From assembly GCF_900096895.1 (NCBI RefSeq), contig NZ_FMYO01000001.1, positions 186,001 through 250,000 of the forward strand: 64,000 nucleotides of DNA, in the 5' to 3' direction. The stretch is from Acinetobacter kookii. Lineage in GTDB: Bacteria > Pseudomonadota > Gammaproteobacteria > Pseudomonadales > Moraxellaceae. The notes under the pieces are model-generated. The model saw only the letters and a program-made list of their open reading frames with translations, was not told the origin of the DNA and searched no databases. How positions within the stretch are numbered: position 1 is the stretch's first letter; every line of letters starts with the position of its first letter. The translations under genes were made by a program, and so were the position numbers. Of the stretch, positions 1-64,000 are shown piece by piece.

Positions 1-1
1 G

Positions 2-52
2 AAAATTGCTGAAAGCTGGCTGTTACGCTGGCGTGATGTGGTCAAAAAATAA
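2..52 (+). CDS. 3' end of an unidentified gene
   Basis: An open frame enters from the left edge and stops at TAA (50-52). It encodes only 16 residues ending RWRDVVKK, too little to identify. It lies directly before a hairpin terminator and converges on prmC. The reading is supported only by the open frame and by the terminator placed at its stop codon. Confidence 0.4.
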   Translation, partial: KIAESWLLRWRDVVKK

Positions 53-78
53 AGCGCATGCTGCGCTTTATTTTTTAT
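51..78. terminator. bidirectional terminator between the left-edge gene and prmC
   Basis: A perfect 8-bp stem AAAGCGCA / TGCGCTTT (51-58 and 62-69) has a T-run on its right side and an A-run on its left. It can therefore stop transcription from both converging genes. Confidence 0.7.
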
Positions 79-89
79 CTTTTTTAAGA

Positions 90-908
90 TTAATGTGGCC
101 ACTGCCCTAAAGTCACACGGTCATTACCGCCATAGTCTTTTACGGTACGCACCTGCTTATAACCGGCTTGAGTAAAGATATGCCGTACCGCATCCCCCTG
201 ATCATAACCATGTTCCAGCACCACCCAGCCATTGACGGTTAAATGCTTTTTGCCTTGTACGATAATCTGCTCCAAATCTGCCAGACCTTGTTTGTCTGCC
301 ACCAAAGCACGCTCCGGTTCAGTCGCCAGATCCTGCATATGGATATCCTCCGCATCGATATACGGCGGATTGGAAACAATGACATCAAAGAACTCACGTC
401 CCAAAGGTTTAAACCAGGAACCACAGACAAAGCGCACATGTTCAAGGTCATGCTTTTCGGCATTAAACTGAGCAACTTCTAGAGTCGGTGCATAAATATC
501 GGTTGCCGTAATAGACCAATCTGGACGTTCGCTGGCAAGAGATAAAGCAATGGCTCCGGTTCCAGTACCTAAATCGACAATTCGGGCATCTTCAGGCAAG
601 TCAAGTTTCAGTACCGTTTCCACCAGTACTTCTGTATCTGGACGTGGCACCAAGGTATCTTTAGTGACTTTTAAATCCAGTGTCCAGAATGGCTGTGACC
701 CCGTGACATAAGCCAGGGGTTCACCTGCTGCAATACGTGCCAGGCCATTACGATATGCCTGTTCTTGCTCTGCTGTTAATTCCAGAGTTTTTTTCAACGG
801 CAAATCAAAAGCATCTATTTGGGTAATGTGCTCAAGCAACCAGGCATTTTCCTGGCGTTCATAACTTTCTGCATCACCACGTAAGGCCAAGGCCTGTGCA
901 ATATTCAT
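90..908 (-). CDS. prmC: peptide chain release factor N5-glutamine methyltransferase
   Basis: PrmC (HemK) methylates the glutamine of the GGQ motif of release factors RF1 and RF2 in the cytosol, using S-adenosylmethionine. The 272-residue length is normal. The SAM-binding motif I (VDLGTGTGAIAL) is at residues 111-122, and the catalytic NPPY motif that holds the substrate glutamine is at 180-183. The N-terminal ~75 residues form the usual helical substrate-recognition domain. The ATG overlaps the stop codon of prfA by one base (TAATG), so the enzyme and its substrate are translationally coupled. This is the classic prfA-prmC arrangement, and identification is firm. Confidence 0.97.
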   Translation of the reverse strand: MNIAQALALRGDAESYERQENAWLLEHITQIDAFDLPLKKTLELTAEQEQAYRNGLARIAAGEPLAYVTGSQPFWTLDLKVTKDTLVPRPDTEVLVETVLKLDLPEDARIVDLGTGTGAIALSLASERPDWSITATDIYAPTLEVAQFNAEKHDLEHVRFVCGSWFKPLGREFFDVIVSNPPYIDAEDIHMQDLATEPERALVADKQGLADLEQIIVQGKKHLTVNGWVVLEHGYDQGDAVRHIFTQAGYKQVRTVKDYGGNDRVTLGQWPH

Positions 909-1996
909 TAGCCACCATTCTGCTGTGCAAGAAGTGCCAGCTGGTCGGCCTGATATTCACGATGCAAGCTGTCCAGCAATTCGGTCAAATCACCTTCCAT
1001 AACGGCATCCAGCTTATATAAGGTCAGGTTAATACGATGATCGGTCATGCGGCCTTGCGGATAGTTATAGGTACGGATACGTTCCGAACGGTCGCCCGAA
1101 CCGACCAGATCACGGCGCATTTCCGAGGTTGCCGCATCGGCTGCCGCACGTTTGGCATTTTCCAGGCGTGAAACCAGCAGTGCCATGGCTTTGGCCTTGT
1201 TCTTATGCTGTGAACGTTCATCCTGACATTCCACCACCGTACCGGTTGGAATGTGGGTAATACGGACTGCCGAATCGGTTTTGTTAATGTGCTGACCACC
1301 GGCACCGGATGCACGGTAAGTATCAATACGCAAGTCTGCCGGGTTAATCTCTACCGAGGTATCGACATCGACTTCAGGCAAAATGGCCACCGTACAGGCT
1401 GAGGTATGCACACGGCCTTGTGATTCGGTTGCAGGAACGCGCTGTACGCGGTGAGCACCACTTTCAAATTTCAGGCGACCATATACCCCTTCACCATTAA
1501 TCAGGCAGATGACTTCTTTATAACCGCCATGCTCCCCTTCATTTTCAGACAGGATTTCTATGCGCCAGCCTTGGCTTTCTGCATATTTGCTATACATGCG
1601 GAATAAGTCACCCGAGAAAATTGCAGCTTCATCGCCACCGGTTCCAGCACGAATTTCAAGATAGGCAGAGTTGGCATCATTTGGATCTTTCGGAATCATC
1701 AGGATATTTAAGTCTGCTTCCAGTTGCTCCAGCAGCGCCTTATTGTCTTTTATTTCTTCCTGCGCCATTTCCTTAAAGTCAGGATCGCTTAACATGGCTT
1801 CAGCAGTTTGTATATCTTCTTCTGCCTGACGGAATTTGCTCCAGACTTCAGTAATTTCAGATAAATCACTATGCTCACGAGACAATTGGCGGAAGCGTTT
1901 GTTATCTGAAATCACTTCAACGTCGGCAAGTAATGCGTTTAATTCTTCGTGACGGTCAGAAAGTTGATCTAATCGTAAACGTAACGATTCTTTCAT
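908..1996 (-). CDS. prfA: peptide chain release factor 1
   Basis: RF1 recognises UAA and UAG stop codons in the ribosomal A site and triggers hydrolysis of peptidyl-tRNA. At 362 residues the protein is full length. The catalytic GGQ loop is at residues 233-235 ([11 protein letters not shown]), and the codon-reading PxT-type tripeptide lies in RVPATES at about 186-192. The first ~100 residues are a charged helical domain. It is the first gene of a prfA-prmC operon transcribed leftward. No product other than RF1 fits, because RF2 would carry SPF instead of PxT. Confidence 0.97.
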
Positions 1997-2362
1997 TTTG
2001 CTAAATATCTCAATACAAAGGCTATCTCCATGCCTTATAGGACATAGAGCAGCTCAAAAAAATTGTGCCTAGTGTAACGATTCTAAGGGTTAAATGACAT
2101 AGATATTGTGGGGACAAAACCACATATAAAAAGGGATTGGTTCACGATGAAACATCAAATCACGTCGGTTTTACGCAGATTTGCCTGATAAACGTGCGTT
2201 TTATGAGCAATTTCCAACTTTGTTAAAGAAACTTTACAAAGCAGACACTAAACGCCACAACTCTAGTTGATCCTCTCCACATTGTTGGAAAAAATTTTTG
2301 TTACATTTGCCGACATCGAAAGAACTTACTTACAACGTTCACTTTTGGACATGGAGTTAACT
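1997..2362. other. intergenic region between prfA and the glycine-zipper array
   Basis: This 366-bp stretch lies between divergent genes and must hold promoters for both. A plus-strand frame at 2151-2270 stays open for 39 codons and reads like protein (for example RRFYADLPDKRAFYEQF), but it has no ATG, GTG or TTG start before the coding-like part. A short ATG frame shifted by one base begins at 2146. It may be a relic of a lost gene or may be chance. Confidence 0.35.
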
Positions 2363-2794
2363 ATGAAATTTAATGCATTATTACTCAGCGCAACAATGGC
2401 AACTGCATCAATGTTTACCGTTTCTGCTCATGCCGACAACTCTACTCGTATTGCGGCAACCTCTGCATTAGGTAGCGTAGCAGGTACCGCAATTGGCAAA
2501 CAAATGGGCGGCAATACCGGTGCAATGATTGGCTCTGCTATTGGTGGTGCGGGTGGTGCAGCAGTTTCTGCAGACCGACGCAATCGTACCGGTGCTGCCA
2601 TCGGTGGCGGCCTAGGTGGTGTAGGCGGTTATGCAGTCGGTAAAAACATGGGTGGAACGACGGGTGGCTATATCGGTTCTGCACTAGGTGCTGCAGGTGG
2701 TTCGGTTCTGGGTAAAAAAGTATCGGAAGACCGTCGTGCTGACCAACGCAAATACAAAAAACATTCTAAAAAATATTATCGCAGCCACCGTTAA
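2363..2794 (+). CDS. secreted glycine-zipper protein, copy 1
   Basis: A 143-residue protein with a Sec signal peptide (cleavage expected after the Ala-rich ...SAHA) followed by a long run of GxxxG repeats of the glycine-zipper 2TM type. Such segments pack as helical hairpins in outer-membrane or periplasmic proteins. The tail is very basic (Lys/Arg/Tyr/His). The ATG at 2363 is chosen because GGAG lies 6 bases upstream and the signal peptide starts there; the longer open frame would add 32 residues ahead of the signal peptide. It is the first of three tandem paralogs. The family is often called an outer-membrane or envelope-stress glycine-zipper protein; the specific function is unknown. Confidence 0.85.
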   Translation: MKFNALLLSATMATASMFTVSAHADNSTRIAATSALGSVAGTAIGKQMGGNTGAMIGSAIGGAGGAAVSADRRNRTGAAIGGGLGGVGGYAVGKNMGGTTGGYIGSALGAAGGSVLGKKVSEDRRADQRKYKKHSKKYYRSHR

Positions 2795-2813
2795 TGCACG
2801 AGCTGCACATAGT

Positions 2814-2839
2814 AAAAAAGCACCTTCGGGTGCTTTTTT
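2814..2839 (+). terminator. terminator of glycine-zipper copy 1
   Basis: The stem AAAAAAGCACC / GGTGCTTTTTT closes a TTCG tetraloop (2825-2828) and is followed by a T-run. The same hairpin core follows the other two copies. Confidence 0.9.
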
Positions 2840-2984
2840 ACTTTTATTTGCCTTATCCGCTGTTAATTTTGGATAAATTTGGCAGAAAAAAACACACACC
2901 TTTAACACGCCATTCATCTTCAATGCCAGGTCTTGTTCTATTCTTATTTCAAGAGATAACAAACGCTTTCCACTGGAGTCTACC

Positions 2985-3422
2985 ATGAAATTTAATTCAG
3001 TTTTATTTGCTACAGTCATTGCCACTTCTGCTATTGCGACCACAAGCACTTATGCAGGCAATACGACCAATGTTGCTTTAACTTCTGCACTTGGTAGTGT
3101 TGTAGGAACAGCGGTAGGTAAACAAATGGGCGGTAACACTGGTGCAATGATTGGTTCTGTCATTGGTGGTGCGGGCGGTGCTGCGGTTTCAGCAAATAAA
3201 CGTGACCGTACTGGCGCTGCAATCGGGGCTGGTTTAGGTGGCGTAGGCGGTTATACCCTCGGTAAAAACATGGGTGGTTCTACGGGTGGCTATATCGGTT
3301 CTGCCTTAGGTGCTGCAGGTGGCTCGGTACTGGGAAAAAAAGTTTCAGAAGACCGCCGTTATGATGACCGTTATGATCGCCGTTATAATAGCTATGACAA
3401 CCGTCGTTACAGTCGCCGTTAA
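2985..3422 (+). CDS. secreted glycine-zipper protein, copy 2
   Basis: A 145-residue paralog of the previous gene. The signal peptide begins MKFNSVLFATVIATSA and ends in TYAG. The central GxxxG region is nearly identical to copies 1 and 3, with blocks such as GKQMGGNTGAMIG and GSALGAAGGSVLGKKVSEDRR. The tail is Tyr/Arg/Asp-rich with repeated DRRY-like units. GGAG lies 9 bases before the ATG. Copies 2 and 3 share their leader as well as the coding sequence, so the duplication unit included promoter-proximal DNA and the terminator. An envelope location is inferred from the signal peptide. Confidence 0.85.
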   Translation: MKFNSVLFATVIATSAIATTSTYAGNTTNVALTSALGSVVGTAVGKQMGGNTGAMIGSVIGGAGGAAVSANKRDRTGAAIGAGLGGVGGYTLGKNMGGSTGGYIGSALGAAGGSVLGKKVSEDRRYDDRYDRRYNSYDNRRYSRR

Positions 3423-3447
3423 TTCGCCATTAATGATCGAACTCTTT

Positions 3448-3469
3448 AAAGCACCTTCGGGTGCTTTTT
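3448..3469 (+). terminator. terminator of glycine-zipper copy 2
   Basis: AAAGCACC / GGTGCTTTTT with a TTCG tetraloop, the same core as after copies 1 and 3. Confidence 0.9.
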
Positions 3470-3603
3470 ATTATTCATATTAATTATGAACAAATCTGGA
3501 AGATAAAAAATACAAATAATCAACAACTCATCCATTTTCATTTCTAAATCTTTGCTTACATTTAACTCAAGAAATAACAAAAGCCTCCAAAAGGAGTTTT
3601 GCC

Positions 3604-4110
3604 ATGAAATTTAATTCCATCATTCTTGCTGCTGTAGTGACTTCATCTGCTTTAACCATGACTACAGCCTATGCAGGCAATACAACAAATACAGCCTTAA
3701 CTTCTGCCCTAGGCGGTGTCGTAGGTGCCGCAGTGGGTAAACAAATGGGTGGCACCACTGGTGCAATGATCGGTTCTGCAATCGGTGGTGGTGCAGGTGC
3801 AGGTGTGGCTGCCAACAAACGTGACCGTACGGGTGCCGTAATTGGCGGTGCTTTGGGCGGTGCTGGCGGTTATACCGTAGGTAAAAATATGGGTGGTACC
3901 AACGGCGGCTATATCGGTGCTGGCTTAGGTTCTGCCGGTGGTGCAGTACTGGGTAAAAAAGTAAGCGAAGACCGTCGCTACGATGACCGTTATGATCGTG
4001 ATGAGCGTCGTTATAATGATCGCTATGATCGCCGTTATGACAGCTACCGTTACAGTGACCGCCATGACAATGGTCGTCACTTAGGTTGGTACAAAAACGG
4101 TAAACGTTAA
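3604..4110 (+). CDS. secreted glycine-zipper protein, copy 3
   Basis: A 168-residue paralog and the longest of the three. The signal peptide MKFNSIILAAVV...TAYA is followed by the glycine-zipper repeats. The C-terminal tail is expanded to about 45 residues of Arg/Asp/Tyr units (repeats of YDDRYDRD / DRYDRRYD). AGGAG lies 7 bases before the ATG. The growing tail from copy 1 to copy 3 suggests slippage or unequal recombination in the DRYDR codons. Each copy carries its own terminator, so the genes are probably transcribed separately as well as together. Function unknown. Confidence 0.85.
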   Translation: MKFNSIILAAVVTSSALTMTTAYAGNTTNTALTSALGGVVGAAVGKQMGGTTGAMIGSAIGGGAGAGVAANKRDRTGAVIGGALGGAGGYTVGKNMGGTNGGYIGAGLGSAGGAVLGKKVSEDRRYDDRYDRDERRYNDRYDRRYDSYRYSDRHDNGRHLGWYKNGKR

Positions 4111-4134
4111 TTCATCGCGATATCAAATGACATT

Positions 4135-4157
4135 AAAGCACCTTCGGGTGCTTTTTT
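4135..4157 (+). terminator. terminator of glycine-zipper copy 3
   Basis: AAAGCACC / GGTGCTTTTTT with a TTCG tetraloop, the third copy of the same terminator. Confidence 0.9.
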
Positions 4158-4271
4158 CATACTTGTACTTCACCTAAACATATTTACACAACATTTATAT
4201 CGAAAAAAAACGATATACAAATCCGGTCAGGCAACGTATGCTTTTCTTTGCCTTGATATCAGAGAAAACAA

Positions 4272-5273
4272 ATGCGTTCTTTAAAAGATACCCAATTTTC
4301 AATTCTCGAACTTGCTCCTGTTCGGGATGATAAAAGCATTCAATTTTCACTCCATCATGCATTGGCACTGGCACAAAAAGCGGAACTGTTAGGTTATCGC
4401 CGCTTGTGGCTGGCAGAACATCATAATATGGATGGTATTGCCAGTTCAGCCACTGCCGTATTACTGGGTTATATCCTCGCCAATACCCACACTTTAACGG
4501 TGGGTTCAGGCGGCATCATGTTACCGAACCACGCCCCTCTGTTGGTTGCAGAACAATTTGGTACCTTGGCTACCCTGTATCCGAATCGTGTTGAACTCGG
4601 TCTGGGACGTGCGCCAGGTACCGACCAGGTCACCATGCGTGCCTTGCGTCGTGGTCGCCAGGAAACTGAAGACCAGTTTCCGCAAGATGTGCTGGAAATT
4701 CTGCAATATTTTAAAGCGCCTGTTCCACATCAACGTATCGTTGCCACACCTGGACAGAATACGCATGTTCCGGTCTGGTTACTCGGTTCAAGTTTATTCA
4801 GTGCACAGCTGGCCGCAAAATTGGGACTTCCCTATTCTTTTGCATCACATTTTGCACCACGTATGCTGGATCAAGCCATCAAGCTTTATCGGGAAAACTT
4901 TGAACCCTCTGAATATCTGGATCGGCCTTATGTTTCAATGGGTGTTCCTACGGTGGTGGCCCAAACAGATGCAGAAGCGGAATATCTGGCAACCAGTGCC
5001 TACCAGCGTGTTTTGGGCTTAATGCGCGGCCAAAGCTTGAAACTGAAAGCACCGGTTAAAACCATGGAAGGACTTTGGTCACCCGCAGAAAAAATGTCGG
5101 TCGATAATTTCTATGCCATGGCACAAATTGGCTCTCCTGAAACGGTCAAAGCCGGTTTAGAAAAGCTGTTAGAGAAATATAATGTAGATGAATTTATCTT
5201 TACCTGTGACATCTATGACACAGATAAACGAATTGAAAACTTTGAATTATTGATGAATATTAAAAATTCTTAA
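4272..5273 (+). CDS. LLM-class flavin-dependent oxidoreductase (MsnO8-like)
   Basis: A 333-residue luciferase-like monooxygenase family protein that would use reduced FMN to act on an unidentified small substrate. Seen in the sequence: the early [21 protein letters not shown] block (with the family's AEHH motif), [20 protein letters not shown] and [10 protein letters not shown], which together mark the bacterial luciferase-like TIM barrel of the YhbW/MsnO8 subgroup. No partner reductase is adjacent. The ATG at 4272 follows AGAGAA. It stands alone, flanked by terminators on both sides. The substrate cannot be inferred. Confidence 0.85.
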
Positions 5274-5295
5274 TACTTTCTTAGATGAGCATTTA

Positions 5296-5325
5296 AAATA
5301 GCATCTTATTGAGGTGCTATTTTTT
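5296..5325 (+). terminator. terminator after the LLM oxidoreductase gene
   Basis: The 8-bp stem AAATAGCA / TGCTATTT (5296-5303 and 5315-5322) is followed by a short T-run. Confidence 0.75.
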
Positions 5326-5625
5326 ATCTCCAATGCCCATTCTGTTTATCATTTAATCGACTTTTGCCGACAAGATAAAACTGCACTTACGCGCTTGGTT
5401 CGCATAGACATCATTATATAAAACAATACATTTTAATGATAAAATCTGGCCCCTAATGATACGTCTTTATTTTTTATTATCAAATAGTTGAACAAATTAA
5501 CGTAATAAATCAGCAGCCTAAATGATTAACAAAAATGCTCATATTATTTTAAGCACTTAGGCAAATTACATTGCCAGTCTTTCTCATACACTTGTAGCGA
5601 AATAATGATTTTACAGGTGTGCAGG
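5326..5625. other. AT-rich intergenic region
   Basis: About 300 bases without a convincing gene. The stretch is AT-rich and presumably holds the promoter of the ferritin-like gene. A TTGGTT and TATAAA pair with plausible spacing is visible near 5396-5424, about 200 bases upstream of the gene, but it is not distinctive. I see no repeats or RNA structures. Confidence 0.3.
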
Positions 5626-6555
5626 ATGGCTTCAATCGACTTGGAAAAAATGCTGGATAAAGTCAAAAATACCCAATGGACTTTATCTGATATTGACTGG
5701 GATGCCCCAGGAAAGGAATTGATCACCGCTGAACAATGGCCAAATCTTAAAGAATTTATGGCCGATTTAATGTGGATTGAGCATGTCGGTGCACGCGCAT
5801 TTGCAGCAATGTCAAAAAAGGCGCCCAATCCTGTATTGGCAGAAATGTATGCCATTTTTCATGCTGAAGAACAACGGCATGCCAACGCAGAAATGGCACT
5901 CATGAAACGCTGGGACATGCTCGAACATGACATACCCAAGCCCAATAAAAATCTGCGTCTGATTATTCAATGGCTAGATCGCTATGCAGATGATATGCCC
6001 TTCTATATCTTGGGTGCCGTCATTCCAATGCTGGAAGTTGCCCTGGATGGCGCTTTATGTACTTTTTTGCTGGACAGCGTCGATGATCCGGTTTGTCACC
6101 AGGCATTTAAATTGATCAATGGCGATGAAGCACGTCATCTTGGTGTGGGTTTTAGTGTCATGGAAGCCCAAGGCTATAATAAAACCTTGATTCAACTTGC
6201 CCAGATGGCTGCCCGAGCCATAGACCCTCGCATACTGCTCGGTATTTTGGCTTATTTACCGCTCATCAATAAAATGCGTGACAATGTGATCAAACTGGGG
6301 CTTGCAGAGGAAAAACTCTATGCCGCAATGAGCAAATTTTCCAGAATTGGCGGCCGAACTGCTGCGGGTCGCCGTAATCCCTGGTATCAGATTATCCAGT
6401 TCCATGCCTACAAGGTAATCGACCGCAAACAGAAATGGTTTCATATTCCTGTTGATGCCATGGTGACGATGACTGACAAGATTCCAGAAAAATCTTTACC
6501 TAAAGTTCCATCTTGGATATACCAGTTAACTACAGAACCAACTGCAACAAAGTAA
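5626..6555 (+). CDS. ferritin-like di-iron protein
   Basis: A 309-residue helical protein with two ExxH motifs that fit a ferritin-like carboxylate-bridged di-iron site. Counted from the chosen start, the candidate ligands are E52, E82-x-x-H85 (AEEQRH), E137 and E168-x-x-H171 (DEARH). The protein would be an oxygen-activating oxidase, hydroxylase or iron protein, but the substrate is unknown. The start at 5626 is preferred because AGGTG lies 6 bases upstream; an ATG at 5605 would add seven residues. The next gene follows after 21 bp, so the two form an operon. The C-terminal ~60 residues are basic and contain no obvious further domain. Confidence 0.75.
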   Translation: MASIDLEKMLDKVKNTQWTLSDIDWDAPGKELITAEQWPNLKEFMADLMWIEHVGARAFAAMSKKAPNPVLAEMYAIFHAEEQRHANAEMALMKRWDMLEHDIPKPNKNLRLIIQWLDRYADDMPFYILGAVIPMLEVALDGALCTFLLDSVDDPVCHQAFKLINGDEARHLGVGFSVMEAQGYNKTLIQLAQMAARAIDPRILLGILAYLPLINKMRDNVIKLGLAEEKLYAAMSKFSRIGGRTAAGRRNPWYQIIQFHAYKVIDRKQKWFHIPVDAMVTMTDKIPEKSLPKVPSWIYQLTTEPTATK

Positions 6556-6576
6556 AAAATAAGAAAGGATATAAAA

Positions 6577-7131
6577 ATGGTTAACAAGAAAAAGAATCCA
6601 CAGGATGGGTTCTTTCAGAATTCACCCGATTTTTTTCAGAAATTTCAGGGAAAAATCGTCGCTTCTGAAGATATTAAAAACTTTGATTTTACAGATTTAA
6701 ATGTGGCTGTGGTTGGGGGCAATCAAATGACAGTCATGCACCTGGAACAGATCTGTAATACTGCAAAATTTGTAAAAGTATTTCAAATTACGCCACTTTT
6801 TATCTTGCCTCAAACTGAAAAAGGCATTCACAAACTGCTTTCGCATCCTTTAATTATTAAAAATCGCCGCTTATTTAATACCCGCATCAAATCTTTACTG
6901 GCTATTCGCTATCTGGAGTCGCAAGTTCAGGATACCTGGTTAAAACGCCAGCTGATGCCCAACTCAGCATCTGGGAACAAGGTTTTTCTGAAATCGGATC
7001 GTTATTACACTGCGCTGCAACGGGAGAATTGCAAGCTGATTACCTGGCCTGTGGTAAAAATCACTGAACATGCTGTACAAAGCATGGAAGGTGTTGAACA
7101 TCTAGTGAATGTCATCATTACTACCTATTGA
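6577..7131 (+). CDS. truncated flavin-monooxygenase-like protein (central domain only)
   Basis: A 184-residue protein that reads like the middle third of a Baeyer-Villiger or FMO-type monooxygenase. It has an F-x-G-x-I-x-x-S segment, a beta-alpha-beta start (LNVAVVGGNQMTVMHLEQI), a VFQITPLFILP motif equivalent to the FQRTP-x-W-x-LP of these enzymes, and a DRYYTALQREN / LITWPVVKIT block. It stops where the family's ATG-F motif would follow. The N-terminal FAD-binding fold and the C-terminal third are absent, and the second GxGxxG is degenerate (GGNQMT). It has a good RBS (AAGGA) and an intact frame, so it looks like a maintained small protein and not simple debris. It is co-transcribed with the di-iron gene. 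Confidence 0.6.
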   Translation: MVNKKKNPQDGFFQNSPDFFQKFQGKIVASEDIKNFDFTDLNVAVVGGNQMTVMHLEQICNTAKFVKVFQITPLFILPQTEKGIHKLLSHPLIIKNRRLFNTRIKSLLAIRYLESQVQDTWLKRQLMPNSASGNKVFLKSDRYYTALQRENCKLITWPVVKITEHAVQSMEGVEHLVNVIITTY

Positions 7132-7144
7132 GGGTGGCAATATA

Positions 7145-7168
7145 AAAAGAGGCATATCAGCCTCTTTT
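7145..7168. terminator. bidirectional terminator
   Basis: A 9-bp perfect stem AAAAGAGGC / GCCTCTTTT with a 6-base loop, placed between converging genes and flanked by A- and T-rich DNA. Confidence 0.85.
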
Positions 7169-7176
7169 CATTCTGT

Positions 7177-7947
7177 TTATTTTACTATGCCAATGTATTG
7201 ATAATGATTTTTAGTCTTTTGATAACGCAAATAACTGGATGTTAATTCACCAGATGGCTTAATGACTAAAATATCAATATTTTTAAGATCATTCGCAACA
7301 CGAATATAGTGCCGATTCATATCGAAAGGCTGAATATGCTTCGGATAATAATTGCAGTCATAATCGACATCGATATGGTTCATGGTTTGAGTTCTGGTTT
7401 TAAACACATCGGCAGCTTGATATTTCGCATTTCTAATTTGTGCCGCCTGAATATCGTATGCGCCTACACAACTGCTGCCAATATAGGTACTTGATATAAA
7501 ATAAGTGGGGACTTTATTCAGCTCGGTTTGCTGAATGAATCGTATAAATCCCCCATCATTCACCGCCTGAGTAACGACTTTATTGCCCTGTTTAAACTGC
7601 ACATAGGATTCAAATTCACGCATCGTACCGCCAGATGAAATATCAAATGTATAAAATTTCAGCTTTCGGTCAGGGCTATAATTCACAAAAACCATGTTTT
7701 TGCTGGTTAATTTTTTAAAATCATAAGCAAAACTTTGCGGATTCTGTTCAATAAATGCAGCAATTTTCGAAGCCACTTCCTGATTCACAGCCTCCATTTC
7801 ATAGCGATCAGTTAAACGGATTTGAGCATATCGCTTGACCATTTGAGTTTCAAAATCAGTCAGCGGTTCTGCCAAAGCATGCGTACCTATCAGACTAAAT
7901 CCAACAAAACCAAGAGCAATTTCATTTATTTTTAATAGTTTATTCAT
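7177..7947 (-). CDS. secreted hypothetical protein
   Basis: A 256-residue protein with a Sec signal peptide (MNKLLKINEIALGFVGFSLIGTHALA) followed by a soluble domain with two cysteines far apart. I recognise no family. The open frame continues 25 codons upstream, but that part runs through the terminator hairpin of ppsR, so the ATG at 7947 directly before the signal peptide is chosen. It could be periplasmic or exported. It is transcribed leftward, in the same direction as ppsR but after that gene's terminator, so it likely has its own weak promoter. Confidence 0.65.
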   Translation of the reverse strand: MNKLLKINEIALGFVGFSLIGTHALAEPLTDFETQMVKRYAQIRLTDRYEMEAVNQEVASKIAAFIEQNPQSFAYDFKKLTSKNMVFVNYSPDRKLKFYTFDISSGGTMREFESYVQFKQGNKVVTQAVNDGGFIRFIQQTELNKVPTYFISSTYIGSSCVGAYDIQAAQIRNAKYQAADVFKTRTQTMNHIDVDYDCNYYPKHIQPFDMNRHYIRVANDLKNIDILVIKPSGELTSSYLRYQKTKNHYQYIGIVK

Positions 7948-7976
7948 ATAATTAAGCTCTTTATTTTCGATTATAA

Positions 7977-8010
7977 AAAATGGAGTTAAATTGGTATTTA
8001 ACTCCATTTT
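7977..8010 (-). terminator. terminator of ppsR
   Basis: A 15-bp perfect stem AAAATGGAGTTAAAT / ATTTAACTCCATTTT closed by a TGGT loop, directly after the ppsR stop codon. Confidence 0.85.
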
Positions 8011-8014
8011 CAAA

Positions 8015-8851
8015 TTAGCCAATACGACGTTTTAAACCTGTCATCTGTAAGACACGGGTTGAAATTTCTTCAATCGACATTTCAGAAACGTTCAGATATT
8101 TAATCCCTTCTGAAATATAAATGCCTTCTACGGCACGCAGTTCCATCTGGCATTGATTAAAACTTGCATAACGGCTATTGGCTTTACGTTCGCTCCGAAT
8201 CGCTACAAGTCGGTCTGCATCAATCATCAAGCCAAACAGCTTATGCTTGTGTGCCTTTAATACTGCAGGTAAACGGTTATCATCCAGGTCTTCTTCGGTC
8301 AGCGGATAATTTGCCACACGAATTCCAAACTGTAATGACAGATAAATTGAAGTCGGTGTTTTACCAGAACGGGAAACCCCAATCAGGATCAGATCGGCCT
8401 TGTCATAATGACGCGTGCGTGCGCCATCATCGTTATCCAAGGCAAAATGTACCGCATCAATACGTGCTTTATAAGACTCAGAATCGGTCACGGCATGGGT
8501 TTGTCCGACTAAAGTCGTAGGCGCAGTACCCAAAACTTCCGACAATTTACCAATAAGACCTTCAAAAACATCAAGATTTACTGCATTTGCGGTATTGATA
8601 ATATCACGCACATACGGGTCTACTAGGGTATCAAACACCAAAGGTTGTTGCCCGTCCTGATCGGCACGCTGGTTGATTTCAGCCACCACATTCATCGCAG
8701 CTTCTTCTGAGGTGATATAAGGAATAATATGAATGTCAAAATCTACATGAGGAAACTGTGCTAACAGTGAATGTCCAAGGGTTTCAGCAGTAATTGCAGT
8801 CCCATCGGAGATAAAAAACACACTGCGCTTAATCTGTTTACCTTCTGACAT
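8015..8851 (-). CDS. ppsR: PEP synthase regulatory protein (DUF299 kinase/pyrophosphorylase)
   Basis: A bifunctional regulator that inactivates PEP synthase by ADP-dependent phosphorylation of a threonine and reactivates it by phosphate-dependent dephosphorylation. The 278-residue length is typical, and the P-loop-like GVSRSGKT motif is at residues 158-165. The start MSEGKQIKRSVFFISDGTAI matches the conserved FFISDGTAITAE opening of the family. AGGAG lies about 7 bases upstream of the ATG. It is divergent from its target ppsA, with about 150 bp between them. Firm identification. Confidence 0.95.
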   Translation of the reverse strand: MSEGKQIKRSVFFISDGTAITAETLGHSLLAQFPHVDFDIHIIPYITSEEAAMNVVAEINQRADQDGQQPLVFDTLVDPYVRDIINTANAVNLDVFEGLIGKLSEVLGTAPTTLVGQTHAVTDSESYKARIDAVHFALDNDDGARTRHYDKADLILIGVSRSGKTPTSIYLSLQFGIRVANYPLTEEDLDDNRLPAVLKAHKHKLFGLMIDADRLVAIRSERKANSRYASFNQCQMELRAVEGIYISEGIKYLNVSEMSIEEISTRVLQMTGLKRRIG

Positions 8852-8952
8852 TAAAATTCTCCTTAAATATTTGTCTAAGTGCTGTAAAATCTTTATAGTA
8901 AACCGATCTTACATGAGTGTCGCCGAGTAAATCAAAAAGCTGGGCGATTTGT

Positions 8953-8958
8953 TATAAT
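8953..8958 (+). promoter_or_regulatory. likely -10 box of ppsA
   Basis: A perfect TATAAT lies 46 bases before the ppsA start in the short divergent ppsR/ppsA region. No good -35 hexamer is visible 17 bases upstream, which would fit an activated promoter. Confidence 0.4.
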
Positions 8959-9004
8959 TTCATGCCAAGATAGTGATTAATACTGCATAAGTGGAGTAAC
9001 AACT

Positions 9005-11383
9005 TTGGAAGCGCGCGTAATTGGTCTAGAAAAATTAGGGAAACACGACGTTGAACTCGTTGGTGGGAAAAACTCATCACTGGGTGAAATGATCAGCCAT
9101 TTGTCTAATGCTGGTGTATCAGTACCGGGTGGTTTTGCAACCACAGCTGCTGCGTATCGTGAATTCCTCGAGCAAAGTGGCCTAAACGCTAAAATCAACG
9201 CCGAGCTTGCAGCGCTTAATGTTGATGACGTAAAAGCTCTGGCAGAAACAGGCGCAAAAATCCGTCAATGGATTGTCGAAACTCCGCTTACAGCAGAACT
9301 CGAAAAGGAAATTCGCGAATCTTTCGCTGCTCTTTCAAACGGCAACCCTGACATCGCGGTTGCCGTTCGTTCATCTGCAACAGCAGAAGACTTACCAGAT
9401 GCATCATTTGCAGGACAACAAGAAACCTTCCTGAACATCCGTGGCATCGACAACGTTCTTGTCGCCATTAAGGAAGTATTTGCTTCACTTTATAACGACC
9501 GCGCAATTTCTTACCGTGTACACCAAAACTTTGCTCACGACATCGTAGCGTTGTCAGCTGGCGTGCAACGCATGGTCCGCTCTGAAACTGGTGCAGCTGG
9601 TGTAATGTTCACACTGGACACAGAATCTGGTTTCCGTGATGCAGTGTTTATTACCGCTTCTTATGGCTTGGGTGAAATGGTCGTTCAAGGTGCAGTTAAC
9701 CCTGACGAATTCTATATTTCCAAACCGCTTCTTAAAAACGGCAAACATTCTATCCTGCGCCGCAACCTGGGCTCTAAACACCAAAAAATGATTTATGGTG
9801 AAGAAGGTGCAGCAGGCAAATCTGTCGTTGTTGTCGATGTTGAAAAACAAGAGCGTCAACAATTTGCTTTAAATGATCATGAACTGCAAGAACTTGCAAA
9901 ACAGGCTTTGATCATTGAAGAACATTACGGTGCTCCAATGGACATCGAATGGGCCAAAGATGGTGATGACGGTCAGCTTTATATCGTTCAGGCACGTCCA
10001 GAAACCGTAAAAAGCCGTGAAAATGTCGGCACTATGGAACGCTACCTGTTAAAACAAAAAGGGACTGTAGTCTGTGAAGGCCGTTCAATCGGTCAACGTA
10101 TCGGTTCTGGTAAAGTCCGCATCGTCACTTCGATTAAAGAAATGGACAAAGTTCAAGACGGTGATGTGCTTGTATCTGACATGACTGACCCGGATTGGGA
10201 ACCAGTGATGAAACGTGCTGCTGCCATTGTCACTAACCGTGGTGGCCGTACCTGTCACGCTGCCATCATTGCACGTGAACTGGGTGTTCCAGCGATTGTA
10301 GGTTGTGGTAATGCAACTGAAGTCCTTACTGATGGTCAGGAAGTAACAGTTTCTTGTGCTGAAGGTGATACAGGCTTTATCTATGAAGGTGCTTTAGATT
10401 TCGAAGTTCAACGAAACTCTATCGAATCTATGCCTGCGCTTCCATTTAAAGTCATGATGAACGTGGGTAACCCTGACCGTGCATTTGACTTTGCGCAAAT
10501 TCCAAACGCAGGTATTGGTCTGGCACGTCTTGAATTCATCATCAACCGTATGATTGGCGTGCATCCTAAAGCATTGCTCAACATTGACAGCCTTCCACGC
10601 GAAACTCGCGCAGCTGTAATGGCACGTACTGCAGGTTACGCTTCTCCAATCGAGTTCTATGTCGAAAAACTGGTTGAAGGTATTTCTACCCTTGCTGCTG
10701 CATTCGCTGACAAACCAGTGATCGTGCGTATGTCTGACTTTAAGTCAAACGAATATGCCAACCTGATCGGTGGTAAGTTATATGAGCCGGAAGAAGAAAA
10801 CCCAATGCTTGGCTTCCGTGGTGCAAGCCGCTACGTTTCTGACAACTTCCGTGACTGCTTCGAGCTTGAATGCCGTGCGTTGAAAAAAGTTCGTGACGAA
10901 ATGGGCTTAACCAACATTCAAATCATGATTCCATTCGTACGTACAGTAAACGAAGCGAAACGTGTCATTGAATTATTGGCACTGAATGGTCTTAAACGCG
11001 GTGAAAATGGTCTGAAAGTGATCATGATGTGCGAGTTGCCAACCAACGCATTGTTAGCTGAACAGTTCCTTGAGCACTTCGATGGTTTCTCTATCGGTTC
11101 TAACGACTTAACTCAGTTAACGCTTGGTCTAGACCGTGACTCTGGTATCGTTTCACATCTATTTGATGAACGCGACCCAGCGGTTAAAGCCCTTCTTTCT
11201 ATGGCAATCCATGCATGCCGTAAAGCCGGCAAATATGTAGGTATTTGTGGTCAAGGCCCTTCTGACCACCCTGACCTGGCTAAATGGTTGATGGAACAAG
11301 GTATTGAGTCTGTTTCTTTAAACCCGGACTCTGTTTTAGACACTTGGTTCTTCCTTGCAGAAGAAAAAGCTCAACAAGCGTAA
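9005..11383 (+). CDS. ppsA: phosphoenolpyruvate synthase (pyruvate, water dikinase)
   Basis: It converts pyruvate and ATP to PEP, AMP and phosphate, the entry step of gluconeogenesis from lactate, alanine and similar carbon sources. The protein has 792 residues. An N-terminal ATP-grasp-like domain begins [12 protein letters not shown]. The swivelling phosphohistidine domain has the catalytic His in [14 protein letters not shown] at about residue 420. The C-terminal TIM barrel for PEP/pyruvate carries IGSNDLTQL and the Cys-containing CGQGPSDHP. The start is TTG at 9005, with GGAG 8 bases upstream and no nearby ATG in frame. Its regulator is the divergent ppsR. Confidence 0.97.
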
Positions 11384-11394
11384 TAAAACATGTT

Positions 11395-11424
11395 AAAAAA
11401 GACCCATTCGTGGGTCTTTTTTTT
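11395..11424 (+). terminator. terminator of ppsA
   Basis: AAAAAAGACCCA / TGGGTC with a TTCG tetraloop (11407-11410), followed by eight T. Confidence 0.95.
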
Positions 11425-11471
11425 CTTCTACGATTTTTATATTTTTAGATTTATTTTGAGAATTGAGTTTT

Positions 11472-12242
11472 ATGCAAATTTACTTGGCGAGAAATAATCA
11501 ACAAGCCGGTCCCTACACCTTAGAGCAGCTTAATCAAATGCTCGCTAGCCAACAAGTGCTGCTTACAGATTTGGCTTGGCATCAAGGCATGACCGAATGG
11601 AAGGCTTTAGGTGAATTAACCCAAGGTAAACTTGTATATACACCTGAAGGCTATACTGCACCTACGGCTTTTCCAGAACACAATCCTTCACAGAATGCAG
11701 CTATTCGTAAAGTTCAGGTGGGAAAAAAAGCCACTGCCCAACAGGAACTTGCTTCAATTTCAACCCGTATTTTGGCAAAAATTATTGACTTGCTACTCTG
11801 GCTACCTGCCGCCGCAATTCCGTCATTTTTCCTGAAACCGGAGCAATTTAACCAGTTGTCCGAGATCCAGCAAAAAATGCAGACGGCCGAGACTTCTACT
11901 CAAGCCATGCAATTACAACAGGAATTATTTACCCTTATTCCCCCTGAAGCCTGGCAGACCATGTTTATTTACCTCATCATCATGCTAGGTATACAGGCAT
12001 TCATGTTGGCAAAATCCGGGCAAAGCATCGGTAAAAAACTGACTAAAATTAAAATTGTAGATGCTGACAGTGGTGAAAAAGTCAGCCTGATGCGTGCTTT
12101 CACTTTACGCAGCTTTATTTTTATCGTATTAAATTTGCTCTTTATGCCATTTATTACAATTATTGATCATGTTTTTGCACTTGGCGAAAAGCGCCAAACC
12201 TTGCATGATAAATTAGCTAAAACCAAAGTGGTCAAACAGTAA
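11472..12242 (+). CDS. GYF_2 / RDD-family membrane protein
   Basis: A 256-residue fusion. Residues ~1-55 form a GYF_2 (DUF4339) domain with the GPYTLEQLNQML start and a D-L-A-W...W motif, which usually binds peptides. Residues ~95-250 form an RDD membrane domain, recognised by TRILAKIIDLLLWL, two further hydrophobic segments, and the closing RQTLHDKLAKTKVV. RDD proteins are three-helix inner-membrane proteins implicated in transport or membrane housekeeping, with no single known substrate. The ATG at 11472 is chosen over an upstream TTG (11463). Confidence 0.85.
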   Translation: MQIYLARNNQQAGPYTLEQLNQMLASQQVLLTDLAWHQGMTEWKALGELTQGKLVYTPEGYTAPTAFPEHNPSQNAAIRKVQVGKKATAQQELASISTRILAKIIDLLLWLPAAAIPSFFLKPEQFNQLSEIQQKMQTAETSTQAMQLQQELFTLIPPEAWQTMFIYLIIMLGIQAFMLAKSGQSIGKKLTKIKIVDADSGEKVSLMRAFTLRSFIFIVLNLLFMPFITIIDHVFALGEKRQTLHDKLAKTKVVKQ

Positions 12243-12253
12243 CCACTCAATTC

Positions 12254-12282
12254 AACAGGGATTGTTTTATATCCCTGTTTTT
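12254..12282 (+). terminator. terminator after the RDD gene
   Basis: A 9-bp stem AACAGGGAT / ATCCCTGTT followed by TTT. Confidence 0.7.
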
Positions 12283-12559
12283 CCCCATAATATTGATATT
12301 AAAATAAAATTCATATAATTAAAGTTCAATTCCGACTAAAAAAATCAGTTTTTATAACAGGTATTTAAAGCCACTTTACATATAGCTTAGTTTCTCGATA
12401 TAAGGCATAATGCCCTACAACGTAGCGGTGTCTCATGATTGGGAAGGATTTTCTATGTTTAGAATGTCTAAGCGAAAATAAAACATTTCCAATCATGCGA
12501 CACTTTAATCGCTATCCCATATTAAATTAGGGAATGGGACTCTTCACCGAGGTTGTAAA
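12283..12559. other. upstream region of cyoA
   Basis: A long leader region before the cytochrome oxidase operon. It contains a large imperfect inverted repeat (12428-12503, listed separately) and a smaller 6-bp hairpin TCCCAT / ATGGGA (12515-12520 and 12534-12539) just ahead of the cyoA ribosome-binding site (GAGG, 7 bases before the ATG). The promoter position is not clear by eye. Confidence 0.4.
12428..12503. repeat. large inverted repeat in the cyoA upstream region
   Basis: The left arm 12428-12445 (GTGTCTCATGATTGGGAA) pairs with the right arm 12486-12503 over 18 positions with one mismatch and one G-U. The ~40-base loop contains a further short TTTC / GAAA pairing. It is not followed by a T-run, so it does not resemble a simple terminator. 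It may be a leader RNA structure or a two-site operator of the cyo operon. Confidence 0.6.
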
Positions 12560-13630
12560 ATGAGACAAACAATTTTAGCTGTATTGTCTTTATCTGCGAT
12601 GGCTGCACTCTTGACTGGGTGTGGTGGTGATATGGTACTTCTGAACTCTAAAGGTCCAGTTGCTGAAGGTCAATCAAACCTCATGTTGACTGCGATTTAC
12701 TTAATGCTATTGGTGGTTATTCCATCAGCGATTATGGCATTATGGTTCGGATGGAAATATCGCGCGTCGAATAAAGATGCAGACTATAAACCTACATGGG
12801 CACACTCTACTGCAATTGAAATTGTAGTCTGGGGTATTCCTGTTATTATTATTGGTATTTTAGCTTGGTTAACTTGGTGGGGTTCCCACAAGTATGACCC
12901 ATACCGTCCGCTAGAATCAGATAAAGCACCTTTAAACGTTCAGGTTATTGCTGAACAATTTAAATGGATCTTTATCTATCCAGAACAAAACATTGCGACT
13001 GTTAACGAAATTCGTTTCCCAGAAAAAACTCCGGTTAGCCTGCGTTTAACTTCTAACTTCACAATGAACTCGTTCTTTATCCCTGCATTGTCTGGTCAGA
13101 TTTATGCTATGGCGGGTATGCAAACTCACCTGAACTTCTTGGCAAATGAAACCAGTCCTGCTGAAGGCTACCGCGGTTTCTCTTCTAACTATTCAGGTTA
13201 TGGTTTCTCGCAAATGCGTTTCCGTGCACACTCTGTGACTGATGCTCAGTTTGCTGAATGGGTGGCTGCAGTTAAAGCTGGTAATGGTAATACCATTAAT
13301 CCTCAAGCTGTTCAAAAAACAGTTTTAGACCAGGCTGAATTTGCAACCCTACGTGACGGTAACCGTTCTAAGTACCAAATCGAAGCAATCGTTGCGAATG
13401 CCCAAACTCCTGAAGAGAAGGCTGCTGCTGAAGCGTTGAAGCCTTATCCGACTAAGCCACATCCAGTGACTTATTATTCTTCAGTAGAACCTAAACTGTT
13501 CGAATCTGTGATTAACAAATACATGAGTAATTACCACGGTGCTGATCACTCGGCAACTGCTGGTCATGAAGCTGCTGCTTCTGAAGCTCATGCAAATGTT
13601 GAACATGCGACTGCTTCTGTAGAGGAATAA
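12560..13630 (+). CDS. cyoA: cytochrome bo3 ubiquinol oxidase subunit II
   Basis: Subunit II of the proton-pumping quinol oxidase in the inner membrane. The 356-residue protein has a lipoprotein signal peptide with lipobox LLTGC (Cys21), two transmembrane helices (about residues 44-65 and 90-108) and a periplasmic cupredoxin-fold domain. As expected of a quinol oxidase, the CuA ligands are not present. The C-terminal ~30 residues are Ala/Glu/His-rich and low in complexity. It is the first gene of cyoABCDE, with a strong RBS and only 3 bp before cyoB. Confidence 0.97.
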   Translation: MRQTILAVLSLSAMAALLTGCGGDMVLLNSKGPVAEGQSNLMLTAIYLMLLVVIPSAIMALWFGWKYRASNKDADYKPTWAHSTAIEIVVWGIPVIIIGILAWLTWWGSHKYDPYRPLESDKAPLNVQVIAEQFKWIFIYPEQNIATVNEIRFPEKTPVSLRLTSNFTMNSFFIPALSGQIYAMAGMQTHLNFLANETSPAEGYRGFSSNYSGYGFSQMRFRAHSVTDAQFAEWVAAVKAGNGNTINPQAVQKTVLDQAEFATLRDGNRSKYQIEAIVANAQTPEEKAAAEALKPYPTKPHPVTYYSSVEPKLFESVINKYMSNYHGADHSATAGHEAAASEAHANVEHATASVEE

Positions 13631-13633
13631 GAC

Positions 13634-15622
13634 ATGAGCTTCTTAGGTAAGTTAGGTCCGGATGCAATCCCTCACGATCCAATCGTGTTGGTGACAGTTG
13701 CCATGATGGTCCTAGGCGGTCTTGCAATGGTTGCAGGTATCACCTATTTCAAAAAATGGGGCTATTTGTGGAACGAATGGTTCACATCTGTAGACCATAA
13801 AAAAATTGGTATCATGTATATCCTAGTGTCTATTGTCATGCTTGTGCGTGGCTTTGCCGATGCGATCATGATGCGTCTTCAGCAGTTCCTTGCAAAAGGT
13901 GGTGGTGAAGGTTACTTGCACCCAGAACATTACGATCAGATCTTTACTGCGCATGGCGTAATCATGATCTTCTTCGTAGCGATGGGTCTTGTCGTTGGCT
14001 TAATGAACATTTCTGTACCACTTCAAATTGGTGCACGTGACGTTGCCTTCCCGTTATTAAACTCTTTAAGTTTCTGGCTGTTTGCCGGTGCTGCGGGTCT
14101 AATGATGGTATCTCTTGCTTTAGGTGAGTTCGCCGCAACAGGTTGGATGGCTTATCCTCCTCTTTCAGGTATCGAATATTCTCCTGGCGTAGGTGTAGAC
14201 TACTACATTTGGGCACTTCAGGTTTCAGGTCTGGGTACGCTTTTAACAGGTGTTAACTTCTTCGTTACCATCATTAAAATGCGTGCGCCTGGCATGACCC
14301 TTATGGATATGCCTATTTTCACCTGGACATCTTTGGTCACTGTTGTACTTATCATTGCGACTTTCCCAGTATTGACTGCGACTCTTGCAATGTTGACGCT
14401 TGACCGTTACTTCGACTTCCACTTCTTTACAAATGACTTGGGTGGTAGCCCAATGTTATATGTAAACTTGATCTGGACTTGGGGTCACCCGGAAGTATAC
14501 ATCCTGGTATTACCAGCTTTTGGTATTTACTCGGAAGTTACTGCCGTATTCTGCCGCAAAGCTTTGTTCGGTTACAAATCAATGGTGTACGCTACTGTAG
14601 CAATTGGTGTTTTATCACTTGTTGTTTGGGTTCACCACTTCTTTACCATGGGTGCAGGTGCCAACGTTAACGCGTTCTTCGGTATCATGACCATGATTAT
14701 TGCGATCCCGACTGGTGTGAAAATCTTCTCTTGGTTATTCACCATGTACAAGGGCCGCATTACCTATACAACCCCAATGCTTTGGACACTTGGCTTCCTT
14801 GTGACTTTCGGTATCGGTGGTTTGACAGGCGTATTAATGGCAGTTCCACCAGCGGACTTCCTGGTACACAACTCTTTATTCCTTATCGCTCACTTCCATA
14901 ACGTAATTATTGGTGGTGTAGTATTTGCGATGTTCGCAGGTATCATTTTCTACTGGCCTAAAATGTTTGGCTGGCAGTTAAATGAAGCTTGGGGTAAAGC
15001 AGCGTTCTGGTTCTGGTTCATCGGTTTCTATTTTGCGTTCATGCCACTTTATATCCTTGGTTTCATGGGTATGACTCGTCGTTTGAATACATTTGACAAC
15101 CCTGAATGGGATCCATATGTAAATATTGCTATGTTCGGTGCGGTTCTGATTGCACTTGGTATTGCATGTTTCGTTATGCAAATCGTGGTTGGTTTCTTGC
15201 AACGCGAGAAAAACATGGACGTTACTGGCGATATCTGGGATGGCCGTACGCTTGAATGGTCTACTTCATCTCCTGCTCCGTTCTATAACTTTGCTTATAT
15301 TCCAAAGATCAATGGTATTGATACTTTCTGGACTGACAAAGAAAACGGTATTGCATACGCTAAACCAACCAAGTATGAAGACATTCATATGCCAACCAAC
15401 CGTGCGGCTGGTTTTGTTATCGCAATGTTCATTACTACCATGGGCTTTGCTTTAATCTGGCACATCTGGTGGTTAGTAGCGATTACATTCGTTTCTGCGA
15501 TCATTAGCTTCATCGTGTCTTCTTTCACGAAGAAAGTGGACTACTATGTCCCTGCTGCTGAAGTTGAACGCATCGAAAACGAACGTTATGCACAACTTGA
15601 AAAACACTTGAAGAAGGACTAA
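13634..15622 (+). CDS. cyoB: cytochrome bo3 ubiquinol oxidase subunit I
   Basis: The catalytic subunit, carrying haem b, haem o3 and CuB, which reduces O2 to water while pumping protons. It has 662 residues with about 15 transmembrane helices. Visible family motifs are [10 protein letters not shown] (low-spin haem His), [17 protein letters not shown] (CuB His and the His-Tyr crosslink) with VWVHHFF (the CuB His-His pair), and [12 protein letters not shown] (haem ligands). The length and the N-terminal extra helix match the bo3 type. Confidence 0.98.
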
Positions 15623-15626
15623 GACT

Positions 15627-16247
15627 ATGGCTGAAGTACTTCATCACGATAACCACGGACACGATGAACATCATCATCACGATGATACTGACATCACGGT
15701 CTTTGGTTTCTGGTCTTACTTGATGAGTGACTTGATCCTATTCGGTACACTCTTCATCGCGTTTGCTGTATTAAGCAGTCACGTTCCAGTTGGTACTCCA
15801 AGTGCACGAGATCTTTTTGGTGAATCTCTCGGTTTCGTATTAACTGAAACATTCGCTCTCTTGATTTCGTCTGTAACGTTCGGCTTTGCTGTTCTTGCTG
15901 CCTACAAGAAAGACGTATCTAAAGTTCTGACTTGGCTTGCAATTACTTGGGTATTTGGTGCTGCCTTCATCGGCATGGAATTATATGAGTTCAATCATTT
16001 AGTTCATGCTGGTCACGGTCCTAGCACAAGTGCATTCTTATCTGCGTTCTTTACGCTGGTAGGTACACACGGTATTCACGTAACTTCTGGTTTGGTATGG
16101 ATGATCGTGTTAATGGTTCAAATCAAGAAATATGGTTTGACACTTCCAAACACTCGTCGTCTTGCATGCTTAAGCTTGTTCTGGCACTTCCTTGACATCG
16201 TTTGGATCTGTGTATTCAGCGTAGTTTACTTGATGGGAGTTCTCTAA
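15627..16247 (+). CDS. cyoC: cytochrome bo3 ubiquinol oxidase subunit III
   Basis: A 206-residue inner-membrane subunit with five predicted helices and a His-rich cytosolic N-terminus ([15 protein letters not shown]). It supports assembly and stability of subunit I. The motif [16 protein letters not shown] near the C-terminus is typical of haem-copper oxidase subunit III. Its stop overlaps the start of cyoD by one base. Confidence 0.97.
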
Positions 16248-16573
16248 TGAGTCACGATCACAATTCAGCTGGTGCAGCACACGGTAACGTTAAGCAATAT
16301 ACTGTTGGCTTTATCCTATCTATCATCCTGACCATCATTCCTTTCGGAATGGTGATGGCTGGTGGTTTTGGCCGCGGTATCTTGATTACCGTGATTGCGA
16401 TTACTGCAGTTGCTCAGATTCTTGTACAGTTAATTTATTTCCTGCACATGAACTCTTCTTCAGAGCAACGCTGGAACGTTATTGCATTCGTTTATACGAT
16501 TCTGACCATTGCCATCCTTCTGGTTGGTTCTGTATGGATCATGAACTACCTTCACTACAACATGATGATCTAA
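16247..16573 (+). CDS. cyoD: cytochrome bo3 ubiquinol oxidase subunit IV
   Basis: A 108-residue protein with three transmembrane helices and the conserved AQILVQLIYFLHMN segment of quinol oxidase subunit IV. It assists CuB binding and assembly of the complex. The ATG at 16247 ([12 protein letters not shown]) is chosen because it overlaps the cyoC stop as TAATG; a longer frame would run 15 codons into cyoC. Confidence 0.96.
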   Translation: MSHDHNSAGAAHGNVKQYTVGFILSIILTIIPFGMVMAGGFGRGILITVIAITAVAQILVQLIYFLHMNSSSEQRWNVIAFVYTILTIAILLVGSVWIMNYLHYNMMI

Positions 16574-16583
16574 ACTGGTTGTC

Positions 16584-17462
16584 ATGCTGAAAAAGTATTT
16601 ATTCCTGACTAAACCAGGAATTCTCTTTGGTAACTTCGTTACCACTTTGGGTGGCTACTTTGTAGCTGCCCAAGGTTCTGTAGATTTCCTTCTTCTTCTC
16701 ATTACCCTTCTCGGTACCACTTTAGTAGTGGCATCAGGTTGTGTGGTCAATAACGTCATTGACCAGGACATCGACCAAAAGATGCAACGTACGCAAAATC
16801 GTGCGATGGTAAAAAAATCAGTTTCCGTTCCTGTTGCCTTGGTTTATTCCCTGGTACTCGGAGTCACCGGTTTTAGCATCTTGTGGTTTTGGGTCAATGC
16901 GTACGCTTTTTTATTCGCTGTCATTGGTTTTGTCGTATACGTTGGTTTCTACAGCTTATGGACAAAACGGACAACCATTCACCAAACCATTGTCGGTAGT
17001 ATTTCTGGTGCAGCTCCCCCTGTAATTGGTTATACCGCTGTTGCAAACCAGTTTGACATGGGTGCCTTACTTATTTTTCTTGGGTATGCACTTTGGCAAA
17101 TGCCTCACTCTTGGGGAATTGCAGTTTACCGCTTTGAAGATTACAAAAATGCAGGGATTCCAATTTTACCTGTAGCACGTTCAATTCATCGTACCAAGAT
17201 CGAGTCGCTCATCTACGTTGTATTGTTCTGTATCACCATGAATGGATTATTTGTTTATGGTTATACAAATTGGATTTATGTGGTCGTACTGAACCTTTTG
17301 TGTCTGTACTGGGTGTATTTGAGTATTCAAGGCTTTAAAGCTGAAAATGATCAGTTATGGGCAAAGCAATATTTCATGTTCTCTGTCAAATTAATCACCG
17401 TCATCAGCCTGTTGTTTAGTTTCACTTCAACAGCACCACAATTACCCATCATATTTTTTTAA
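16584..17462 (+). CDS. cyoE: protohaem IX farnesyltransferase (haem O synthase)
   Basis: It converts haem B to haem O by adding a farnesyl group, supplying the cofactor for CyoB. It is a 292-residue UbiA-type prenyltransferase with about nine membrane helices. The Asp-rich motif NNVIDQDIDQKMQRTQNR is at about residues 55-73 (prenyl diphosphate and Mg binding), and WQMPHSWGIAVYR is the second conserved loop. It is the last gene of the cyo operon, and its stop codon overlaps the terminator stem. Confidence 0.97.
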   Translation: MLKKYLFLTKPGILFGNFVTTLGGYFVAAQGSVDFLLLLITLLGTTLVVASGCVVNNVIDQDIDQKMQRTQNRAMVKKSVSVPVALVYSLVLGVTGFSILWFWVNAYAFLFAVIGFVVYVGFYSLWTKRTTIHQTIVGSISGAAPPVIGYTAVANQFDMGALLIFLGYALWQMPHSWGIAVYRFEDYKNAGIPILPVARSIHRTKIESLIYVVLFCITMNGLFVYGYTNWIYVVVLNLLCLYWVYLSIQGFKAENDQLWAKQYFMFSVKLITVISLLFSFTSTAPQLPIIFF

Positions 17463-17490
17463 AAGATAGAGTCCTGCTCTATCTTTTAAT
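17461..17490 (+). terminator. terminator of the cyo operon
   Basis: An 11-bp stem AAAAGATAGAG / CTCTATCTTTT with a 5-base loop. It begins within the cyoE stop codon. Confidence 0.85.
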
Positions 17491-17775
17491 TAGATATTCC
17501 ATCCGCTTTTTCATTTTCCTTGTCATGCTTTGCTTACTTTCCTTATCTCCACAAACAAACTTTTAGTAAGTGAATACCTTTTAAGTATTCATGACGAGCA
17601 AAATCTAGCCCAGCACTATTTTCAGTATTTTTGCTTTTTGCTCTTCCCAAACCTTGTATTTAACCTGCAAAGGCTCTAAAATTCACGCTTCGCAATTTAT
17701 GCGACACAACTTTGGTTGTGACTCCTTGCCTCTGCTTTTATTGGCAGAGGCTGTATAAACCGTAAGGAGCTGACA
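17491..17775 (+). promoter_or_regulatory. rpsF upstream region with structured leader
   Basis: No gene lies here. There is a hairpin TGAATAC / GTATTCA (17571-17577 and 17585-17591). Immediately before rpsF there are two perfect hairpins, CACAAC / GTTGTG with a TTTG loop (17705-17720) and GCCTCTGC / GCAGAGGC (17728-17735 and 17744-17751). They end 13 bases before the AAGGAG of rpsF. The position fits an autoregulatory leader of the S6:S18 kind known in many bacteria, though I cannot align it to that motif here. Confidence 0.5.
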
Positions 17776-18162
17776 ATGCGTCACTACGAAATCGTACTTT
17801 TGGTACATCCAGACCAAAGCGATCAAGTTGTGGGTATGGTAGAACGTTACCTAACCCACATCAAAGAAGCTGAAGGTCAAATTCACCGTTTAGAAGATTG
17901 GGGCCGTCGTCAATTGGCTTACCCAATTAACAAAATTCACAAAGCTCACTACATTTTAATGAACGTTGAATGTGGTCAAGCTACGCTTAATGAATTAGAA
18001 GAATTGTTCCGTTATAACGACGCAATCCTTCGTAATGTTATTATTCGTCGTGAAAACGCAATCACTGAAGAGTCTTTACTTGCTAAGAGTGCTGAAGAAA
18101 AACGTGCGCGTAAAGCTCAACGTGAAGAAGCACAACAAGCTCAAGACTCTGCTGAAGCATAA
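17776..18162 (+). CDS. rpsF: 30S ribosomal protein S6
   Basis: A small-subunit protein that pairs with S18 on the platform. It has 128 residues, a standard N-terminal RRM-like fold ([18 protein letters not shown]), and an Ala/Glu/Lys/Gln-rich C-terminal tail. AAGGAG precedes the ATG. It is the first gene of rpsF-rpsR-rplI, with a structured leader upstream that may be the site of feedback control. Confidence 0.98.
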
Positions 18163-18173
18163 GGAGAACATCA

Positions 18174-18401
18174 ATGGCACGTTTTTACCGTCGTCGCAAG
18201 TTCTGCCGCTTTACAGCTGAGAACGTTACGTACATCGACTACAAAGATATCGATACTTTGAAACAGTACATCACTGAAAACGGCAAGATTGTTCCTAGCC
18301 GTATTACAGGTACTAAAGCTCGTTACCAACGTCAATTGGCGCTTGCTATCAAACAAGCTCGCTACTTAGCGTTGATCCCTTACACTGACAATCATAAGTG
18401 A
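18174..18401 (+). CDS. rpsR: 30S ribosomal protein S18
   Basis: 75 residues, highly basic, starting [18 protein letters not shown] as is typical, with the conserved [20 protein letters not shown] segment. It binds S6 and 16S rRNA. It follows rpsF after 11 bp. Confidence 0.98.
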
Positions 18402-18410
18402 GGTTGAGCT

Positions 18411-18857
18411 GTGGATATTATCTTATTACAACGCATTAAAAACCTTGGTAAATTAGGCGATAAAGTATCAGTTAAAGCTGGTTACGGCCGTAACTTCCTT
18501 ATCCCTCAAGGTAAAGCAGTTGCAGCAACCGAAGCGAACACTGCTGCTTTTGAAGCTCGTCGTGCTGAACTTGAGAAAGCTGAAGCTGACGTTTTAGCTG
18601 CTGCTCAAGCACGTGCTGACCAATTGAACGAAGTGAATATCGTAATCACTGCGAAAGCTGGTGACGAAGGTAAACTATTCGGTTCTATCGGTACTCGTGA
18701 CATCGCTGACGCTTTAACCAATGCTGGTCTTACTGTTGACCGTGCAGAAGTTCGTTTACCAAATGGTGCGCTTCGTAACACTGGTGAATTCAACATCGCA
18801 ATCCAATTGCATCATGATGTTGTTGCTGAAGTTCTCGTTACTATCGTATCTGAGTAA
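18411..18857 (+). CDS. rplI: 50S ribosomal protein L9
   Basis: A 148-residue large-subunit protein with the two-domain L9 form: the N-terminal rRNA-binding domain contains [21 protein letters not shown], followed by a long connecting helix and a C-terminal domain. The start is GTG at 18411, ten bases after the rpsR stop, preceded by GAGGTTGAG. It is the last gene of the ribosomal operon. Confidence 0.98.
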
Positions 18858-18869
18858 TTTTCTGCAAGA

Positions 18870-18900
18870 AAAAGAGCATGCTTTTGCATGCTCTTTTTTT
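18870..18900 (+). terminator. terminator of the rpsF-rpsR-rplI operon
   Basis: The stem AAAGAGCATGC / GCATGCTCTTT with a TTTT loop, followed by a T-run. Confidence 0.95.
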
Positions 18901-18906
18901 ATCTCT

Positions 18907-18974
18907 AAAAACAGTCAAAATAGTTGAATTAATGTATATAAACCTTGTTCAGTTCATTTATTTTGACTGTTTTT
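18907..18974. repeat. long perfect inverted repeat upstream of dnaB
   Basis: 16-bp perfect arms, AAAAACAGTCAAAATA at 18907-18922 and TATTTTGACTGTTTTT at 18959-18974. After a symmetric 2x2 internal loop the pairing extends with TGAA / TTCA (18925-18928 and 18953-18956). The hairpin sits just after the rplI terminator and about 140 bp before dnaB. The right arm ends in five T, so it could act as a second terminator, or it could be a small palindromic insertion. Confidence 0.7.
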
Positions 18975-19115
18975 AATGACTTAAATAAATGAAATTTTCG
19001 ATTCGCATTTTTTTTAAGAGCGCGTATCATCTGCTTATACGAAGATAATACCTTTTTTATTCTTCGGCACTTTTTTCAAATTACTCATTTATTGCATTTA
19101 AAATTAGGGTTTTAT

Positions 19116-20561
19116 ATGTCACAGGCGAATGCCAGCGCTATGCTTAACTCAGCGAAAGTAGATAATAAAGCAAATGAGTCAGGCCAACTTAAAGAGTTTC
19201 GTACTCCTCCGCACAACTTGGCAATTGAACAAGCCGTTCTTGCCGCGCTGATGACGGTCGCCGAATCTTTTGAGCAAGTCGGTGATGTATTAAATGAAAA
19301 TGATTTCTATGCCACACGTCATAAATATATTTTCCGTGCCATTGAAAAATTAGCCCAGGAAAACTCGCCTTATGATGCGGTTTTGGTCAACGACTGGCTG
19401 ATCAAACAAAATCTGCTCGAGGCTGTGGGTGGCGAAGAATATTTAATGCAGCTGATGGCAGACTCCCCTTCCAGTTTTTATAACCTGGAAACCTACGGCA
19501 ATAAAATTAAAGAATTTTCAACCTTACGCAGCATGATCAAGGTGAGTTCTGAAATTCTGCAGAACGCGTATGACACCAAGGGTCGTACGGTCAGTGAAAT
19601 TCTGGATTTAGCTGAAACCAATATCTTCTCGATTGCTGAACAGCATAACAACAATGCCAAGGCCCAAGGCCCGAAACCGATCAATGCGGTAGTCGCCGAT
19701 GTTTTTGACAAGTTGAATGAACTTTCCCAAATGGAAGGCAACATTACCGGTTTAACATCAGGTTTCGTGGAACTGGATAACAAAACTTCAGGCATGCAAG
19801 CCGGAGATTTGATTATTGTGGCTGCACGTCCATCCATGGGTAAAACCACCTTCGCCATGAACCTGGTCGAAAGTGTGCTGTTTAACTGTGACTTGCCTGC
19901 CCTGGTTTTCTCTATGGAGATGCCCGCAGATTCGATTGCCATGCGTCTGATTTCTGCTTACGGTAAAGTCCATCAGGGTCATCTGCGTGCCGGCAAACTG
20001 GATGGTGATGAATGGTCCAAAGTCACTGGCACCATTTTACAGCTGCAGGAAAAGCATCTGTACATTGATGATTCTTCCGCTCTTCCACCAACCGAAGTCC
20101 GGGCACGGGCACGTCGTATTGCCAAACAGCATGGAGGGAAAATTGGCTGTATCATGGTCGACTATTTGCAGCTGATGAAAGTACCGGGCATGGGCGATAA
20201 CCGTGTTGGCGAGATTTCGGAAATTTCCCGCAGCTTAAAAGCCTTGGCTAAAGAGATGAACTGCCCTGTGATTGCACTTTCCCAGCTGAACCGCTCGCTG
20301 GAAAACCGTCCAAACAAGCGTCCAGTGATGTCCGACTTGCGTGAATCCGGTGCGATCGAGCAGGATGCCGACTTGATCATGTTCATTTACCGCGACGAAG
20401 TGTATAACAAGGAATCTAAAGAAGCCGGTACTGCCGAAATTATTATCGGCAAGCAGCGTAATGGTCCAATTGGTACGGTACGTCTGGCTTTCGAAGGTCA
20501 ATACACGCGCTTTAGCAATCTCTCGCCTGAGTTCTATGCCCAGTACGATGATGAAGAATAA
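19116..20561 (+). CDS. dnaB: replicative DNA helicase DnaB
   Basis: The hexameric ATP-driven helicase that unwinds DNA at the replication fork and interacts with primase. It has 481 residues: an N-terminal primase-binding domain (PHNLAIEQAVLAALM), a linker, and a RecA-like C-terminal domain with Walker A (ARPSMGKTTFAMN), Walker B region (GCIMVDYLQLM) and the QLNR / SDLRESGAIEQDAD motifs. No intein is present. The ATG at 19116 is chosen (AGGG 7 bases upstream) over a TTG frame extension at 19092. Confidence 0.97.
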   Translation: MSQANASAMLNSAKVDNKANESGQLKEFRTPPHNLAIEQAVLAALMTVAESFEQVGDVLNENDFYATRHKYIFRAIEKLAQENSPYDAVLVNDWLIKQNLLEAVGGEEYLMQLMADSPSSFYNLETYGNKIKEFSTLRSMIKVSSEILQNAYDTKGRTVSEILDLAETNIFSIAEQHNNNAKAQGPKPINAVVADVFDKLNELSQMEGNITGLTSGFVELDNKTSGMQAGDLIIVAARPSMGKTTFAMNLVESVLFNCDLPALVFSMEMPADSIAMRLISAYGKVHQGHLRAGKLDGDEWSKVTGTILQLQEKHLYIDDSSALPPTEVRARARRIAKQHGGKIGCIMVDYLQLMKVPGMGDNRVGEISEISRSLKALAKEMNCPVIALSQLNRSLENRPNKRPVMSDLRESGAIEQDADLIMFIYRDEVYNKESKEAGTAEIIIGKQRNGPIGTVRLAFEGQYTRFSNLSPEFYAQYDDEE

Positions 20562-20566
20562 GCCAT

Positions 20567-20578
20567 AAAAAACGAGGT
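20567..20578 (+). terminator. left arm of the dnaB terminator, split by an insertion
   Basis: AAAAAACGAGGT pairs perfectly with ACCTCGTTTTTT at 20877-20888, 298 bases away. Removing the element at 20585-20870 and one copy of the duplication restores a compact hairpin with a GCTG loop followed by T residues, that is, an ordinary terminator after the dnaB stop. Confidence 0.8.
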
Positions 20579-20584
20579 GCTGAC
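20577..20584. repeat. target-site duplication, left copy
   Basis: GTGCTGAC here is repeated at 20871-20878 on the other side of the element. One base of ambiguity at each end cannot be resolved, because the flanking terminator is itself palindromic. Confidence 0.75.
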
Positions 20585-20870
20585 CCACTGCTGTCCCATA
20601 GTTAAATTGCAGGTGTTAGATTTGTGAGTGTGGCAAGGATGCCACACATTCCCCCATCACGACAGGACGTCGTGTATGGGGAATAAAGACTTTTGCCTAC
20701 TTTTGGTCTGTCAAAAGTAGGGTTCAGCCTACACAAAGTGACTTAAACTTTTAAAGAAAAGATAAGGCTGTGAAAAAATTAAATATAAACGAATATCAAG
20801 TGCTTAAATGTAAAATATTATCATGTTGATTTGGTGCGGAAATAAAATTTAAATTATGGGACAGCAGTGG
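20585..20870. mobile_element. MITE-like non-autonomous element (286 bp) inserted in the dnaB terminator
   Basis: The terminal inverted repeats are CCACTGCTGTCCCATA at the left end and its exact complement at the right end (16 bp perfect, with further imperfect pairing inward). They are flanked by an 8-bp duplication GTGCTGAC. No open frame of useful length lies inside. The interior carries three consecutive hairpins: GTGTGGC / GCCACAC (20628-20647), CCCCATCACGAC / GTCGTG-ATGGGG (20652-20681) and CTACTTTTG / CAAAAGTAG (20697-20720). The right third is AT-rich. I do not recognise the parent transposon. Confidence 0.8.
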
Positions 20871-20878
20871 GTGCTGAC
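20871..20878. repeat. target-site duplication, right copy
   Basis: GTGCTGAC, identical to 20577-20584. Confidence 0.75.
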
Positions 20879-20889
20879 CTCGTTTTTTA
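20877..20889 (+). terminator. right arm of the split dnaB terminator
   Basis: ACCTCGTTTTTT completes the original terminator stem of dnaB on the far side of the inserted element. Confidence 0.75.
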
Positions 20890-21186
20890 CTCTTTGGCCT
20901 ATACTCCCCCGCATTTTTTTAAAGTTCACTTAATCGCGCTATTGCTTTAATTCATCACCGCTTAATATTGCATAAATTTTTTCTGTCTAAAATTTGGTGA
21001 AAAATACACTTTAACTTAGTGTTTATTTTCAGTCAGAGGACTACAATACCCTTCTTCATTTTGTTTAAGTTCCTCATTTTCAAGACTGAGGAATGAGCAT
21101 ATCTATAATATTCTTACGTAGCTTATAAGCAATTTGATCTCATAAATTGCTGTAATGTTTTATTGTAACCCCAAGGAGTAACGAGG
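20889..21186 (+). promoter_or_regulatory. alr upstream region with hairpins
   Basis: About 300 bases without a gene. It contains the hairpins TTCCTCA / TGAGGAA (21070-21076 and 21087-21093) and AGCAATTT / AAATTGCT (21128-21135 and 21144-21151), the second ending about 20 bases before the AAGGAGT of alr. The promoter lies here but is not obvious. Confidence 0.4.
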
Positions 21187-22251
21187 GTGCGCCAAGCAAC
21201 AGTTTATATTGATAGAGAAGCCCTTCAATATAATTTAAACCGTGTCAAACAACTTGCACCGACTGCCCAAATTGTCAGTATGGTTAAAGCCAATGCTTAT
21301 GGACATGGAGTCAAAGACTGTTTAGCAGCCTTAGGTGAAACGGACGCTTTTGGTGTCGCCTGCCTGGAAGAAGCCTTAGAAATTCGTGAACTTGGCTATC
21401 AACAACCGATTACCCTGATTGAAGGCATTTTTTCGGAAGATGAAATGCAAGTGGTAATAGAGAACAATATTGAATGTGTAGTCCATCATCAGCAGCAATT
21501 AGACTGGTTACGTGCACACAAAGCAGCCTACATTGGTAAAAACTTAAAAGTGTGGGTCAAACTCAACAGCGGCATGAACCGCTTGGGTTTTAAGGTACCC
21601 GAAATCATTAAAGTGATTAATTCGCTTAAAGCTGAAGGTTTTAGCTGTGTACTGGCCATGCACTTTGCCAATGCCGATGCCGAACATCCTTTAAATGAAC
21701 AGCAAAAAAATCAGTTCCTGCAAGTAAAACAAGCCTGCGCCCCAGTGATGGGCTCTTGCTGCAATTCGGCTGCCATTTATAAGTGGCCTGAATTGAATTT
21801 CGATTTTGTCCGTCCAGGAATCATGCTTTATGGTGCATCGCCATTTGCAGATCAATCTGTCCATGATTTAGACCTTAAACCGGTGATGACTTTTACGGCC
21901 GAGATTATTGCCCTAAACCATATTCAGGCAGGTGAACATGTCGGTTATGGATCCACCTTTACCGCTGACCAAGACATGGACCTCGCTATTGTTTCAATTG
22001 GTTATGGAGATGGCTACCCTCGCGCCTTCCCTAAACAAAATTATGTGGCAATTAACGGTCAAGCGACCCGTGTGATTGGCCGCGTGGCCATGGATATGAT
22101 TGCGATTGATGTGACCGGTATCGATGCGCCACTTGGAACTGAAGTTGAGCTATGGGGTAAAAACCGCCTGGTTGATGATGTTGCCGAAGCCAATGGCACC
22201 ATTGGCTATGAACTACTATGTCGTTTAAGTGCACGTCCTATAAGAAAGTAA
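21187..22251 (+). CDS. alr: alanine racemase
   Basis: A PLP enzyme interconverting L- and D-alanine, providing D-Ala for peptidoglycan. It has 354 residues. The PLP lysine lies in SMVKANAYGHG at about residue 34. The C-terminal catalytic Tyr region contains VGYGSTFTA, and the phosphate-binding segment contains SIGYGDGYPR and RVAMDMIAID. The start is GTG at 21187 with AAGGAGT 7 bases upstream. The dnaB-alr order is common in gammaproteobacteria. It is monocistronic, with its own terminator. Confidence 0.96.
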   Translation: MRQATVYIDREALQYNLNRVKQLAPTAQIVSMVKANAYGHGVKDCLAALGETDAFGVACLEEALEIRELGYQQPITLIEGIFSEDEMQVVIENNIECVVHHQQQLDWLRAHKAAYIGKNLKVWVKLNSGMNRLGFKVPEIIKVINSLKAEGFSCVLAMHFANADAEHPLNEQQKNQFLQVKQACAPVMGSCCNSAAIYKWPELNFDFVRPGIMLYGASPFADQSVHDLDLKPVMTFTAEIIALNHIQAGEHVGYGSTFTADQDMDLAIVSIGYGDGYPRAFPKQNYVAINGQATRVIGRVAMDMIAIDVTGIDAPLGTEVELWGKNRLVDDVAEANGTIGYELLCRLSARPIRK

Positions 22252-22270
22252 GATTTAAAATCCGAATAAA

Positions 22271-22298
22271 AAAACCCAAGCTTGTGCTTGGGTTTTTA
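22271..22298. terminator. bidirectional terminator between alr and the Anbu operon
   Basis: An 11-bp perfect stem AAAACCCAAGC / GCTTGGGTTTT with a TTGT loop, an A-run on the left and a T-run on the right. It serves both converging units. Confidence 0.9.
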
Positions 22299-22316
22299 CA
22301 ATCTCATAACTGTTTA

Positions 22317-23057
22317 TTACTCTAGATAATCATCAGTCGGGATGGGCAATTCTTGCAAGCCACGGCGCAAAGTATCTGACCACTGTTTACTGAGCTTCCA
22401 GAAATAGGGATCTTCTTCATAAATTCGTTTGCCATTTGGAATATGTAAAGAATCTTTTTTATACACCACCGTATCAAGCGGCATCCCCACAGAAACATTG
22501 GAACGCAAAGTAGAATCAAAAGAAATTAAACAGCAGCGCACAGCTTCATCCAGAGGCATTTCATAAATTAAGGCCCGGTCGAGTATGGGTTTGCCATATT
22601 TACTTTCGCCAATCTGAAAATAAGGGGTATCTTCTGTGGCACAAATAAAATTGCCTTGCGGATAAATATTATACAGTTGCATTTCTGCCCCCTGAATTTG
22701 CCCGCCCAGCAAAATGCTGCAGTAATAATTACTTTGTTCATGCGTGTGAGCATCTTCCACTACATCGGCAATCACTTTTTTCAGGGTATGCCCCACCAGT
22801 TCGGCCATTTCAAACATGGTGTTGACACTATATAGGTTCGGTTCCTGCTTAAGTTCCAGATGGTTATTTAAATGACCAATGACTGCTTGGGTTGTGGCTA
22901 AATTCCCTGATGTCTGGATCGTTAAAAACCGTTCGCCTTCTATACCAAAAATATAAAGCTTGCGAAATACCGATATGTGATCCACCCCGGCATTGGTACG
23001 GGTATCACTGACAAAAACCAGGCCGTCTTTTAACCGTAGCGCACAACAATAAGTCAT
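22317..23057 (-). CDS. Anbu, proteasome-type Ntn hydrolase
   Basis: Anbu (ancestral beta subunit) is an Ntn-family peptidase-like protein that self-assembles into rings. The 246-residue protein starts MTYCCALRLKDGL. The Thr exposed after Met removal would be the nucleophile, with Asp in SDTRTNAG and Lys in RKLYIF as the other catalytic residues of proteasome beta subunits. It is the last gene of a four-gene leftward operon with a transglutaminase-like protein, an alpha-E protein and a circularly permuted ATP-grasp protein, the conserved setting of Anbu. Physiological substrates are not established. Confidence 0.92.
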   Translation of the reverse strand: MTYCCALRLKDGLVFVSDTRTNAGVDHISVFRKLYIFGIEGERFLTIQTSGNLATTQAVIGHLNNHLELKQEPNLYSVNTMFEMAELVGHTLKKVIADVVEDAHTHEQSNYYCSILLGGQIQGAEMQLYNIYPQGNFICATEDTPYFQIGESKYGKPILDRALIYEMPLDEAVRCCLISFDSTLRSNVSVGMPLDTVVYKKDSLHIPNGKRIYEEDPYFWKLSKQWSDTLRRGLQELPIPTDDYLE

Positions 23058-23084
23058 GAGAAACTCCTTATGACTTTAAAATTT

Positions 23085-23864
23085 TCAGCAAGCGAGCACT
23101 TGAACGATAGAATTCATGGATTCAACACCTCCACGCTCCCGTATTCCTCGCACTGGCGCAACATCCCAGTAATCACGACCTATGGCGACATATATATGTG
23201 CATTAGGCGTAAATAACTGGTTGCTGGTATCAAAACAATACCACGAATTTTCAAAAAAAACCTCTGCCCAAGCGTGACTGGCAAGATGAGAGGTATGGGG
23301 TACAAATAAATACCCGGATACATAACGTGCCGGCAGGCCTAAATATTTACACATGGCAATAAAGACATGGCTATGGTCCTGACATACCCCTTGCCGGCAT
23401 TGAAAAGCCTCCATTGCAGAGGTGTGCACCGAAGTACGGTCAGGTGTATAGGGAACATAATTCAGGATGGCCTCGGACAGTACTATCAGGTTAGCCCGAT
23501 TGATACGGGGAACATAGCAATCTGCAAAACTTTTCATCTCTGCATTGCACAGGGTACTTGATGTCGGTTGCAAAAATATTTGTGGATTGAGCTCCGTACC
23601 AATTCCAAATTGCGTATCAGGGTTAATCTCGACAATGCCCTGCGCCATGATAGTCATTTGGCTGTAGGGCTGTCGCTGCGAACTGGTAATCCAGATGTTG
23701 TTAAAGGCATCGTTTTTTGTTTCCTTAAGCCCGGGCACACTGACATCCCAACAATGAACCTGCTGATGAGCATTGCTGCCTGGCGTCATTTTAATGTACT
23801 GGATACTGTTGCAAGCCGGATCACTATATTGATAATGCGTTTGGTGATTGATCATCAACTTCAT
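23085..23864 (-). CDS. transglutaminase-like cysteine protease family protein
   Basis: A 259-residue protein with an N-terminal beta-rich domain and a C-terminal transglutaminase core. The catalytic triad is visible as Cys in CRQGVCQDHSHVFIAM, His in ASHAWAEVFF and Asp in WYCFDTSNQ. In this cluster such proteins are thought to act as peptidases or amidases on peptide adducts made by the ATP-grasp partner; that is an inference from gene association. The start overlaps the alpha-E stop by 4 bases (ATGA), so translation is coupled. Confidence 0.92.
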   Translation of the reverse strand: MKLMINHQTHYQYSDPACNSIQYIKMTPGSNAHQQVHCWDVSVPGLKETKNDAFNNIWITSSQRQPYSQMTIMAQGIVEINPDTQFGIGTELNPQIFLQPTSSTLCNAEMKSFADCYVPRINRANLIVLSEAILNYVPYTPDRTSVHTSAMEAFQCRQGVCQDHSHVFIAMCKYLGLPARYVSGYLFVPHTSHLASHAWAEVFFENSWYCFDTSNQLFTPNAHIYVAIGRDYWDVAPVRGIRERGGVESMNSIVQVLAC

Positions 23865-24463
23865 ACATCCACCTCAAACAGGTTTTGAATATGATCACTA
23901 AAGTGATAAAAATTCATACTATCCGGGCTTAATTTAAGCTGCTGCCAGGCCTCATCCAGCTTATCCCAGCCAATCTGCGCCAGCAGGTCAACAATTTGAT
24001 CCATATTGTCCAAAGTAGAGCTCTGGTCCTGTTTTAGACGGATTTGCCGGTCCAGCTGCTCAATATTCTGTCCCAGGCTAAAAAACAGGAACACATCTTC
24101 CGATTCAGCCTCGACAACATCATAGCAATCTGCCGCCACGTCACAAATATAGCTCGCATTCGTATGGGCATTTTTAATCAGCTGATTTAATTCTGCATAG
24201 GCTTTTGCTGAAAGTACGCCACGCAAGTCCTGTATGTTGTCTTTGGCGTGTAGAAATTGTTGATGAAAAGACGACGGCTGTTCAATATCCAGCAATAATG
24301 CATTGAGTGAACTTGCATCAAAAGCAGGCAAGCAAAAAGCATGGGCATATTGCAATGCATCCTGATCTTCCACAAACGGAAACTGGCTACAGGTATATTG
24401 AATCCGGGTTAAATACCGCCCCAACCAAAAAATATGCTGAGCATTGCTATTTAATAAAATCAT
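23861..24463 (-). CDS. alpha-E domain protein (short form)
   Basis: A 200-residue, mostly helical protein of the alpha-E (DUF403) family, which occurs beside circularly permuted ATP-grasp proteins. The start MILLNSNAQHIFWLGRYLTR carries the conserved A-x-x-I-x-W-L-G-R-Y-x-x-R signature. It is shorter than the usual ~310 residues and lacks some of the repeated helices. The RBS AAGGA is 5 bases before the ATG. Biochemical role unknown; the cluster context suggests peptide synthesis or ligation. Confidence 0.85.
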   Translation of the reverse strand: MILLNSNAQHIFWLGRYLTRIQYTCSQFPFVEDQDALQYAHAFCLPAFDASSLNALLLDIEQPSSFHQQFLHAKDNIQDLRGVLSAKAYAELNQLIKNAHTNASYICDVAADCYDVVEAESEDVFLFFSLGQNIEQLDRQIRLKQDQSSTLDNMDQIVDLLAQIGWDKLDEAWQQLKLSPDSMNFYHFSDHIQNLFEVDV

Positions 24464-24486
24464 AATTCCTTCCCATGGTTAGATAT

Positions 24487-26046
24487 TTATGAATGCAGGT
24501 TATCGACAACCCAGGTGTCTTTAACGCCACCCCCTTGTGAAGAATTCACCACCAGCGACCCGGCCTGCATGGCGACCCTTGTCAAACCACCCGGAACAAT
24601 CTCGGTGCGGTATGGTGAGCTGAGGACAAAAGGCCGTAAATCGATATGACGCTCTGCCACGCCAAAATCAGTCAAGGTCGGGCAAACCGATAAATCCAGC
24701 GTCGGCTGTGCAATATACAAATGCGGAGCCGCACTAATTTTGTCTCTAAAAGCTTCAATCTGGCGGCTTGAGGCATGCGGACCAATCAACATGCCATAAC
24801 CGCCTGAGCCTTGGGCTTCTTTCACCACCAGTTGTTCCAGATTGGCCAGGACGTATTCCAGATCTTCACTTTCCCGGCACAGATAAGTCGGCACATTTTT
24901 TAAGATGGCCTGCTCGCCCAGATAAAAATGAATCATTTTATCCACATACGGATAGATTGATTTATCATCAGCCACTCCGGTGCCCGGCGCGTTGGCAATC
25001 ACCACATTGTGATTTAAATAAGCTGACATTAAGCCGGGTACACCCAAGGTGCTATCCGGCAAAAAGCATAAAGGATCGAGATATGCGTCATCGACTCGAC
25101 GATAAATTACATCAACCCGCTGTCTGCCCCGAATCGTTTTGACATAAACCTTATCGTTCTCTACAAAAAGGTCACGTGATGTCACTAAAGGCACATCCAT
25201 CTCCCTTGCCAGGAAGGAATGTTCATAATATGCGCTGTTGTAGCGACCTGGCGTCAGGACCACAATAAAAGGCTTATCGACATAAGCATTTTCAGCCAGA
25301 ATCTCTTTGAGTAACTGAGGATATTGCTCGATACCCAAAACGTTATTTTGCTGGAACAGCTGTGGCATTAATTTCTGGCTAATTTTTCGGCTTTCCAGCA
25401 TATAAGACACACCGGATGGTGTTCTTAAATTATCTTCCAGCACATAAAATTCACCATGACGGTCACGGATAATATCAATCCCACCGATTTGGCTGTAAAT
25501 TTTTCCTTTCAGGTCATGTGCATACATATGTGGCTGATAAGCTTCATGCGCCAATACCTGCAACTCAGGCACAATATTGGCTTTCAAAATGTCCTGTTGA
25601 TGATAAATATCATGTAAAAATAAATTCAGTGCACGCACCCTTTGCGCACAGCCAAGCGACACCTTGTTCCATTGCTTTTTCTCCATCACCCGTGGAATCA
25701 GGTCATAGGGAATGGTTCGTTCAATTCCTTTAGATTCGCCATAGACAGTAAAAGTAATACCATCATATAAAAAATGCTCCTTGGCGGTCTGGTTAAGCGA
25801 CTTTAACTCTTCCAGAGTATGCTGTGATAACCAATGTTCTATCTTTTGGCAGGTTTCACCCGTCATTCCCTGTTCATCAACCAATTCATTAAAAAAATGT
25901 GATTTAAATTGTTGAAATAAAGAATTCAATTTAGTTTGAGGTCTAAATGAGGTTGTTAAAGACTCATTGCCCTTCTCTACCACTTCATTGTGGGAAAACG
26001 TCTCCATTGACGCCATCGAATTTGTATCTTGATTTTCTTTAAGCAT
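24487..26046 (-). CDS. circularly permuted ATP-grasp type 2 protein
   Basis: A 519-residue protein of the circularly permuted ATP-grasp family, expected to form amide or peptide bonds with ATP. Visible motifs are GEFYVLEDNLRTPSGVSYMLE (the family's E-D-N-x-R-x-P-S-G block) and KEAQGSGGYGML, a glycine-rich ATP loop. The ATG at 26046 is chosen because GAGG lies about 6 bases upstream; the frame extends 13 codons further. It is the first gene of the Anbu operon, divergent from a WYL-domain regulator that may control it. Confidence 0.9.
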   Translation of the reverse strand: MLKENQDTNSMASMETFSHNEVVEKGNESLTTSFRPQTKLNSLFQQFKSHFFNELVDEQGMTGETCQKIEHWLSQHTLEELKSLNQTAKEHFLYDGITFTVYGESKGIERTIPYDLIPRVMEKKQWNKVSLGCAQRVRALNLFLHDIYHQQDILKANIVPELQVLAHEAYQPHMYAHDLKGKIYSQIGGIDIIRDRHGEFYVLEDNLRTPSGVSYMLESRKISQKLMPQLFQQNNVLGIEQYPQLLKEILAENAYVDKPFIVVLTPGRYNSAYYEHSFLAREMDVPLVTSRDLFVENDKVYVKTIRGRQRVDVIYRRVDDAYLDPLCFLPDSTLGVPGLMSAYLNHNVVIANAPGTGVADDKSIYPYVDKMIHFYLGEQAILKNVPTYLCRESEDLEYVLANLEQLVVKEAQGSGGYGMLIGPHASSRQIEAFRDKISAAPHLYIAQPTLDLSVCPTLTDFGVAERHIDLRPFVLSSPYRTEIVPGGLTRVAMQAGSLVVNSSQGGGVKDTWVVDNLHS

Positions 26047-26279
26047 ACAAACCTCGTAAGTATTTTCTATTGTCAACAGAATCAAGCAACAAGCATGCCA
26101 ATTATTATTTAGGTTCTTGATTTATTATAGTTTTATTCATTTCAAGGAATTTCCGGATAAATCCAGGTCAAAATATGCACAGTTTCTAGCAACCATACTT
26201 ACGAAAATAATTCAGTTTTTTTATTGTGTTCATCATTTAATGGATATATAAACACTCTACCCGATCTTTAATTTTAGTT

Positions 26280-27281
26280 ATGTCTTCACAAGAAAAAGAA
26301 ACGTCAAATAGCCTGTATCGTCAGTGGCAAATTTTATCTCGTCTTTCTACCGGGAAATGGATGGGTACCCGTGAATTGCAGGAAATTTTGCAGCGTGAAG
26401 GGATTGATATCAGCCTGCGTACTATTCAACGTGATTTAAATCAGATCTCGCTACGTTTTCCGATTGAAAGCAGTAAAACCGTGCCTCAGGGCTGGCGCTG
26501 GCGTTCAGATGCGCCTATTCAAAGTTTGCCGCATATGACCAGCTCACAGGCGGTCACTTTTATGATGGTCGAGGAACATTTAAAACACCTGTTGCCGCCT
26601 AGCCTGATTGAAGAGATGAATCCGTGGTTCGATCTGGCGCGTCGCAGCTTGTCGACCCAAAACAATGTACGCCAATGGATTAACCGCGTGCGGATTGTCC
26701 CGGCGACTCAACCGCTGATTCCCCCTGTCGTCGACAAACTGGCGCAGCAGTCCATTTATGAAGGTTTGCTGCAAGACAAACAGCTGGAATGTGTCTATCA
26801 GGGACGCAGCCATTCTGGTGAAGAAAAAACCTATATTTTGAATCCTTTAGCATTGGTACAAAAAGGTGCAATTATTTATCTCATTTGTACCCGCCATGAT
26901 AAAACCGATATTCAAACCTTTGCCCTGCATCGTTTTAAATCGGCTGTGGTGCTCAATTCGCGTGCAATGCACCCGGTGAACTTTGATATTGATGCCTATA
27001 TTGAATCCGGTGCCTTAGGCTTTAGGGTCGACTACAACAAACCGACCCATAATGTGGCCTTAAAACTGACCATGACAGAAGAAGATGCACATTATTTTGA
27101 TGAAAGCCAGCTCAGCACTGACCAGGTGATTGAAAAATTAGCAAACGGTTTGGCCCAAGTCACTGCAAGCGTGCCTTTTACTTCACAACTAGCATGGTGG
27201 CTAAGGAGTTTTGGCAACAAGATTCAGCACATCGAACCGCTTGAAGTTTCCAATGCAGTTCGCCAAATCGCAGATGAATAA
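26280..27281 (+). CDS. WYL-domain transcriptional regulator
   Basis: A 333-residue regulator with an N-terminal winged helix (residues ~10-65; TRELQEILQREGIDISLRTI followed by QRDLNQIS) and a WYL ligand-binding domain with the WCX C-terminal extension. Proteins of this type usually bind nucleic acid or small ligands and are common regulators of stress and defence loci. It is divergent from the Anbu operon, with about 230 bp between them, so control of that operon is a reasonable inference. The RBS is weak. Confidence 0.85.
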   Translation: MSSQEKETSNSLYRQWQILSRLSTGKWMGTRELQEILQREGIDISLRTIQRDLNQISLRFPIESSKTVPQGWRWRSDAPIQSLPHMTSSQAVTFMMVEEHLKHLLPPSLIEEMNPWFDLARRSLSTQNNVRQWINRVRIVPATQPLIPPVVDKLAQQSIYEGLLQDKQLECVYQGRSHSGEEKTYILNPLALVQKGAIIYLICTRHDKTDIQTFALHRFKSAVVLNSRAMHPVNFDIDAYIESGALGFRVDYNKPTHNVALKLTMTEEDAHYFDESQLSTDQVIEKLANGLAQVTASVPFTSQLAWWLRSFGNKIQHIEPLEVSNAVRQIADE

Positions 27282-27300
27282 AAGCCCTGAAAATAAACAA

Positions 27301-27325
27301 TAAAAAAGTCCCAATCTTTGGGACT
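27301..27325 (-). terminator. hairpin terminator of a short minus-strand unit
   Basis: AGTCCCAA / TTGGGACT (27307-27314 and 27318-27325). The T-run lies on the minus-strand side (A at 27302-27307 on the plus strand), so it terminates leftward transcription. Only weak T content follows on the plus side. Confidence 0.7.
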
Positions 27326-27437
27326 ATAGAATATTTCTGCTTGGATCTATTTTTAGTATGGTCTGGTGGGCTTCTAGAACATCAAGCTTTATTTTCTCAC
27401 CCCGACACAAAGCTTGATAGTGACTGATTTTACACAT
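27324..27437 (-). CDS. possible small protein, 37 aa, or decayed gene
   Basis: The minus-strand frame from ATG at 27437 encodes MCKISHYQALCRGEKIKLDV and onwards, ending NIL. Its TAG stop overlaps the start of the terminator stem, as in a real gene. The same frame is open upstream to 27479. A different frame with a strong AAGAGGT ribosome-binding site starts at 27505 (MTMKSIRYNSGELAC, then stop). One single-base frameshift near 27460 would join the two into a ~60-residue protein, so this may be a small gene broken by an indel. I do not recognise the family. Confidence 0.25.
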   Translation of the reverse strand: MCKISHYQALCRGEKIKLDVLEAHQTILKIDPSRNIL

Positions 27438-27753
27438 GGAGAAAAACCTATTGTGCTTTAGCACGCCAGTTCTCCACTATTATAGCGAATGGATTTCATG
27501 GTCATATCAATTACCTCTTGTGGCTTGGATAAAACCAATCTAATCTATAATCTCTGCTTTGTGAAAGCATAAGATCTGAAGTTTTAAGCTGATTATTTAT
27601 TAAGCATTTATTCTGAATTTCTATTTCCCTGTGTTTATATGCCGCTCATCTGTAGTGCGCATTCCAACTTTGATTAAATTCAAGGATCATTAAAATCAAT
27701 AATGCCTGCACTCAACCCTAAGCCGAGATTTACCCTTACTTCCCCTTAGCGGT

Positions 27754-27782
27754 TTTACAAATCAGAACTTGTACCGTGTATA
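27754..27782 (+). promoter_or_regulatory. candidate sigma-70 promoter for the FMN protein
   Basis: TTTACA, 17-base spacer, TGTATA, ending 21 bases before the ATG at 27804. Assigned by eye only. Confidence 0.35.
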
Positions 27783-27803
27783 TAAAATAGGCAAATTCAT
27801 GTT

Positions 27804-29501
27804 ATGAACCATTTGATGGAAAACATGAAAATGCCAGTTCCAGCCCAAGCCATCAGACATAGATTTTTAAATACTTTTTTCTCACGATATTCGGTCTGGT
27901 TTAGCTGTATTTTCATTACCTTAACTATTAGCTGGTTTCGGATTATCTATGAACCCCAATCTATTCATTATTTTCTTTCCGATCCCTTTCTGAATTCTTT
28001 ATGGCTGATCTCAGGAATCCTGACGCTGGTTGGCGTATATGATATCTTGCAAAATCAGCATTCAATCCTGAAAAATTATCCCCTCATTGGACATTTTCGC
28101 TTTATTTTTGAAGAGTTTCGTCCTGAAATCCGGCAATATTTTATTGAAAACGATCAGGATGCCCTGCCATTTTCACGGATGCAACGCAGTCTGGTTTACC
28201 GACGTGCCAAGAATAAAAATGCCGATAAACCGTTTGGTTCCCTGATTGATGTCTATCAGCAAGATTACCGTTTTATCACCCATTCCATTACGCCATGCAA
28301 ACCTGCCGATCCTGAAAGCTTCCGTATTCAAATCGGCAATCATCAATGCAGGCAACCCTATAGCGCCTCCATCATGAATATCTCCGCCCTGAGTTTTGGC
28401 AGCCTGAGCGCCAATGCGATTCGGGCGTTGAATCTAGGGGCGAAAATGGGCAATTTTTATCATGACACCGGTGAAGGAAGTATCAGTCCATATCATCTGG
28501 AAAATGGCGGAGATATTGTCTGGGAACTCGGCAGCGCCTACTTTGGCTGCCGCACGTTGGAGGGTCAGTTCGATCCGGAAAAATTTTCCCGCCAAGCCCG
28601 ATTACCGCAAATCAAGATGATAGAAATCAAGCTGTCTCAAGGCGCAAAACCCGGTCATGGCGGAATTTTGCCTAAAAGCAAAATTTCAGAAGAGATTGCC
28701 CAGATACGCGGAGTGAGCCGCGAACATGATTGTGTTTCTCCGGCCCAGCACTCTACATTTAGCACCCCAATTGAAATGATGCATTTTATCCAGCAACTGC
28801 GTGAACTGTCTGACGGTAAACCGGTGGGCTTTAAACTCTGTATTGGTCAGCCCTGGCAATTCATGAGTATTGTCAAAGCCATGCTTGAAACTCACATTGT
28901 GCCGGACTTTATTGTGGTAGATGGCTCTGAAGGCGGTAGTGGTGCCGCCCCGATTGAACTGATTGACCACGTAGGTACGCCTTTAAGGGAAGGTTTACTG
29001 TTTGTGCATAACACCCTGGTCGGTGCAGGTTTAAGAGATCAAATCAAGATCGGAGCCAGCGGCAAAATTATCAGTGCTTTTGACATTTCCAGCACCATGG
29101 CGATTGGGGCAGACTGGGTCAATTCGGCGCGTGGCTTTATGTTTGCCATCGGCTGTATTCAGGCGCAAAGTTGTCATACCAACCAATGCCCGGTGGGTGT
29201 TACCACCCAGGATCAGGAACGGCAAAAAGCCCTGCATGTTCCCAGCAAGGCCGTTCGTGTGTTGAATTTTCAAAAAAATACCCTGCGTGCCTTATCCGAA
29301 ATGATTGCAGTCGCCGGCTTGAAACATCCGGCGGATATCAAGCCACATCATTTAGCCCAGCGCATTAATGACCGGGAAATCAAGAATTATGCCCAGTTAC
29401 ACTTCTGGTTAAAAGAAGGTGAATTACTCAACTGCAAAGCGGGAGATGATGAAAACTTCTATTATCGTATCTGGAATTTAGCCCATGCGGATAGATTTTA
29501 A
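27804..29501 (+). CDS. FMN-binding glutamate synthase family protein, membrane-anchored
   Basis: A 565-residue protein. Residues ~30-85 form two hydrophobic helices, and the rest is the FMN TIM barrel of the glutamate synthase central domain. Motifs are SFGSLSANAIRALNLGA, GAKPGHGGILPK, GASGKI and CIQAQSCHTNQCPVGVTTQD, whose cysteines resemble the Fe-S ligands of glutamate synthase. No glutaminase domain is present, so it is not a full GltB. It may be an oxidoreductase using a membrane electron donor. The ATG at 27804 is the furthest upstream; ATGs at 27816 and 27825 are alternatives. It stands alone, ending in a terminator. Confidence 0.85.
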   Translation: MNHLMENMKMPVPAQAIRHRFLNTFFSRYSVWFSCIFITLTISWFRIIYEPQSIHYFLSDPFLNSLWLISGILTLVGVYDILQNQHSILKNYPLIGHFRFIFEEFRPEIRQYFIENDQDALPFSRMQRSLVYRRAKNKNADKPFGSLIDVYQQDYRFITHSITPCKPADPESFRIQIGNHQCRQPYSASIMNISALSFGSLSANAIRALNLGAKMGNFYHDTGEGSISPYHLENGGDIVWELGSAYFGCRTLEGQFDPEKFSRQARLPQIKMIEIKLSQGAKPGHGGILPKSKISEEIAQIRGVSREHDCVSPAQHSTFSTPIEMMHFIQQLRELSDGKPVGFKLCIGQPWQFMSIVKAMLETHIVPDFIVVDGSEGGSGAAPIELIDHVGTPLREGLLFVHNTLVGAGLRDQIKIGASGKIISAFDISSTMAIGADWVNSARGFMFAIGCIQAQSCHTNQCPVGVTTQDQERQKALHVPSKAVRVLNFQKNTLRALSEMIAVAGLKHPADIKPHHLAQRINDREIKNYAQLHFWLKEGELLNCKAGDDENFYYRIWNLAHADRF

Positions 29502-29554
29502 TCATGGCACCAATTCAGAGAGACTCATTTTAAATGCTAATCTAAGAATAATAA

Positions 29555-29578
29555 AAAAGAGGCCATGTGGCCTCTTTT
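29555..29578. terminator. bidirectional terminator
   Basis: A 10-bp stem AAAAGAGGCC / GGCCTCTTTT with an ATGT loop, between converging genes. Confidence 0.9.
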
Positions 29579-29601
29579 AAGTGTGGATGCAATAGAGAAT
29601 A

Positions 29602-30645
29602 TCAATAATAACCAGACGAGCTTTGGGCATGTAAAAAAGCTGGAATCAAACCAGTTAAGGCTGCACGAATATCGGCACGTTCGTTAATCAACTGGTGTGA
29701 CCCTTCTTCCAGCATCAATAAGGTCTGCAAACGGAACTTGCGACGAATAAACTCGATATTATAACGCCAGTCCACAGTCTGATCCTGCGCTCCCTGTGCC
29801 AGCCAGACAGGAATGCGGCAAGCAGGACGCGCTTCCATTTCCTGCATCCATTTTGACATGGCCAGAATCCAGTCCATTCCCATCATACGGGGCTGTAACG
29901 GATCTTTTAAACGAACAAAACGCAGAAATTCAGGATTGTGGTTATTACGTCTAAAATGCCGTGGTACCTGACGCTTAATACGCCGGATAATACCCAGACC
30001 GACCGAATTATGCCACCACGCCGTCTTGGCCGGTCGAATCAGGGGTGAAAGCAATAAAACACGGTCTACATAGGGATTTTCACGACGTTGGGCAAATTCC
30101 AGCAAATGATGCATCCAGATGGCACCACCCGTACTCTGCCCGATGCCTAACCAGGGTTTCGGTAATTGTTCGGCATTTTTAATGTAGTGATAAACCGCAT
30201 GCAATACCTGCTGGTAATGGTCAAAATTCTTGATGTTTGCCGGAGAACCGTCACTGAGGCCATGACCGGGCAAATCATAAGTAATGACACTAAACCCCTG
30301 TTCCAGCAATTCACGAATAATCGGCTGGTAAATTCCGCTATGTTCCAGATAGCCATGCAGTAAAAATACCGTACCGCGTATTTTCGCCAAGGCAATTTTT
30401 TCCAGATGTGGTTGAAACACCTGTACATGCAATTTAAACAAGGGCATTTGTACATAGCCTTGCCAGTGCTCACAATCCAGCAGATGCAAACCATATAACT
30501 GGCGATAGGCCTGAATTTCGACTGAAGGCTGATAAGGCTTTTTCAGATTTAATGCTTCAAGTAACTGAGGTGTAGTTTCACGGCTTGGAACGGGTAAATC
30601 CAGCTGTTTTAAAATGGCAGGATTTAAGAATGGAATATCGGGCAT
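29602..30645 (-). CDS. alpha/beta hydrolase (monoacylglycerol lipase-like)
   Basis: A 347-residue serine hydrolase of the Hydrolase_4 / lysophospholipase type. Its nucleophile elbow is GIGQSTGGA (GxSxG), its oxyanion region is VFLLHGYLEHSGIY, and it has the family DLPGHGLSDG block. The catalytic His is expected in EEGSHQLINE near the C-terminus. The start at 30645 is used because its ATG overlaps the ydcF-like stop as TAATG and has GAGAGGT upstream; a frame extension of six codons is unlikely. The substrate is likely a lipid ester, by family inference. Confidence 0.88.
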   Translation of the reverse strand: MPDIPFLNPAILKQLDLPVPSRETTPQLLEALNLKKPYQPSVEIQAYRQLYGLHLLDCEHWQGYVQMPLFKLHVQVFQPHLEKIALAKIRGTVFLLHGYLEHSGIYQPIIRELLEQGFSVITYDLPGHGLSDGSPANIKNFDHYQQVLHAVYHYIKNAEQLPKPWLGIGQSTGGAIWMHHLLEFAQRRENPYVDRVLLLSPLIRPAKTAWWHNSVGLGIIRRIKRQVPRHFRRNNHNPEFLRFVRLKDPLQPRMMGMDWILAMSKWMQEMEARPACRIPVWLAQGAQDQTVDWRYNIEFIRRKFRLQTLLMLEEGSHQLINERADIRAALTGLIPAFLHAQSSSGYY

Positions 30646-31775
30646 TAAGGTACCTCTCGGCAATCACTGGAACCAAACCAGATATCACGGATAGTGGCTA
30701 ACATTTCATAATTGGCACGGCGACTATGATCATAATTCTGTTCACTTGGACGCCACCTGGTCAATTGAGTCGGCATGGGTGCTTCTACGGGTACAGTTTC
30801 AATACCATTTAAGGCAAATAAACGACGGGTACGCGGCATATGATAACGGTCAGTAATCAAAATCACCCGTGGAGCTCCACCTTTTTTCTGCAACAATAAC
30901 GAGCTAAAGCGTGAATTCTCACACGTATTCATACTGCGGTCTTCCAGCAGTTTTGCATCGACATCATGCGCTTTTAACCAGCGCTGCATATACGGCGCTT
31001 CTACACCACTCAGCACAATAGGTAAGCGATACTGCTGCTCTATGGCTAAAGTTTTTTCCAGGCGCAGGCGGGTATATTTGTTTACTACTATATCTTTTCT
31101 GTTTTTATCCAGTGTCAACCCTCCACCCAGCACCACAATCGCATAAGGTTTAGAAGTTTGTGACTGTGATTGTTCATTTTGCTCATGAATCAAGGCAATA
31201 TCCTGATAGATGGTTTCATCGACCGCTTCGCTGGCCACCTTTTCCTGTTCTATTTCATGAGTCCGCAGAAAATCCAGATATTTTTCCATTAACGCTTTAT
31301 TTTCAGTACTGTTCAAATCCAGCAAATCTTTTACCGTTTGGGCAGGATCTTCTGCTTCAGATGCAGCATCAACCGGCTTTGCCAGCAGCGGAACTTGCGG
31401 TTTGTCCTGTTGTTCTTTCTCCTGGAGCTGGGCATCTTCAATGGTTTGTTGCAAGGCTTTGTAACGCGCCTGAATCAATACCAGATCCTGTGAATTATGC
31501 GATTTGATTGCCTCTTCCATCAATTTGAGATAGGCCTGACGGGCAATCCAGACTCTGGAACCAGGCTCCAGATTTTCATGTTCACTCAAGGCTGCCATTT
31601 GCTGGCTTTTTGCCGCCACCTGATTCACTTCGACAGGTACGAAACTGTTCAGCGCACTCACTACCCAACCAGAATAAAAGGGTGAATAAAGCAAAACCAT
31701 GAAACAGCCGAACAGTACAAATAGCACTGAAGCTATTTGTACCAGTCGTACCATCCAATGCGATTTCGCCATCAT
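30645..31775 (-). CDS. YdcF/ElyC-type DUF218 membrane protein
   Basis: A 376-residue protein with one N-terminal transmembrane helix (residues ~9-32), a long charged helical segment (to ~200), and a DUF218 Rossmann-like domain with YAIVVLGGGLTL, EDRSMNTCENSRFS and ILITDRYHMPRTRR. Members include ElyC, linked to envelope polysaccharide and peptidoglycan homeostasis. It lies 2 bp after murB in the same direction, which supports an envelope role. The central charged region (Gln/Glu/Ala-rich) is longer than in short YdcF proteins. Confidence 0.85.
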   Translation of the reverse strand: MMAKSHWMVRLVQIASVLFVLFGCFMVLLYSPFYSGWVVSALNSFVPVEVNQVAAKSQQMAALSEHENLEPGSRVWIARQAYLKLMEEAIKSHNSQDLVLIQARYKALQQTIEDAQLQEKEQQDKPQVPLLAKPVDAASEAEDPAQTVKDLLDLNSTENKALMEKYLDFLRTHEIEQEKVASEAVDETIYQDIALIHEQNEQSQSQTSKPYAIVVLGGGLTLDKNRKDIVVNKYTRLRLEKTLAIEQQYRLPIVLSGVEAPYMQRWLKAHDVDAKLLEDRSMNTCENSRFSSLLLQKKGGAPRVILITDRYHMPRTRRLFALNGIETVPVEAPMPTQLTRWRPSEQNYDHSRRANYEMLATIRDIWFGSSDCREVP

Positions 31776-31777
31776 TT

Positions 31778-32812
31778 TTATTCCATGTGTGAACGAATTA
31801 AACCGGTTTCATCAAACAGCACCGGTTCAGGCTCTAACAAAATATCAAATTTTTGCTGTACATCATGCTGTACAGCTTGGTAGGTAGCTTGAACATCCGC
31901 CAGATCGGCCTGATCATAATTCACCAGCACCAGGGCTTGCTTATGAAACATGCCCACCATGCCCAGTTTTTTACCCTTCCAGCCCGATTGATCGATCAAC
32001 CAGCCTGCTGCAATTTTAACGCCACCTTTGGCCTGAGGATAATGGGGTAATTGTGGAAATGTCTGTGCTAAATGGTCAAAAAGCTGTTCAGAAATAATCG
32101 GATTTTTAAAGAAACTTCCCACATTAGGATATTCTTTTGGATCTGGCAATTTGCTTTGACGAATCTGAATCACTTGTTTTTGCAGGTTTTCAGCCGTCTG
32201 ATCTTCACCTACCGCCTGCTTAAGATCACCATAATTCAGCATTAAATGTGCTTGCTTAAGCAATTTAAAAGTCACATGAGTAATCACAAAACGATTTGGA
32301 TCGTCTTTAAAAATACTATACCGATAGGAAAAGTGACAATCTTGAGCCAGAATCGTGCTGAATTGTTCCAGCTGACGATCATAGACTTGAACCGACTCGA
32401 TAAACTCGCCCACTTCTACTCCATAAGCACCAATATTCTGTACCGGAGACGCACCCACCAGACCTGGAATGAGCGCCAGATTTTGCAGGCCATATAAATG
32501 ATTTTCTGTGGTCCATAGCACAAAGTCATGCCAGACTTGCCCAGCCCCGACACGAATGGTCTTGCTGTCATCATCTTCGGCAATATCTTCAATACCCTGA
32601 ATGTCCATATGCATCACAAGCGCATGGATTTTTTCAGGCAATAGCATGTTGCTGCCACCCGACAAAATCAAAACATTTAACTGCTGTTGCTTGGCATAAT
32701 TTAAGGCATCTACCAATTCAGCGGTAGATTGTACTTTGCAGTAATGCGATGCGGTTGCATCAAGACTCAAGGTATTAAAAGGCTTAAGTTGAATTTGAGT
32801 TTGAATATTCAT
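31778..32812 (-). CDS. murB: UDP-N-acetylenolpyruvoylglucosamine reductase
   Basis: An FAD enzyme using NADPH to reduce UDP-GlcNAc-enolpyruvate to UDP-MurNAc, the second committed step of peptidoglycan precursor synthesis. It has 344 residues: [15 protein letters not shown] at the start, the FAD-binding [11 protein letters not shown] and [18 protein letters not shown], the active-site Ser in [10 protein letters not shown], and the C-terminal type I MurB domain. The tight spacing suggests an operon with the downstream ydcF-like gene and the upstream phosphatase gene. Confidence 0.96.
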
Positions 32813-32824
32813 GTGCTTAAACCT

Positions 32825-33349
32825 TTATTTCACATCAATCTGTTGTTTGAACTGCTGTTCAAAAATAGCCACCCACGCCAAGCTGCTCGATTCACACTGA
32901 TCGAGTACACGCTCAAAGCCATCCGCCCCGCCATAATATGGATCCGGCAAGGCCTGTTTGGGATAATTCTGATCGTATTCACTCATCAATGCAATTTTTG
33001 CCCGAATTTGACTGGCAGCATAGGCCTTTTCAGCCTGTTGTAGAAGCGCTTGAATATTGAATAAATTTTCATGATCCATCGCCAGAATAAGATCAAATTC
33101 AAGAAAATCTTGCGCTTTTAACTGGCGCGCCCGTAACGATGATAAATCATAACCGCGCTTTAAGGCATGTTTCTGGCTACGCTCATCTGGTGCTTTTCCA
33201 GGATGGTAATTACTGGTTCCTGCGGAGTCGATCATAATATTCAGTTGCTGTTTATCACAAAAATGCCTAAGAACAACTTCTGCCGTGGGAGAGCGGCAAA
33301 TATTTCCTAAACATACACATAACACCTTATAGGGCGTTTTGGATGACAT
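32825..33349 (-). CDS. low-molecular-weight protein tyrosine phosphatase
   Basis: A 174-residue cytosolic phosphatase. The P-loop CLGNICRSPTAE (C-x5-R-S) lies near residue 12, and the general acid Asp lies in LPDPYYGGADGF. In Acinetobacter related phosphatases act on the Wzc-type capsule kinase, but no capsule genes are in this window, so the substrate is open. It is the first gene of the murB run, 12 bp upstream of murB. Confidence 0.93.
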   Translation of the reverse strand: MSSKTPYKVLCVCLGNICRSPTAEVVLRHFCDKQQLNIMIDSAGTSNYHPGKAPDERSQKHALKRGYDLSSLRARQLKAQDFLEFDLILAMDHENLFNIQALLQQAEKAYAASQIRAKIALMSEYDQNYPKQALPDPYYGGADGFERVLDQCESSSLAWVAIFEQQFKQQIDVK

Positions 33350-33465
33350 AACAACCTCAATTACTGCTTTATTTTCAGGTGTCTTATGTTAAGTTATTTA
33401 GAGGATGAATCCTATAGAACACTAAAACAATAATCTTGAATTTGATATCAAAAAGGAAGCAATAG

Positions 33466-34626
33466 ATGAGCCATTTTCAATTTCAAACCGTCTCGAATAT
33501 TATTTCTGGACTGGGCTCGATCTATGAGTTAAAGCCATTATTACAACAACACGCTTATAAAAAACTGCTGCTGGTCACCGATGCCGGCATCATTCAGCAG
33601 CAACTGCATGTGCCGATTATAGAAATTTTAGAAACCATTCGACTGCCCTATGCGATTTATTCCAACGTTCAGGCCGATCCTCCTGAGCAGATTGTATTGG
33701 ATGCCGTACACTTCGCCAAAAATGAACAAGCGGATATCATATTGGGGTTCGGTGGTGGCAGTTCACTGGATGTTGCCAAAGTAATTGCAGTTCTGGCCCA
33801 TCCGCAGCAACAACAGCGCTTGCAGGATTTATATGGCATCAATAATGCCAAACACCCTAGATTACCGCTGTTTCTGGTTCCCACCACGGCAGGTACAGGT
33901 TCCGAAGTTACCCCCATCTCGATTGTCACTACAGGTGAAACCAGCAAAACCGGTATTGTTGCTCCAGTTTTATTTGCCGATGTCGCCATTTTAGATGCGA
34001 CCTTTACCCAGAACCTGCCTATGCATATTACAGCGGCAACCGGCATCGATGCGATGGTACATGCAATTGAAGCCTATACTTCAAAAATCAAAAAGAATCC
34101 CTATGCCGACATGTTAGCCAAACAGGCATTAAGATTACTCAATAAAAATCTAAGTTTGGTCCTGGCAGATGGGCAGAATTTAGAAGCACGGCAAAATATG
34201 CTGGTTGGCTCCATGCTCGCCGGACAGGCCTTTGCCAATGCTCCAGTGGCAGCAGTTCATGCGCTGGCTTATCCCTTAGGTGGACATTTTCATATTTCAC
34301 ATGGGCATAGCAATGCTCTGGTGTTGACCGAAGTGTTAAAATTCAACGCCCCGAATGCCAAACAGTACTATGCCGAACTGATGTGCTGGCTTGACCCGAA
34401 AAGCAACGGCAGTACAGACGGTTTATGCGATTTATTTATTGACCACATGCAGAATCATCTGGACAAAAGCGGCCTGATTTTAAGGCTGAAAGATTTGAAT
34501 GTACCTGAAAATATGCTGGATCAACTGGCCAATGATGCGATGCTGCAAACCCGGCTGTTGCAAAATAACCCGCGTGATCTCAGCCAACATGACGCACGGG
34601 AAATTTATCAAGCCATTTATGCATAA
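33466..34626 (+). CDS. iron-containing alcohol dehydrogenase
   Basis: A 386-residue group III (Fe-dependent) alcohol dehydrogenase. The NAD-binding GFGGGSSLDVAK lies at about residues 92-103, and the metal-binding region contains PTTAGTGSEVTPISIVT, VAAVHALAYPLGGHFHISHGHSNAL and the following His residues. It would oxidise or reduce a medium-chain or short-chain alcohol. AAGGAAG is 7 bases before the ATG. It is divergent from the phosphatase gene. The substrate is undetermined. Confidence 0.92.
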   Translation: MSHFQFQTVSNIISGLGSIYELKPLLQQHAYKKLLLVTDAGIIQQQLHVPIIEILETIRLPYAIYSNVQADPPEQIVLDAVHFAKNEQADIILGFGGGSSLDVAKVIAVLAHPQQQQRLQDLYGINNAKHPRLPLFLVPTTAGTGSEVTPISIVTTGETSKTGIVAPVLFADVAILDATFTQNLPMHITAATGIDAMVHAIEAYTSKIKKNPYADMLAKQALRLLNKNLSLVLADGQNLEARQNMLVGSMLAGQAFANAPVAAVHALAYPLGGHFHISHGHSNALVLTEVLKFNAPNAKQYYAELMCWLDPKSNGSTDGLCDLFIDHMQNHLDKSGLILRLKDLNVPENMLDQLANDAMLQTRLLQNNPRDLSQHDAREIYQAIYA

Positions 34627-34785
34627 ATCAAACTTATACTGCTGATAAAAATCAAGATTTAAGTAATATCCAAATTGCTTTTACAGTTATTACAGGTCAT
34701 CCAGTTTTATTGAGATGAGCTATTTTTAACTTGTATTTTCATAGGCTTTCCAGAAAAAAATGAAATCATTAAAGTGACTATAGCA

Positions 34786-35223
34786 ATGAAACAGATTCCC
34801 AAACATCGTGCCGATTTTTCATATTTTTTACCGATTCAAACCCGCTGGTCGGATAATGATATTTATGGACACGTCAACAATGTGACTTATTACAGTTATT
34901 TTGATACCGCTGCCAATGCCCTGCTGATTGAAAAAGCAGACTTTGACATTCGCTATTCACCAGTCATTGGCCTGGTGGTCGATTCGGCATGCAGCTTTTT
35001 TCAGGAACTGTCTTACCCTGAAATCATTGATGTCGGAGTAGCAATTTCTAAACTGGGCAATTCATCCGTACAATATGATTTGGCCATTTTTAAACAGGGT
35101 CATGAGGTGGCTTCTGCACAAGGTCATTTCGTGCATGTATTTGTAGACCGGCAAACACGAAAAAGCACCCCGATTCCAATTAAAATACGGGATGCGCTAT
35201 ACCAATATAGTGTGAATGAATAA
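34786..35223 (+). CDS. acyl-CoA thioesterase (4HBT hotdog fold)
   Basis: A 145-residue single-hotdog thioesterase of the 4-hydroxybenzoyl-CoA thioesterase/YbgC type. The signature is TRWSDNDIYGHVNNVTYYSYFD, with the catalytic Asp and the HVNN motif. The ATG at 34786 is used; an in-frame GTG at 34774 would add four residues, and neither has a strong ribosome-binding site. It converges on dnaX with only 2 bp between the stop codons. Confidence 0.9.
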   Translation: MKQIPKHRADFSYFLPIQTRWSDNDIYGHVNNVTYYSYFDTAANALLIEKADFDIRYSPVIGLVVDSACSFFQELSYPEIIDVGVAISKLGNSSVQYDLAIFKQGHEVASAQGHFVHVFVDRQTRKSTPIPIKIRDALYQYSVNE

Positions 35224-35225
35224 GC

Positions 35226-37343
35226 TTATTTGAGCTGAATATTCTGTATTTCACCGTCAAAGTTTTGCAGAAGCTCCTTGACTGCTGGTTCTGCATGCAG
35301 CAGCTCTGCCGCACGTGCATAGGCTTTTTCTTTACGCTCACTTTGCATGCTATACGGCGTTGTGGTTTCTACATCTGCATAATGAACCTGAAAATGTGTA
35401 CCCGGCCATTCGGTTTTTAATGCCTGCTCCAAGGCATGCTGCAACTGGGTCAACAACGCTTCATATTGCTTTGGAATATGGAAAATCGTTTCACCATTGA
35501 TTTGCCCCGTCATTACACCCTGTTGTGCCAACTCTTGAACTGCAGGTGATAACTCACTGTTTCGGAACCAGTACTCCCATTTATCCACCGTCCATTCGCC
35601 TTCAAGCACTTGAGGCTTTAATTTTAGAATATCCTGTGGCATCAGTTTCGATGAGGTATCTGTCAGATTGTCTTGTACCTCTCGATGTGCCGAAACAGCC
35701 GGTTCAGGTGCCAAATCAAATAATGAATCTTGGGCTGTTTCCTCTACAGCTTGCTGAGCTTGCACCGGAACTTCAGCTTGAGATTCGGTCGGTGTGGCTT
35801 CACCGGTTGCTAAAGGTGCTATTTCATCAAACAGGAAATCATCGCTGCTGCCTTCATCAGCTGTAGTGCTTACTGCTGCAGGCTCATCGTCAAAGCCAAA
35901 TAATGCATCGTCACTGGAGGGATCAAAGACAATTTTTTCCGACTGTGCTTGAGCCGGATTCAATGGCGTATTTGATGCTGGAGATAGAACTTCATCTTCT
36001 ACCGTATCCTGTTCCAGGAAATCATCCGAACTGGGTTCATCTATAGAAGATTGAGCTGCAACTTCATTAAATGGGTCATCATCATACTGAGACTCATCAA
36101 AATCATCATATACAGCTGTTGATTCAACAGGGTCCGGCTCTACCGCTACATGCTGCGATGCTTGCTGCTGTAAAACCTCTGAATGAACCGGCTGTGGTAC
36201 CACGGACTGAACGTTTTGTGTAACGACCGATGCTTGTGATACCGGAATTTCATTGGGCTGTAATGGACGGAACGCCAATAAGCGTAAAACGCACATTTCA
36301 AAGCCCTGCTCTTGCGTCACCGCCAGTTGCAGGTCAGCACGGCCTTTACAGGCCACCTGATAATACAATTGTAAATCTTGTGCTGAAATGCATTGAGATA
36401 ACTGCATAATCTTTTGATTGATTTCAGCACTGTATTTCAAGCTCAGCTCAGGCAAATACTGCAATAATGCCAGCTCATGCAAGGTTGAAATCAACTGATC
36501 CAGAACCAGTGACACATCCAGCGCCTGCTGGCGGAATTGCATCAGCAATTCACTGACACGGGCTTTCTGGTTTTGGTGAATGGCTAAAATCAGATCATAA
36601 ATGATGGTACGATCAATCAGGCCCAGCATGTCTTTGACATCTTGATGCTGAATTTCACCCTGACCATAGGCAATGGCCTGATCGGTTAATGATAGCGCAT
36701 CACGCAGTGAACCCTGGGCAGATTCGGCAATTTGCCAGATCGCGTCCTGTTCGGCCTGAATCTGTTCCTGCTTGAGAATATTGCTCAGATGTTCGGTAAT
36801 TTCATCGACTGCCAGCGGACGCAAGGTAAATTGCAGGCAGCGCGAAATCACGGTAATCGGTAATTTTTGTGGATCGGTTGTAGCGAACAGGAATTTTACA
36901 TGTTCTGGCGGTTCTTCTAATGTTTTGAGTAAGGCATTGAAGGAATGCGTCGAGAGCATATGCACTTCATCGATCAGATAAACCTTAAAACGACCTTGTG
37001 TAGGTGCATAGGGAACGTTATCCAACAATTCACGTGTATCTTCTACTTTTGTACGTGATGCTGCATCAATTTCGATTAAATCGATAAAACGGCCTTCATT
37101 CACTGCCTTACAGGTTGGGCATACTTCGCAAGGCGTTGAGGTCACGCCAGTTTCACAGTTCAGACATTTCGCCAAAATACGGGCAATGGTAGTTTTACCT
37201 ACCCCACGAGTCCCGGTAAACAAATACGCATGATGTAACCGACCACGTTCCAAGGCACTCGTCAGTGCGCGTGACACATGGTTTTGCCCCACCAATTCAT
37301 TGAAATTACGTGGACGGTATTTTCGTGCAAGTACTTGATACAT
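35226..37343 (-). CDS. dnaX: DNA polymerase III subunits gamma and tau
   Basis: The clamp-loader ATPase of the replisome. It has 705 residues: Walker A GTRGVGKTT near residue 45, a zinc module with four cysteines (CLNCETGVTSTPCEVCPTC), Walker B LIDEVHML and sensor motifs. A collar domain is followed by an acidic low-complexity linker (~residues 390-560, rich in D/E/S/Q) and a C-terminal tau domain that binds the polymerase. I did not identify an obvious slippery heptamer for gamma production. GGAG is 5 bases before the ATG. Confidence 0.96.
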   Translation of the reverse strand: MYQVLARKYRPRNFNELVGQNHVSRALTSALERGRLHHAYLFTGTRGVGKTTIARILAKCLNCETGVTSTPCEVCPTCKAVNEGRFIDLIEIDAASRTKVEDTRELLDNVPYAPTQGRFKVYLIDEVHMLSTHSFNALLKTLEEPPEHVKFLFATTDPQKLPITVISRCLQFTLRPLAVDEITEHLSNILKQEQIQAEQDAIWQIAESAQGSLRDALSLTDQAIAYGQGEIQHQDVKDMLGLIDRTIIYDLILAIHQNQKARVSELLMQFRQQALDVSLVLDQLISTLHELALLQYLPELSLKYSAEINQKIMQLSQCISAQDLQLYYQVACKGRADLQLAVTQEQGFEMCVLRLLAFRPLQPNEIPVSQASVVTQNVQSVVPQPVHSEVLQQQASQHVAVEPDPVESTAVYDDFDESQYDDDPFNEVAAQSSIDEPSSDDFLEQDTVEDEVLSPASNTPLNPAQAQSEKIVFDPSSDDALFGFDDEPAAVSTTADEGSSDDFLFDEIAPLATGEATPTESQAEVPVQAQQAVEETAQDSLFDLAPEPAVSAHREVQDNLTDTSSKLMPQDILKLKPQVLEGEWTVDKWEYWFRNSELSPAVQELAQQGVMTGQINGETIFHIPKQYEALLTQLQHALEQALKTEWPGTHFQVHYADVETTTPYSMQSERKEKAYARAAELLHAEPAVKELLQNFDGEIQNIQLK

Positions 37344-37477
37344 GTATGCTCCTTTTTACAGGTCTAAGCATACTGTTTTTTTATAAAATAGTGAAATAAA
37401 TGGCGGAGGTATGAACAATAAAAATCCTGTATTCCATCCAAACGAAGACGAAATTTTTATTTATACATTCAACACAA

Positions 37478-37927
37478 TTAGCTCAGTTTTCCCAAAAGAA
37501 AATCACTTTGCATCTGGTAGCTTTTACCGCTTTGATCTTCACGAATTTCAAGGACTTTTTCATCTAAATCCACATAGAGTAAATTACGCGTTGCCACATT
37601 GATCAGCTCAATTCTCTGCTTAGATTCATCTTTAAAACGCAGCTTACCCTTCAAGGTTTCGACTTCATTATGACCACTTAAACTTTCGCGGGTTAAAGTA
37701 TAGGTTTGATCCTCATGCAATGCCAAAGTCACAGCCATGCCCGGACAATCATCACAACGTGAAAGACAGCCCATGCACGGCGTTGTACCTTCATATTCTC
37801 CTGCCCAGGCGGCCAGTTGCTTTTGCGATTCTATAGATGCCTTGCCTTGCGTATCAGATTGGTTGGCATCCTGACATCCCAATAACGCAGCACTTGCCAA
37901 TAAAGGAATTAACACGACATTTTTCAT
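37478..37927 (-). CDS. NlpE-like copper-resistance-type lipoprotein
   Basis: A 149-residue lipoprotein with signal peptide MKNVVLIPLLASAALLGC (lipobox Cys18). The NlpE N-terminal domain is indicated by WAGEYEGTTPCMGCLSRCDDCPGM with a CxxC, then LALHEDQTYTLTRES. NlpE is an outer-membrane sensor lipoprotein that activates the Cpx envelope stress response in enterics. Only the N-terminal domain is present here, and no Cpx genes are in the window. It stands alone, downstream of dnaX in the same direction. Confidence 0.85.
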   Translation of the reverse strand: MKNVVLIPLLASAALLGCQDANQSDTQGKASIESQKQLAAWAGEYEGTTPCMGCLSRCDDCPGMAVTLALHEDQTYTLTRESLSGHNEVETLKGKLRFKDESKQRIELINVATRNLLYVDLDEKVLEIREDQSGKSYQMQSDFLLGKLS

Positions 37928-38003
37928 AAAATATCAACAGCAGCTAGAATCGCAGGCAAAGTAGCATATTTTGCCGTTATTTTCCTTAACAACATGTTGC
38001 AAA

Positions 38004-39269
38004 TTAAAACCAGCCCTTACGACCCGCCAAGACCCGATCCGTGCAGCGTAGCGTCTCTTGGGTCAAGCCCCACAGCCGATAATCACCTGTGATGGAAGCT
38101 GTGGAAAAATTATGGGTATAAGCGAAACTTAAACTACGCTCAGGGTCACACCATGCGCCAGAGCCATTAAAGCCCATATGCCCAAATCCTGAAGATGATT
38201 TTCCTAAAGTTAAAATCCGGTGATAACCCAAACGCCAATGCATCGGTAACGGCATGATGCGGTCACGTCGGGTATATTGAATTTGACTTAATTGCTTAAA
38301 GATTTCAGGGCGAATCAACTGCTGCCCTTGCCACTCCCCAGCATTGGCAAGCATGGCATAAATTCGCGCCAGGCTATTGGCACTAAACACCCCTGTTGCC
38401 GCAGGAATGATGGCCTGTAGTCCTGCATCACTAAAGAAGCTGAAATTTTTCATCCCTTTGGGAATCATCGCATCCTGAAAGTCTTGAGGGTTTTGGCCGG
38501 AAAGTTCTAACAGTTTATCCAAGGGAGATGCTTTGCGTGCCTGTTGAGGTTTGACTTTAGCCTTGGCCTTTTGCGGTTTATCTGTTGAATTTTTTTGCTG
38601 AGGCACAATCCGGGCAACGTCAGCCAGTTTTTCCTTCGGCACGCCAAAATAGGCAGCATCTAATTGCAATGGATCAATCAGATAGTGTTGCATCAGTTCT
38701 GCCAATGTCTTCCCTGTAGCTTTTTCCAATACCCCGCCCACTTGCCAACCAAAGGTTAAGGGCTGATATGCTGCATCTGTCGCGACTTCAAAACGGGGTT
38801 TGGCCTGGGCCAAGACGTCCAGCATGTGCGGCCAATCCGCCATTTCCGAAGCATCAGCAACAAGATGGCGAATATCATATAAACCGCTTTGGTGACTCAG
38901 CATATGCCTTAAGCTAATTTTATCTTTACCCTGTTGGGCAAATTCAGGCCAGTACCGTGCTACTGGAATGTCATAGTCAAGAAAACCTTCACTGACCAAA
39001 ATATGCGCCAAGGTAGATAAAACCCCTTTACCGGTGGAATAGCAGAGCGACAAGGTATCCGCTTGCCAGCTTTCGGTTTCAGACTTTTTCCCGGTCCAGA
39101 TATCAACAACCTTGCGTCCCTGAAAATAAACCACCAGAGCAGCGCCACCTAAATTCGTCCGCGCATCCTGCATCCGGCTGAATTGTGTAGCAAGGTCCAT
39201 AAATCGTTCATCGACATGACCTTGATAATTTGCTGTATTGGCGAAGAGATATGCTTTGATTTCTTTCAT
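38004..39269 (-). CDS. serine hydrolase (beta-lactamase family, EstB-like)
   Basis: A 421-residue protein of the beta-lactamase/transpeptidase-like fold. The catalytic SxxK is at residues 78-81 (CYSTGKGV), and the later HMGFNGSGAW matches the third motif of esterase-type members. A Lys/Ala/Gln-rich insertion at about residues 225-250 (KAKAKVKPQQARKASP) is probably a disordered loop. No signal peptide is visible, so it is likely a cytosolic esterase or amidase and not a secreted beta-lactamase. Confidence 0.88.
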   Translation of the reverse strand: MKEIKAYLFANTANYQGHVDERFMDLATQFSRMQDARTNLGGAALVVYFQGRKVVDIWTGKKSETESWQADTLSLCYSTGKGVLSTLAHILVSEGFLDYDIPVARYWPEFAQQGKDKISLRHMLSHQSGLYDIRHLVADASEMADWPHMLDVLAQAKPRFEVATDAAYQPLTFGWQVGGVLEKATGKTLAELMQHYLIDPLQLDAAYFGVPKEKLADVARIVPQQKNSTDKPQKAKAKVKPQQARKASPLDKLLELSGQNPQDFQDAMIPKGMKNFSFFSDAGLQAIIPAATGVFSANSLARIYAMLANAGEWQGQQLIRPEIFKQLSQIQYTRRDRIMPLPMHWRLGYHRILTLGKSSSGFGHMGFNGSGAWCDPERSLSFAYTHNFSTASITGDYRLWGLTQETLRCTDRVLAGRKGWF

Positions 39270-39321
39270 TCAACTGTGCTTTCCATAGACCAGTAAGACA
39301 TTCTATCGAGCTTAAAACAAA

Positions 39322-39351
39322 AAAGCCTAAATCTACAGTGACTTAGGCTTT
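39322..39351 (-). terminator. terminator of the MaoC-family gene
   Basis: A 9-bp stem AAAGCCTAA / TTAGGCTTT, with the T-run on the minus-strand side, just after the stop of the MaoC gene. Confidence 0.8.
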
Positions 39352-39355
39352 GGTC

Positions 39356-40210
39356 TTAAAGTTCTTTCACACTTCCCGTAACATGTGGCTTTTTATTTTT
39401 ACTGTTCCGGATGACAAACTCGGTATCCTTTCCTTCCTGAGCAGTCAAGAACTCCACTTTTGAAGGGAGATACATCGGCAGTTTAAACCACACGTCAGCG
39501 TCATAAGCATCTGGCAAAGTTAAGCTGGCTAATGCTTTCGCCTTGCTCCACATCCCATGGGCAATCGCCTGTTTAAAACCGAAGGCTTTTGCCGTGATGG
39601 CATGGATATGAATCAGGTTAAAGTCACCAGACGTTAAAGCATAACGACGCCCGATATTTTCAGAGACATTCCATTCTGCATTCAATTCATAGGCTGGCGT
39701 TTTATTGTCGACCAGTTTAGGCGCAGCCTTGACACTGGTTTTTTGACGGGCCAAATAGGTAGTTGTCCCTTCCATTACCACTTCATTGCCCACTTTCGCC
39801 GTGGTAATGAAATCAAATTGCACGCCCTTGTCATGCGGTTGCAACTCACCAAACTTGCAGGACAAGGTTAATGGCTCATTGGTCCCCACTTTGCGGCTTT
39901 GTTTAATCTGGTTACGAATATGTACCAGACCTAAAATTGCAAACGGGAAAGCTTCCGTCGTCATCATATGCATTTGCAGGCTTTGCGATAGCACCGCCAG
40001 ATAAATGGCAGGAATATAACCATTATTCTTGAAGCCACAGACTTCGTTATAAGCTTTAAGATGCTTTTGATCAACCTTGAATGAATCCACCACATATTCC
40101 ACTTGCGGCAGCACTTTTTCACCTTTAGGCTTTTTAAAAATCAAGCCTTGAATCACTTTAGGATAGGCTAAATAAGGTTTTGGAAGTTGGCTAAAATGGC
40201 GAGTATTCAT
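39356..40210 (-). CDS. MaoC-family (R)-specific enoyl-CoA hydratase-like protein
   Basis: A 284-residue double-hotdog hydratase. The hydratase 2 motif is GDFNLIHIHAITAKAFGF followed by AIAHGMW, with Asp and His as the catalytic dyad. The N-terminal hotdog is degenerate, as in eukaryotic-type and HtdX/HtdY-like hydratases. It lies downstream of a FabG4-like reductase and near a thiolase. Together they could form, reduce and dehydrate beta-ketoacyl-CoA, for lipid synthesis, PHA monomer supply or beta-oxidation. Confidence 0.85.
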   Translation of the reverse strand: MNTRHFSQLPKPYLAYPKVIQGLIFKKPKGEKVLPQVEYVVDSFKVDQKHLKAYNEVCGFKNNGYIPAIYLAVLSQSLQMHMMTTEAFPFAILGLVHIRNQIKQSRKVGTNEPLTLSCKFGELQPHDKGVQFDFITTAKVGNEVVMEGTTTYLARQKTSVKAAPKLVDNKTPAYELNAEWNVSENIGRRYALTSGDFNLIHIHAITAKAFGFKQAIAHGMWSKAKALASLTLPDAYDADVWFKLPMYLPSKVEFLTAQEGKDTEFVIRNSKNKKPHVTGSVKEL

Positions 40211-40252
40211 ACAGAACCTTTGAGAAGTTTTTCTAATTTATTTAATGGAGTT

Positions 40253-40339
40253 CTCTCTCCCTCTGGGAGAGAGCTAGAGAGAGGGTTAATAATATATCCC
40301 CTTATCTCCCTCTCCTAAATCCTCTCCCCAAGGGAGAGG
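40253..40339. repeat. palindromic CTCTCCC/GGGAGAG intergenic repeat
   Basis: Two hairpins, CTCTCTCCC / GGGAGAGAG with a TCT loop (40253-40273) and CCTCTCCC / GGGAGAGG with a CAA loop (40321-40339), flank a purine/pyrimidine-rich centre. The overall form resembles the dispersed CCCTCTCC...GGGAGAGG intergenic repeats found in many gammaproteobacteria. It lies between fabG-like and maoC-like genes of one apparent operon. Confidence 0.7.
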
Positions 40340-40350
40340 ACTTTAATGTG

Positions 40351-41742
40351 TTAAGCCCCTAGCAAGCTTTGACCACACACACGAACCACGTTGCCATTTA
40401 AACCTGTAGACGCTGAAGATGCAAATAATGCAATCGTTTCAGCAACATCGACAGGTAAACCACCTTGACTCATTGAATTCATACGGCGGCCTGCTTCACG
40501 AATTGCAAATGGAATCGCTGCGGTCATTTGAGTTTCAATGAAGCCCGGTGCCACCGCATTAATGGTCACGCCATTTTTCAAAATCGGTGCCGTGAATTTC
40601 ACTACACCAATCACGCCTGCTTTAGACGCCGCATAGTTGGTTTGCCCCAAATTGCCTGCAATACCTGAAATTGAAGACACACACACAATGCGGCCATTCG
40701 CATTGAAGCCATCATTTTCCAGCAAGTAATCATTTACTCGTTCTATTGCAGACAGGTTAATGTTGATCACCAGATCCCAAAGCTCAGGCTTCATATTGGC
40801 CAAAGTTTTGTCACGGGTAATTCCGGCGTTGTGCACGATAATATCCAGACCGCCCTGCGCCGCTGCAGCAGCCTTGATTTTTTCACCCGCATCCGCAGCA
40901 GTGATATCAATCGCAAGCGTAGAACCGCCAATTTCACCGGCAACACGGTCCAGATCCGCCTGCTGTTGTGGAACGTCCAGGCAAATGACATGTGCGCCAT
41001 CACGTGACAGTACATGGGCAATCGCTTCACCAATACCACGGCTGGCACCGGTGACTACAGCAGTTTTACCCGCCAGCGGTTTGGCCCAGTCTACATCGAC
41101 AACCTCTGCCTTGGAAACACGAATGACTTGACCAGACACATAAGCAGAACGTGGAGAAAGTGCGAAACGTAATGTAGATTCAAGGTTTGCTTCTGCACCT
41201 TCATCGACATAAACCAATTGTGCTGCAATCCCTTTCTTGAATTCTTTACCTACAGATTTTACAAAACCTTCAAGCGCACGTTGGGCAATCGCCTGTTTTA
41301 CCGTTTTTGCAGTTTCAGGGCTAATCCCTACAACGACGACACGGCCTGAAGACTGAATCTGGCGCGCAATCGGGTTAAAGAATTTATAAAGTTCTTTCAG
41401 CTGTTCTGAGTTTTGAATCCCTGAGGCATCAAAAATAACTGCTTTAAATTTAGACTCTTTATCGCCTTCGTTGAAGGCACTCAGGTTTAAGCCCACTTTT
41501 GCAGCAGCCTGTTGCAGTTCTGCATTATTACCGGCATAGCCATTGGCATGAATATTGGCCAAAACCTGTGCAATTGCACCCGACAATGTACTTGAAGATG
41601 CAGCACCAAATAACACCGCACCTTTCACTACAGGTGTAGCGGATTCAAAACGCTCTAATGAAGTTGGCGATGGCAAACCTAAATTTTTGATGACAAATTT
41701 ACCAATAGGAGATTTTGCAAAGGTTTGGTATTGGTCAGTCAT
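40351..41742 (-). CDS. 3-oxoacyl-ACP/CoA reductase, FabG4-like
   Basis: A 463-residue high-molecular-weight FabG (FabG4/HMwFabG type). Residues 1-~205 form a flavodoxin-like Rossmann domain without catalytic motifs. Residues ~210-463 form the SDR domain with TGASRGIGEAIA (cofactor loop), NAGITRD, and the Ser-Tyr-Lys triad in CVSSISG and TNYAASKAGV. It reduces beta-ketoacyl thioesters using NADH or NADPH. The neighbouring MaoC-type hydratase (140 bp downstream) and the divergent thiolase act on the same acyl thioesters. Confidence 0.92.
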   Translation of the reverse strand: MTDQYQTFAKSPIGKFVIKNLGLPSPTSLERFESATPVVKGAVLFGAASSSTLSGAIAQVLANIHANGYAGNNAELQQAAAKVGLNLSAFNEGDKESKFKAVIFDASGIQNSEQLKELYKFFNPIARQIQSSGRVVVVGISPETAKTVKQAIAQRALEGFVKSVGKEFKKGIAAQLVYVDEGAEANLESTLRFALSPRSAYVSGQVIRVSKAEVVDVDWAKPLAGKTAVVTGASRGIGEAIAHVLSRDGAHVICLDVPQQQADLDRVAGEIGGSTLAIDITAADAGEKIKAAAAAQGGLDIIVHNAGITRDKTLANMKPELWDLVININLSAIERVNDYLLENDGFNANGRIVCVSSISGIAGNLGQTNYAASKAGVIGVVKFTAPILKNGVTINAVAPGFIETQMTAAIPFAIREAGRRMNSMSQGGLPVDVAETIALFASSASTGLNGNVVRVCGQSLLGA

Positions 41743-41982
41743 GTTTATTATCTCTCTTACAAATTAATTTTTGATGGTTTTGAACATATCCTTTTAACTT
41801 CAATATGATGTCAGGCACTTATATTTCAATACATCCATCAGTTTCCATAGAATCATACTTGAGTTAAATCATGGATGACTTGACCTGAATGCTTTGCCGA
41901 ATGTCATTTTAGTCAATTCAGCTGTTTTTAGATTGTGTTAATGTACGGGGCAAGAATACTGTAAAATGCTTGGAAAAGCCTG

Positions 41983-43500
41983 ATGAGCAAAACAACTCAA
42001 GAAAATCCGGCAGTCGAAAATTCTGCTATGGAAACTGTGTCAAAACCATCAAAAAGTACTGCGCGTACAGCTAAAACTTCTGGCACTGCAGCCAAGCCAG
42101 CAAACAATACGACTAAAACGACCCGTACCCGTTCCACATCTGCACGTAGTAAAACTACAGCTTCAACGAAAACAACACCTGAATCTACACCTCAAACGTC
42201 TGTTCAACAGGATAAAACCATGAGCCAAAACACAGTTCGCCGCGTTGCTATTATCGGTGGTAACCGTATTCCTTTCGCCCGTTCAAACGGCGCTTATTTT
42301 ACTGCTTCTAACAGCGACATGTTTACTGCAGCATTAAATGGTCTGATTGAGCGTTTCAATTTACAGGGTCAACGTTTAGGTGAAGTCGTTGCCGGTGCGG
42401 TTTTAAAACACAGCCGTGACTTTAACATGACCCGTGAGTGCGTGTTAAATACTGAACTTGCTCCAGAAACACCTGCTTACGATATTCAGCAAGCATGTGG
42501 TACGGGTTTACAGGCTGCGTTCCTGGTGGCCAACAAAATTGCGCTGGGTCAAATTGAAGTGGGTATTGCCGGTGGTGTAGATACGACTTCTGATGCGCCA
42601 ATCGCTTTAGGTGACGGTTTACGTAAAGCGTTACTGGAGCTTAACATCGCAAAAACTGCGAAAGACCGTTTAAAAGCGTTAACCAAAATCAATGTGAAAG
42701 ACTTGATGGATGCCCCTAAAAATGGTGAGCCGCGTACCGGTCTGTCTATGGGCGACCACCAGGCGATTACCACACTTGAATGGGGCATTTCACGCGAAGC
42801 CCAAGATGAACTGGCTGCATCGTCACATCAAAAAATGGCAGCTGCGTACGAAGAAGGTTTCTTCGATGACCTGATCACGCCATTCCTCGGTTTAGAACGT
42901 GACAACAACTTACGTGCTGATTCATCTGTAGAAAAACTTGCAAAACTTAAACCGGCATTTGGTAAAGGCGATGCACGTACCATGACTGCGGGTAACTCTA
43001 CTCCACTCACTGATGGTGCATCATGTGTACTCTTGGCTTCTGAAGAATGGGCTAAAGCCAATGGTCACGAAGTTCTCGCTTACCTGACTTTCCAGGAAAC
43101 TGCAGCAGTAGATTTTGTAGAGAAAAAAGAAGGCTTGTTGATGGCTCCTGCTTATGCGGTTCCGCGTATGCTTGAACGTGCTGGCCTTAAACTTCAAGAT
43201 TTCGACTACTATGAAATTCATGAAGCATTCGCATCACAGGTGCTTTCTACATTGAAAGCCTGGGAAGATCCTAAATTCTGTAAAGAACGTTTAGGCTTGG
43301 ATGCTCCACTGGGTTCAATTGACCGTTCTAAATTAAATGTTAAAGGTTCATCACTTGCAGCGGGTCACCCATTTGCAGCTACTGGCGGCCGTATCATTGC
43401 AACTGCTGCCAAACTGCTTAACCAGAAAGGTTCAGGCCGTGTGCTTGTATCGATCTGTGCTGCGGGTGGTCAAGGTGTGACAGCGATTATTGAAAAATAA
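41983..43500 (+). CDS. acetyl-CoA C-acyltransferase with a disordered N-terminal extension
   Basis: A thiolase of the FadI type, 505 residues. The thiolase domain starts at about residue 85 and has the nucleophile Cys in DIQQACGTGLQAA, His in YEIHEAFASQVL, and the second catalytic Cys in SICAAGGQG. The first ~79 residues are almost only Thr/Lys/Ser/Ala and look disordered. An internal ATG at 42220 (MSQNTVRRVAII) has AGGA 8 bases upstream, so a shorter form of 426 residues of normal thiolase length may also, or instead, be made. It is divergent from the fabG-like gene. Confidence 0.92.
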   Translation: MSKTTQENPAVENSAMETVSKPSKSTARTAKTSGTAAKPANNTTKTTRTRSTSARSKTTASTKTTPESTPQTSVQQDKTMSQNTVRRVAIIGGNRIPFARSNGAYFTASNSDMFTAALNGLIERFNLQGQRLGEVVAGAVLKHSRDFNMTRECVLNTELAPETPAYDIQQACGTGLQAAFLVANKIALGQIEVGIAGGVDTTSDAPIALGDGLRKALLELNIAKTAKDRLKALTKINVKDLMDAPKNGEPRTGLSMGDHQAITTLEWGISREAQDELAASSHQKMAAAYEEGFFDDLITPFLGLERDNNLRADSSVEKLAKLKPAFGKGDARTMTAGNSTPLTDGASCVLLASEEWAKANGHEVLAYLTFQETAAVDFVEKKEGLLMAPAYAVPRMLERAGLKLQDFDYYEIHEAFASQVLSTLKAWEDPKFCKERLGLDAPLGSIDRSKLNVKGSSLAAGHPFAATGGRIIATAAKLLNQKGSGRVLVSICAAGGQGVTAIIEK

Positions 43501-43524
43501 TCTGGCTGCTTTCACTTTGTAGTC

Positions 43525-43566
43525 AAAGAACCCTCAGAAAAGTTTAACTTCTGAGGGTTCTTTAAT
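43525..43566 (+). terminator. terminator of the thiolase gene
   Basis: A 15-bp perfect stem AAAGAACCCTCAGAA / TTCTGAGGGTTCTTT followed by AATTTTTTTT. Confidence 0.95.
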
Positions 43567-43593
43567 TTTTTTTGGTTGATGAAACTTTAAATT

Positions 43594-44121
43594 TTATCGC
43601 GTAGCACGATCCCAAGCTTCTTTAACTGCAATTCTCGCCTCACTCCAGGTTAAACGCGACAATCCTTTCTCATGATCCCATTTAATTTTTAGATCACTTT
43701 CTACATCTTCAAAACGTGTGCTTGCCTCATAGTGAGAGCGGTTTTCATAACCAATTCTATAGGCATTTTGATAATCGCGCTCATAGTCAAGGTCTGAATA
43801 GGTGCTAAGTGTTTCTGCATAATACGGTGTGCTAGGTGCAGTTTCTCGCCAATAGGCTTCTTCTTCTGTCGGGTTTACTGCCTCAGCAGCACCTTTACCT
43901 GCCAAACCACCGACTACAGCACCTACTGCACCACCCACCAAGGCTCCAACTGGACCGCCGATTGCTCCAACTGCTGCCCCTGCTGTGGCACCACCTACTG
44001 CCCCTACACCTGTTCCGACCGGATGTGCGCCAGGTTCACCTGTAATTGGATCTGCATTTAAATCATCTCGAGCATCTTTAGGAAGGTTTTTTACAACGTC
44101 ACGATCAAAATTATCATTCAT
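43594..44121 (-). CDS. glycine-zipper domain protein, stress-type
   Basis: A 175-residue protein without a signal peptide. A central block of GxxxG/AxxxG repeats (residues ~38-80, for example GAIGGPVGALVGGAVGAVVGG) could form a membrane helical hairpin, followed by a soluble acidic and aromatic domain (YAETLSTYSDLDYERDYQNA). The pattern DLNADPITGEPGAHPVGTG at the start is typical of conserved stress-associated proteins in proteobacteria. The glycine-zipper motif recalls the array at 2.4-4.1 kb, but the sequence is otherwise unrelated. Confidence 0.75.
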   Translation of the reverse strand: MNDNFDRDVVKNLPKDARDDLNADPITGEPGAHPVGTGVGAVGGATAGAAVGAIGGPVGALVGGAVGAVVGGLAGKGAAEAVNPTEEEAYWRETAPSTPYYAETLSTYSDLDYERDYQNAYRIGYENRSHYEASTRFEDVESDLKIKWDHEKGLSRLTWSEARIAVKEAWDRATR

Positions 44122-44339
44122 ATTGGTCTTATCCTTTTATCATGCTTTTAAAATCAGGTTTAAAACAGCGGGTAAAAAAATTATGCACTTTTCACACATT
44201 AAAGCAGTGCAGATTTTAATATAAAGGAGATCAAGCCGTAGTAATTGCAGTAAACTGTCAGTTTTAGGTTAAGGAATGTACGTTGAAAGATAAAAATCTT
44301 TTCTTAAAAAAGAAATCAAAATATTAATTGATTTTTAAC

Positions 44340-44768
44340 TCATGCTTGATAGGTACGATTTATCTCTAAATGATTTTCTATAGCGTCATAACACCATTGG
44401 AAAATAAAAGTGTATATCAAAATGCACAAGGTCATGCTGAGGTCAGTCAAAATTGCCTGCCAAATTGACATGTCCAAGGCATACGCCACCATGGGAATGG
44501 TCGCCAGCATCAAGCCACCTTCAAAACCAATGGCATGTAGAATACGCACCCCGGCTGTTCTTTTCAGTTGACGTTTGGCTTCAAACTTTTCAAAAAAATG
44601 ATTAAAAACCATATTCCAAATCACTGAAGTCACGGCCATTGCAATGCCTAGCGTACCGGTCACTTCCATAGGCATATCAAAAATAAAGCTCAACGCAATC
44701 GCAATGATCACCAGCAGGATCATTTCATAACTCAGTGCATGAATTATCCTTCTTTTGGACATCAACAT
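44340..44768 (-). CDS. aceI: PACE-family efflux transporter AceI
   Basis: A 142-residue inner-membrane protein with four helices in two tandem bacterial transmembrane pairs. It exports chlorhexidine, acriflavine and polyamines in Acinetobacter, driven by protons. The first helix has the family R-x-x-H-A-x-x-Y-E-x-x-x motif (RRIIHALSYEMIL) with the Glu essential for transport, and the second unit repeats R-x-L-H-A-x-G-F-E-G-G. It is divergent from a LysR regulator, as in the known aceI/aceR locus. Confidence 0.93.
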   Translation of the reverse strand: MLMSKRRIIHALSYEMILLVIIAIALSFIFDMPMEVTGTLGIAMAVTSVIWNMVFNHFFEKFEAKRQLKRTAGVRILHAIGFEGGLMLATIPMVAYALDMSIWQAILTDLSMTLCILIYTFIFQWCYDAIENHLEINRTYQA

Positions 44769-44852
44769 TTTAAAACTCGTTCATTTAGATGAAAGCATTT
44801 TATTTTGATAATATTGATCAATCGAATTAGATTCTTTCAAAAGTTTTGATAA

Positions 44853-45743
44853 ATGAATATTAATCAGGAACAGCTGATCATTTTTAAGACCGTGATTGAA
44901 AGCGGCTCATTTTCTGCCGCGGCCAGAAAGCTCGGCAAAGTTCCTTCGGCGGTCAGCATGTCGATTGCCAATCTGGAAATTGACCTCAATTTATTGCTTT
45001 TTACACGTATTGGTCGTGAGCCAGTTCCCACACCCCAAGCCCTGACCTTATATGAAAAAACCGAACAACTCTTGATTGAAATTAACCAGTGGAAACAGCA
45101 GGCTTTTGCCCTGAGTCAAGGTCTGGAATCTGCCTTAAATATTGTGGTGGTTTCTGAACTGCTGCATACACAATGGATTGACTATATTTCACTGCTGGAA
45201 AAACAGTTTCCTGAACTGCAAATCAACATTTTTTCCGCGCCACAGGAAGATGCATTAAAAATGCTGCTCAACCAGACTGCGCAATTGGCACTCATGTTTG
45301 AACGTGAACAGCTGGAAGCGCGTGAACAGTTTGTCGAACTCAAACGTGAGGCCTTGGTGCCTGTTGCAGCGATCAACTCTCCATTAGCCAGATTTGAACA
45401 GCTGAGCTATGAGCAAATTTTGCAAAGCCGGCAAATTGTGGTGGCAAGTCGCGACCGCAGCATCAAACCGGAACTGTTATTTTCAAAAAGCTACTGGCGT
45501 ACAGATAACCATTTATCTGCTTGTGCCATGATTCAGCAAGGTCTGGGATGGGGTGTTTTACCTTTAGAAATGTTAAATCAAAATCCACATATTCAACAGC
45601 AACTTAAAATTCTTAATTTTCTGGATTTCACTCCGAAATTTGAATATTTTGTCGACCTGGTCTGGAGTCGCGAAATCCAGCTCGGCGCAGCTGCTCATTT
45701 TTTGATTAATCACATCCGAAATTCAAGAAAAAACATAAAATAG
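44853..45743 (+). CDS. LysR-family regulator (AceR-like)
   Basis: A 296-residue LysR regulator with an N-terminal winged helix (QEQLIIFKTVIESGSFSAAA followed by RKLGKVPSAVSMSIANLE) and a C-terminal ligand-binding domain. It is divergent from aceI with an 84-bp shared promoter region. In A. baumannii AceR activates aceI in response to chlorhexidine, so the same role is inferred here from position and family. Confidence 0.9.
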   Translation: MNINQEQLIIFKTVIESGSFSAAARKLGKVPSAVSMSIANLEIDLNLLLFTRIGREPVPTPQALTLYEKTEQLLIEINQWKQQAFALSQGLESALNIVVVSELLHTQWIDYISLLEKQFPELQINIFSAPQEDALKMLLNQTAQLALMFEREQLEAREQFVELKREALVPVAAINSPLARFEQLSYEQILQSRQIVVASRDRSIKPELLFSKSYWRTDNHLSACAMIQQGLGWGVLPLEMLNQNPHIQQQLKILNFLDFTPKFEYFVDLVWSREIQLGAAAHFLINHIRNSRKNIK

Positions 45744-45831
45744 ACAGGCCTTATACGCGCTTTTTACTTTGGATAACAGTAGATTGTGATATAACAAATA
45801 AACGGGAAATAACTTTAAGAACCACACGACA

Positions 45832-46821
45832 ATGACTCAATCAGCTTTAGATCAATTAAAAAACCTCACCACCATTGTTGCCGACAGTAGCGATTTTTCC
45901 GCGATCGAAAAATTTCGCCCGCTTGATGCAACCACCAATCCTTCGCTGATTACAGCTGCGGCAAATCAGCCCGAAAATAAGGAACTGATTGAAGCTGCCT
46001 ATGAACAGGCGAAATCTGAAGGTTATAACGGCGATCTTCTGGTCGAGCGTACCATCGATATCCTGACGGTCAAGTTTGGTGTGGAAATTCTAAAACTGAT
46101 TCAAGGACGTGTTTCTACTGAAGTGGATGCAGCCCTGTCTTACGATACTGAAGCCACCATTGCCAAAGCCAAAGAGCTGCTGGAATTATATAAAACCTAC
46201 GGTATCGATCAGAACCGTATCCTGATTAAAATTGCTTCTACCTGGGAAGGCATTCAGGCAGCAAAAGCCCTCGAGGCTGAAGGAATTCATTGCAACTTGA
46301 CGCTGTTATTCGGCTTGCATCAGGCCCAAGCCTGTGCGGATGCCAACGTCACCCTTATTTCCCCTTTTGTTGGCCGTATTCTGGACTGGTACAAAAAAGC
46401 AGAAAATGTCGATCATTATCCGATTGAGAAAGACCCGGGTGTACTTTCAGTCAAACAGATTTACCATTTTTATAAACAGCATTGCATTCAAACAGAAGTG
46501 ATGGGTGCAAGTTTCCGCAGTATCGATCAGGTACTGGGATTGGCGGGTTGTGACCTGCTCACTGTTTCTCCAAACCTTTTGGCAGAACTGGAACAGGATC
46601 AGCGTGAAGTGGTGGCCCAGCTTTCCAGCGATCATGCTCAGGCGCATTGCCAGCATCAGGTTGAGCCTTTAAGCAAAGAAAGTTTTAAAGCCCAGATTGA
46701 AAAAGACTTAATGTCTTCACAACTCTTACAAAGCGGCATTGACGGATTTATTAAGGCACGTGAGCAGTTAAGTACTTTATTGCGCCAGTCTTTTGGCCTG
46801 GATGCTGAAATTAAAGCTTAA
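45832..46821 (+). CDS. tal: transaldolase
   Basis: A class I aldolase of the non-oxidative pentose phosphate pathway, moving a dihydroxyacetone unit between sugar phosphates. The 329-residue enzyme opens with TTIVADSSDFSAIEKFRPLDATTNPS, and the Schiff-base Lys is in ILIKIASTWEGI. The length is typical of the TalB type. It may matter because many Acinetobacter lack a full glycolytic route, but that is general knowledge and is not seen here. Confidence 0.96.
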   Translation: MTQSALDQLKNLTTIVADSSDFSAIEKFRPLDATTNPSLITAAANQPENKELIEAAYEQAKSEGYNGDLLVERTIDILTVKFGVEILKLIQGRVSTEVDAALSYDTEATIAKAKELLELYKTYGIDQNRILIKIASTWEGIQAAKALEAEGIHCNLTLLFGLHQAQACADANVTLISPFVGRILDWYKKAENVDHYPIEKDPGVLSVKQIYHFYKQHCIQTEVMGASFRSIDQVLGLAGCDLLTVSPNLLAELEQDQREVVAQLSSDHAQAHCQHQVEPLSKESFKAQIEKDLMSSQLLQSGIDGFIKAREQLSTLLRQSFGLDAEIKA

Positions 46822-46840
46822 TTGACTCATATCTTCCCCT

Positions 46841-46883
46841 AAAAAAAGCCGATTTTGTTATAGTGAACAGGTCGGCTTTTTTT
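46841..46883 (+). terminator. terminator of tal
   Basis: A 12-bp stem AAAAAAAGCCGA / TCGGCTTTTTTT with a 19-base loop. Confidence 0.8.
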
Positions 46884-46901
46884 ATGATTTGAGAGTTTAT
46901 T

Positions 46902-47552
46902 TTGTTCGGCATAACCGATCTTAGCACCTATATTATTGGCACCACCCTAATTGTATTGCTACCCGGCCCAAATTCACTGTATGTGATGTCCATCGCTTCG
47001 CGTTTCGGAATAAAAGCCGGCTATAAAAGTGCTTTCGGTGTCTATACCGGCGACCTGATTTTAATTCTACTGACGGCATTGGGTGCAGCCTCATTACTAC
47101 ATGCTTTCCCCTGGGTATTTACCTTACTGAAGATTATTGGTGCAATTTATTTAAGTTATTTAGGCATAAAATTACTGATTGCTGCATATCACAGCTGGAA
47201 TGCACTGCCTTCAAATGCCCAGATAGCAACAGTAAAAGAAAATATTGAACAGCTGCAACCCTTTAAAACTGCGCTGACCATCAGTATTTTAAACCCCAAA
47301 GCCATTCTCTTTTATTTGTCTTTTTTTGTGCAGTTTGTCGATCCGGCTTATGCTTATCCGGCAGTTACCTTTACTGCACTAGCAGTGATCTTGCAGATCA
47401 TTAGCATGAGCTATTTAACCATTCTGATTTTTTCTGGTGTAAAACTGGCGTCTTATTTTACTTCCCGTTATAAAGTGACAGCCTCATGTGTAGCAGCTGT
47501 GGGGCTGTTATTTTGTGGTTTTGGTATTAAGCTTGCCACCTCAACCTTGTAA
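46902..47552 (+). CDS. LysE/RhtB-family amino acid exporter
   Basis: A 216-residue protein with six predicted helices. The family signature PGPNSLYVMSIASRFG follows the first helix. It exports amino acids or similar metabolites across the inner membrane. The start is TTG at 46902, preceded by GAGAG at 6 bases; no ATG lies nearby in frame. The substrate is not determinable. Confidence 0.88.
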   Translation: MFGITDLSTYIIGTTLIVLLPGPNSLYVMSIASRFGIKAGYKSAFGVYTGDLILILLTALGAASLLHAFPWVFTLLKIIGAIYLSYLGIKLLIAAYHSWNALPSNAQIATVKENIEQLQPFKTALTISILNPKAILFYLSFFVQFVDPAYAYPAVTFTALAVILQIISMSYLTILIFSGVKLASYFTSRYKVTASCVAAVGLLFCGFGIKLATSTL

Positions 47553-47687
47553 TTTTTAGGCGCATCAAAGCAAATTAAACTTATCAACAGCATATAAATT
47601 ATGGCGATGATGGCTTTTCGGCTAAAAATGAAAGGCGTATGATTAGTACACTTTTCATCATTATAAGATGATCACAGCAAAGGATTT

Positions 47688-48863
47688 ATGCAAAAATTTC
47701 TAGAAGACTTTTCCGTCCCTGCGGTATTTGCAGGTTTTATTACTTTTCTGGTTGGGATCAGTGTTTCATCGGTATTGGTGATTCAATCGGCCCAATTACT
47801 GGGCGCATCTACTGAACAAATCACATCTTGGTTCTGGGCATTGGGCTTAGGAATTGGGCTGTCAGGTTTGATTCTCTCCTGGAAATTTAAATATCCGGTT
47901 GCCACCTCATGGTCTACTGCTGGACTGGCGCTTATTTTAGCCACCGGCAGTGGTTATAGCTTGCAGGAAGCCATCGGTGCATTTCTGGTTTGCGGTTTGC
48001 TCAGTGCCATATTAGGTTTTTCTGGTATTTTTCAGCGCGTGTTATCCTATATTCCCCAGAGCTTAACCAGTGCCATGTTAGCGGGGGTACTGCTCAAATT
48101 CGGCATTGCGCTTTTTGCCAGCATGCAAAATGATTGGGGATTCATCCTTTCATTATTAACCGTCTATATTCTGTCTAAACGCCTGTCACCGCGTTATAGC
48201 ATCGTCATTACGGTGATTGCCGGACTGCTGCTGTGCCCCATATTCATGCAGTTCCATCCAGCAAACATTCAATTTAGTTTAGCCCAGCCGGTATGGACAA
48301 CGCCTGAATTTAGCTGGTCGGCCACTTTGGGTTTAGCGCTGCCTTTATTCGTCATTAATATGGCATCCCAATATTTACCGGGTCTGGCCATGATCAAGAG
48401 TTATGGCTATGAACCAAATATCAACCAGCTGATTGGCTGGACAGGTACGGCGCAAAGTGTTTTGGCACCGTTCGGATGTTTTTCCGTAAATATTGCCGCA
48501 ATCAGTGCTGCAATCAGCCTGGATGATCAGGCACACCCCGACACGAAAAAGCGCTACATTGCCGGAATAAGCTGCGGCTTTTTTTATATCCTGATGGGTT
48601 TGTTTGCGGCAACGCTGACCAGTCTTTTAATGTCATTCCCTAGCGTGTTTATCACCGCACTAGCAGGTATTGCTTTATTCGGGACCATTGGACACAACAT
48701 TGCACTTGCTTTTCATCAGCCTGCTGAACGCGAAGCTGCATTATTAACTTTTTTATTCAGCGCTTCTGGAATCCAGTTTTTTGGTATAAGTTCAGCATTC
48801 TGGGGGTTAATTTTTGGTATTGCCGTATCCATCATATTCAAGTTTAAAGTCGCCAAATCCTGA
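47688..48863 (+). CDS. benE: BenE-family benzoate/H+ symporter-like permease
   Basis: A 391-residue inner-membrane permease of about 12 helices. It has the BenE features SWFWALGLGIGLSGLILSW, VATSWSTAGLALI and FGCFSVNIAAISAAI. BenE imports benzoate with protons. No benzoate catabolic genes are adjacent, so the substrate is only inferred from the family. AAGGATTT precedes the ATG. Confidence 0.88.
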   Translation: MQKFLEDFSVPAVFAGFITFLVGISVSSVLVIQSAQLLGASTEQITSWFWALGLGIGLSGLILSWKFKYPVATSWSTAGLALILATGSGYSLQEAIGAFLVCGLLSAILGFSGIFQRVLSYIPQSLTSAMLAGVLLKFGIALFASMQNDWGFILSLLTVYILSKRLSPRYSIVITVIAGLLLCPIFMQFHPANIQFSLAQPVWTTPEFSWSATLGLALPLFVINMASQYLPGLAMIKSYGYEPNINQLIGWTGTAQSVLAPFGCFSVNIAAISAAISLDDQAHPDTKKRYIAGISCGFFYILMGLFAATLTSLLMSFPSVFITALAGIALFGTIGHNIALAFHQPAEREAALLTFLFSASGIQFFGISSAFWGLIFGIAVSIIFKFKVAKS

Positions 48864-49149
48864 AAAATAAACATCTTCTGGACCATTCATAATCCAGTAC
48901 AGGGTTATGCAGGATATTGATTTTTTTAATATTTCTTCTTAAGCTATGCCTGATGGCATAGGCAATTCCTAAAGGAATGGTTTTAAGTACTTGCAATAAT
49001 AAATAGAATGAAATGACATCAAACACAAATACCAGCAGATCCGGTCCCAGTTTGCCAAAGCCTTCGGGCTGGACCAGAAAAGTTGCACCGGTTACTTCTG
49101 AAGGAATAGCCAAACCCAATAAGATATAAGCCTATAAAATAGCATTCAT
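48844..49149 (-). pseudogene. broken SMR-family (EmrE/QacE-like) efflux gene
   Basis: The reading frame on the minus strand starts ATG at 49149 (MNAIL), meets a TAG at codon 6, and continues as AYILLGLAIPSEVTGATFL, QPEGFGKL, VISFYLLLQVLKTIPLGIAYAI. This is the first half of a small multidrug resistance transporter, including the membrane Glu equivalent of EmrE Glu14. After the second to third helix boundary the sequence changes to unrelated basic residues (RHSLRRNIKKINI) and runs into the 3' end of benE. With a premature stop and only about half of the four helices it should be inactive. Confidence 0.8.
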
Positions 49150-49229
49150 CTCATCTCTTCCTCAATCTGTCTTTATAAGGCTATCTTACCTAGATTAAGT
49201 CTTTTCCAGTCTTTGAAATATTGAATGAT

Positions 49230-50258
49230 CTAGAAATTAGACAATAAAGCAGAAGCACTATATTTTTGTATAAACTGGATTGTTTGCTGAAAGGTCTGCT
49301 GACTGGCCTTTTTACCCATCATAAACTGATACTCATGCACTAGAAACTCTTTAGATTCCGGATAAAAAACCTCGGTTACCGGTATTTTCTGGCGAAGCAA
49401 AGCATTTACAAAAGGTACCGACTGGGTCTGGGTCAAAAAGTCTTTATTTCCTCCACTAATGAATACCGGAGGATAATTCACGGTTAAATATTGAATGGGA
49501 GAAATACTTTTTAAAAAATCCGCATCATCCTTTTTATTGCCCGTATAAGCCTGGACCAGATTAACGATGCCCCATTCGATGAGTTTCACTTTATCCGGAG
49601 CAGTATTAATGAAGGCATTCAGATCATAAATACCACAATGCAGGATCAAGCCTTTAATTTGCTCCCGTTGAATAAACGGTGTAATGGCAGACTGCCGGGA
49701 AAAATCTGGATTACTGATTAAAGCGGCATAATGGCTGGCTAAATTGGCGCCTGCCGAATCGCCCGCCAAATACATGCGCCGGGCATCAATATGGTAAATC
49801 TTGGCATGCTCGCTAATAAATTTTAATGCCTGATTAATTTGCAAGAGCTGCTCAGGATAAATCATTTGCGGCGCAAATTGGTATTCGACTGAAACCACGT
49901 TATAACCTTGGTCAGCCAATCGTTTAAAGTAGCCTCGAGCATGTTCTTTAGAGCCTGAAATCCAACCACCGCCATGAATCCACACCACGGTAGGCCGAAT
50001 TCCCAACGCTGCAATATCATGCGGTTGGTAAATATCCAGATGCAGTGCCGGATTTTGCAGATAGACAATGTTGGTTTGCACCAACACTTCAGGAGCATGC
50101 CGGTCAATAAACTTTTTTTGCACATTGGTCGATGCATTAAACACACTGGCAATGACCTTGCTATTGCTTTGTATATTCTGGCAAGCACTACTGGAGAGTG
50201 CAGCAATGAAACATAAACTTAGACTAAAGGATTTGGAATACACAGTTTGCCCTATCAA
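49230..50258 (-). CDS. alpha/beta hydrolase lipoprotein esterase
   Basis: A 342-residue esterase of the hormone-sensitive-lipase-like group, with oxyanion motif VVWIHGGGWISGS and nucleophile elbow AGDSAGANLA. A lipoprotein-like signal (FSLSLCFIAALSSSAC) precedes the mature domain, so it is probably envelope-anchored. The frame starts with TTG at 50258 (GAGG 5 bases upstream); an in-frame GTG at 50243 would give a more typical signal peptide. The catalytic His is expected near KEFLVHEYQFMMG. The substrate is unknown. Confidence 0.85.
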   Translation of the reverse strand: MIGQTVYSKSFSLSLCFIAALSSSACQNIQSNSKVIASVFNASTNVQKKFIDRHAPEVLVQTNIVYLQNPALHLDIYQPHDIAALGIRPTVVWIHGGGWISGSKEHARGYFKRLADQGYNVVSVEYQFAPQMIYPEQLLQINQALKFISEHAKIYHIDARRMYLAGDSAGANLASHYAALISNPDFSRQSAITPFIQREQIKGLILHCGIYDLNAFINTAPDKVKLIEWGIVNLVQAYTGNKKDDADFLKSISPIQYLTVNYPPVFISGGNKDFLTQTQSVPFVNALLRQKIPVTEVFYPESKEFLVHEYQFMMGKKASQQTFQQTIQFIQKYSASALLSNF

Positions 50259-50510
50259 CTTCCCCTCAGAATCTAAAAGGAATCATTATATTTTCAAGCA
50301 TTTTAAAGATTGTTTAAACATTTGAAAATACTGGTTTTAATATCGAGTTTTTGAGTCGGTTTTAAATGCAAAGCAGAACACACTTATATTTATGATTTTT
50401 ATATAATTTAATGAATTTTAAAACATTTTTCACAGAGTAAATTGATCAATCCGACACAATATGCTATCTATAAATAATAGCTACATAATAAACTCTAAGG
50501 AATCATTCTT

Positions 50511-50954
50511 ATGTCTTATCAAAATATTTTAGTTCCTGTTGATGGTTCTGAGATTTCTTTCTCTGCGGTTAAAAATGCAGCTCAAATTGCCAAAGCGTTT
50601 TCCAGTCAATTAACACTGATCAGCCTGGTTACTGAAGACCCATTTTCTGAAGCAGATTTCTATTATCCATCTCCTATCATGAAAGAATATTTTGTTCAGG
50701 CTTATGCCAATGCCGAAAAAGCATTGGAAAAAGCCAAAGCGATTGCCGCTGAGTATGGCGTGATTGCAACCCCTCAAATCATTAAAGGCAACATCTCGGA
50801 AGAAGGCATTCTTGAAACGGCTGAAAAATTGAAAACCGACCTGATTGTGATGGGTTCTCATGGGCGTAAAGGTTTTCAAAAATTCCTCATGGGCAGCTTT
50901 GCTCAGGATGTTTTAAAAACCACCAAGCTTCCTGTTTTAGTGGTAAAAGAATAA
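50511..50954 (+). CDS. universal stress protein, copy 1
   Basis: A 147-residue cytosolic UspA-family protein with the ATP-binding motif G-2x-G-9x-G-S (VMGSHGRKGFQKFLMGSFAQDV) and the N-terminal ILVPVDGSEIS. It likely forms dimers that bind ATP and act in stress survival. AAGGA precedes the ATG. It is followed by its own terminator and a paralog (copy 2) of identical length. Confidence 0.93.
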   Translation: MSYQNILVPVDGSEISFSAVKNAAQIAKAFSSQLTLISLVTEDPFSEADFYYPSPIMKEYFVQAYANAEKALEKAKAIAAEYGVIATPQIIKGNISEEGILETAEKLKTDLIVMGSHGRKGFQKFLMGSFAQDVLKTTKLPVLVVKE

Positions 50955-50962
50955 GTTTAAAA

Positions 50963-50998
50963 AAAATGAGCCCTTAAAAATCCAGGGCTCATTTTGGT
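50963..50998 (+). terminator. terminator of usp copy 1
   Basis: A 12-bp perfect stem AAAATGAGCCCT / AGGGCTCATTTT with a 9-base loop. Confidence 0.9.
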
Positions 50999-51081
50999 TT
51001 CCTGTTTTCATGACATGATTATCCAAACTGGCTATATCATTCGTACTTTTATCTATTCAGCTACATTCATAAGGAAATTTC

Positions 51082-51525
51082 ATGACTTATAAACATATTT
51101 TGGTTCCAGTAGATGAATCCCCTATTTCTTATGCAGCTGTTGAACAGGCACTGGCTTTAGCCAAGCCTTTAAATTGCCAGGTCACCATTACCAGCGTGAT
51201 TGCTGTTGATCCTTTTGTTGGTGTTGATTTTTATAAGGTCGCACCGGCAATTACCGATTACTTTATCGAAGCTGAAAAAAATGCACAGTTAAACCTGGCA
51301 GAAATCAAGCAATCTTTCATTCGCGATGGCATTACAGTCGATACCAAAATCGTTCGCGGTGTATCACCTGCTGAAGGTATTATGCAGGTTGCCGATGAAG
51401 TGGGTGCCGATTTGATTATTATGGGCTCACATGGTCGTACCGGATTTAAAAAATTAGTGCTGGGAAGTGTGGCTCAAGAAGTCTTGACCCAGTCTCCAAT
51501 TCCCGTACTGATTATGAAAGTCTGA
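51082..51525 (+). CDS. universal stress protein, copy 2
   Basis: 147 residues, the same length as copy 1 and clearly a paralog (HILVPVDESPISYAA; IMGSHGRTGFKKLVLGSVAQEV), though diverged in the middle (FVGVDFYKVAPAITDYF). It keeps the full ATP-binding motif. AAGGA precedes the ATG. The two copies are separated by a terminator, so they are likely regulated independently. Confidence 0.93.
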   Translation: MTYKHILVPVDESPISYAAVEQALALAKPLNCQVTITSVIAVDPFVGVDFYKVAPAITDYFIEAEKNAQLNLAEIKQSFIRDGITVDTKIVRGVSPAEGIMQVADEVGADLIIMGSHGRTGFKKLVLGSVAQEVLTQSPIPVLIMKV

Positions 51526-51531
51526 ACCATA

Positions 51532-51562
51532 AAAAAGTCCCTGTAATCAGGGACTTTTTATA
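51532..51562 (+). terminator. terminator of usp copy 2
   Basis: A 12-bp stem AAAAAGTCCCTG / CAGGGACTTTTT with a TAAT loop. Confidence 0.95.
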
Positions 51563-51686
51563 TAGGCATGTCTATCATTGGCTTCTGCTGACCTCCATGC
51601 ACTTGATCTCAAGCGAGTGAACGGTCTGGGTCATATTTGCCAAAGAAGCGATCTTGAATCAACATTAAATATAGCCACAACAAAAT

Positions 51687-51902
51687 TTATGTTTTGGAAA
51701 TATGCTGATGCAAGTTTTGCAGATAAATTTCTGCCTCAAGTTTGCTGGTAAAGTTTTTTTGATAACTCCCCATTGCCTGAATATTGTTCGGTGTATATTC
51801 AATCAGCACAGCAAAATTTCCGTCAGCCGCATTTTTTGAAACCCGAATTGCAATGATATGCTGAGAATTTAGGTAAAAACCATCTTCAATTTTAACTAAC
51901 AA
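51687..51902 (-). CDS. small hypothetical protein, 71 aa
   Basis: A small soluble protein with an alternating beta pattern (FYLNSQHIIAIRV, FAVLIEYTPNNIQAMGSY) and a C-terminal helix. No family recognised. The start is probably TTG at 51902, with GGAG 7 bases upstream; an earlier TTG at 51908 is too close to that GGAG. The regular hydrophobic pattern supports a real gene. A structured hairpin lies upstream on the same strand. Confidence 0.55.
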   Translation of the reverse strand: MLVKIEDGFYLNSQHIIAIRVSKNAADGNFAVLIEYTPNNIQAMGSYQKNFTSKLEAEIYLQNLHQHISKT

Positions 51903-51965
51903 AACCAATCTCCAGTCTATTTAGTAAAATGACAGGCTAATGCAATCACAGTCTGTTAAATGATA

Positions 51966-52050
51966 AAAGCTCACCTGAAGATGAGCTTTGACCTGGCTAT
52001 TTTAAGCCATAACAGTGATTTATTCGACACTTTTGAAGTAATTATACAAT
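51966..52050 (-). ncRNA. candidate small RNA or structured leader
   Basis: Read on the minus strand, TATAAT-like DNA near 52043-52048 is followed by a hairpin TGGCT / AGCCA (~51996-52011), then a strong 8-bp hairpin AAAGCTCA / TGAGCTTT (51966-51973 and 51982-51989) with a short T-rich end. It lies between pepN's terminator and the 71-aa gene. It could be a short RNA of about 75 bases or an attenuator for that gene. Confidence 0.25.
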
Positions 52051-52141
52051 ATGAATTATGTCTTACTCTGACAGGATTGAATTAAGTCAATCTAAACATA
52101 AGCAGCATTTTCAGCCCTTACAATGCTTGAAATATCAACAA

Positions 52142-52179
52142 AAAAGCCTTTTCCCAGTCTGCACCAAGAAAAGGCTTTT
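52142..52179 (-). terminator. terminator of pepN
   Basis: A 12-bp stem AAAAGCCTTTTC / GAAAAGGCTTTT, with the T-run on the minus-strand side, just after the pepN stop. Confidence 0.9.
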
Positions 52180-52200
52180 CATGATTCAATCAATGCTCGG

Positions 52201-54807
52201 TTAGATACTCAACATACTGTTCAAGGTTTCAGAAACGTTTTTCGATTTCACTTGTGGTTTTAAGGCCTCAAGTGCTGCTTTGACTTCACTGCGCTGTGGT
52301 TCAGCCAAGGTATACCAGCGAGAAAGCACTTGTAATAAACGTGAACCGACAATCGGGTTTTTCTCATCCAGATATTTGGCCAGATCAATGTAGTGCTGAA
52401 CACCAAAACTCCAGGTATTGACCGGATTAGCATTTAAGCCGCCACTGACCGAACGAATACGGTTAGGATTGCCCAAATCGTAGTCCGGATGTGAAGTCAG
52501 GTATTTGATGGTTTCTGCATTTGCTTTTGGATGCGCTGCCTGAACCATAAACCATTGATCTAGCGACAAGGCTTCATCTTCAAAGCGACTGTAGAAGTCT
52601 GCCAAGACTTCCTCGGCTTGTGGTGCATCATTCCAGACCAGAACTTTAAGCGCTCCCAAACGTTCCGACATGTTACCAGTATGATACTGCTCATAAGCGA
52701 GGTCAAAGGCATAGGCATCGCCCTGACGCGCCATCATACCCAGCATGATATTTCTGAGTGCACGTACACCCATCGCCTGAGAGAATTCACGTTGATTATC
52801 TGGGTCTAGCTCCAGATAAGTCTCTTTGCAGAATGTACCCAGTTCACGTGCCAATGTGTCCAGCAAAGCATTACGCTGTTCCTGAATTTTGGCAGGATGA
52901 TAATCGGCATCAATACGGCTACCCAAATAGCCTTCAGTCGGGACATCTAGCAAACGTGAAGCCAATAATGGATCTTTCTCAATGACTTCAGGCAAAGTAT
53001 TTTTCATGGCCTGAATATAAATGCCAGCATCATGACCTTCCAGCAAAATACGTTCCAGCAGGGTTTGAGTGGCCTGCCACTGGTTGAAACCATTGGTTTC
53101 ATATTGCATCAAGAAAGCCAGTTCTTCGTCTGAATAGTTGAATTCAAGATTGACCGGTGCCGAGAAATTACGCAGCAATGAAACCACGGGTTTTGCCGTT
53201 AGGCCGCTAAATTCAATAGTTGCCTCATTTTGATCAAATAAATACACGCCATCTTTTACGCCATTTTCAAACAGCGCTTCAGATTGCAGCGTATATTGCT
53301 CACCTGTTTCCGCATTAAACAGTGCTAAAGCGACCGGGATAGGAACCGCTTTCAGGTTTGGATATTTTGCATTCGCTTTTAAACTTTGTTTAAAGCTTAA
53401 GCGATAGGTTTGAGTTGCAGCATCGTACTCGCCTGTGGCTTGCAGTTTTGGTGTACCCGGCTGGTTATACCAGATCAGGAATGCAGATAAATCGACACCT
53501 GAACCGACTGTCAATGCAGACACCCAGTCTTCAACCGTTACCGCCTGGCCGTCATGACGGCGGAAGTATTCGTCTGTGCCTTGACGGAATTTTTCCTTGC
53601 CAAGTAGCGTCGACATCATGCGGTTAATTTCCGCACCTTTTTCGTACACAGTTGCGGTATAGAAGTTGTTAATTTCTACAAAGTGATCTGGACGTGGCGG
53701 ATGCGATAACGGACCGGAATCTTCAGGGAACTGGTGGGCTTTGAGTACAGCAACGTCATCAATACGTTGTACTGCCGCGGACTGTAAATCTTCCGAGAAA
53801 GACTGGTCACGGAATACGGTTAAACCTTCTTTCAGGCATAGCTGGAACCAGTCACGGCAAGTAATCCGGTTACCGGTCCAGTTGTGGAAATATTCATGCG
53901 CAATCACCGACTGTACCCGCATAATTGCTGCATCAGTCGTGTATTCCTCATCGGCAAGCACGCATGAAGTATTGAAGATATTCAGACCTTTATTTTCCAT
54001 GGCACCCATGTTAAATGCACTGGTTGCCACAATCATGTAATTGTCCAGGTCATAGGGACGACCATAATGTTCCTCATCCCATTGCATGGAATGTTTCAGT
54101 GCTTCCATGGCAATGTGACATTTTGGAATATCTTTTTCTTCGGCATAAATTTCCAGCGAAACGTTACGGCCTTCAGAGGTCACATAGGAATCTTTCAGTA
54201 CCGCCAAATCACCAATCACGCAGGCAAATAAATAACTTGGTTTTTTGGTCGGATCCTGCCAGATGGTATAGTGGCGGCCTTCACCAGCCTCGCCCGCTTC
54301 CATCAGGTTACCGTTGGCTAACAGTACCGGAAATTTTTTATCAGCTTCGACACGTGTGGTAAATACAGACAGCACATCCGGACGGTCTGGATAGAAGGTA
54401 ATTTTACGGAAGCCTTCAGGCTCGTTTTGCGTTACAAACAAGTCGTCACCTGCCTGATACAGACCTTCCAGCTGGGTATTGCTTTCCGGGTGAATAACCA
54501 CTTCCGTTTCCAGAATGACTTGATCTGGTGCATTGGCAATCACCAGTTGTTCTGAATCGAGGCTGTAATCCGATGCAGTCAGCAGCTTGCCGTTTAAGCT
54601 AATGGATTTTAATTCCAGATCACGGCCCAGCAGCACCAAATCTCCGGCAGTCTGGCGCTGCATCACCAGGTTTGCATTGACCTGGGTATGATCGCTATAT
54701 ACCTGAATATCCAGATTGATTGAATCCACCAAAAAAGAAGGTTTTTGATAGTCTTTTAAATAAACTGTTTGGTCTGCTTCAACCACCGGGTTTGCCGCGA
54801 TATTCAT
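52201..54807 (-). CDS. pepN: aminopeptidase N
   Basis: A broad-specificity M1 zinc aminopeptidase of the cytosol, finishing peptide breakdown. The chosen start gives 868 residues. The substrate-binding GAMENKGLNIFN and the zinc site HEYFHNWTGNRITCRD, with the third ligand Glu in LKEGLTVFRDQ, are intact. The C-terminal helical domain is of the gammaproteobacterial PepN type. The ATG at 54807 (MNIAANPVVEADQ) is used because AGGA lies 7 bases upstream; the frame extends 26 codons further without support. Confidence 0.96.
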   Translation of the reverse strand: MNIAANPVVEADQTVYLKDYQKPSFLVDSINLDIQVYSDHTQVNANLVMQRQTAGDLVLLGRDLELKSISLNGKLLTASDYSLDSEQLVIANAPDQVILETEVVIHPESNTQLEGLYQAGDDLFVTQNEPEGFRKITFYPDRPDVLSVFTTRVEADKKFPVLLANGNLMEAGEAGEGRHYTIWQDPTKKPSYLFACVIGDLAVLKDSYVTSEGRNVSLEIYAEEKDIPKCHIAMEALKHSMQWDEEHYGRPYDLDNYMIVATSAFNMGAMENKGLNIFNTSCVLADEEYTTDAAIMRVQSVIAHEYFHNWTGNRITCRDWFQLCLKEGLTVFRDQSFSEDLQSAAVQRIDDVAVLKAHQFPEDSGPLSHPPRPDHFVEINNFYTATVYEKGAEINRMMSTLLGKEKFRQGTDEYFRRHDGQAVTVEDWVSALTVGSGVDLSAFLIWYNQPGTPKLQATGEYDAATQTYRLSFKQSLKANAKYPNLKAVPIPVALALFNAETGEQYTLQSEALFENGVKDGVYLFDQNEATIEFSGLTAKPVVSLLRNFSAPVNLEFNYSDEELAFLMQYETNGFNQWQATQTLLERILLEGHDAGIYIQAMKNTLPEVIEKDPLLASRLLDVPTEGYLGSRIDADYHPAKIQEQRNALLDTLARELGTFCKETYLELDPDNQREFSQAMGVRALRNIMLGMMARQGDAYAFDLAYEQYHTGNMSERLGALKVLVWNDAPQAEEVLADFYSRFEDEALSLDQWFMVQAAHPKANAETIKYLTSHPDYDLGNPNRIRSVSGGLNANPVNTWSFGVQHYIDLAKYLDEKNPIVGSRLLQVLSRWYTLAEPQRSEVKAALEALKPQVKSKNVSETLNSMLSI

Positions 54808-55240
54808 ATAATGTCCTAATCCTGTCGTTCTTAAGCCAAGACTTTGTTGTTGTGAAATGCTTCGATCATACGACAACTTTCGCAATCTGTCTGTGCCATT
54901 GATTTAAGTCATATATGGGCATGTTCCTTTCAGTTTTCAATTCAAATTGCGCACATTGGTACGATTAATGTCCTTATTGATGACTTAAGGTGCATAAATG
55001 AAGCACATGCTACACATCAACATTGTGTATGCCCTTACTTTCCAGCTATACCTTCGAAGGTCGAGATAGTGCTTTTTGCATATATATTTGTATAACTTTA
55101 ACTTTTTCAGATTAGATAAAAAGACTTAACCCAAATTGACACTCATTTTCAAGATGACTACATTTTGAGCACGCTTTTTGCTTGTATTCATCTGTGTAAA
55201 GCGCACTATAAAATTAAAGCAAAACCAGAAGAGGTGTATT
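54808..55240. other. 433-bp divergent region
   Basis: It must hold the pepN promoter (leftward) and that of the 87-aa gene (rightward). A 23-codon frame at 54998-55069 (MKHMLHINIVYALTFQLYLR then RSR) has AAGGTG 5 bases upstream, which is a good ribosome-binding site for such a short frame. It may be an expressed small peptide or chance. No other features are visible. Confidence 0.35.
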
Positions 55241-55504
55241 ATGTATTTAAAAGACCATATTGTTCGTGTCGAAAATATCAAAACCATGCAAAACCTTGAT
55301 GCTGCCGGAATTGATCACAAAGTAATTGCCATGTTTCTGAGCTGTGAAGGTATTCCGATGCAATCGGCGGACATTTGCGCAATTTTAAACAATTACGATG
55401 CCCTAGGAAGCAGAAAAATTCCGTCCAAAAAAGTTCAGGCCTTGATCAATGCAAAGCAGCTAGGAGAGGAGGATGAGTCACTGCCTTGCCCTGCCTCTTA
55501 TTAA
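55241..55504 (+). CDS. small hypothetical protein, 87 aa
   Basis: An 87-residue soluble protein with a helix-rich N-terminal part (MYLKDHIVRVENIKTMQNLD, then AAGIDHKVIAMFL) that could form a helix-turn-helix, and a basic middle (SRKIPSKKVQALINAKQL). The ATG at 55241 has GAAGAGGTG upstream; the frame extends 21 codons further without support. No family assignment; binding to DNA is only a possibility from the helix pattern. Confidence 0.6.
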   Translation: MYLKDHIVRVENIKTMQNLDAAGIDHKVIAMFLSCEGIPMQSADICAILNNYDALGSRKIPSKKVQALINAKQLGEEDESLPCPASY

Positions 55505-55767
55505 CCGGAAAATGACCTACTGATTCAACCCCCATCCTTCTGACTCAACCCTATCTTTATTGTGTCATGGTGGAGATGAAAGATCTGGTCTTCATCTCCA
55601 CATTTCTCAATGCATTGTAAAACTTAGGCTATTTTTTCAGCTCCATACTGTGTGGCTCGCCGTGCCTAGCGAATTATTTTCCATTCAGCACTATTCCATC
55701 ACGTCACGGCAAAAGACAGGTGTATAATCGGTGCAATGATTAACCCGACTTGTGATCGATTCCTTCC

Positions 55768-56931
55768 ATGCTTCTTCAAATTCTGCAAAAACAGCTCGAT
55801 GAAAGTACATCATGCCCTTTATGTCAGGCATCCATGTTCTGGATAGAAGCTGAGCAGTACGATCAGGCAATGAATTTTCATGAATGCAGCCACTGCCATC
55901 ACCGTCTGTTTCAGGACGGTCGCGGCAACTGCCACTGCGACACCTGTCTGGCCAAGCGTAAAAAAATGCTGGCTGAAACACGCCTTCAGGAACAACGTCA
56001 ACTCAAGTCCAAAGAAAAAGATGCTGTTGAATACCGTCTGGATCAAATCAGCTTTTTAAATAAATTGTTTTTGCTCAGTATTCTGGATAATCAGGTGCAG
56101 GAATATACTACGCATCATGAATATATAGACTGGGAAAATATTAAATATCATTCCCTTACACCGAATTACCTGTTCCAGAATTATTTGATCAAGCAACTGG
56201 TAAAAGAACAGATCCTGATTGCCAAAGATTTTGCCTCCGAAGCCAGTCAGTACTATGTCAATGTGCGTTTGGACGGTTATTCGGAACCGAGTCTGTTTAG
56301 CATTACCCAGCAACTCAGAAACTGGTTTTATGAAAATCTAAGCTTGGGCGTACCCTTCAAGAATGCCGATGAAGTCAAAAATGCACTATACTTGGTACTG
56401 TATCAGGAAATTATTCAGTTCGCCCAGTTTTACTGTCGTACCTGGGGCATTCAGATTGCCGGGAATAACAGCTTTCAAACGTTCTGCTATCGCCTGATGG
56501 ATTCTCTGGCGGTGGGTCAGATCTACTATCTGGTACAAACTGCTTTAGAATATTTGCATCAGCAAAAAGCCTTGCAACCACGCAATGAAAATTTTATTAA
56601 TACCAATTTGTTAAAGAAAACCTTACAGCAATATCGTGAACGGTCCGTGACTGAAAAATGGGAAACCTCCACCCTGCCTCGTCCACACAATATTCCTTTT
56701 AGCAAGATGAGCGAAATCCTGTTGTTCCGCTTTCTGGGCTATGATGAAAGTATTTTTTTCCAGCCCATCTGGAAGTTATGGAAAAAAATTGAATCGCGAT
56801 TAAGTTTTTATTCACAAAAACGCTGTATGTATTGTGGTTCTAATGAACTTACTGTCGATTATGATGCTGAAAATTATGTGACACTCTGCTGTCGAACCTG
56901 TAAGCATCAAGACCACTATTTTACCCAATAG
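55768..56931 (+). CDS. zinc-ribbon protein of unknown function
   Basis: A 387-residue protein framed by two cysteine-rich modules. The N-terminal part has C16-x2-C19, C40-x2-C43 and C55-x-C57-x2-C60 with several His (HECSHCHHRLF), and the C-terminal part has CMYCGS ... CCRTCKHQDHY. Between them lies a long helical region of Tyr/Leu/Gln-rich sequence without recognisable enzyme motifs. The layout suggests a metal-binding scaffold or nucleic-acid-binding protein. It precedes thiM in the same direction, after a 75-bp gap. The ribosome-binding site is weak. Confidence 0.65.
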   Translation: MLLQILQKQLDESTSCPLCQASMFWIEAEQYDQAMNFHECSHCHHRLFQDGRGNCHCDTCLAKRKKMLAETRLQEQRQLKSKEKDAVEYRLDQISFLNKLFLLSILDNQVQEYTTHHEYIDWENIKYHSLTPNYLFQNYLIKQLVKEQILIAKDFASEASQYYVNVRLDGYSEPSLFSITQQLRNWFYENLSLGVPFKNADEVKNALYLVLYQEIIQFAQFYCRTWGIQIAGNNSFQTFCYRLMDSLAVGQIYYLVQTALEYLHQQKALQPRNENFINTNLLKKTLQQYRERSVTEKWETSTLPRPHNIPFSKMSEILLFRFLGYDESIFFQPIWKLWKKIESRLSFYSQKRCMYCGSNELTVDYDAENYVTLCCRTCKHQDHYFTQ

Positions 56932-57006
56932 AATTTCACCCGCTAAACGGTGAAGCATATGTCCAGTTTCTCCGACTCCACCCTATACAATTTAAGGAAT
57001 AATCCC

Positions 57007-57828
57007 ATGCATCAAACTTCAACATTGGTCGAGCAGATTGTTGAAGCCTGGACACAACTGCAAAGCCAGCAGCCTTTGGTGCAATGCATGACCAACAGTG
57101 TTGCAGCGAATTATGCAGCTAATGTATTGCTGGCTGCAGGTGCCTCGCCAGCCATGATTGACAATCCGTTCGAAGCCGAAAGCTTTACCACGATTGCCGC
57201 TGCACTGAGCATTAATTTGGGCACCCCAACTCAGGAACAGATGCAGGCCATGCAAATTTCTGCACAAACGGCGCAGCGTACCCATACTCCGTGGGTGCTC
57301 GACCCAGTTGGTTATGGTCCCATTCTAAAATGGCGCTCGGACATGGTGGATGAATTACTGCAATACCATCCCACGGTCATTCGCGGTAATGCTTCCGAAA
57401 TCAGTACGCTTGCAGGCAACCAGGTAGAATCCAAAGGCGTGGATAGCACTTTGGACAGTGCCGATGTCTATCATCAGGCTAAAGTACTGTTAGCCCATGC
57501 TGACTGTATTGCCATTTCTGGTGAATCCGATTTTATTTTGACTAAAGAGCTAGATGTCGTAATTCAGGTCAATGGCGGTTCTTATTTACAGCCCAAAGTC
57601 ACTGCGACAGGTTGTGCACTGGGTGCATTAATCGCAGCTTATTGCGCTGTTACGTCACCAACGATTGCGACGATTGCAGCCCATACCCATTTTGCCATTG
57701 CCGGAAAATTGGCATTCGATCAAGCTCAAACGATCGGACATTTTAATGTGGCCTTTATGGATCACATCCACAGTTTAAATCCGGACTTCATCCGGCAATA
57801 TGCGGATCTTAAAATTCTTGCACTTTAA
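57007..57828 (+). CDS. thiM: hydroxyethylthiazole kinase
   Basis: A thiamine salvage enzyme phosphorylating 4-methyl-5-(2-hydroxyethyl)thiazole. It has 273 residues with PLVQCMTNSVAANYAANVLLAAGA at the start, the substrate-binding GASPAMIDNPFE, GNASEIS and the ATP-binding TATGCALGALIAA. The ATG at 57007 is used (AAGGA 8 bases upstream), and the longer frame to 56950 lacks support. No TPP riboswitch is recognisable before it, unlike many thiM genes. Confidence 0.93.
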   Translation: MHQTSTLVEQIVEAWTQLQSQQPLVQCMTNSVAANYAANVLLAAGASPAMIDNPFEAESFTTIAAALSINLGTPTQEQMQAMQISAQTAQRTHTPWVLDPVGYGPILKWRSDMVDELLQYHPTVIRGNASEISTLAGNQVESKGVDSTLDSADVYHQAKVLLAHADCIAISGESDFILTKELDVVIQVNGGSYLQPKVTATGCALGALIAAYCAVTSPTIATIAAHTHFAIAGKLAFDQAQTIGHFNVAFMDHIHSLNPDFIRQYADLKILAL

Positions 57829-57937
57829 GTTTAGTCTTCTTTCCTGTTACTAAGGTTGACCTGGCTCAGATTGTAATGACCGGGTCTAAGCTTATATCCA
57901 TGCAATATCGGTATAAAATGTGAATGATAATGAAAAT

Positions 57938-58669
57938 TTAATAGACTTTCCGGTCTATAAATAAATTAAATAGAGTTTCCAAAATCGTTTGCAAATCCAA
58001 TTTGCAGATACAGAGCAAACCCATGCCATCAAAATAGTCAGGGACATGCTGCATAAAAAAATTGCTATGCGGGGTGGCTTTATTTCTGAGACGTTGAATA
58101 TGTTCGGGTGTCGTTTGGGGCATGACATGAGGATAGACAAAAATATCTTCTCGACGTTTTTGCACTTCAGATTTACGCTGCTGAATCTTTTGGAGAACTG
58201 TTAAATATTGTTGAGGAATTTCTTTGCCTACACGCGGAAAGAAATGTTGTGAGCGGGATGCAAAATAAGTATAAATTTTAGGCTGTATGATGGTCGGCAC
58301 AAACCATAATGGAATGACGGGATGTCGAATCCGGTGATTGATTGCAACCCGGATTGCGGTTTTAAGGGTTCTGTTGCCTTTACGATAAGCCGGTAAAATA
58401 CTCGCCCGGTAACTCACCACAAAGATAGGCTGTCCCTCCAGAGAAAGCTTAAGCACAGGAATAATATTTTGCCCCACCCGTGTATCTTTATGATAATAAT
58501 GAACCACCAGAACAGAAACGGCATCCTGATCATAGACAAAATTATAAATTTCTTCCTCGCACGAATCCGGAAAAATTTGCCGATCAAATTCACAGATCAC
58601 TTTAAAAAAACGATGCTTTTCTTCAGATGCAAGTTTTGCAAAATCGACAATCGTTTCTGTAATACGCAT
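57938..58669 (-). CDS. hypothetical protein, 243 aa
   Basis: A basic soluble protein with a possible acyltransferase-like (GNAT-fold) middle (QPIFVVSYRASILPAYRKGN followed by RTLKTAI), but no clear acetyl-CoA loop, so the family is not assigned. The C-terminal part ends in a hydrophobic stretch (ETLFNLFIDR). The ATG at 58669 is preferred over the TTG at 58672. It stands alone between thiM and the TerC gene's terminator. Confidence 0.6.
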   Translation of the reverse strand: MRITETIVDFAKLASEEKHRFFKVICEFDRQIFPDSCEEEIYNFVYDQDAVSVLVVHYYHKDTRVGQNIIPVLKLSLEGQPIFVVSYRASILPAYRKGNRTLKTAIRVAINHRIRHPVIPLWFVPTIIQPKIYTYFASRSQHFFPRVGKEIPQQYLTVLQKIQQRKSEVQKRREDIFVYPHVMPQTTPEHIQRLRNKATPHSNFFMQHVPDYFDGMGLLCICKLDLQTILETLFNLFIDRKVY

Positions 58670-58822
58670 CAAATTGATCCAATTTTTTGATATTTATGAA
58701 TTATTACTGATTTCAGCTGACTTAAATATCACTAGAAATGGTGATTTAAATCCAATTCATCCATTTTTTCACACGGTTGCCGCATGACTGCACCCTCCTT
58801 GGATATAACAGTAAAGCACAAT

Positions 58823-58854
58823 AAAAAAGCCCAACAGATCAAGTCTGTCAGGCT
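58823..58854 (-). terminator. terminator of the TerC-CBS gene
   Basis: The stem AGCCTGACAGA / TCTGTTGGGCT (with two G-U pairs) is followed by a T-run on the minus strand. Confidence 0.8.
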
Positions 58855-58948
58855 GTTTCGATTGGTCAAAAGAGTGGATTAAAAGATATCAATCTCTGGT
58901 TTCAATCTTAAATCATCCACTTTATTCAACGTGACTTACTCATACTAT

Positions 58949-60475
58949 CTAAGGATAGCTAATAAGCACGGACTTAATCCGGTTCTCTTCCAGTTCAGTC
59001 ACTTCAAAGTAAATGCCACGATATTCCAGTTTAGCTCCCAGACTGACTTTACCGTGAGTTTTTTCCAGAATCAGACCGGCAAGGCTGATATAACCTGCCT
59101 CTTCTTCAACCAAATCCAGCATACCCAGCTCCAGTTCCAGCTGATACACATCAAGCATGCCAGAAGCTTTCCAGGTATGGTCATCAATTTTCACCAGATC
59201 AAGCTGCTCATCGGCATCCGGAAACTCGCCAGCAATCGCCTCAAATACATCCAGAGGAGAAATCAGACCTTGCACATTACCAAATTCGTCACTCACCAAT
59301 ACCAATGAACCTTTCGAGCTACGCAAGGTATTAATGGCATCGATGACTTTCATTTTTTCAAAAATATAAATTGGACGATGGCGTTTGATTAAAGCCTTGA
59401 GCTGTTCTGGATCTTCCAGTACATCAAGGAGCTCTTTAGCCCGAACCACGCTCAGAACCTTATCCAGGTTGCCCCGGCATACTGGAAACAGGCTATGCGG
59501 TACAGCAAGTACCTGTTCACGAATCTGTTCAGCGCTGTCATCCAGATTCACCCAGGAAATCTGGCTTCGAGGTGTCATAATCGAGGCAACTGATCTTTCT
59601 GCCAGGGTTAATACTCCCCCAATCATGTAACGCTCTTCATCAGCAAAGGTTTCTTGTGCTTCAAAGTGTTGTGCACTATCAGCCATGGTTTCCACTTTAC
59701 CACCCATCAATTTCAGGATGGAATCTGCGGTACGATGCCGTAATGGAATTTTGGATTCATGCTTTGTAGCATTGCGTTTTGAAAACTGGTTAAAGGCTTC
59801 AATAAGAATAGCCACACCAATACCTGAATAGATATAACCTTTAGGAATGTGGAAACCAAAACCTTCGGCAATCAGGCTGATCCCGATCAGTAACAGGAAG
59901 CTTAAACACAGGATGACGACAGTCGGATGGCGGTTGACGAATGCCGTCAATGGCTTAGAAGCAATCAACATGACAATCACGGCAATGGTCACAGCAGCCA
60001 TCATCACGTAAATATTATCCACCATCCCCACTGCGGTAATGACAGAATCCAGGGAGAAGACTGCATCCAAGACTATAATTTGCGCTACTACCGCCCAAAA
60101 ACCGGCATAAACAACTGAGGATGTCGATTGAACTTCAATCTTGCCTTCCATTTTTTCATGCAGTTCGGTCACGGCTTTATAGACCAGGAATAATCCACCA
60201 AAGAGTAAAATCAAATCCCGACCTGAGAAGGATAGACCTGCAATTTCAATAATGGGTTTTGTGAGTGTCACTAGCCAAGAAATAACGGATAGAAGCCCCA
60301 AACGCATAATTAATGCGAGAGAAAGGCCAATAATACGTGCTTTATCACGTTGTTCAGGAGGAAGTTTTTCTGCCAAAATGGCAATAAAGACAAGGTTATC
60401 AATACCTAAAACAATTTCTAAAATAATAAGGGTTAGTAAACCCACCCAAATTCCCGGATCTAACAAAAACTCCAT
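58949..60475 (-). CDS. TerC-family membrane protein with CBS and CorC/HlyC domains
   Basis: A 508-residue inner-membrane protein. Residues ~1-235 form the TerC domain of about seven helices with the family motifs [14 protein letters not shown] and [14 protein letters not shown], thought to handle metal ions. Residues ~285-410 hold a CBS pair ([31 protein letters not shown]), and the last ~80 residues form a CorC_HlyC domain. The combination matches the YoaE/YegH/YugS group. Metal transport or tellurite-type resistance is an inference. It is monocistronic. Confidence 0.92.
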
Positions 60476-60967
60476 TAGTTCACATCTCCGTTTTCACGAA
60501 TTGGGTTAAAAACAAATTTAAACCGGCACGGCGAGGGATCCATATAAGTGACCTTTTCAACAATAGATAAATTTATTATGCACAATCTGTTAAATTTGTA
60601 ATTAAATTTTTGTATTGTTAGCGCTTTAATCTTAGCCAGATATACAATTCGGCCTATTTTGACGCTTTTACTTCATCTCTTCATCTGATTTTTGGCTTGA
60701 GAAAATATCAGTTTCTCTCATTAACAAGATCAGCCTCCGAAGCTTTTTTCACCCGAATATAAAGATAACCAGGATGATTGAATTGAATCAATGAAAGCTA
60801 AATTCAACCAAACAGGCTTCCACTCCAGGCAACACATTTACAGCACGTGTTAATCTAACCAATGAAAAGTATTGACCGTATAGATAATTTCCAAAATGTG
60901 CCCTCAACCAGTAATGAAGGGGTAGCTTAATTTAGATTTCTTATTTAATTCATGTCAGGTGCGGTCG

Positions 60968-61180
60968 ATGAGCGTTCGTAATTGCCAAAAGTTTAAAATG
61001 TCCTGGCTGCTCACTCCCAATATGACATCCTTACAGCAAGGTTATTTTCAGAACTTATCCAAATCCTCAGGCCCGGGTAGAAGTGTAAATTTTGCTCAAC
61101 TCAGGATATTGCAGGGTATTGCCAGATTTCATCAAGATAAAGCCTCCTGCAGCATATCCGGACTCAACGATCCGGCTTAA
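60968..61180 (+). CDS. uncertain small ORF, 70 aa
   Basis: A frame beginning MSVRNCQKFKMSWLLTPN with AGGTG 6 bases before the ATG. The composition (many Ser/Gln/Lys, no clear secondary pattern) does not look like a conserved protein. The opposite strand also shows interrupted protein-like stretches (AKFTLLPGPEDLDKF and CKDVILGVSSQDILNFWQLR), so this could be antisense to a decayed gene. Confidence 0.2.
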   Translation: MSVRNCQKFKMSWLLTPNMTSLQQGYFQNLSKSSGPGRSVNFAQLRILQGIARFHQDKASCSISGLNDPA

Positions 61181-61238
61181 TTTTATTTTTTGTAAGGAAA
61201 CTTATAATAATAAGTTTGCTTATTGCAATATAAAAAAC

Positions 61239-61258
61239 TTGATATATATTAATATCAA
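61239..61258. promoter_or_regulatory. palindrome upstream of marR copy 1
   Basis: TTGATAT / ATATCAA arms separated by 6 bases, about 90 bases before the start. A candidate operator for a MarR-type dimer. Confidence 0.35.
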
Positions 61259-61349
61259 TAAAAAATGTGTGTTGTTTGGCAAAATCCGATTTAAATAAGA
61301 CGCTTTTCAACAAATTAAAATTACAACAATCTTAGGGAGGCTTTTCTCC

Positions 61350-61817
61350 ATGACTAAAAAGTACAGCAAATTCCTACCTTCCATTGCTGAAGATTTCTCT
61401 TTGGAAAATTTTCCTTATTATTGGGTCACTCAAGTGCATGCCCAATACATACAAAATGTAGATCACGCTTTGAAAAAATATGGTCTGGACAATTCACGTC
61501 GCCGTATTTTACTGTCGCTAAAATCCAAACCGCATGCCAGCGTGTCAGACCTCTCAGAAATGGTCATTTCCAAAATGTCGACCACCACCAAAATCGTCTA
61601 TCGCTTAAAAGATGAAGGACTGGTTGAAACGTATTCATGTGAAGATGACGCCCGTATTACCCGAGTGGTTTTAACGGATAAAGGGCAACAAATGACCAAT
61701 AAGATTAATGACCTGACCAATGTGGTTCTGGAACAATCTTTTGAAGGCCTCACTCCCCTGCAAATTGAAAAGATGATGGAAAGTTTAAAATATATTTTTA
61801 GAAATTTAGCCCATTAA
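61350..61817 (+). CDS. MarR-family regulator, copy 1
   Basis: A 155-residue winged-helix regulator. Residues ~30-60 hold the dimer helix (YIQNVDHALKKYGLDNSRRR) and ~60-115 the DNA-binding core (HASVSDLSEMV, SKMSTTTKIVYRLKDEGLV, then the wing DDARITRVVLTDKG). AGGGAGG lies 11 bases before the ATG. It is one of three tandem paralogs that share this core almost exactly. MarR proteins usually repress divergent or own genes and respond to phenolic or other ligands; the target here is unknown. Confidence 0.9.
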   Translation: MTKKYSKFLPSIAEDFSLENFPYYWVTQVHAQYIQNVDHALKKYGLDNSRRRILLSLKSKPHASVSDLSEMVISKMSTTTKIVYRLKDEGLVETYSCEDDARITRVVLTDKGQQMTNKINDLTNVVLEQSFEGLTPLQIEKMMESLKYIFRNLAH

Positions 61818-61862
61818 GTTGGGTTGAATTCACAAATCAACAAAATTATTTTTTAGTTTTAC

Positions 61863-61878
61863 TTTACAATATTGTAAA
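61863..61878. promoter_or_regulatory. perfect 16-bp palindrome upstream of marR copy 2
   Basis: TTTACAATATTGTAAA, about 85 bases before the start of copy 2. A size and symmetry suitable for a MarR dimer operator. Confidence 0.5.
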
Positions 61879-61962
61879 ATATATTGTTTTCTCTTTAAAT
61901 TCATTAAAAATAAGTTACAATAATAAAATACAATTACAACAATTTCTGGGGAGAAAATACAG

Positions 61963-62427
61963 ATGACAAAAAAATACAGTAAATTTTTACCGTCTACAGA
62001 TAATTTCGATTTGGAAAATTTCCCCTATTACTGGGTAAGCCAAGTCCATGCTCAATACGTACAAAATGTTGATCATGCATTAAAAAAATATGGTCTGGAC
62101 AATTCACGTCGTCGTATTTTACTCGCTTTAAAATCTAGACCGCATGCCAGCGTGTCAGATCTCTCAGAAATGGTGGTGTCCAAAATGTCGACCACCACCA
62201 AAATCGTCTATCGTTTAAAAGATGAAGGTTTAGTTGATACTTATTCTTGTGAAGATGATGCACGCATAACCCGCGTAGTGTTAACCGATAAAGGTGATCA
62301 AATGACGCAGAAAATTAATGACCTGACCAATGTGGTTCTGGAACAGTCCTTTGACGGTTTAACTCCTTTACAAATTGAAAAAATGATGGAAAGTCTGCAA
62401 CATATTTTTAAAAATTTATCACGATAG
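61963..62427 (+). CDS. MarR-family regulator, copy 2
   Basis: A 154-residue paralog with the same architecture. It differs from copy 1 mainly in the first ~20 residues (FLPSTDNFDLENFPYYWVSQ) and in the GLVDTYSCEDD wing. GGGGAG is upstream of the ATG, and the leader ACAATT-ACAACAATTTCTGG resembles that of copy 1, so the duplicated unit included the ribosome-binding region. Confidence 0.9.
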   Translation: MTKKYSKFLPSTDNFDLENFPYYWVSQVHAQYVQNVDHALKKYGLDNSRRRILLALKSRPHASVSDLSEMVVSKMSTTTKIVYRLKDEGLVDTYSCEDDARITRVVLTDKGDQMTQKINDLTNVVLEQSFDGLTPLQIEKMMESLQHIFKNLSR

Positions 62428-62575
62428 TTTAATTTTAAATTTCAGTTAAATACTGACTTTTTCTATTTTAGACTTCGAAAAAATACAAAATTAATACATT
62501 TTATTCTATTTTTTAACGAAAATATTACGTTAATAAATTAAAAGTTGAATTTAAAACAACGGGGAAAATAAGAAA

Positions 62576-63040
62576 ATGACCAAGAAATATAGTAAATTTT
62601 TACTTTTATCCAGTGAAAATTTTGATTTAGAAGAATTTCCCTACTACTGGATTACTCAAGTTCATGCGCAAGGTGTAAAAAAACTAGACCATGCCCTGAA
62701 AAAATATGGCCTGGACAATTCGCGTCGCCGTATTTTACTGTCTCTAAAATCCAAGCCGCATGCCAGCGTATCAGATCTCTCCGAAATGGTGGTGTCCAAA
62801 ATGTCGACCACCACCAAAATCGTCTATCGCCTAAAAGATGAAGGGCTGGTTGAAACGTATTCATGTGAAAATGATGCCCGTATTACCCGAGTAGTCTTAA
62901 CAGATAAAGGACAACAAATGACCCTGAAAATTAAGGATCTGAGTAATATTATTCTGGAACAATCCTACGAGGGTCTAACTCCTTTACAAATTGAAAAAAT
63001 GATGGAAACCCTTAAACAGATTTTTAAAAATCTATCGTAA
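62576..63040 (+). CDS. MarR-family regulator, copy 3
   Basis: A 154-residue paralog with the most diverged N-terminus (FLLLSSENFDLEEFPYYWIT; AQGVKKLDHALKK) but the same DNA-binding core. At the DNA level its core matches copy 2 in some blocks and copy 1 in others. GGGGAAAA precedes the ATG. It is followed after 10 bp by the convergent HMCES-type gene, with no hairpin visible between. Confidence 0.9.
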   Translation: MTKKYSKFLLLSSENFDLEEFPYYWITQVHAQGVKKLDHALKKYGLDNSRRRILLSLKSKPHASVSDLSEMVVSKMSTTTKIVYRLKDEGLVETYSCENDARITRVVLTDKGQQMTLKIKDLSNIILEQSYEGLTPLQIEKMMETLKQIFKNLS

Positions 63041-63050
63041 TAATCGAGGC

Positions 63051-63710
63051 TTAATCGAAAAAATTCAGCTGGGGGCTCATTTTTTCAATTTTTGCTTTTG
63101 GAACATGTGAGCATTCAAACTCAACCTCTGGAAACCCTTCTACAAAACAACGAATATCTGGGGAGTTCCAGCTTAGCCATTCATCTAAACGCTCATGAGG
63201 AATAATAATCACCGAGCGTTTCACATTTCCAGGTTCATGAAAATCTTTCATCATGGGGTGATCAATCGCATCCATCGTAATCATGGTTGCTGAACGAATA
63301 ATTTCCTCTCCGATTCGGCAAATCTCATAGAGCGCTGCAATATAAAAAGCCTGTCCATCCTTTCGCCATACTCCCCAGCGTTGCGGCTTGTTCTCAATAT
63401 ATTTCGACTCATAAAATTCACTCACTGGAATCACGCCAAATTTGCATTTTGAAGCAGCATTGATAAAAGTCGGTTTTTGGAGCAATGTTTCATTTCGAGC
63501 ATTATATGTTTTCAGGGCAATGCTTTTGTCTTCCGCCCATTTCGGTACCATGCCAAACCTAACCTTACGCCACTCCAAACCTTGGGCTGATTTAAATAGC
63601 AAAGGCAACTCATAATTTGGATAGACCTCATCTGGATAGTCAAATGGAATATCAGGAAGATTCAAATCACGGAGCTGCTTTAAATTAAGCGGTTTAAAAT
63701 TAGCGCACAT
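63051..63710 (-). CDS. SOS response-associated peptidase (HMCES/YedK family)
   Basis: A 219-residue protein of the SRAP family, which crosslinks through Cys2 to abasic sites in single-stranded DNA and so protects replication. Cys2 (MCANFKPLN), an Asn in KTYNARNET, the active-site Glu in PVSEFYES and a late His (DFHEPGNVKR) are visible. The normal H-x-R-M-P motif is changed to HEPGN. No SOS box is recognisable upstream by eye. Confidence 0.88.
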   Translation of the reverse strand: MCANFKPLNLKQLRDLNLPDIPFDYPDEVYPNYELPLLFKSAQGLEWRKVRFGMVPKWAEDKSIALKTYNARNETLLQKPTFINAASKCKFGVIPVSEFYESKYIENKPQRWGVWRKDGQAFYIAALYEICRIGEEIIRSATMITMDAIDHPMMKDFHEPGNVKRSVIIIPHERLDEWLSWNSPDIRCFVEGFPEVEFECSHVPKAKIEKMSPQLNFFD

Positions 63711-63763
63711 AAAACCAGATATAAATTGAAACTTACTCTATTATAGCTTGTATGAGATACTTT

Positions 63764-64000
63764 TTACTTTGCTGTACTATGTGGTAGCGTTAACCAATGT
63801 GTACGGCTAAACTCTTCCAATATCCACTGTCCATTAAAGCGCCCCAAGCCTGAATTTTTCTCCCCGCCAAAGGGTGCATTCGGTTGATCCGCCACGGTGA
63901 TGGCATTGATATGCGTCATCCCTGCATCAATTTGCATCGCAAAACGGGTTCCACGTTCTAAATCAGAAGTACATACTGCGCTGGATAGTCCATAAGCCGT
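63764..64000 (-). CDS. aldehyde dehydrogenase, C-terminal part
   Basis: The last 78 residues of an NAD(P)-dependent aldehyde dehydrogenase, cut by the right edge. The sequence contains [19 protein letters not shown], the family's [20 protein letters not shown] block and SGLGRFNG, equal to the C-terminal PFGG-x-K-x-SG-x-GR motif. The frame is open to base 64000. The substrate cannot be judged from this part. Confidence 0.92.

Follow-up and report, generated by a model that had tools for sequence, protein, structure and literature searches.

The window, a stretch of 64,000 nucleotides of Acinetobacter kookii DNA, carries on its plus strand two open reading frames (ORFs) which, from the first-pass annotation and from recognition of the proteins, we take to be dnaB, the replicative helicase gene (19092–20561, listed from a TTG codon, with the true start perhaps slightly downstream), and alr, the alanine racemase gene and next gene downstream (21187–22251). 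Behind dnaB, the two halves of its intrinsic terminator are found apart on the plus strand: the 5′ half, comprising A-tract and stem (AAAAAACGAGGT), occupies 20567–20578, and the 3′ half, comprising stem and T-tract (ACCTCGTTTTTT), occupies 20877–20888, exactly as they had been read in the first-pass annotation. Between them lies an element of 284 bp (20586–20869, no strand assigned) with perfect terminal inverted repeats (TIRs) of 15 bp, the left one reading CACTGCTGTCCCATA (20586–20600, plus strand) and the right one placed at 20855–20869 on the minus strand. The element is flanked by two plus-strand copies of GGTGCTGACC (20576–20585 and 20870–20879), a direct repeat matching over 10 of 10 bp, with its centre at the terminator dyad. 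An inverted-repeat element had been recognized here before, and this part of the earlier description stands; its size of 286 bp and its 16-bp repeats do not, since other copies start with CA beside differing, unrelated target bases, which sets the element at 284 bp and the TIR at 15 bp and leaves the extra C/G to the duplication. The earlier 8-bp duplication was rejected for the same repeat, which extends to 10 bp.

It was found that all 284 bp recur in the same genome, in seven full-length matches (positions 1–284) with 78–100% identity and E values from 3e-146 to 3e-77, so the insert is not a product of chance. No ORF of at least 60 aa lies inside it in the ORF list of the window, and a minus-strand ORF (20235–20588) merely crosses its left edge. 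The element is thus short, lacks a transposase gene, and has TIRs, a target-site duplication and multiple dispersed copies, as expected of a miniature inverted-repeat transposable element (MITE), here with ISAbe18-like ends. No match to it was present in the phage collection, and among plasmid records 16 match part of its interior and none matches most of the element. When the MITE and one copy of the repeat were deleted in silico, a 12-bp stem with a 4-nt GCUG loop was predicted (−14.5 kcal/mol), which bears out the restored terminator proposed earlier. The same uninterrupted arrangement exists in a relative, G105 (L200), whose dnaB locus is the nearest one (92% identity in the compared stretch) and whose empty site holds a single GGTGCTGACC.

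The dnaB–alr region was read at 30 loci, with a MITE present in two (the window and G156), an uninterrupted terminator in 11 and no terminator in 17. In the 17 loci without a terminator before alr (L201, L204–L206, L208, L209, L211, L214, L215, L217, L218, L220–L225), dnaB and alr are nearly adjacent. In G156 the MITE occupies a dnaB terminator that differs in sequence and whose empty form is present in G163, and in G127 an insertion sequence (IS) end starts inside the dnaB terminator, being seen from one end only as the contig stops soon after. Three species have therefore been struck at dnaB terminators of differing sequence. The interior of the MITE is not kept at this position across the loci, so the insertion reading, for which conservation in all species had been named as the refutation, holds. 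Being a MITE, the insert is nothing unusual in kind, and its position is the one typical of its lineage.

The TIR of the MITE, allowing up to one mismatch, occurs in at least 78 of the 175 genomes of the genus; a reversed control pattern gave 15 matches in 13 genomes among the matches listed, indicating that some single TIR hits are due to chance. TIR pairs approximately 1.27 kb apart enclose one transposase gene, and such an IS was also identified in the genome of the window itself (G000:C5:380059-381327, 1269 bp), so that the IS with matching ends which the first-pass annotation had proposed to seek is an ISAbe18-like resident. Its transposase matches the IS4-family model NF033592 of NCBIfam (238 bits, cut-off 115) and the Pfam families DDE_Tnp_1 and DUF4372, and plasmid-borne copies related to the IS carry the annotation ISAbe18 family, the transposase of one of them (L294) being 92% identical to that of the resident IS. 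According to the table available from a previous study, elements of the IS4Sa type have CA------T ends, a length of 1150–1750 and repeats of 8–10 bp (PMC2266710). With CACTGCTGT ends, 1269 bp and repeats of 9–10 bp, the resident IS fits this type by end signature, size and duplication length. By eye, its likeness to the MITE is limited to about 20 bp at each end, the interiors being unrelated. Since only these short ends are shared, the case for mobilization is built on the ends, the duplication length and the target, from which we infer that the ISAbe18-like transposase likely moves the MITE in trans. The IS copies of G040 measure 909–1429 bp, and 15 of 18 contain runs of N; their lengths were rejected as IS variants because scaffold gaps explain them, and the sites of this genome correspond to scaffolds bridged across a gap and backed by matching repeats. 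At G114:C6:1788862-1791182 (L244), ISAbe18-type ends lie 2.3 kb apart with ISAba12-group ends inside, as in a nested IS.

A total of 127 IS and MITE loci were read and their ends paired; this set is a sample of copy-rich genomes among the matches listed. Eight loci gave no pair, and 22 of the 119 pairs were dropped because their repeats differ by more than two letters (recombined, decayed or false pairs), including L004, L005 and L007 of the window's own genome, which are terminators by eye. The 97 pairs kept have repeats matching in at least 8 of 10 or 7 of 9 positions, and removal of 11 same-site repeats left 86 distinct sites. A site was called terminator-like when a strong hairpin near the duplication centre was accompanied by four or more consecutive A or T. 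By this definition, 75 of the 86 distinct sites are terminator-like (61 of 69 for the IS, 14 of 17 for the MITE), compared with 1.2% of shuffled flanks; the 11 sites that fail include two in the own genome (L002, L003). With the search confined to ±4 bp, the best dyad falls within 1 bp of the duplication centre in 91 of the 97 sites. The least variable features are an A-tract 5–9 bases before the duplication, in which A reaches 95–100% at the best position, and a T-tract 5–9 bases after it, in which T reaches 97–100%. Between the two tracts the sequence varies, and mirror positions pair above the column expectation (z of about 2–4 at seven position pairs, in 63 sites with 10-bp repeats). By this comparison, the odd position of the MITE is the rule for its lineage and not an accident. 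A preference of this kind is not absolute, since in Acinetobacter sp. Tol 5 ISAbe18 jumped twice under strong selection between a promoter and bamA, into sites that are not known terminators, according to the passages available from that study (PMC8552602).

Such specificity was found to be confined to one group of transposases. Among more distant transposase relatives with related ends and 9-bp repeats, none of 31 insertions is terminator-like, against 75 of 86 in the clade (Fisher p 2e-19); these 31 outsiders were found by the transposase alone and scored by the criteria used for the clade, with eight loci picked by eye for their flanks and L366 (doubtful ends) left out. For a control with the ISAba12 group, ten Acinetobacter genomes were searched and nine of them contributed 20 copies; none of the six copies with matching repeats has a terminator-like site, and of the 14 without matching repeats one passes the hairpin test. 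An exact TIR scan of genome contigs, in which many single 15-mer hits are probably due to chance, yielded 17 paired loci among the matches listed, 4 of them terminator-like and 13 not. The four comprise the Acinetobacter copies L079, L160 and L163 (in part via flanks common to L267 and L299) and L117. The latter, a 691-bp element with ISAbe18-like TIRs in a contig of Thalassolituus alkanivorans, sits in a clear terminator outside Acinetobacter.

The transposase search gave matches in 25 of 390 genomes of the order and 15 of 369 of the class, the own genome being counted in both. Elements of other genera whose transposases are at least about 60% identical occupy terminators (L330, L331 and L336 scored, L337 by eye) or half-sites, and L334, also of another genus, has a site with tracts and no strong apex. 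Where the transposase is at most about 53% identical, 0 of 31 scored sites lie in terminators. The ends could be read at all but 23 of 58 loci, these 23 including L343 and the clade members L332, L333, L335 and L359 (half-sites or unmatched repeats). L343, the nearest outsider (49% identical transposase), has a single site with a T-tract and no clear hairpin, which may represent an intermediate stage on the way to the target preference. In a tree of 59 transposases, from which L079 (wrong ORF), L192 and L198 (N-interrupted) and L351 and L365 (long branches) were left out, the 30 clade rows, eight of them labelled by membership rather than by a scored site, form one side of a branch with support of 100/100. 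The simplest reading of this topology is that the terminator preference arose once.

Regarding what the transposase reads, the first-pass annotation had suggested that hairpins are targeted; the targeting is borne out by the 75 of 86 sites against 0 of 31, while the hairpin as the thing recognized is called into question by the sites without one. An A- or T-tract 5–9 bases outside the duplication accompanies 76 of 76 hairpin sites and also 9 of 10 hairpin-less ones (85 of 86), compared with 7.3% of random positions and 5 of 31 outsiders, and the retention of the tract in the hairpin-less sites suggests that the tract architecture may be what is read. Several hairpin-less sites (L195, L230, L291, L312) keep perfect duplications and so have not decayed. 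The span from tract to tract measures 17.6 ± 1.5 bp in targets (n = 62) versus 19.3 ± 3.0 bp in background terminators (n = 47), a comparison made at hairpin thresholds of 15 versus 18. An alternative is that an extruded hairpin or cruciform is recognized and that the A/T tracts are mere companions of terminators. This would account for the strong palindrome at 76 of 86 sites, for the dyad within 1 bp of the duplication centre at 91 of 97, with an offset (sd 0.57 bp within the ±4 bp search) at least as tight as the distances to the tracts (sd 0.9 and 1.5), and for the excess pairing of mirror stem positions. Nevertheless, the hairpin-less sites with a tract at the usual distance argue against it, and genomic DNA that has the tracts at the right spacing will for the most part be a terminator, so that stem pairing might only be carried along. 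We consider extrusion rather unlikely, while the DNA architecture, more than the hairpin, may be the feature recognized.

The position of the insertions relative to genes raises two further possibilities. Of 40 loci with longer flanks and ORF calls, 39 were scored (L397, a 481-bp element, was left out, and L421 was included despite unmatched repeats), and in all 39 the IS lies behind at least one gene, with 19 convergent, 20 tandem and no divergent arrangements; in the tandem loci the incoming ORF ends 19–88 bp from the element. This is what would be expected if the site were marked by RNA polymerase in the act of pausing or terminating, or by factors associated with it. However, no bias of IS orientation relative to the upstream gene was detected in the tandem loci (11 versus 9), the cut keeps to the dyad of the DNA instead of the point of RNA release, and both an A- and a T-tract are present at a larger share of the targets (62 of 75) than of the background terminators (47 of 74, at hairpin thresholds of 15 versus 18), which makes transcription-coupled targeting improbable. 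Random insertion followed by survival in harmless places only would draw on the fact that terminators are intergenic and probably dispensable singly, as the 17 of 30 dnaB–alr loci without one illustrate. Yet a cut no more than 1 bp away from the dyad is not something that selection would produce, and relatives with similar ends and 9-bp repeats sit outside terminators (0 of 31, and 0 of 6 for the ISAba12 group), so that an absence of targeting is hardly credible. The insertion could also have been kept because it alters dnaB–alr read-through, the terminator being physically parted by the 294 bp of the MITE and second repeat. Against this, the predicted RNA re-pairs the terminator stem via the TIRs (−125 kcal/mol versus −75.5 ± 5.6 for shuffles, z −8.9), the dnaB site is one among many similar insertion sites, and 17 of 30 dnaB–alr loci have no terminator there; retention for such an effect is very improbable. 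A simple consensus scan of the plus strand at 20400–21200 revealed no promoter-like site. Because of this and of the predicted re-pairing, a large effect of the MITE on alr is not expected, and the read-through towards alr considered in the first-pass annotation is a weak possibility.

The reading preferred here, and regarded as highly probable, is that the element is a MITE with ISAbe18-like, IS4-family ends, and that a preference for intrinsic terminators arose in the transposase of this lineage, apparently a single time. Comparison between genomes demonstrates the element, the duplication, the empty site, the recurrent position and the clade-wide specificity. As to mechanism, the transposase would make cuts 9–10 bp apart that span the loop of the terminator palindrome, the A-tract lying about one helical turn upstream of the dyad and the T-tract about as far downstream. 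Perhaps acting as a symmetric dimer, the transposase would recognize both tracts and the symmetric centre in double-stranded DNA, and not an extruded hairpin. Landing just behind genes would render the insertion nearly harmless. The loss of the terminator could then be offset in two ways: by an inward-facing, terminator-like hairpin of the IS itself, and, in the case of the MITE, by the TIRs, which would zip the old stem together.

A hairpin located 38–44 bp inside the element end that follows the transposase gene was found in 21 of 21 clade elements examined (including L179, L249, L331 and L337), and in 1 of 22 outsiders (L345, with a 7-bp stem). Base-by-base inspection of 18 elements gave CTCANNTGAG at its apex, with CTTA instead in two, and showed covariation at several stem pairs. 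Read in the sense of the transposase gene, 15 of 21 elements have four or more consecutive A ahead of the hairpin, which correspond to a T-run on the strand read inward; many of these hairpins hence resemble terminators against transcription entering the IS. From this arrangement we infer that the internal hairpin could substitute for the broken terminator. A more far-reaching proposal, namely a terminator-swapping lineage in which a once-acquired, sequence-independent reading of terminator architecture goes together with a covarying, inward-facing replacement hairpin, is put forward tentatively, as a possibility towards which we do not yet lean. The CTCANNTGAG hairpin may itself join in target choice, in which case it would act in trans, given that the window MITE lacks it.

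The interior of the MITE contains a feature of its own. Element positions of approximately 31–190 (window 20615–20775) form a module of three hairpins, placed on the plus strand at 20628–20647 (GTGTGGCA/TGCCACAC), 20648–20684 and 20696–20721. In 25 hand-chosen aligned copies, 98.5% of cells pair, and 12 of 32 pairs have changed on both sides (shuffles 5.6 ± 1.3, with 0 of 500 as high); when the partners were slid by 1–3 columns, 37–49% still paired. The module also occurs in Acinetobacter with other TIRs (L008, L010, L011, L013, L014, L033–L036) or without visible TIRs, and further module loci were noted at L038–L040. A similar extra stretch in the loop of hairpin 2 is shared by L007 and L321–L323, of the window MITE family, and by L013 and L014, of another TIR family, and a further hairpin insert precedes hairpin 3 in L322, L323, L013 and L014. 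Judging from such distributions, module variants seem to pass between MITE families. We regard the module as a candidate for a structured RNA or DNA carried about by MITEs. Rfam gave no hit at gathering score on 20400–21200, and on five module-bearing loci the only such hit was a tRNA elsewhere in L012. Two weak Rfam hits (E 0.37 and 0.43, the second being Bacillaceae-1 on the minus strand over the module) were taken as chance.

A transposon able to find terminators of diverse sequence would have a natural route to "safe" sites behind genes, and terminator targeting would explain how these elements multiply without breaking genes. It predicts the locations of ISAbe18-type copies and MITEs across the chromosomes and plasmids of Acinetobacter, and also that altered 3′ ends commonly arise from terminators split by an IS. 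Since related IS lineages with similar ends lack the preference, the residues responsible for terminator choice should be traceable by comparison and swaps.

The finding is a lineage-wide terminator preference, likely of single origin, with an accompanying internal hairpin, and several known systems approach it in part. Group IIC introns also use intrinsic terminators as landing sites; unlike the clade, they are retroelements that insert downstream of the stem rather than within the loop, and they are not known to make such a duplication. IS231A, an IS4-family element of Bacillus from work by Hallet dated 1994, reportedly favours, like the clade, a GC-rich symmetric centre with bent A/T-rich arms and makes duplications of 10–12 bp. 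It belongs to a different subgroup and is not known to target terminators. The passages available from the first description of ISAbe18 give 1,269 bp and a 9-bp repeat, GCTATAGGC (PMC6863613), and those of another study report it active as a transposon (PMC8552602); with its 1.27 kb and the 9–10 bp duplications it resembles the clade. The word "terminator" is absent from the main text of three ISAbe18 papers (PMC6863613, PMC8552602, PMC7031236), and no report of terminator targeting by any IS was met in the open literature searched, which consisted of titles, beginnings of abstracts and passages, with most subscription papers outside; for the novelty of the phenomenon this negative is weak evidence.

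Among MITEs, MITEAba12 resembles that of the window in being an Acinetobacter MITE; it has 9-bp duplications and is mobilized by a resident IS, as is probable here, and differs in its TIR and parent and, in the portions of the paper available, in having no target trend beyond AT-richness (PMC6382973). BrickBuilt of Porphyromonas is likewise intergenic, with terminators and/or polyadenylation sites predicted in the surroundings of 10 of its 19 copies; however, the case described in the available passages adjoins a terminator without disrupting it, whereas the window MITE splits one (PMC4596501). A further parallel is offered by ISRm22 and other REP-targeting ISs, as far as the available passages on them describe (PMC1525189): as here, an IS4-family member inserts at the axis of a palindrome in intergenic DNA. 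In those systems the target is one repeated family, whereas the clade has struck 86 distinct target sequences that differ from each other and have in common an architecture, namely A-tract, symmetric centre and T-tract.
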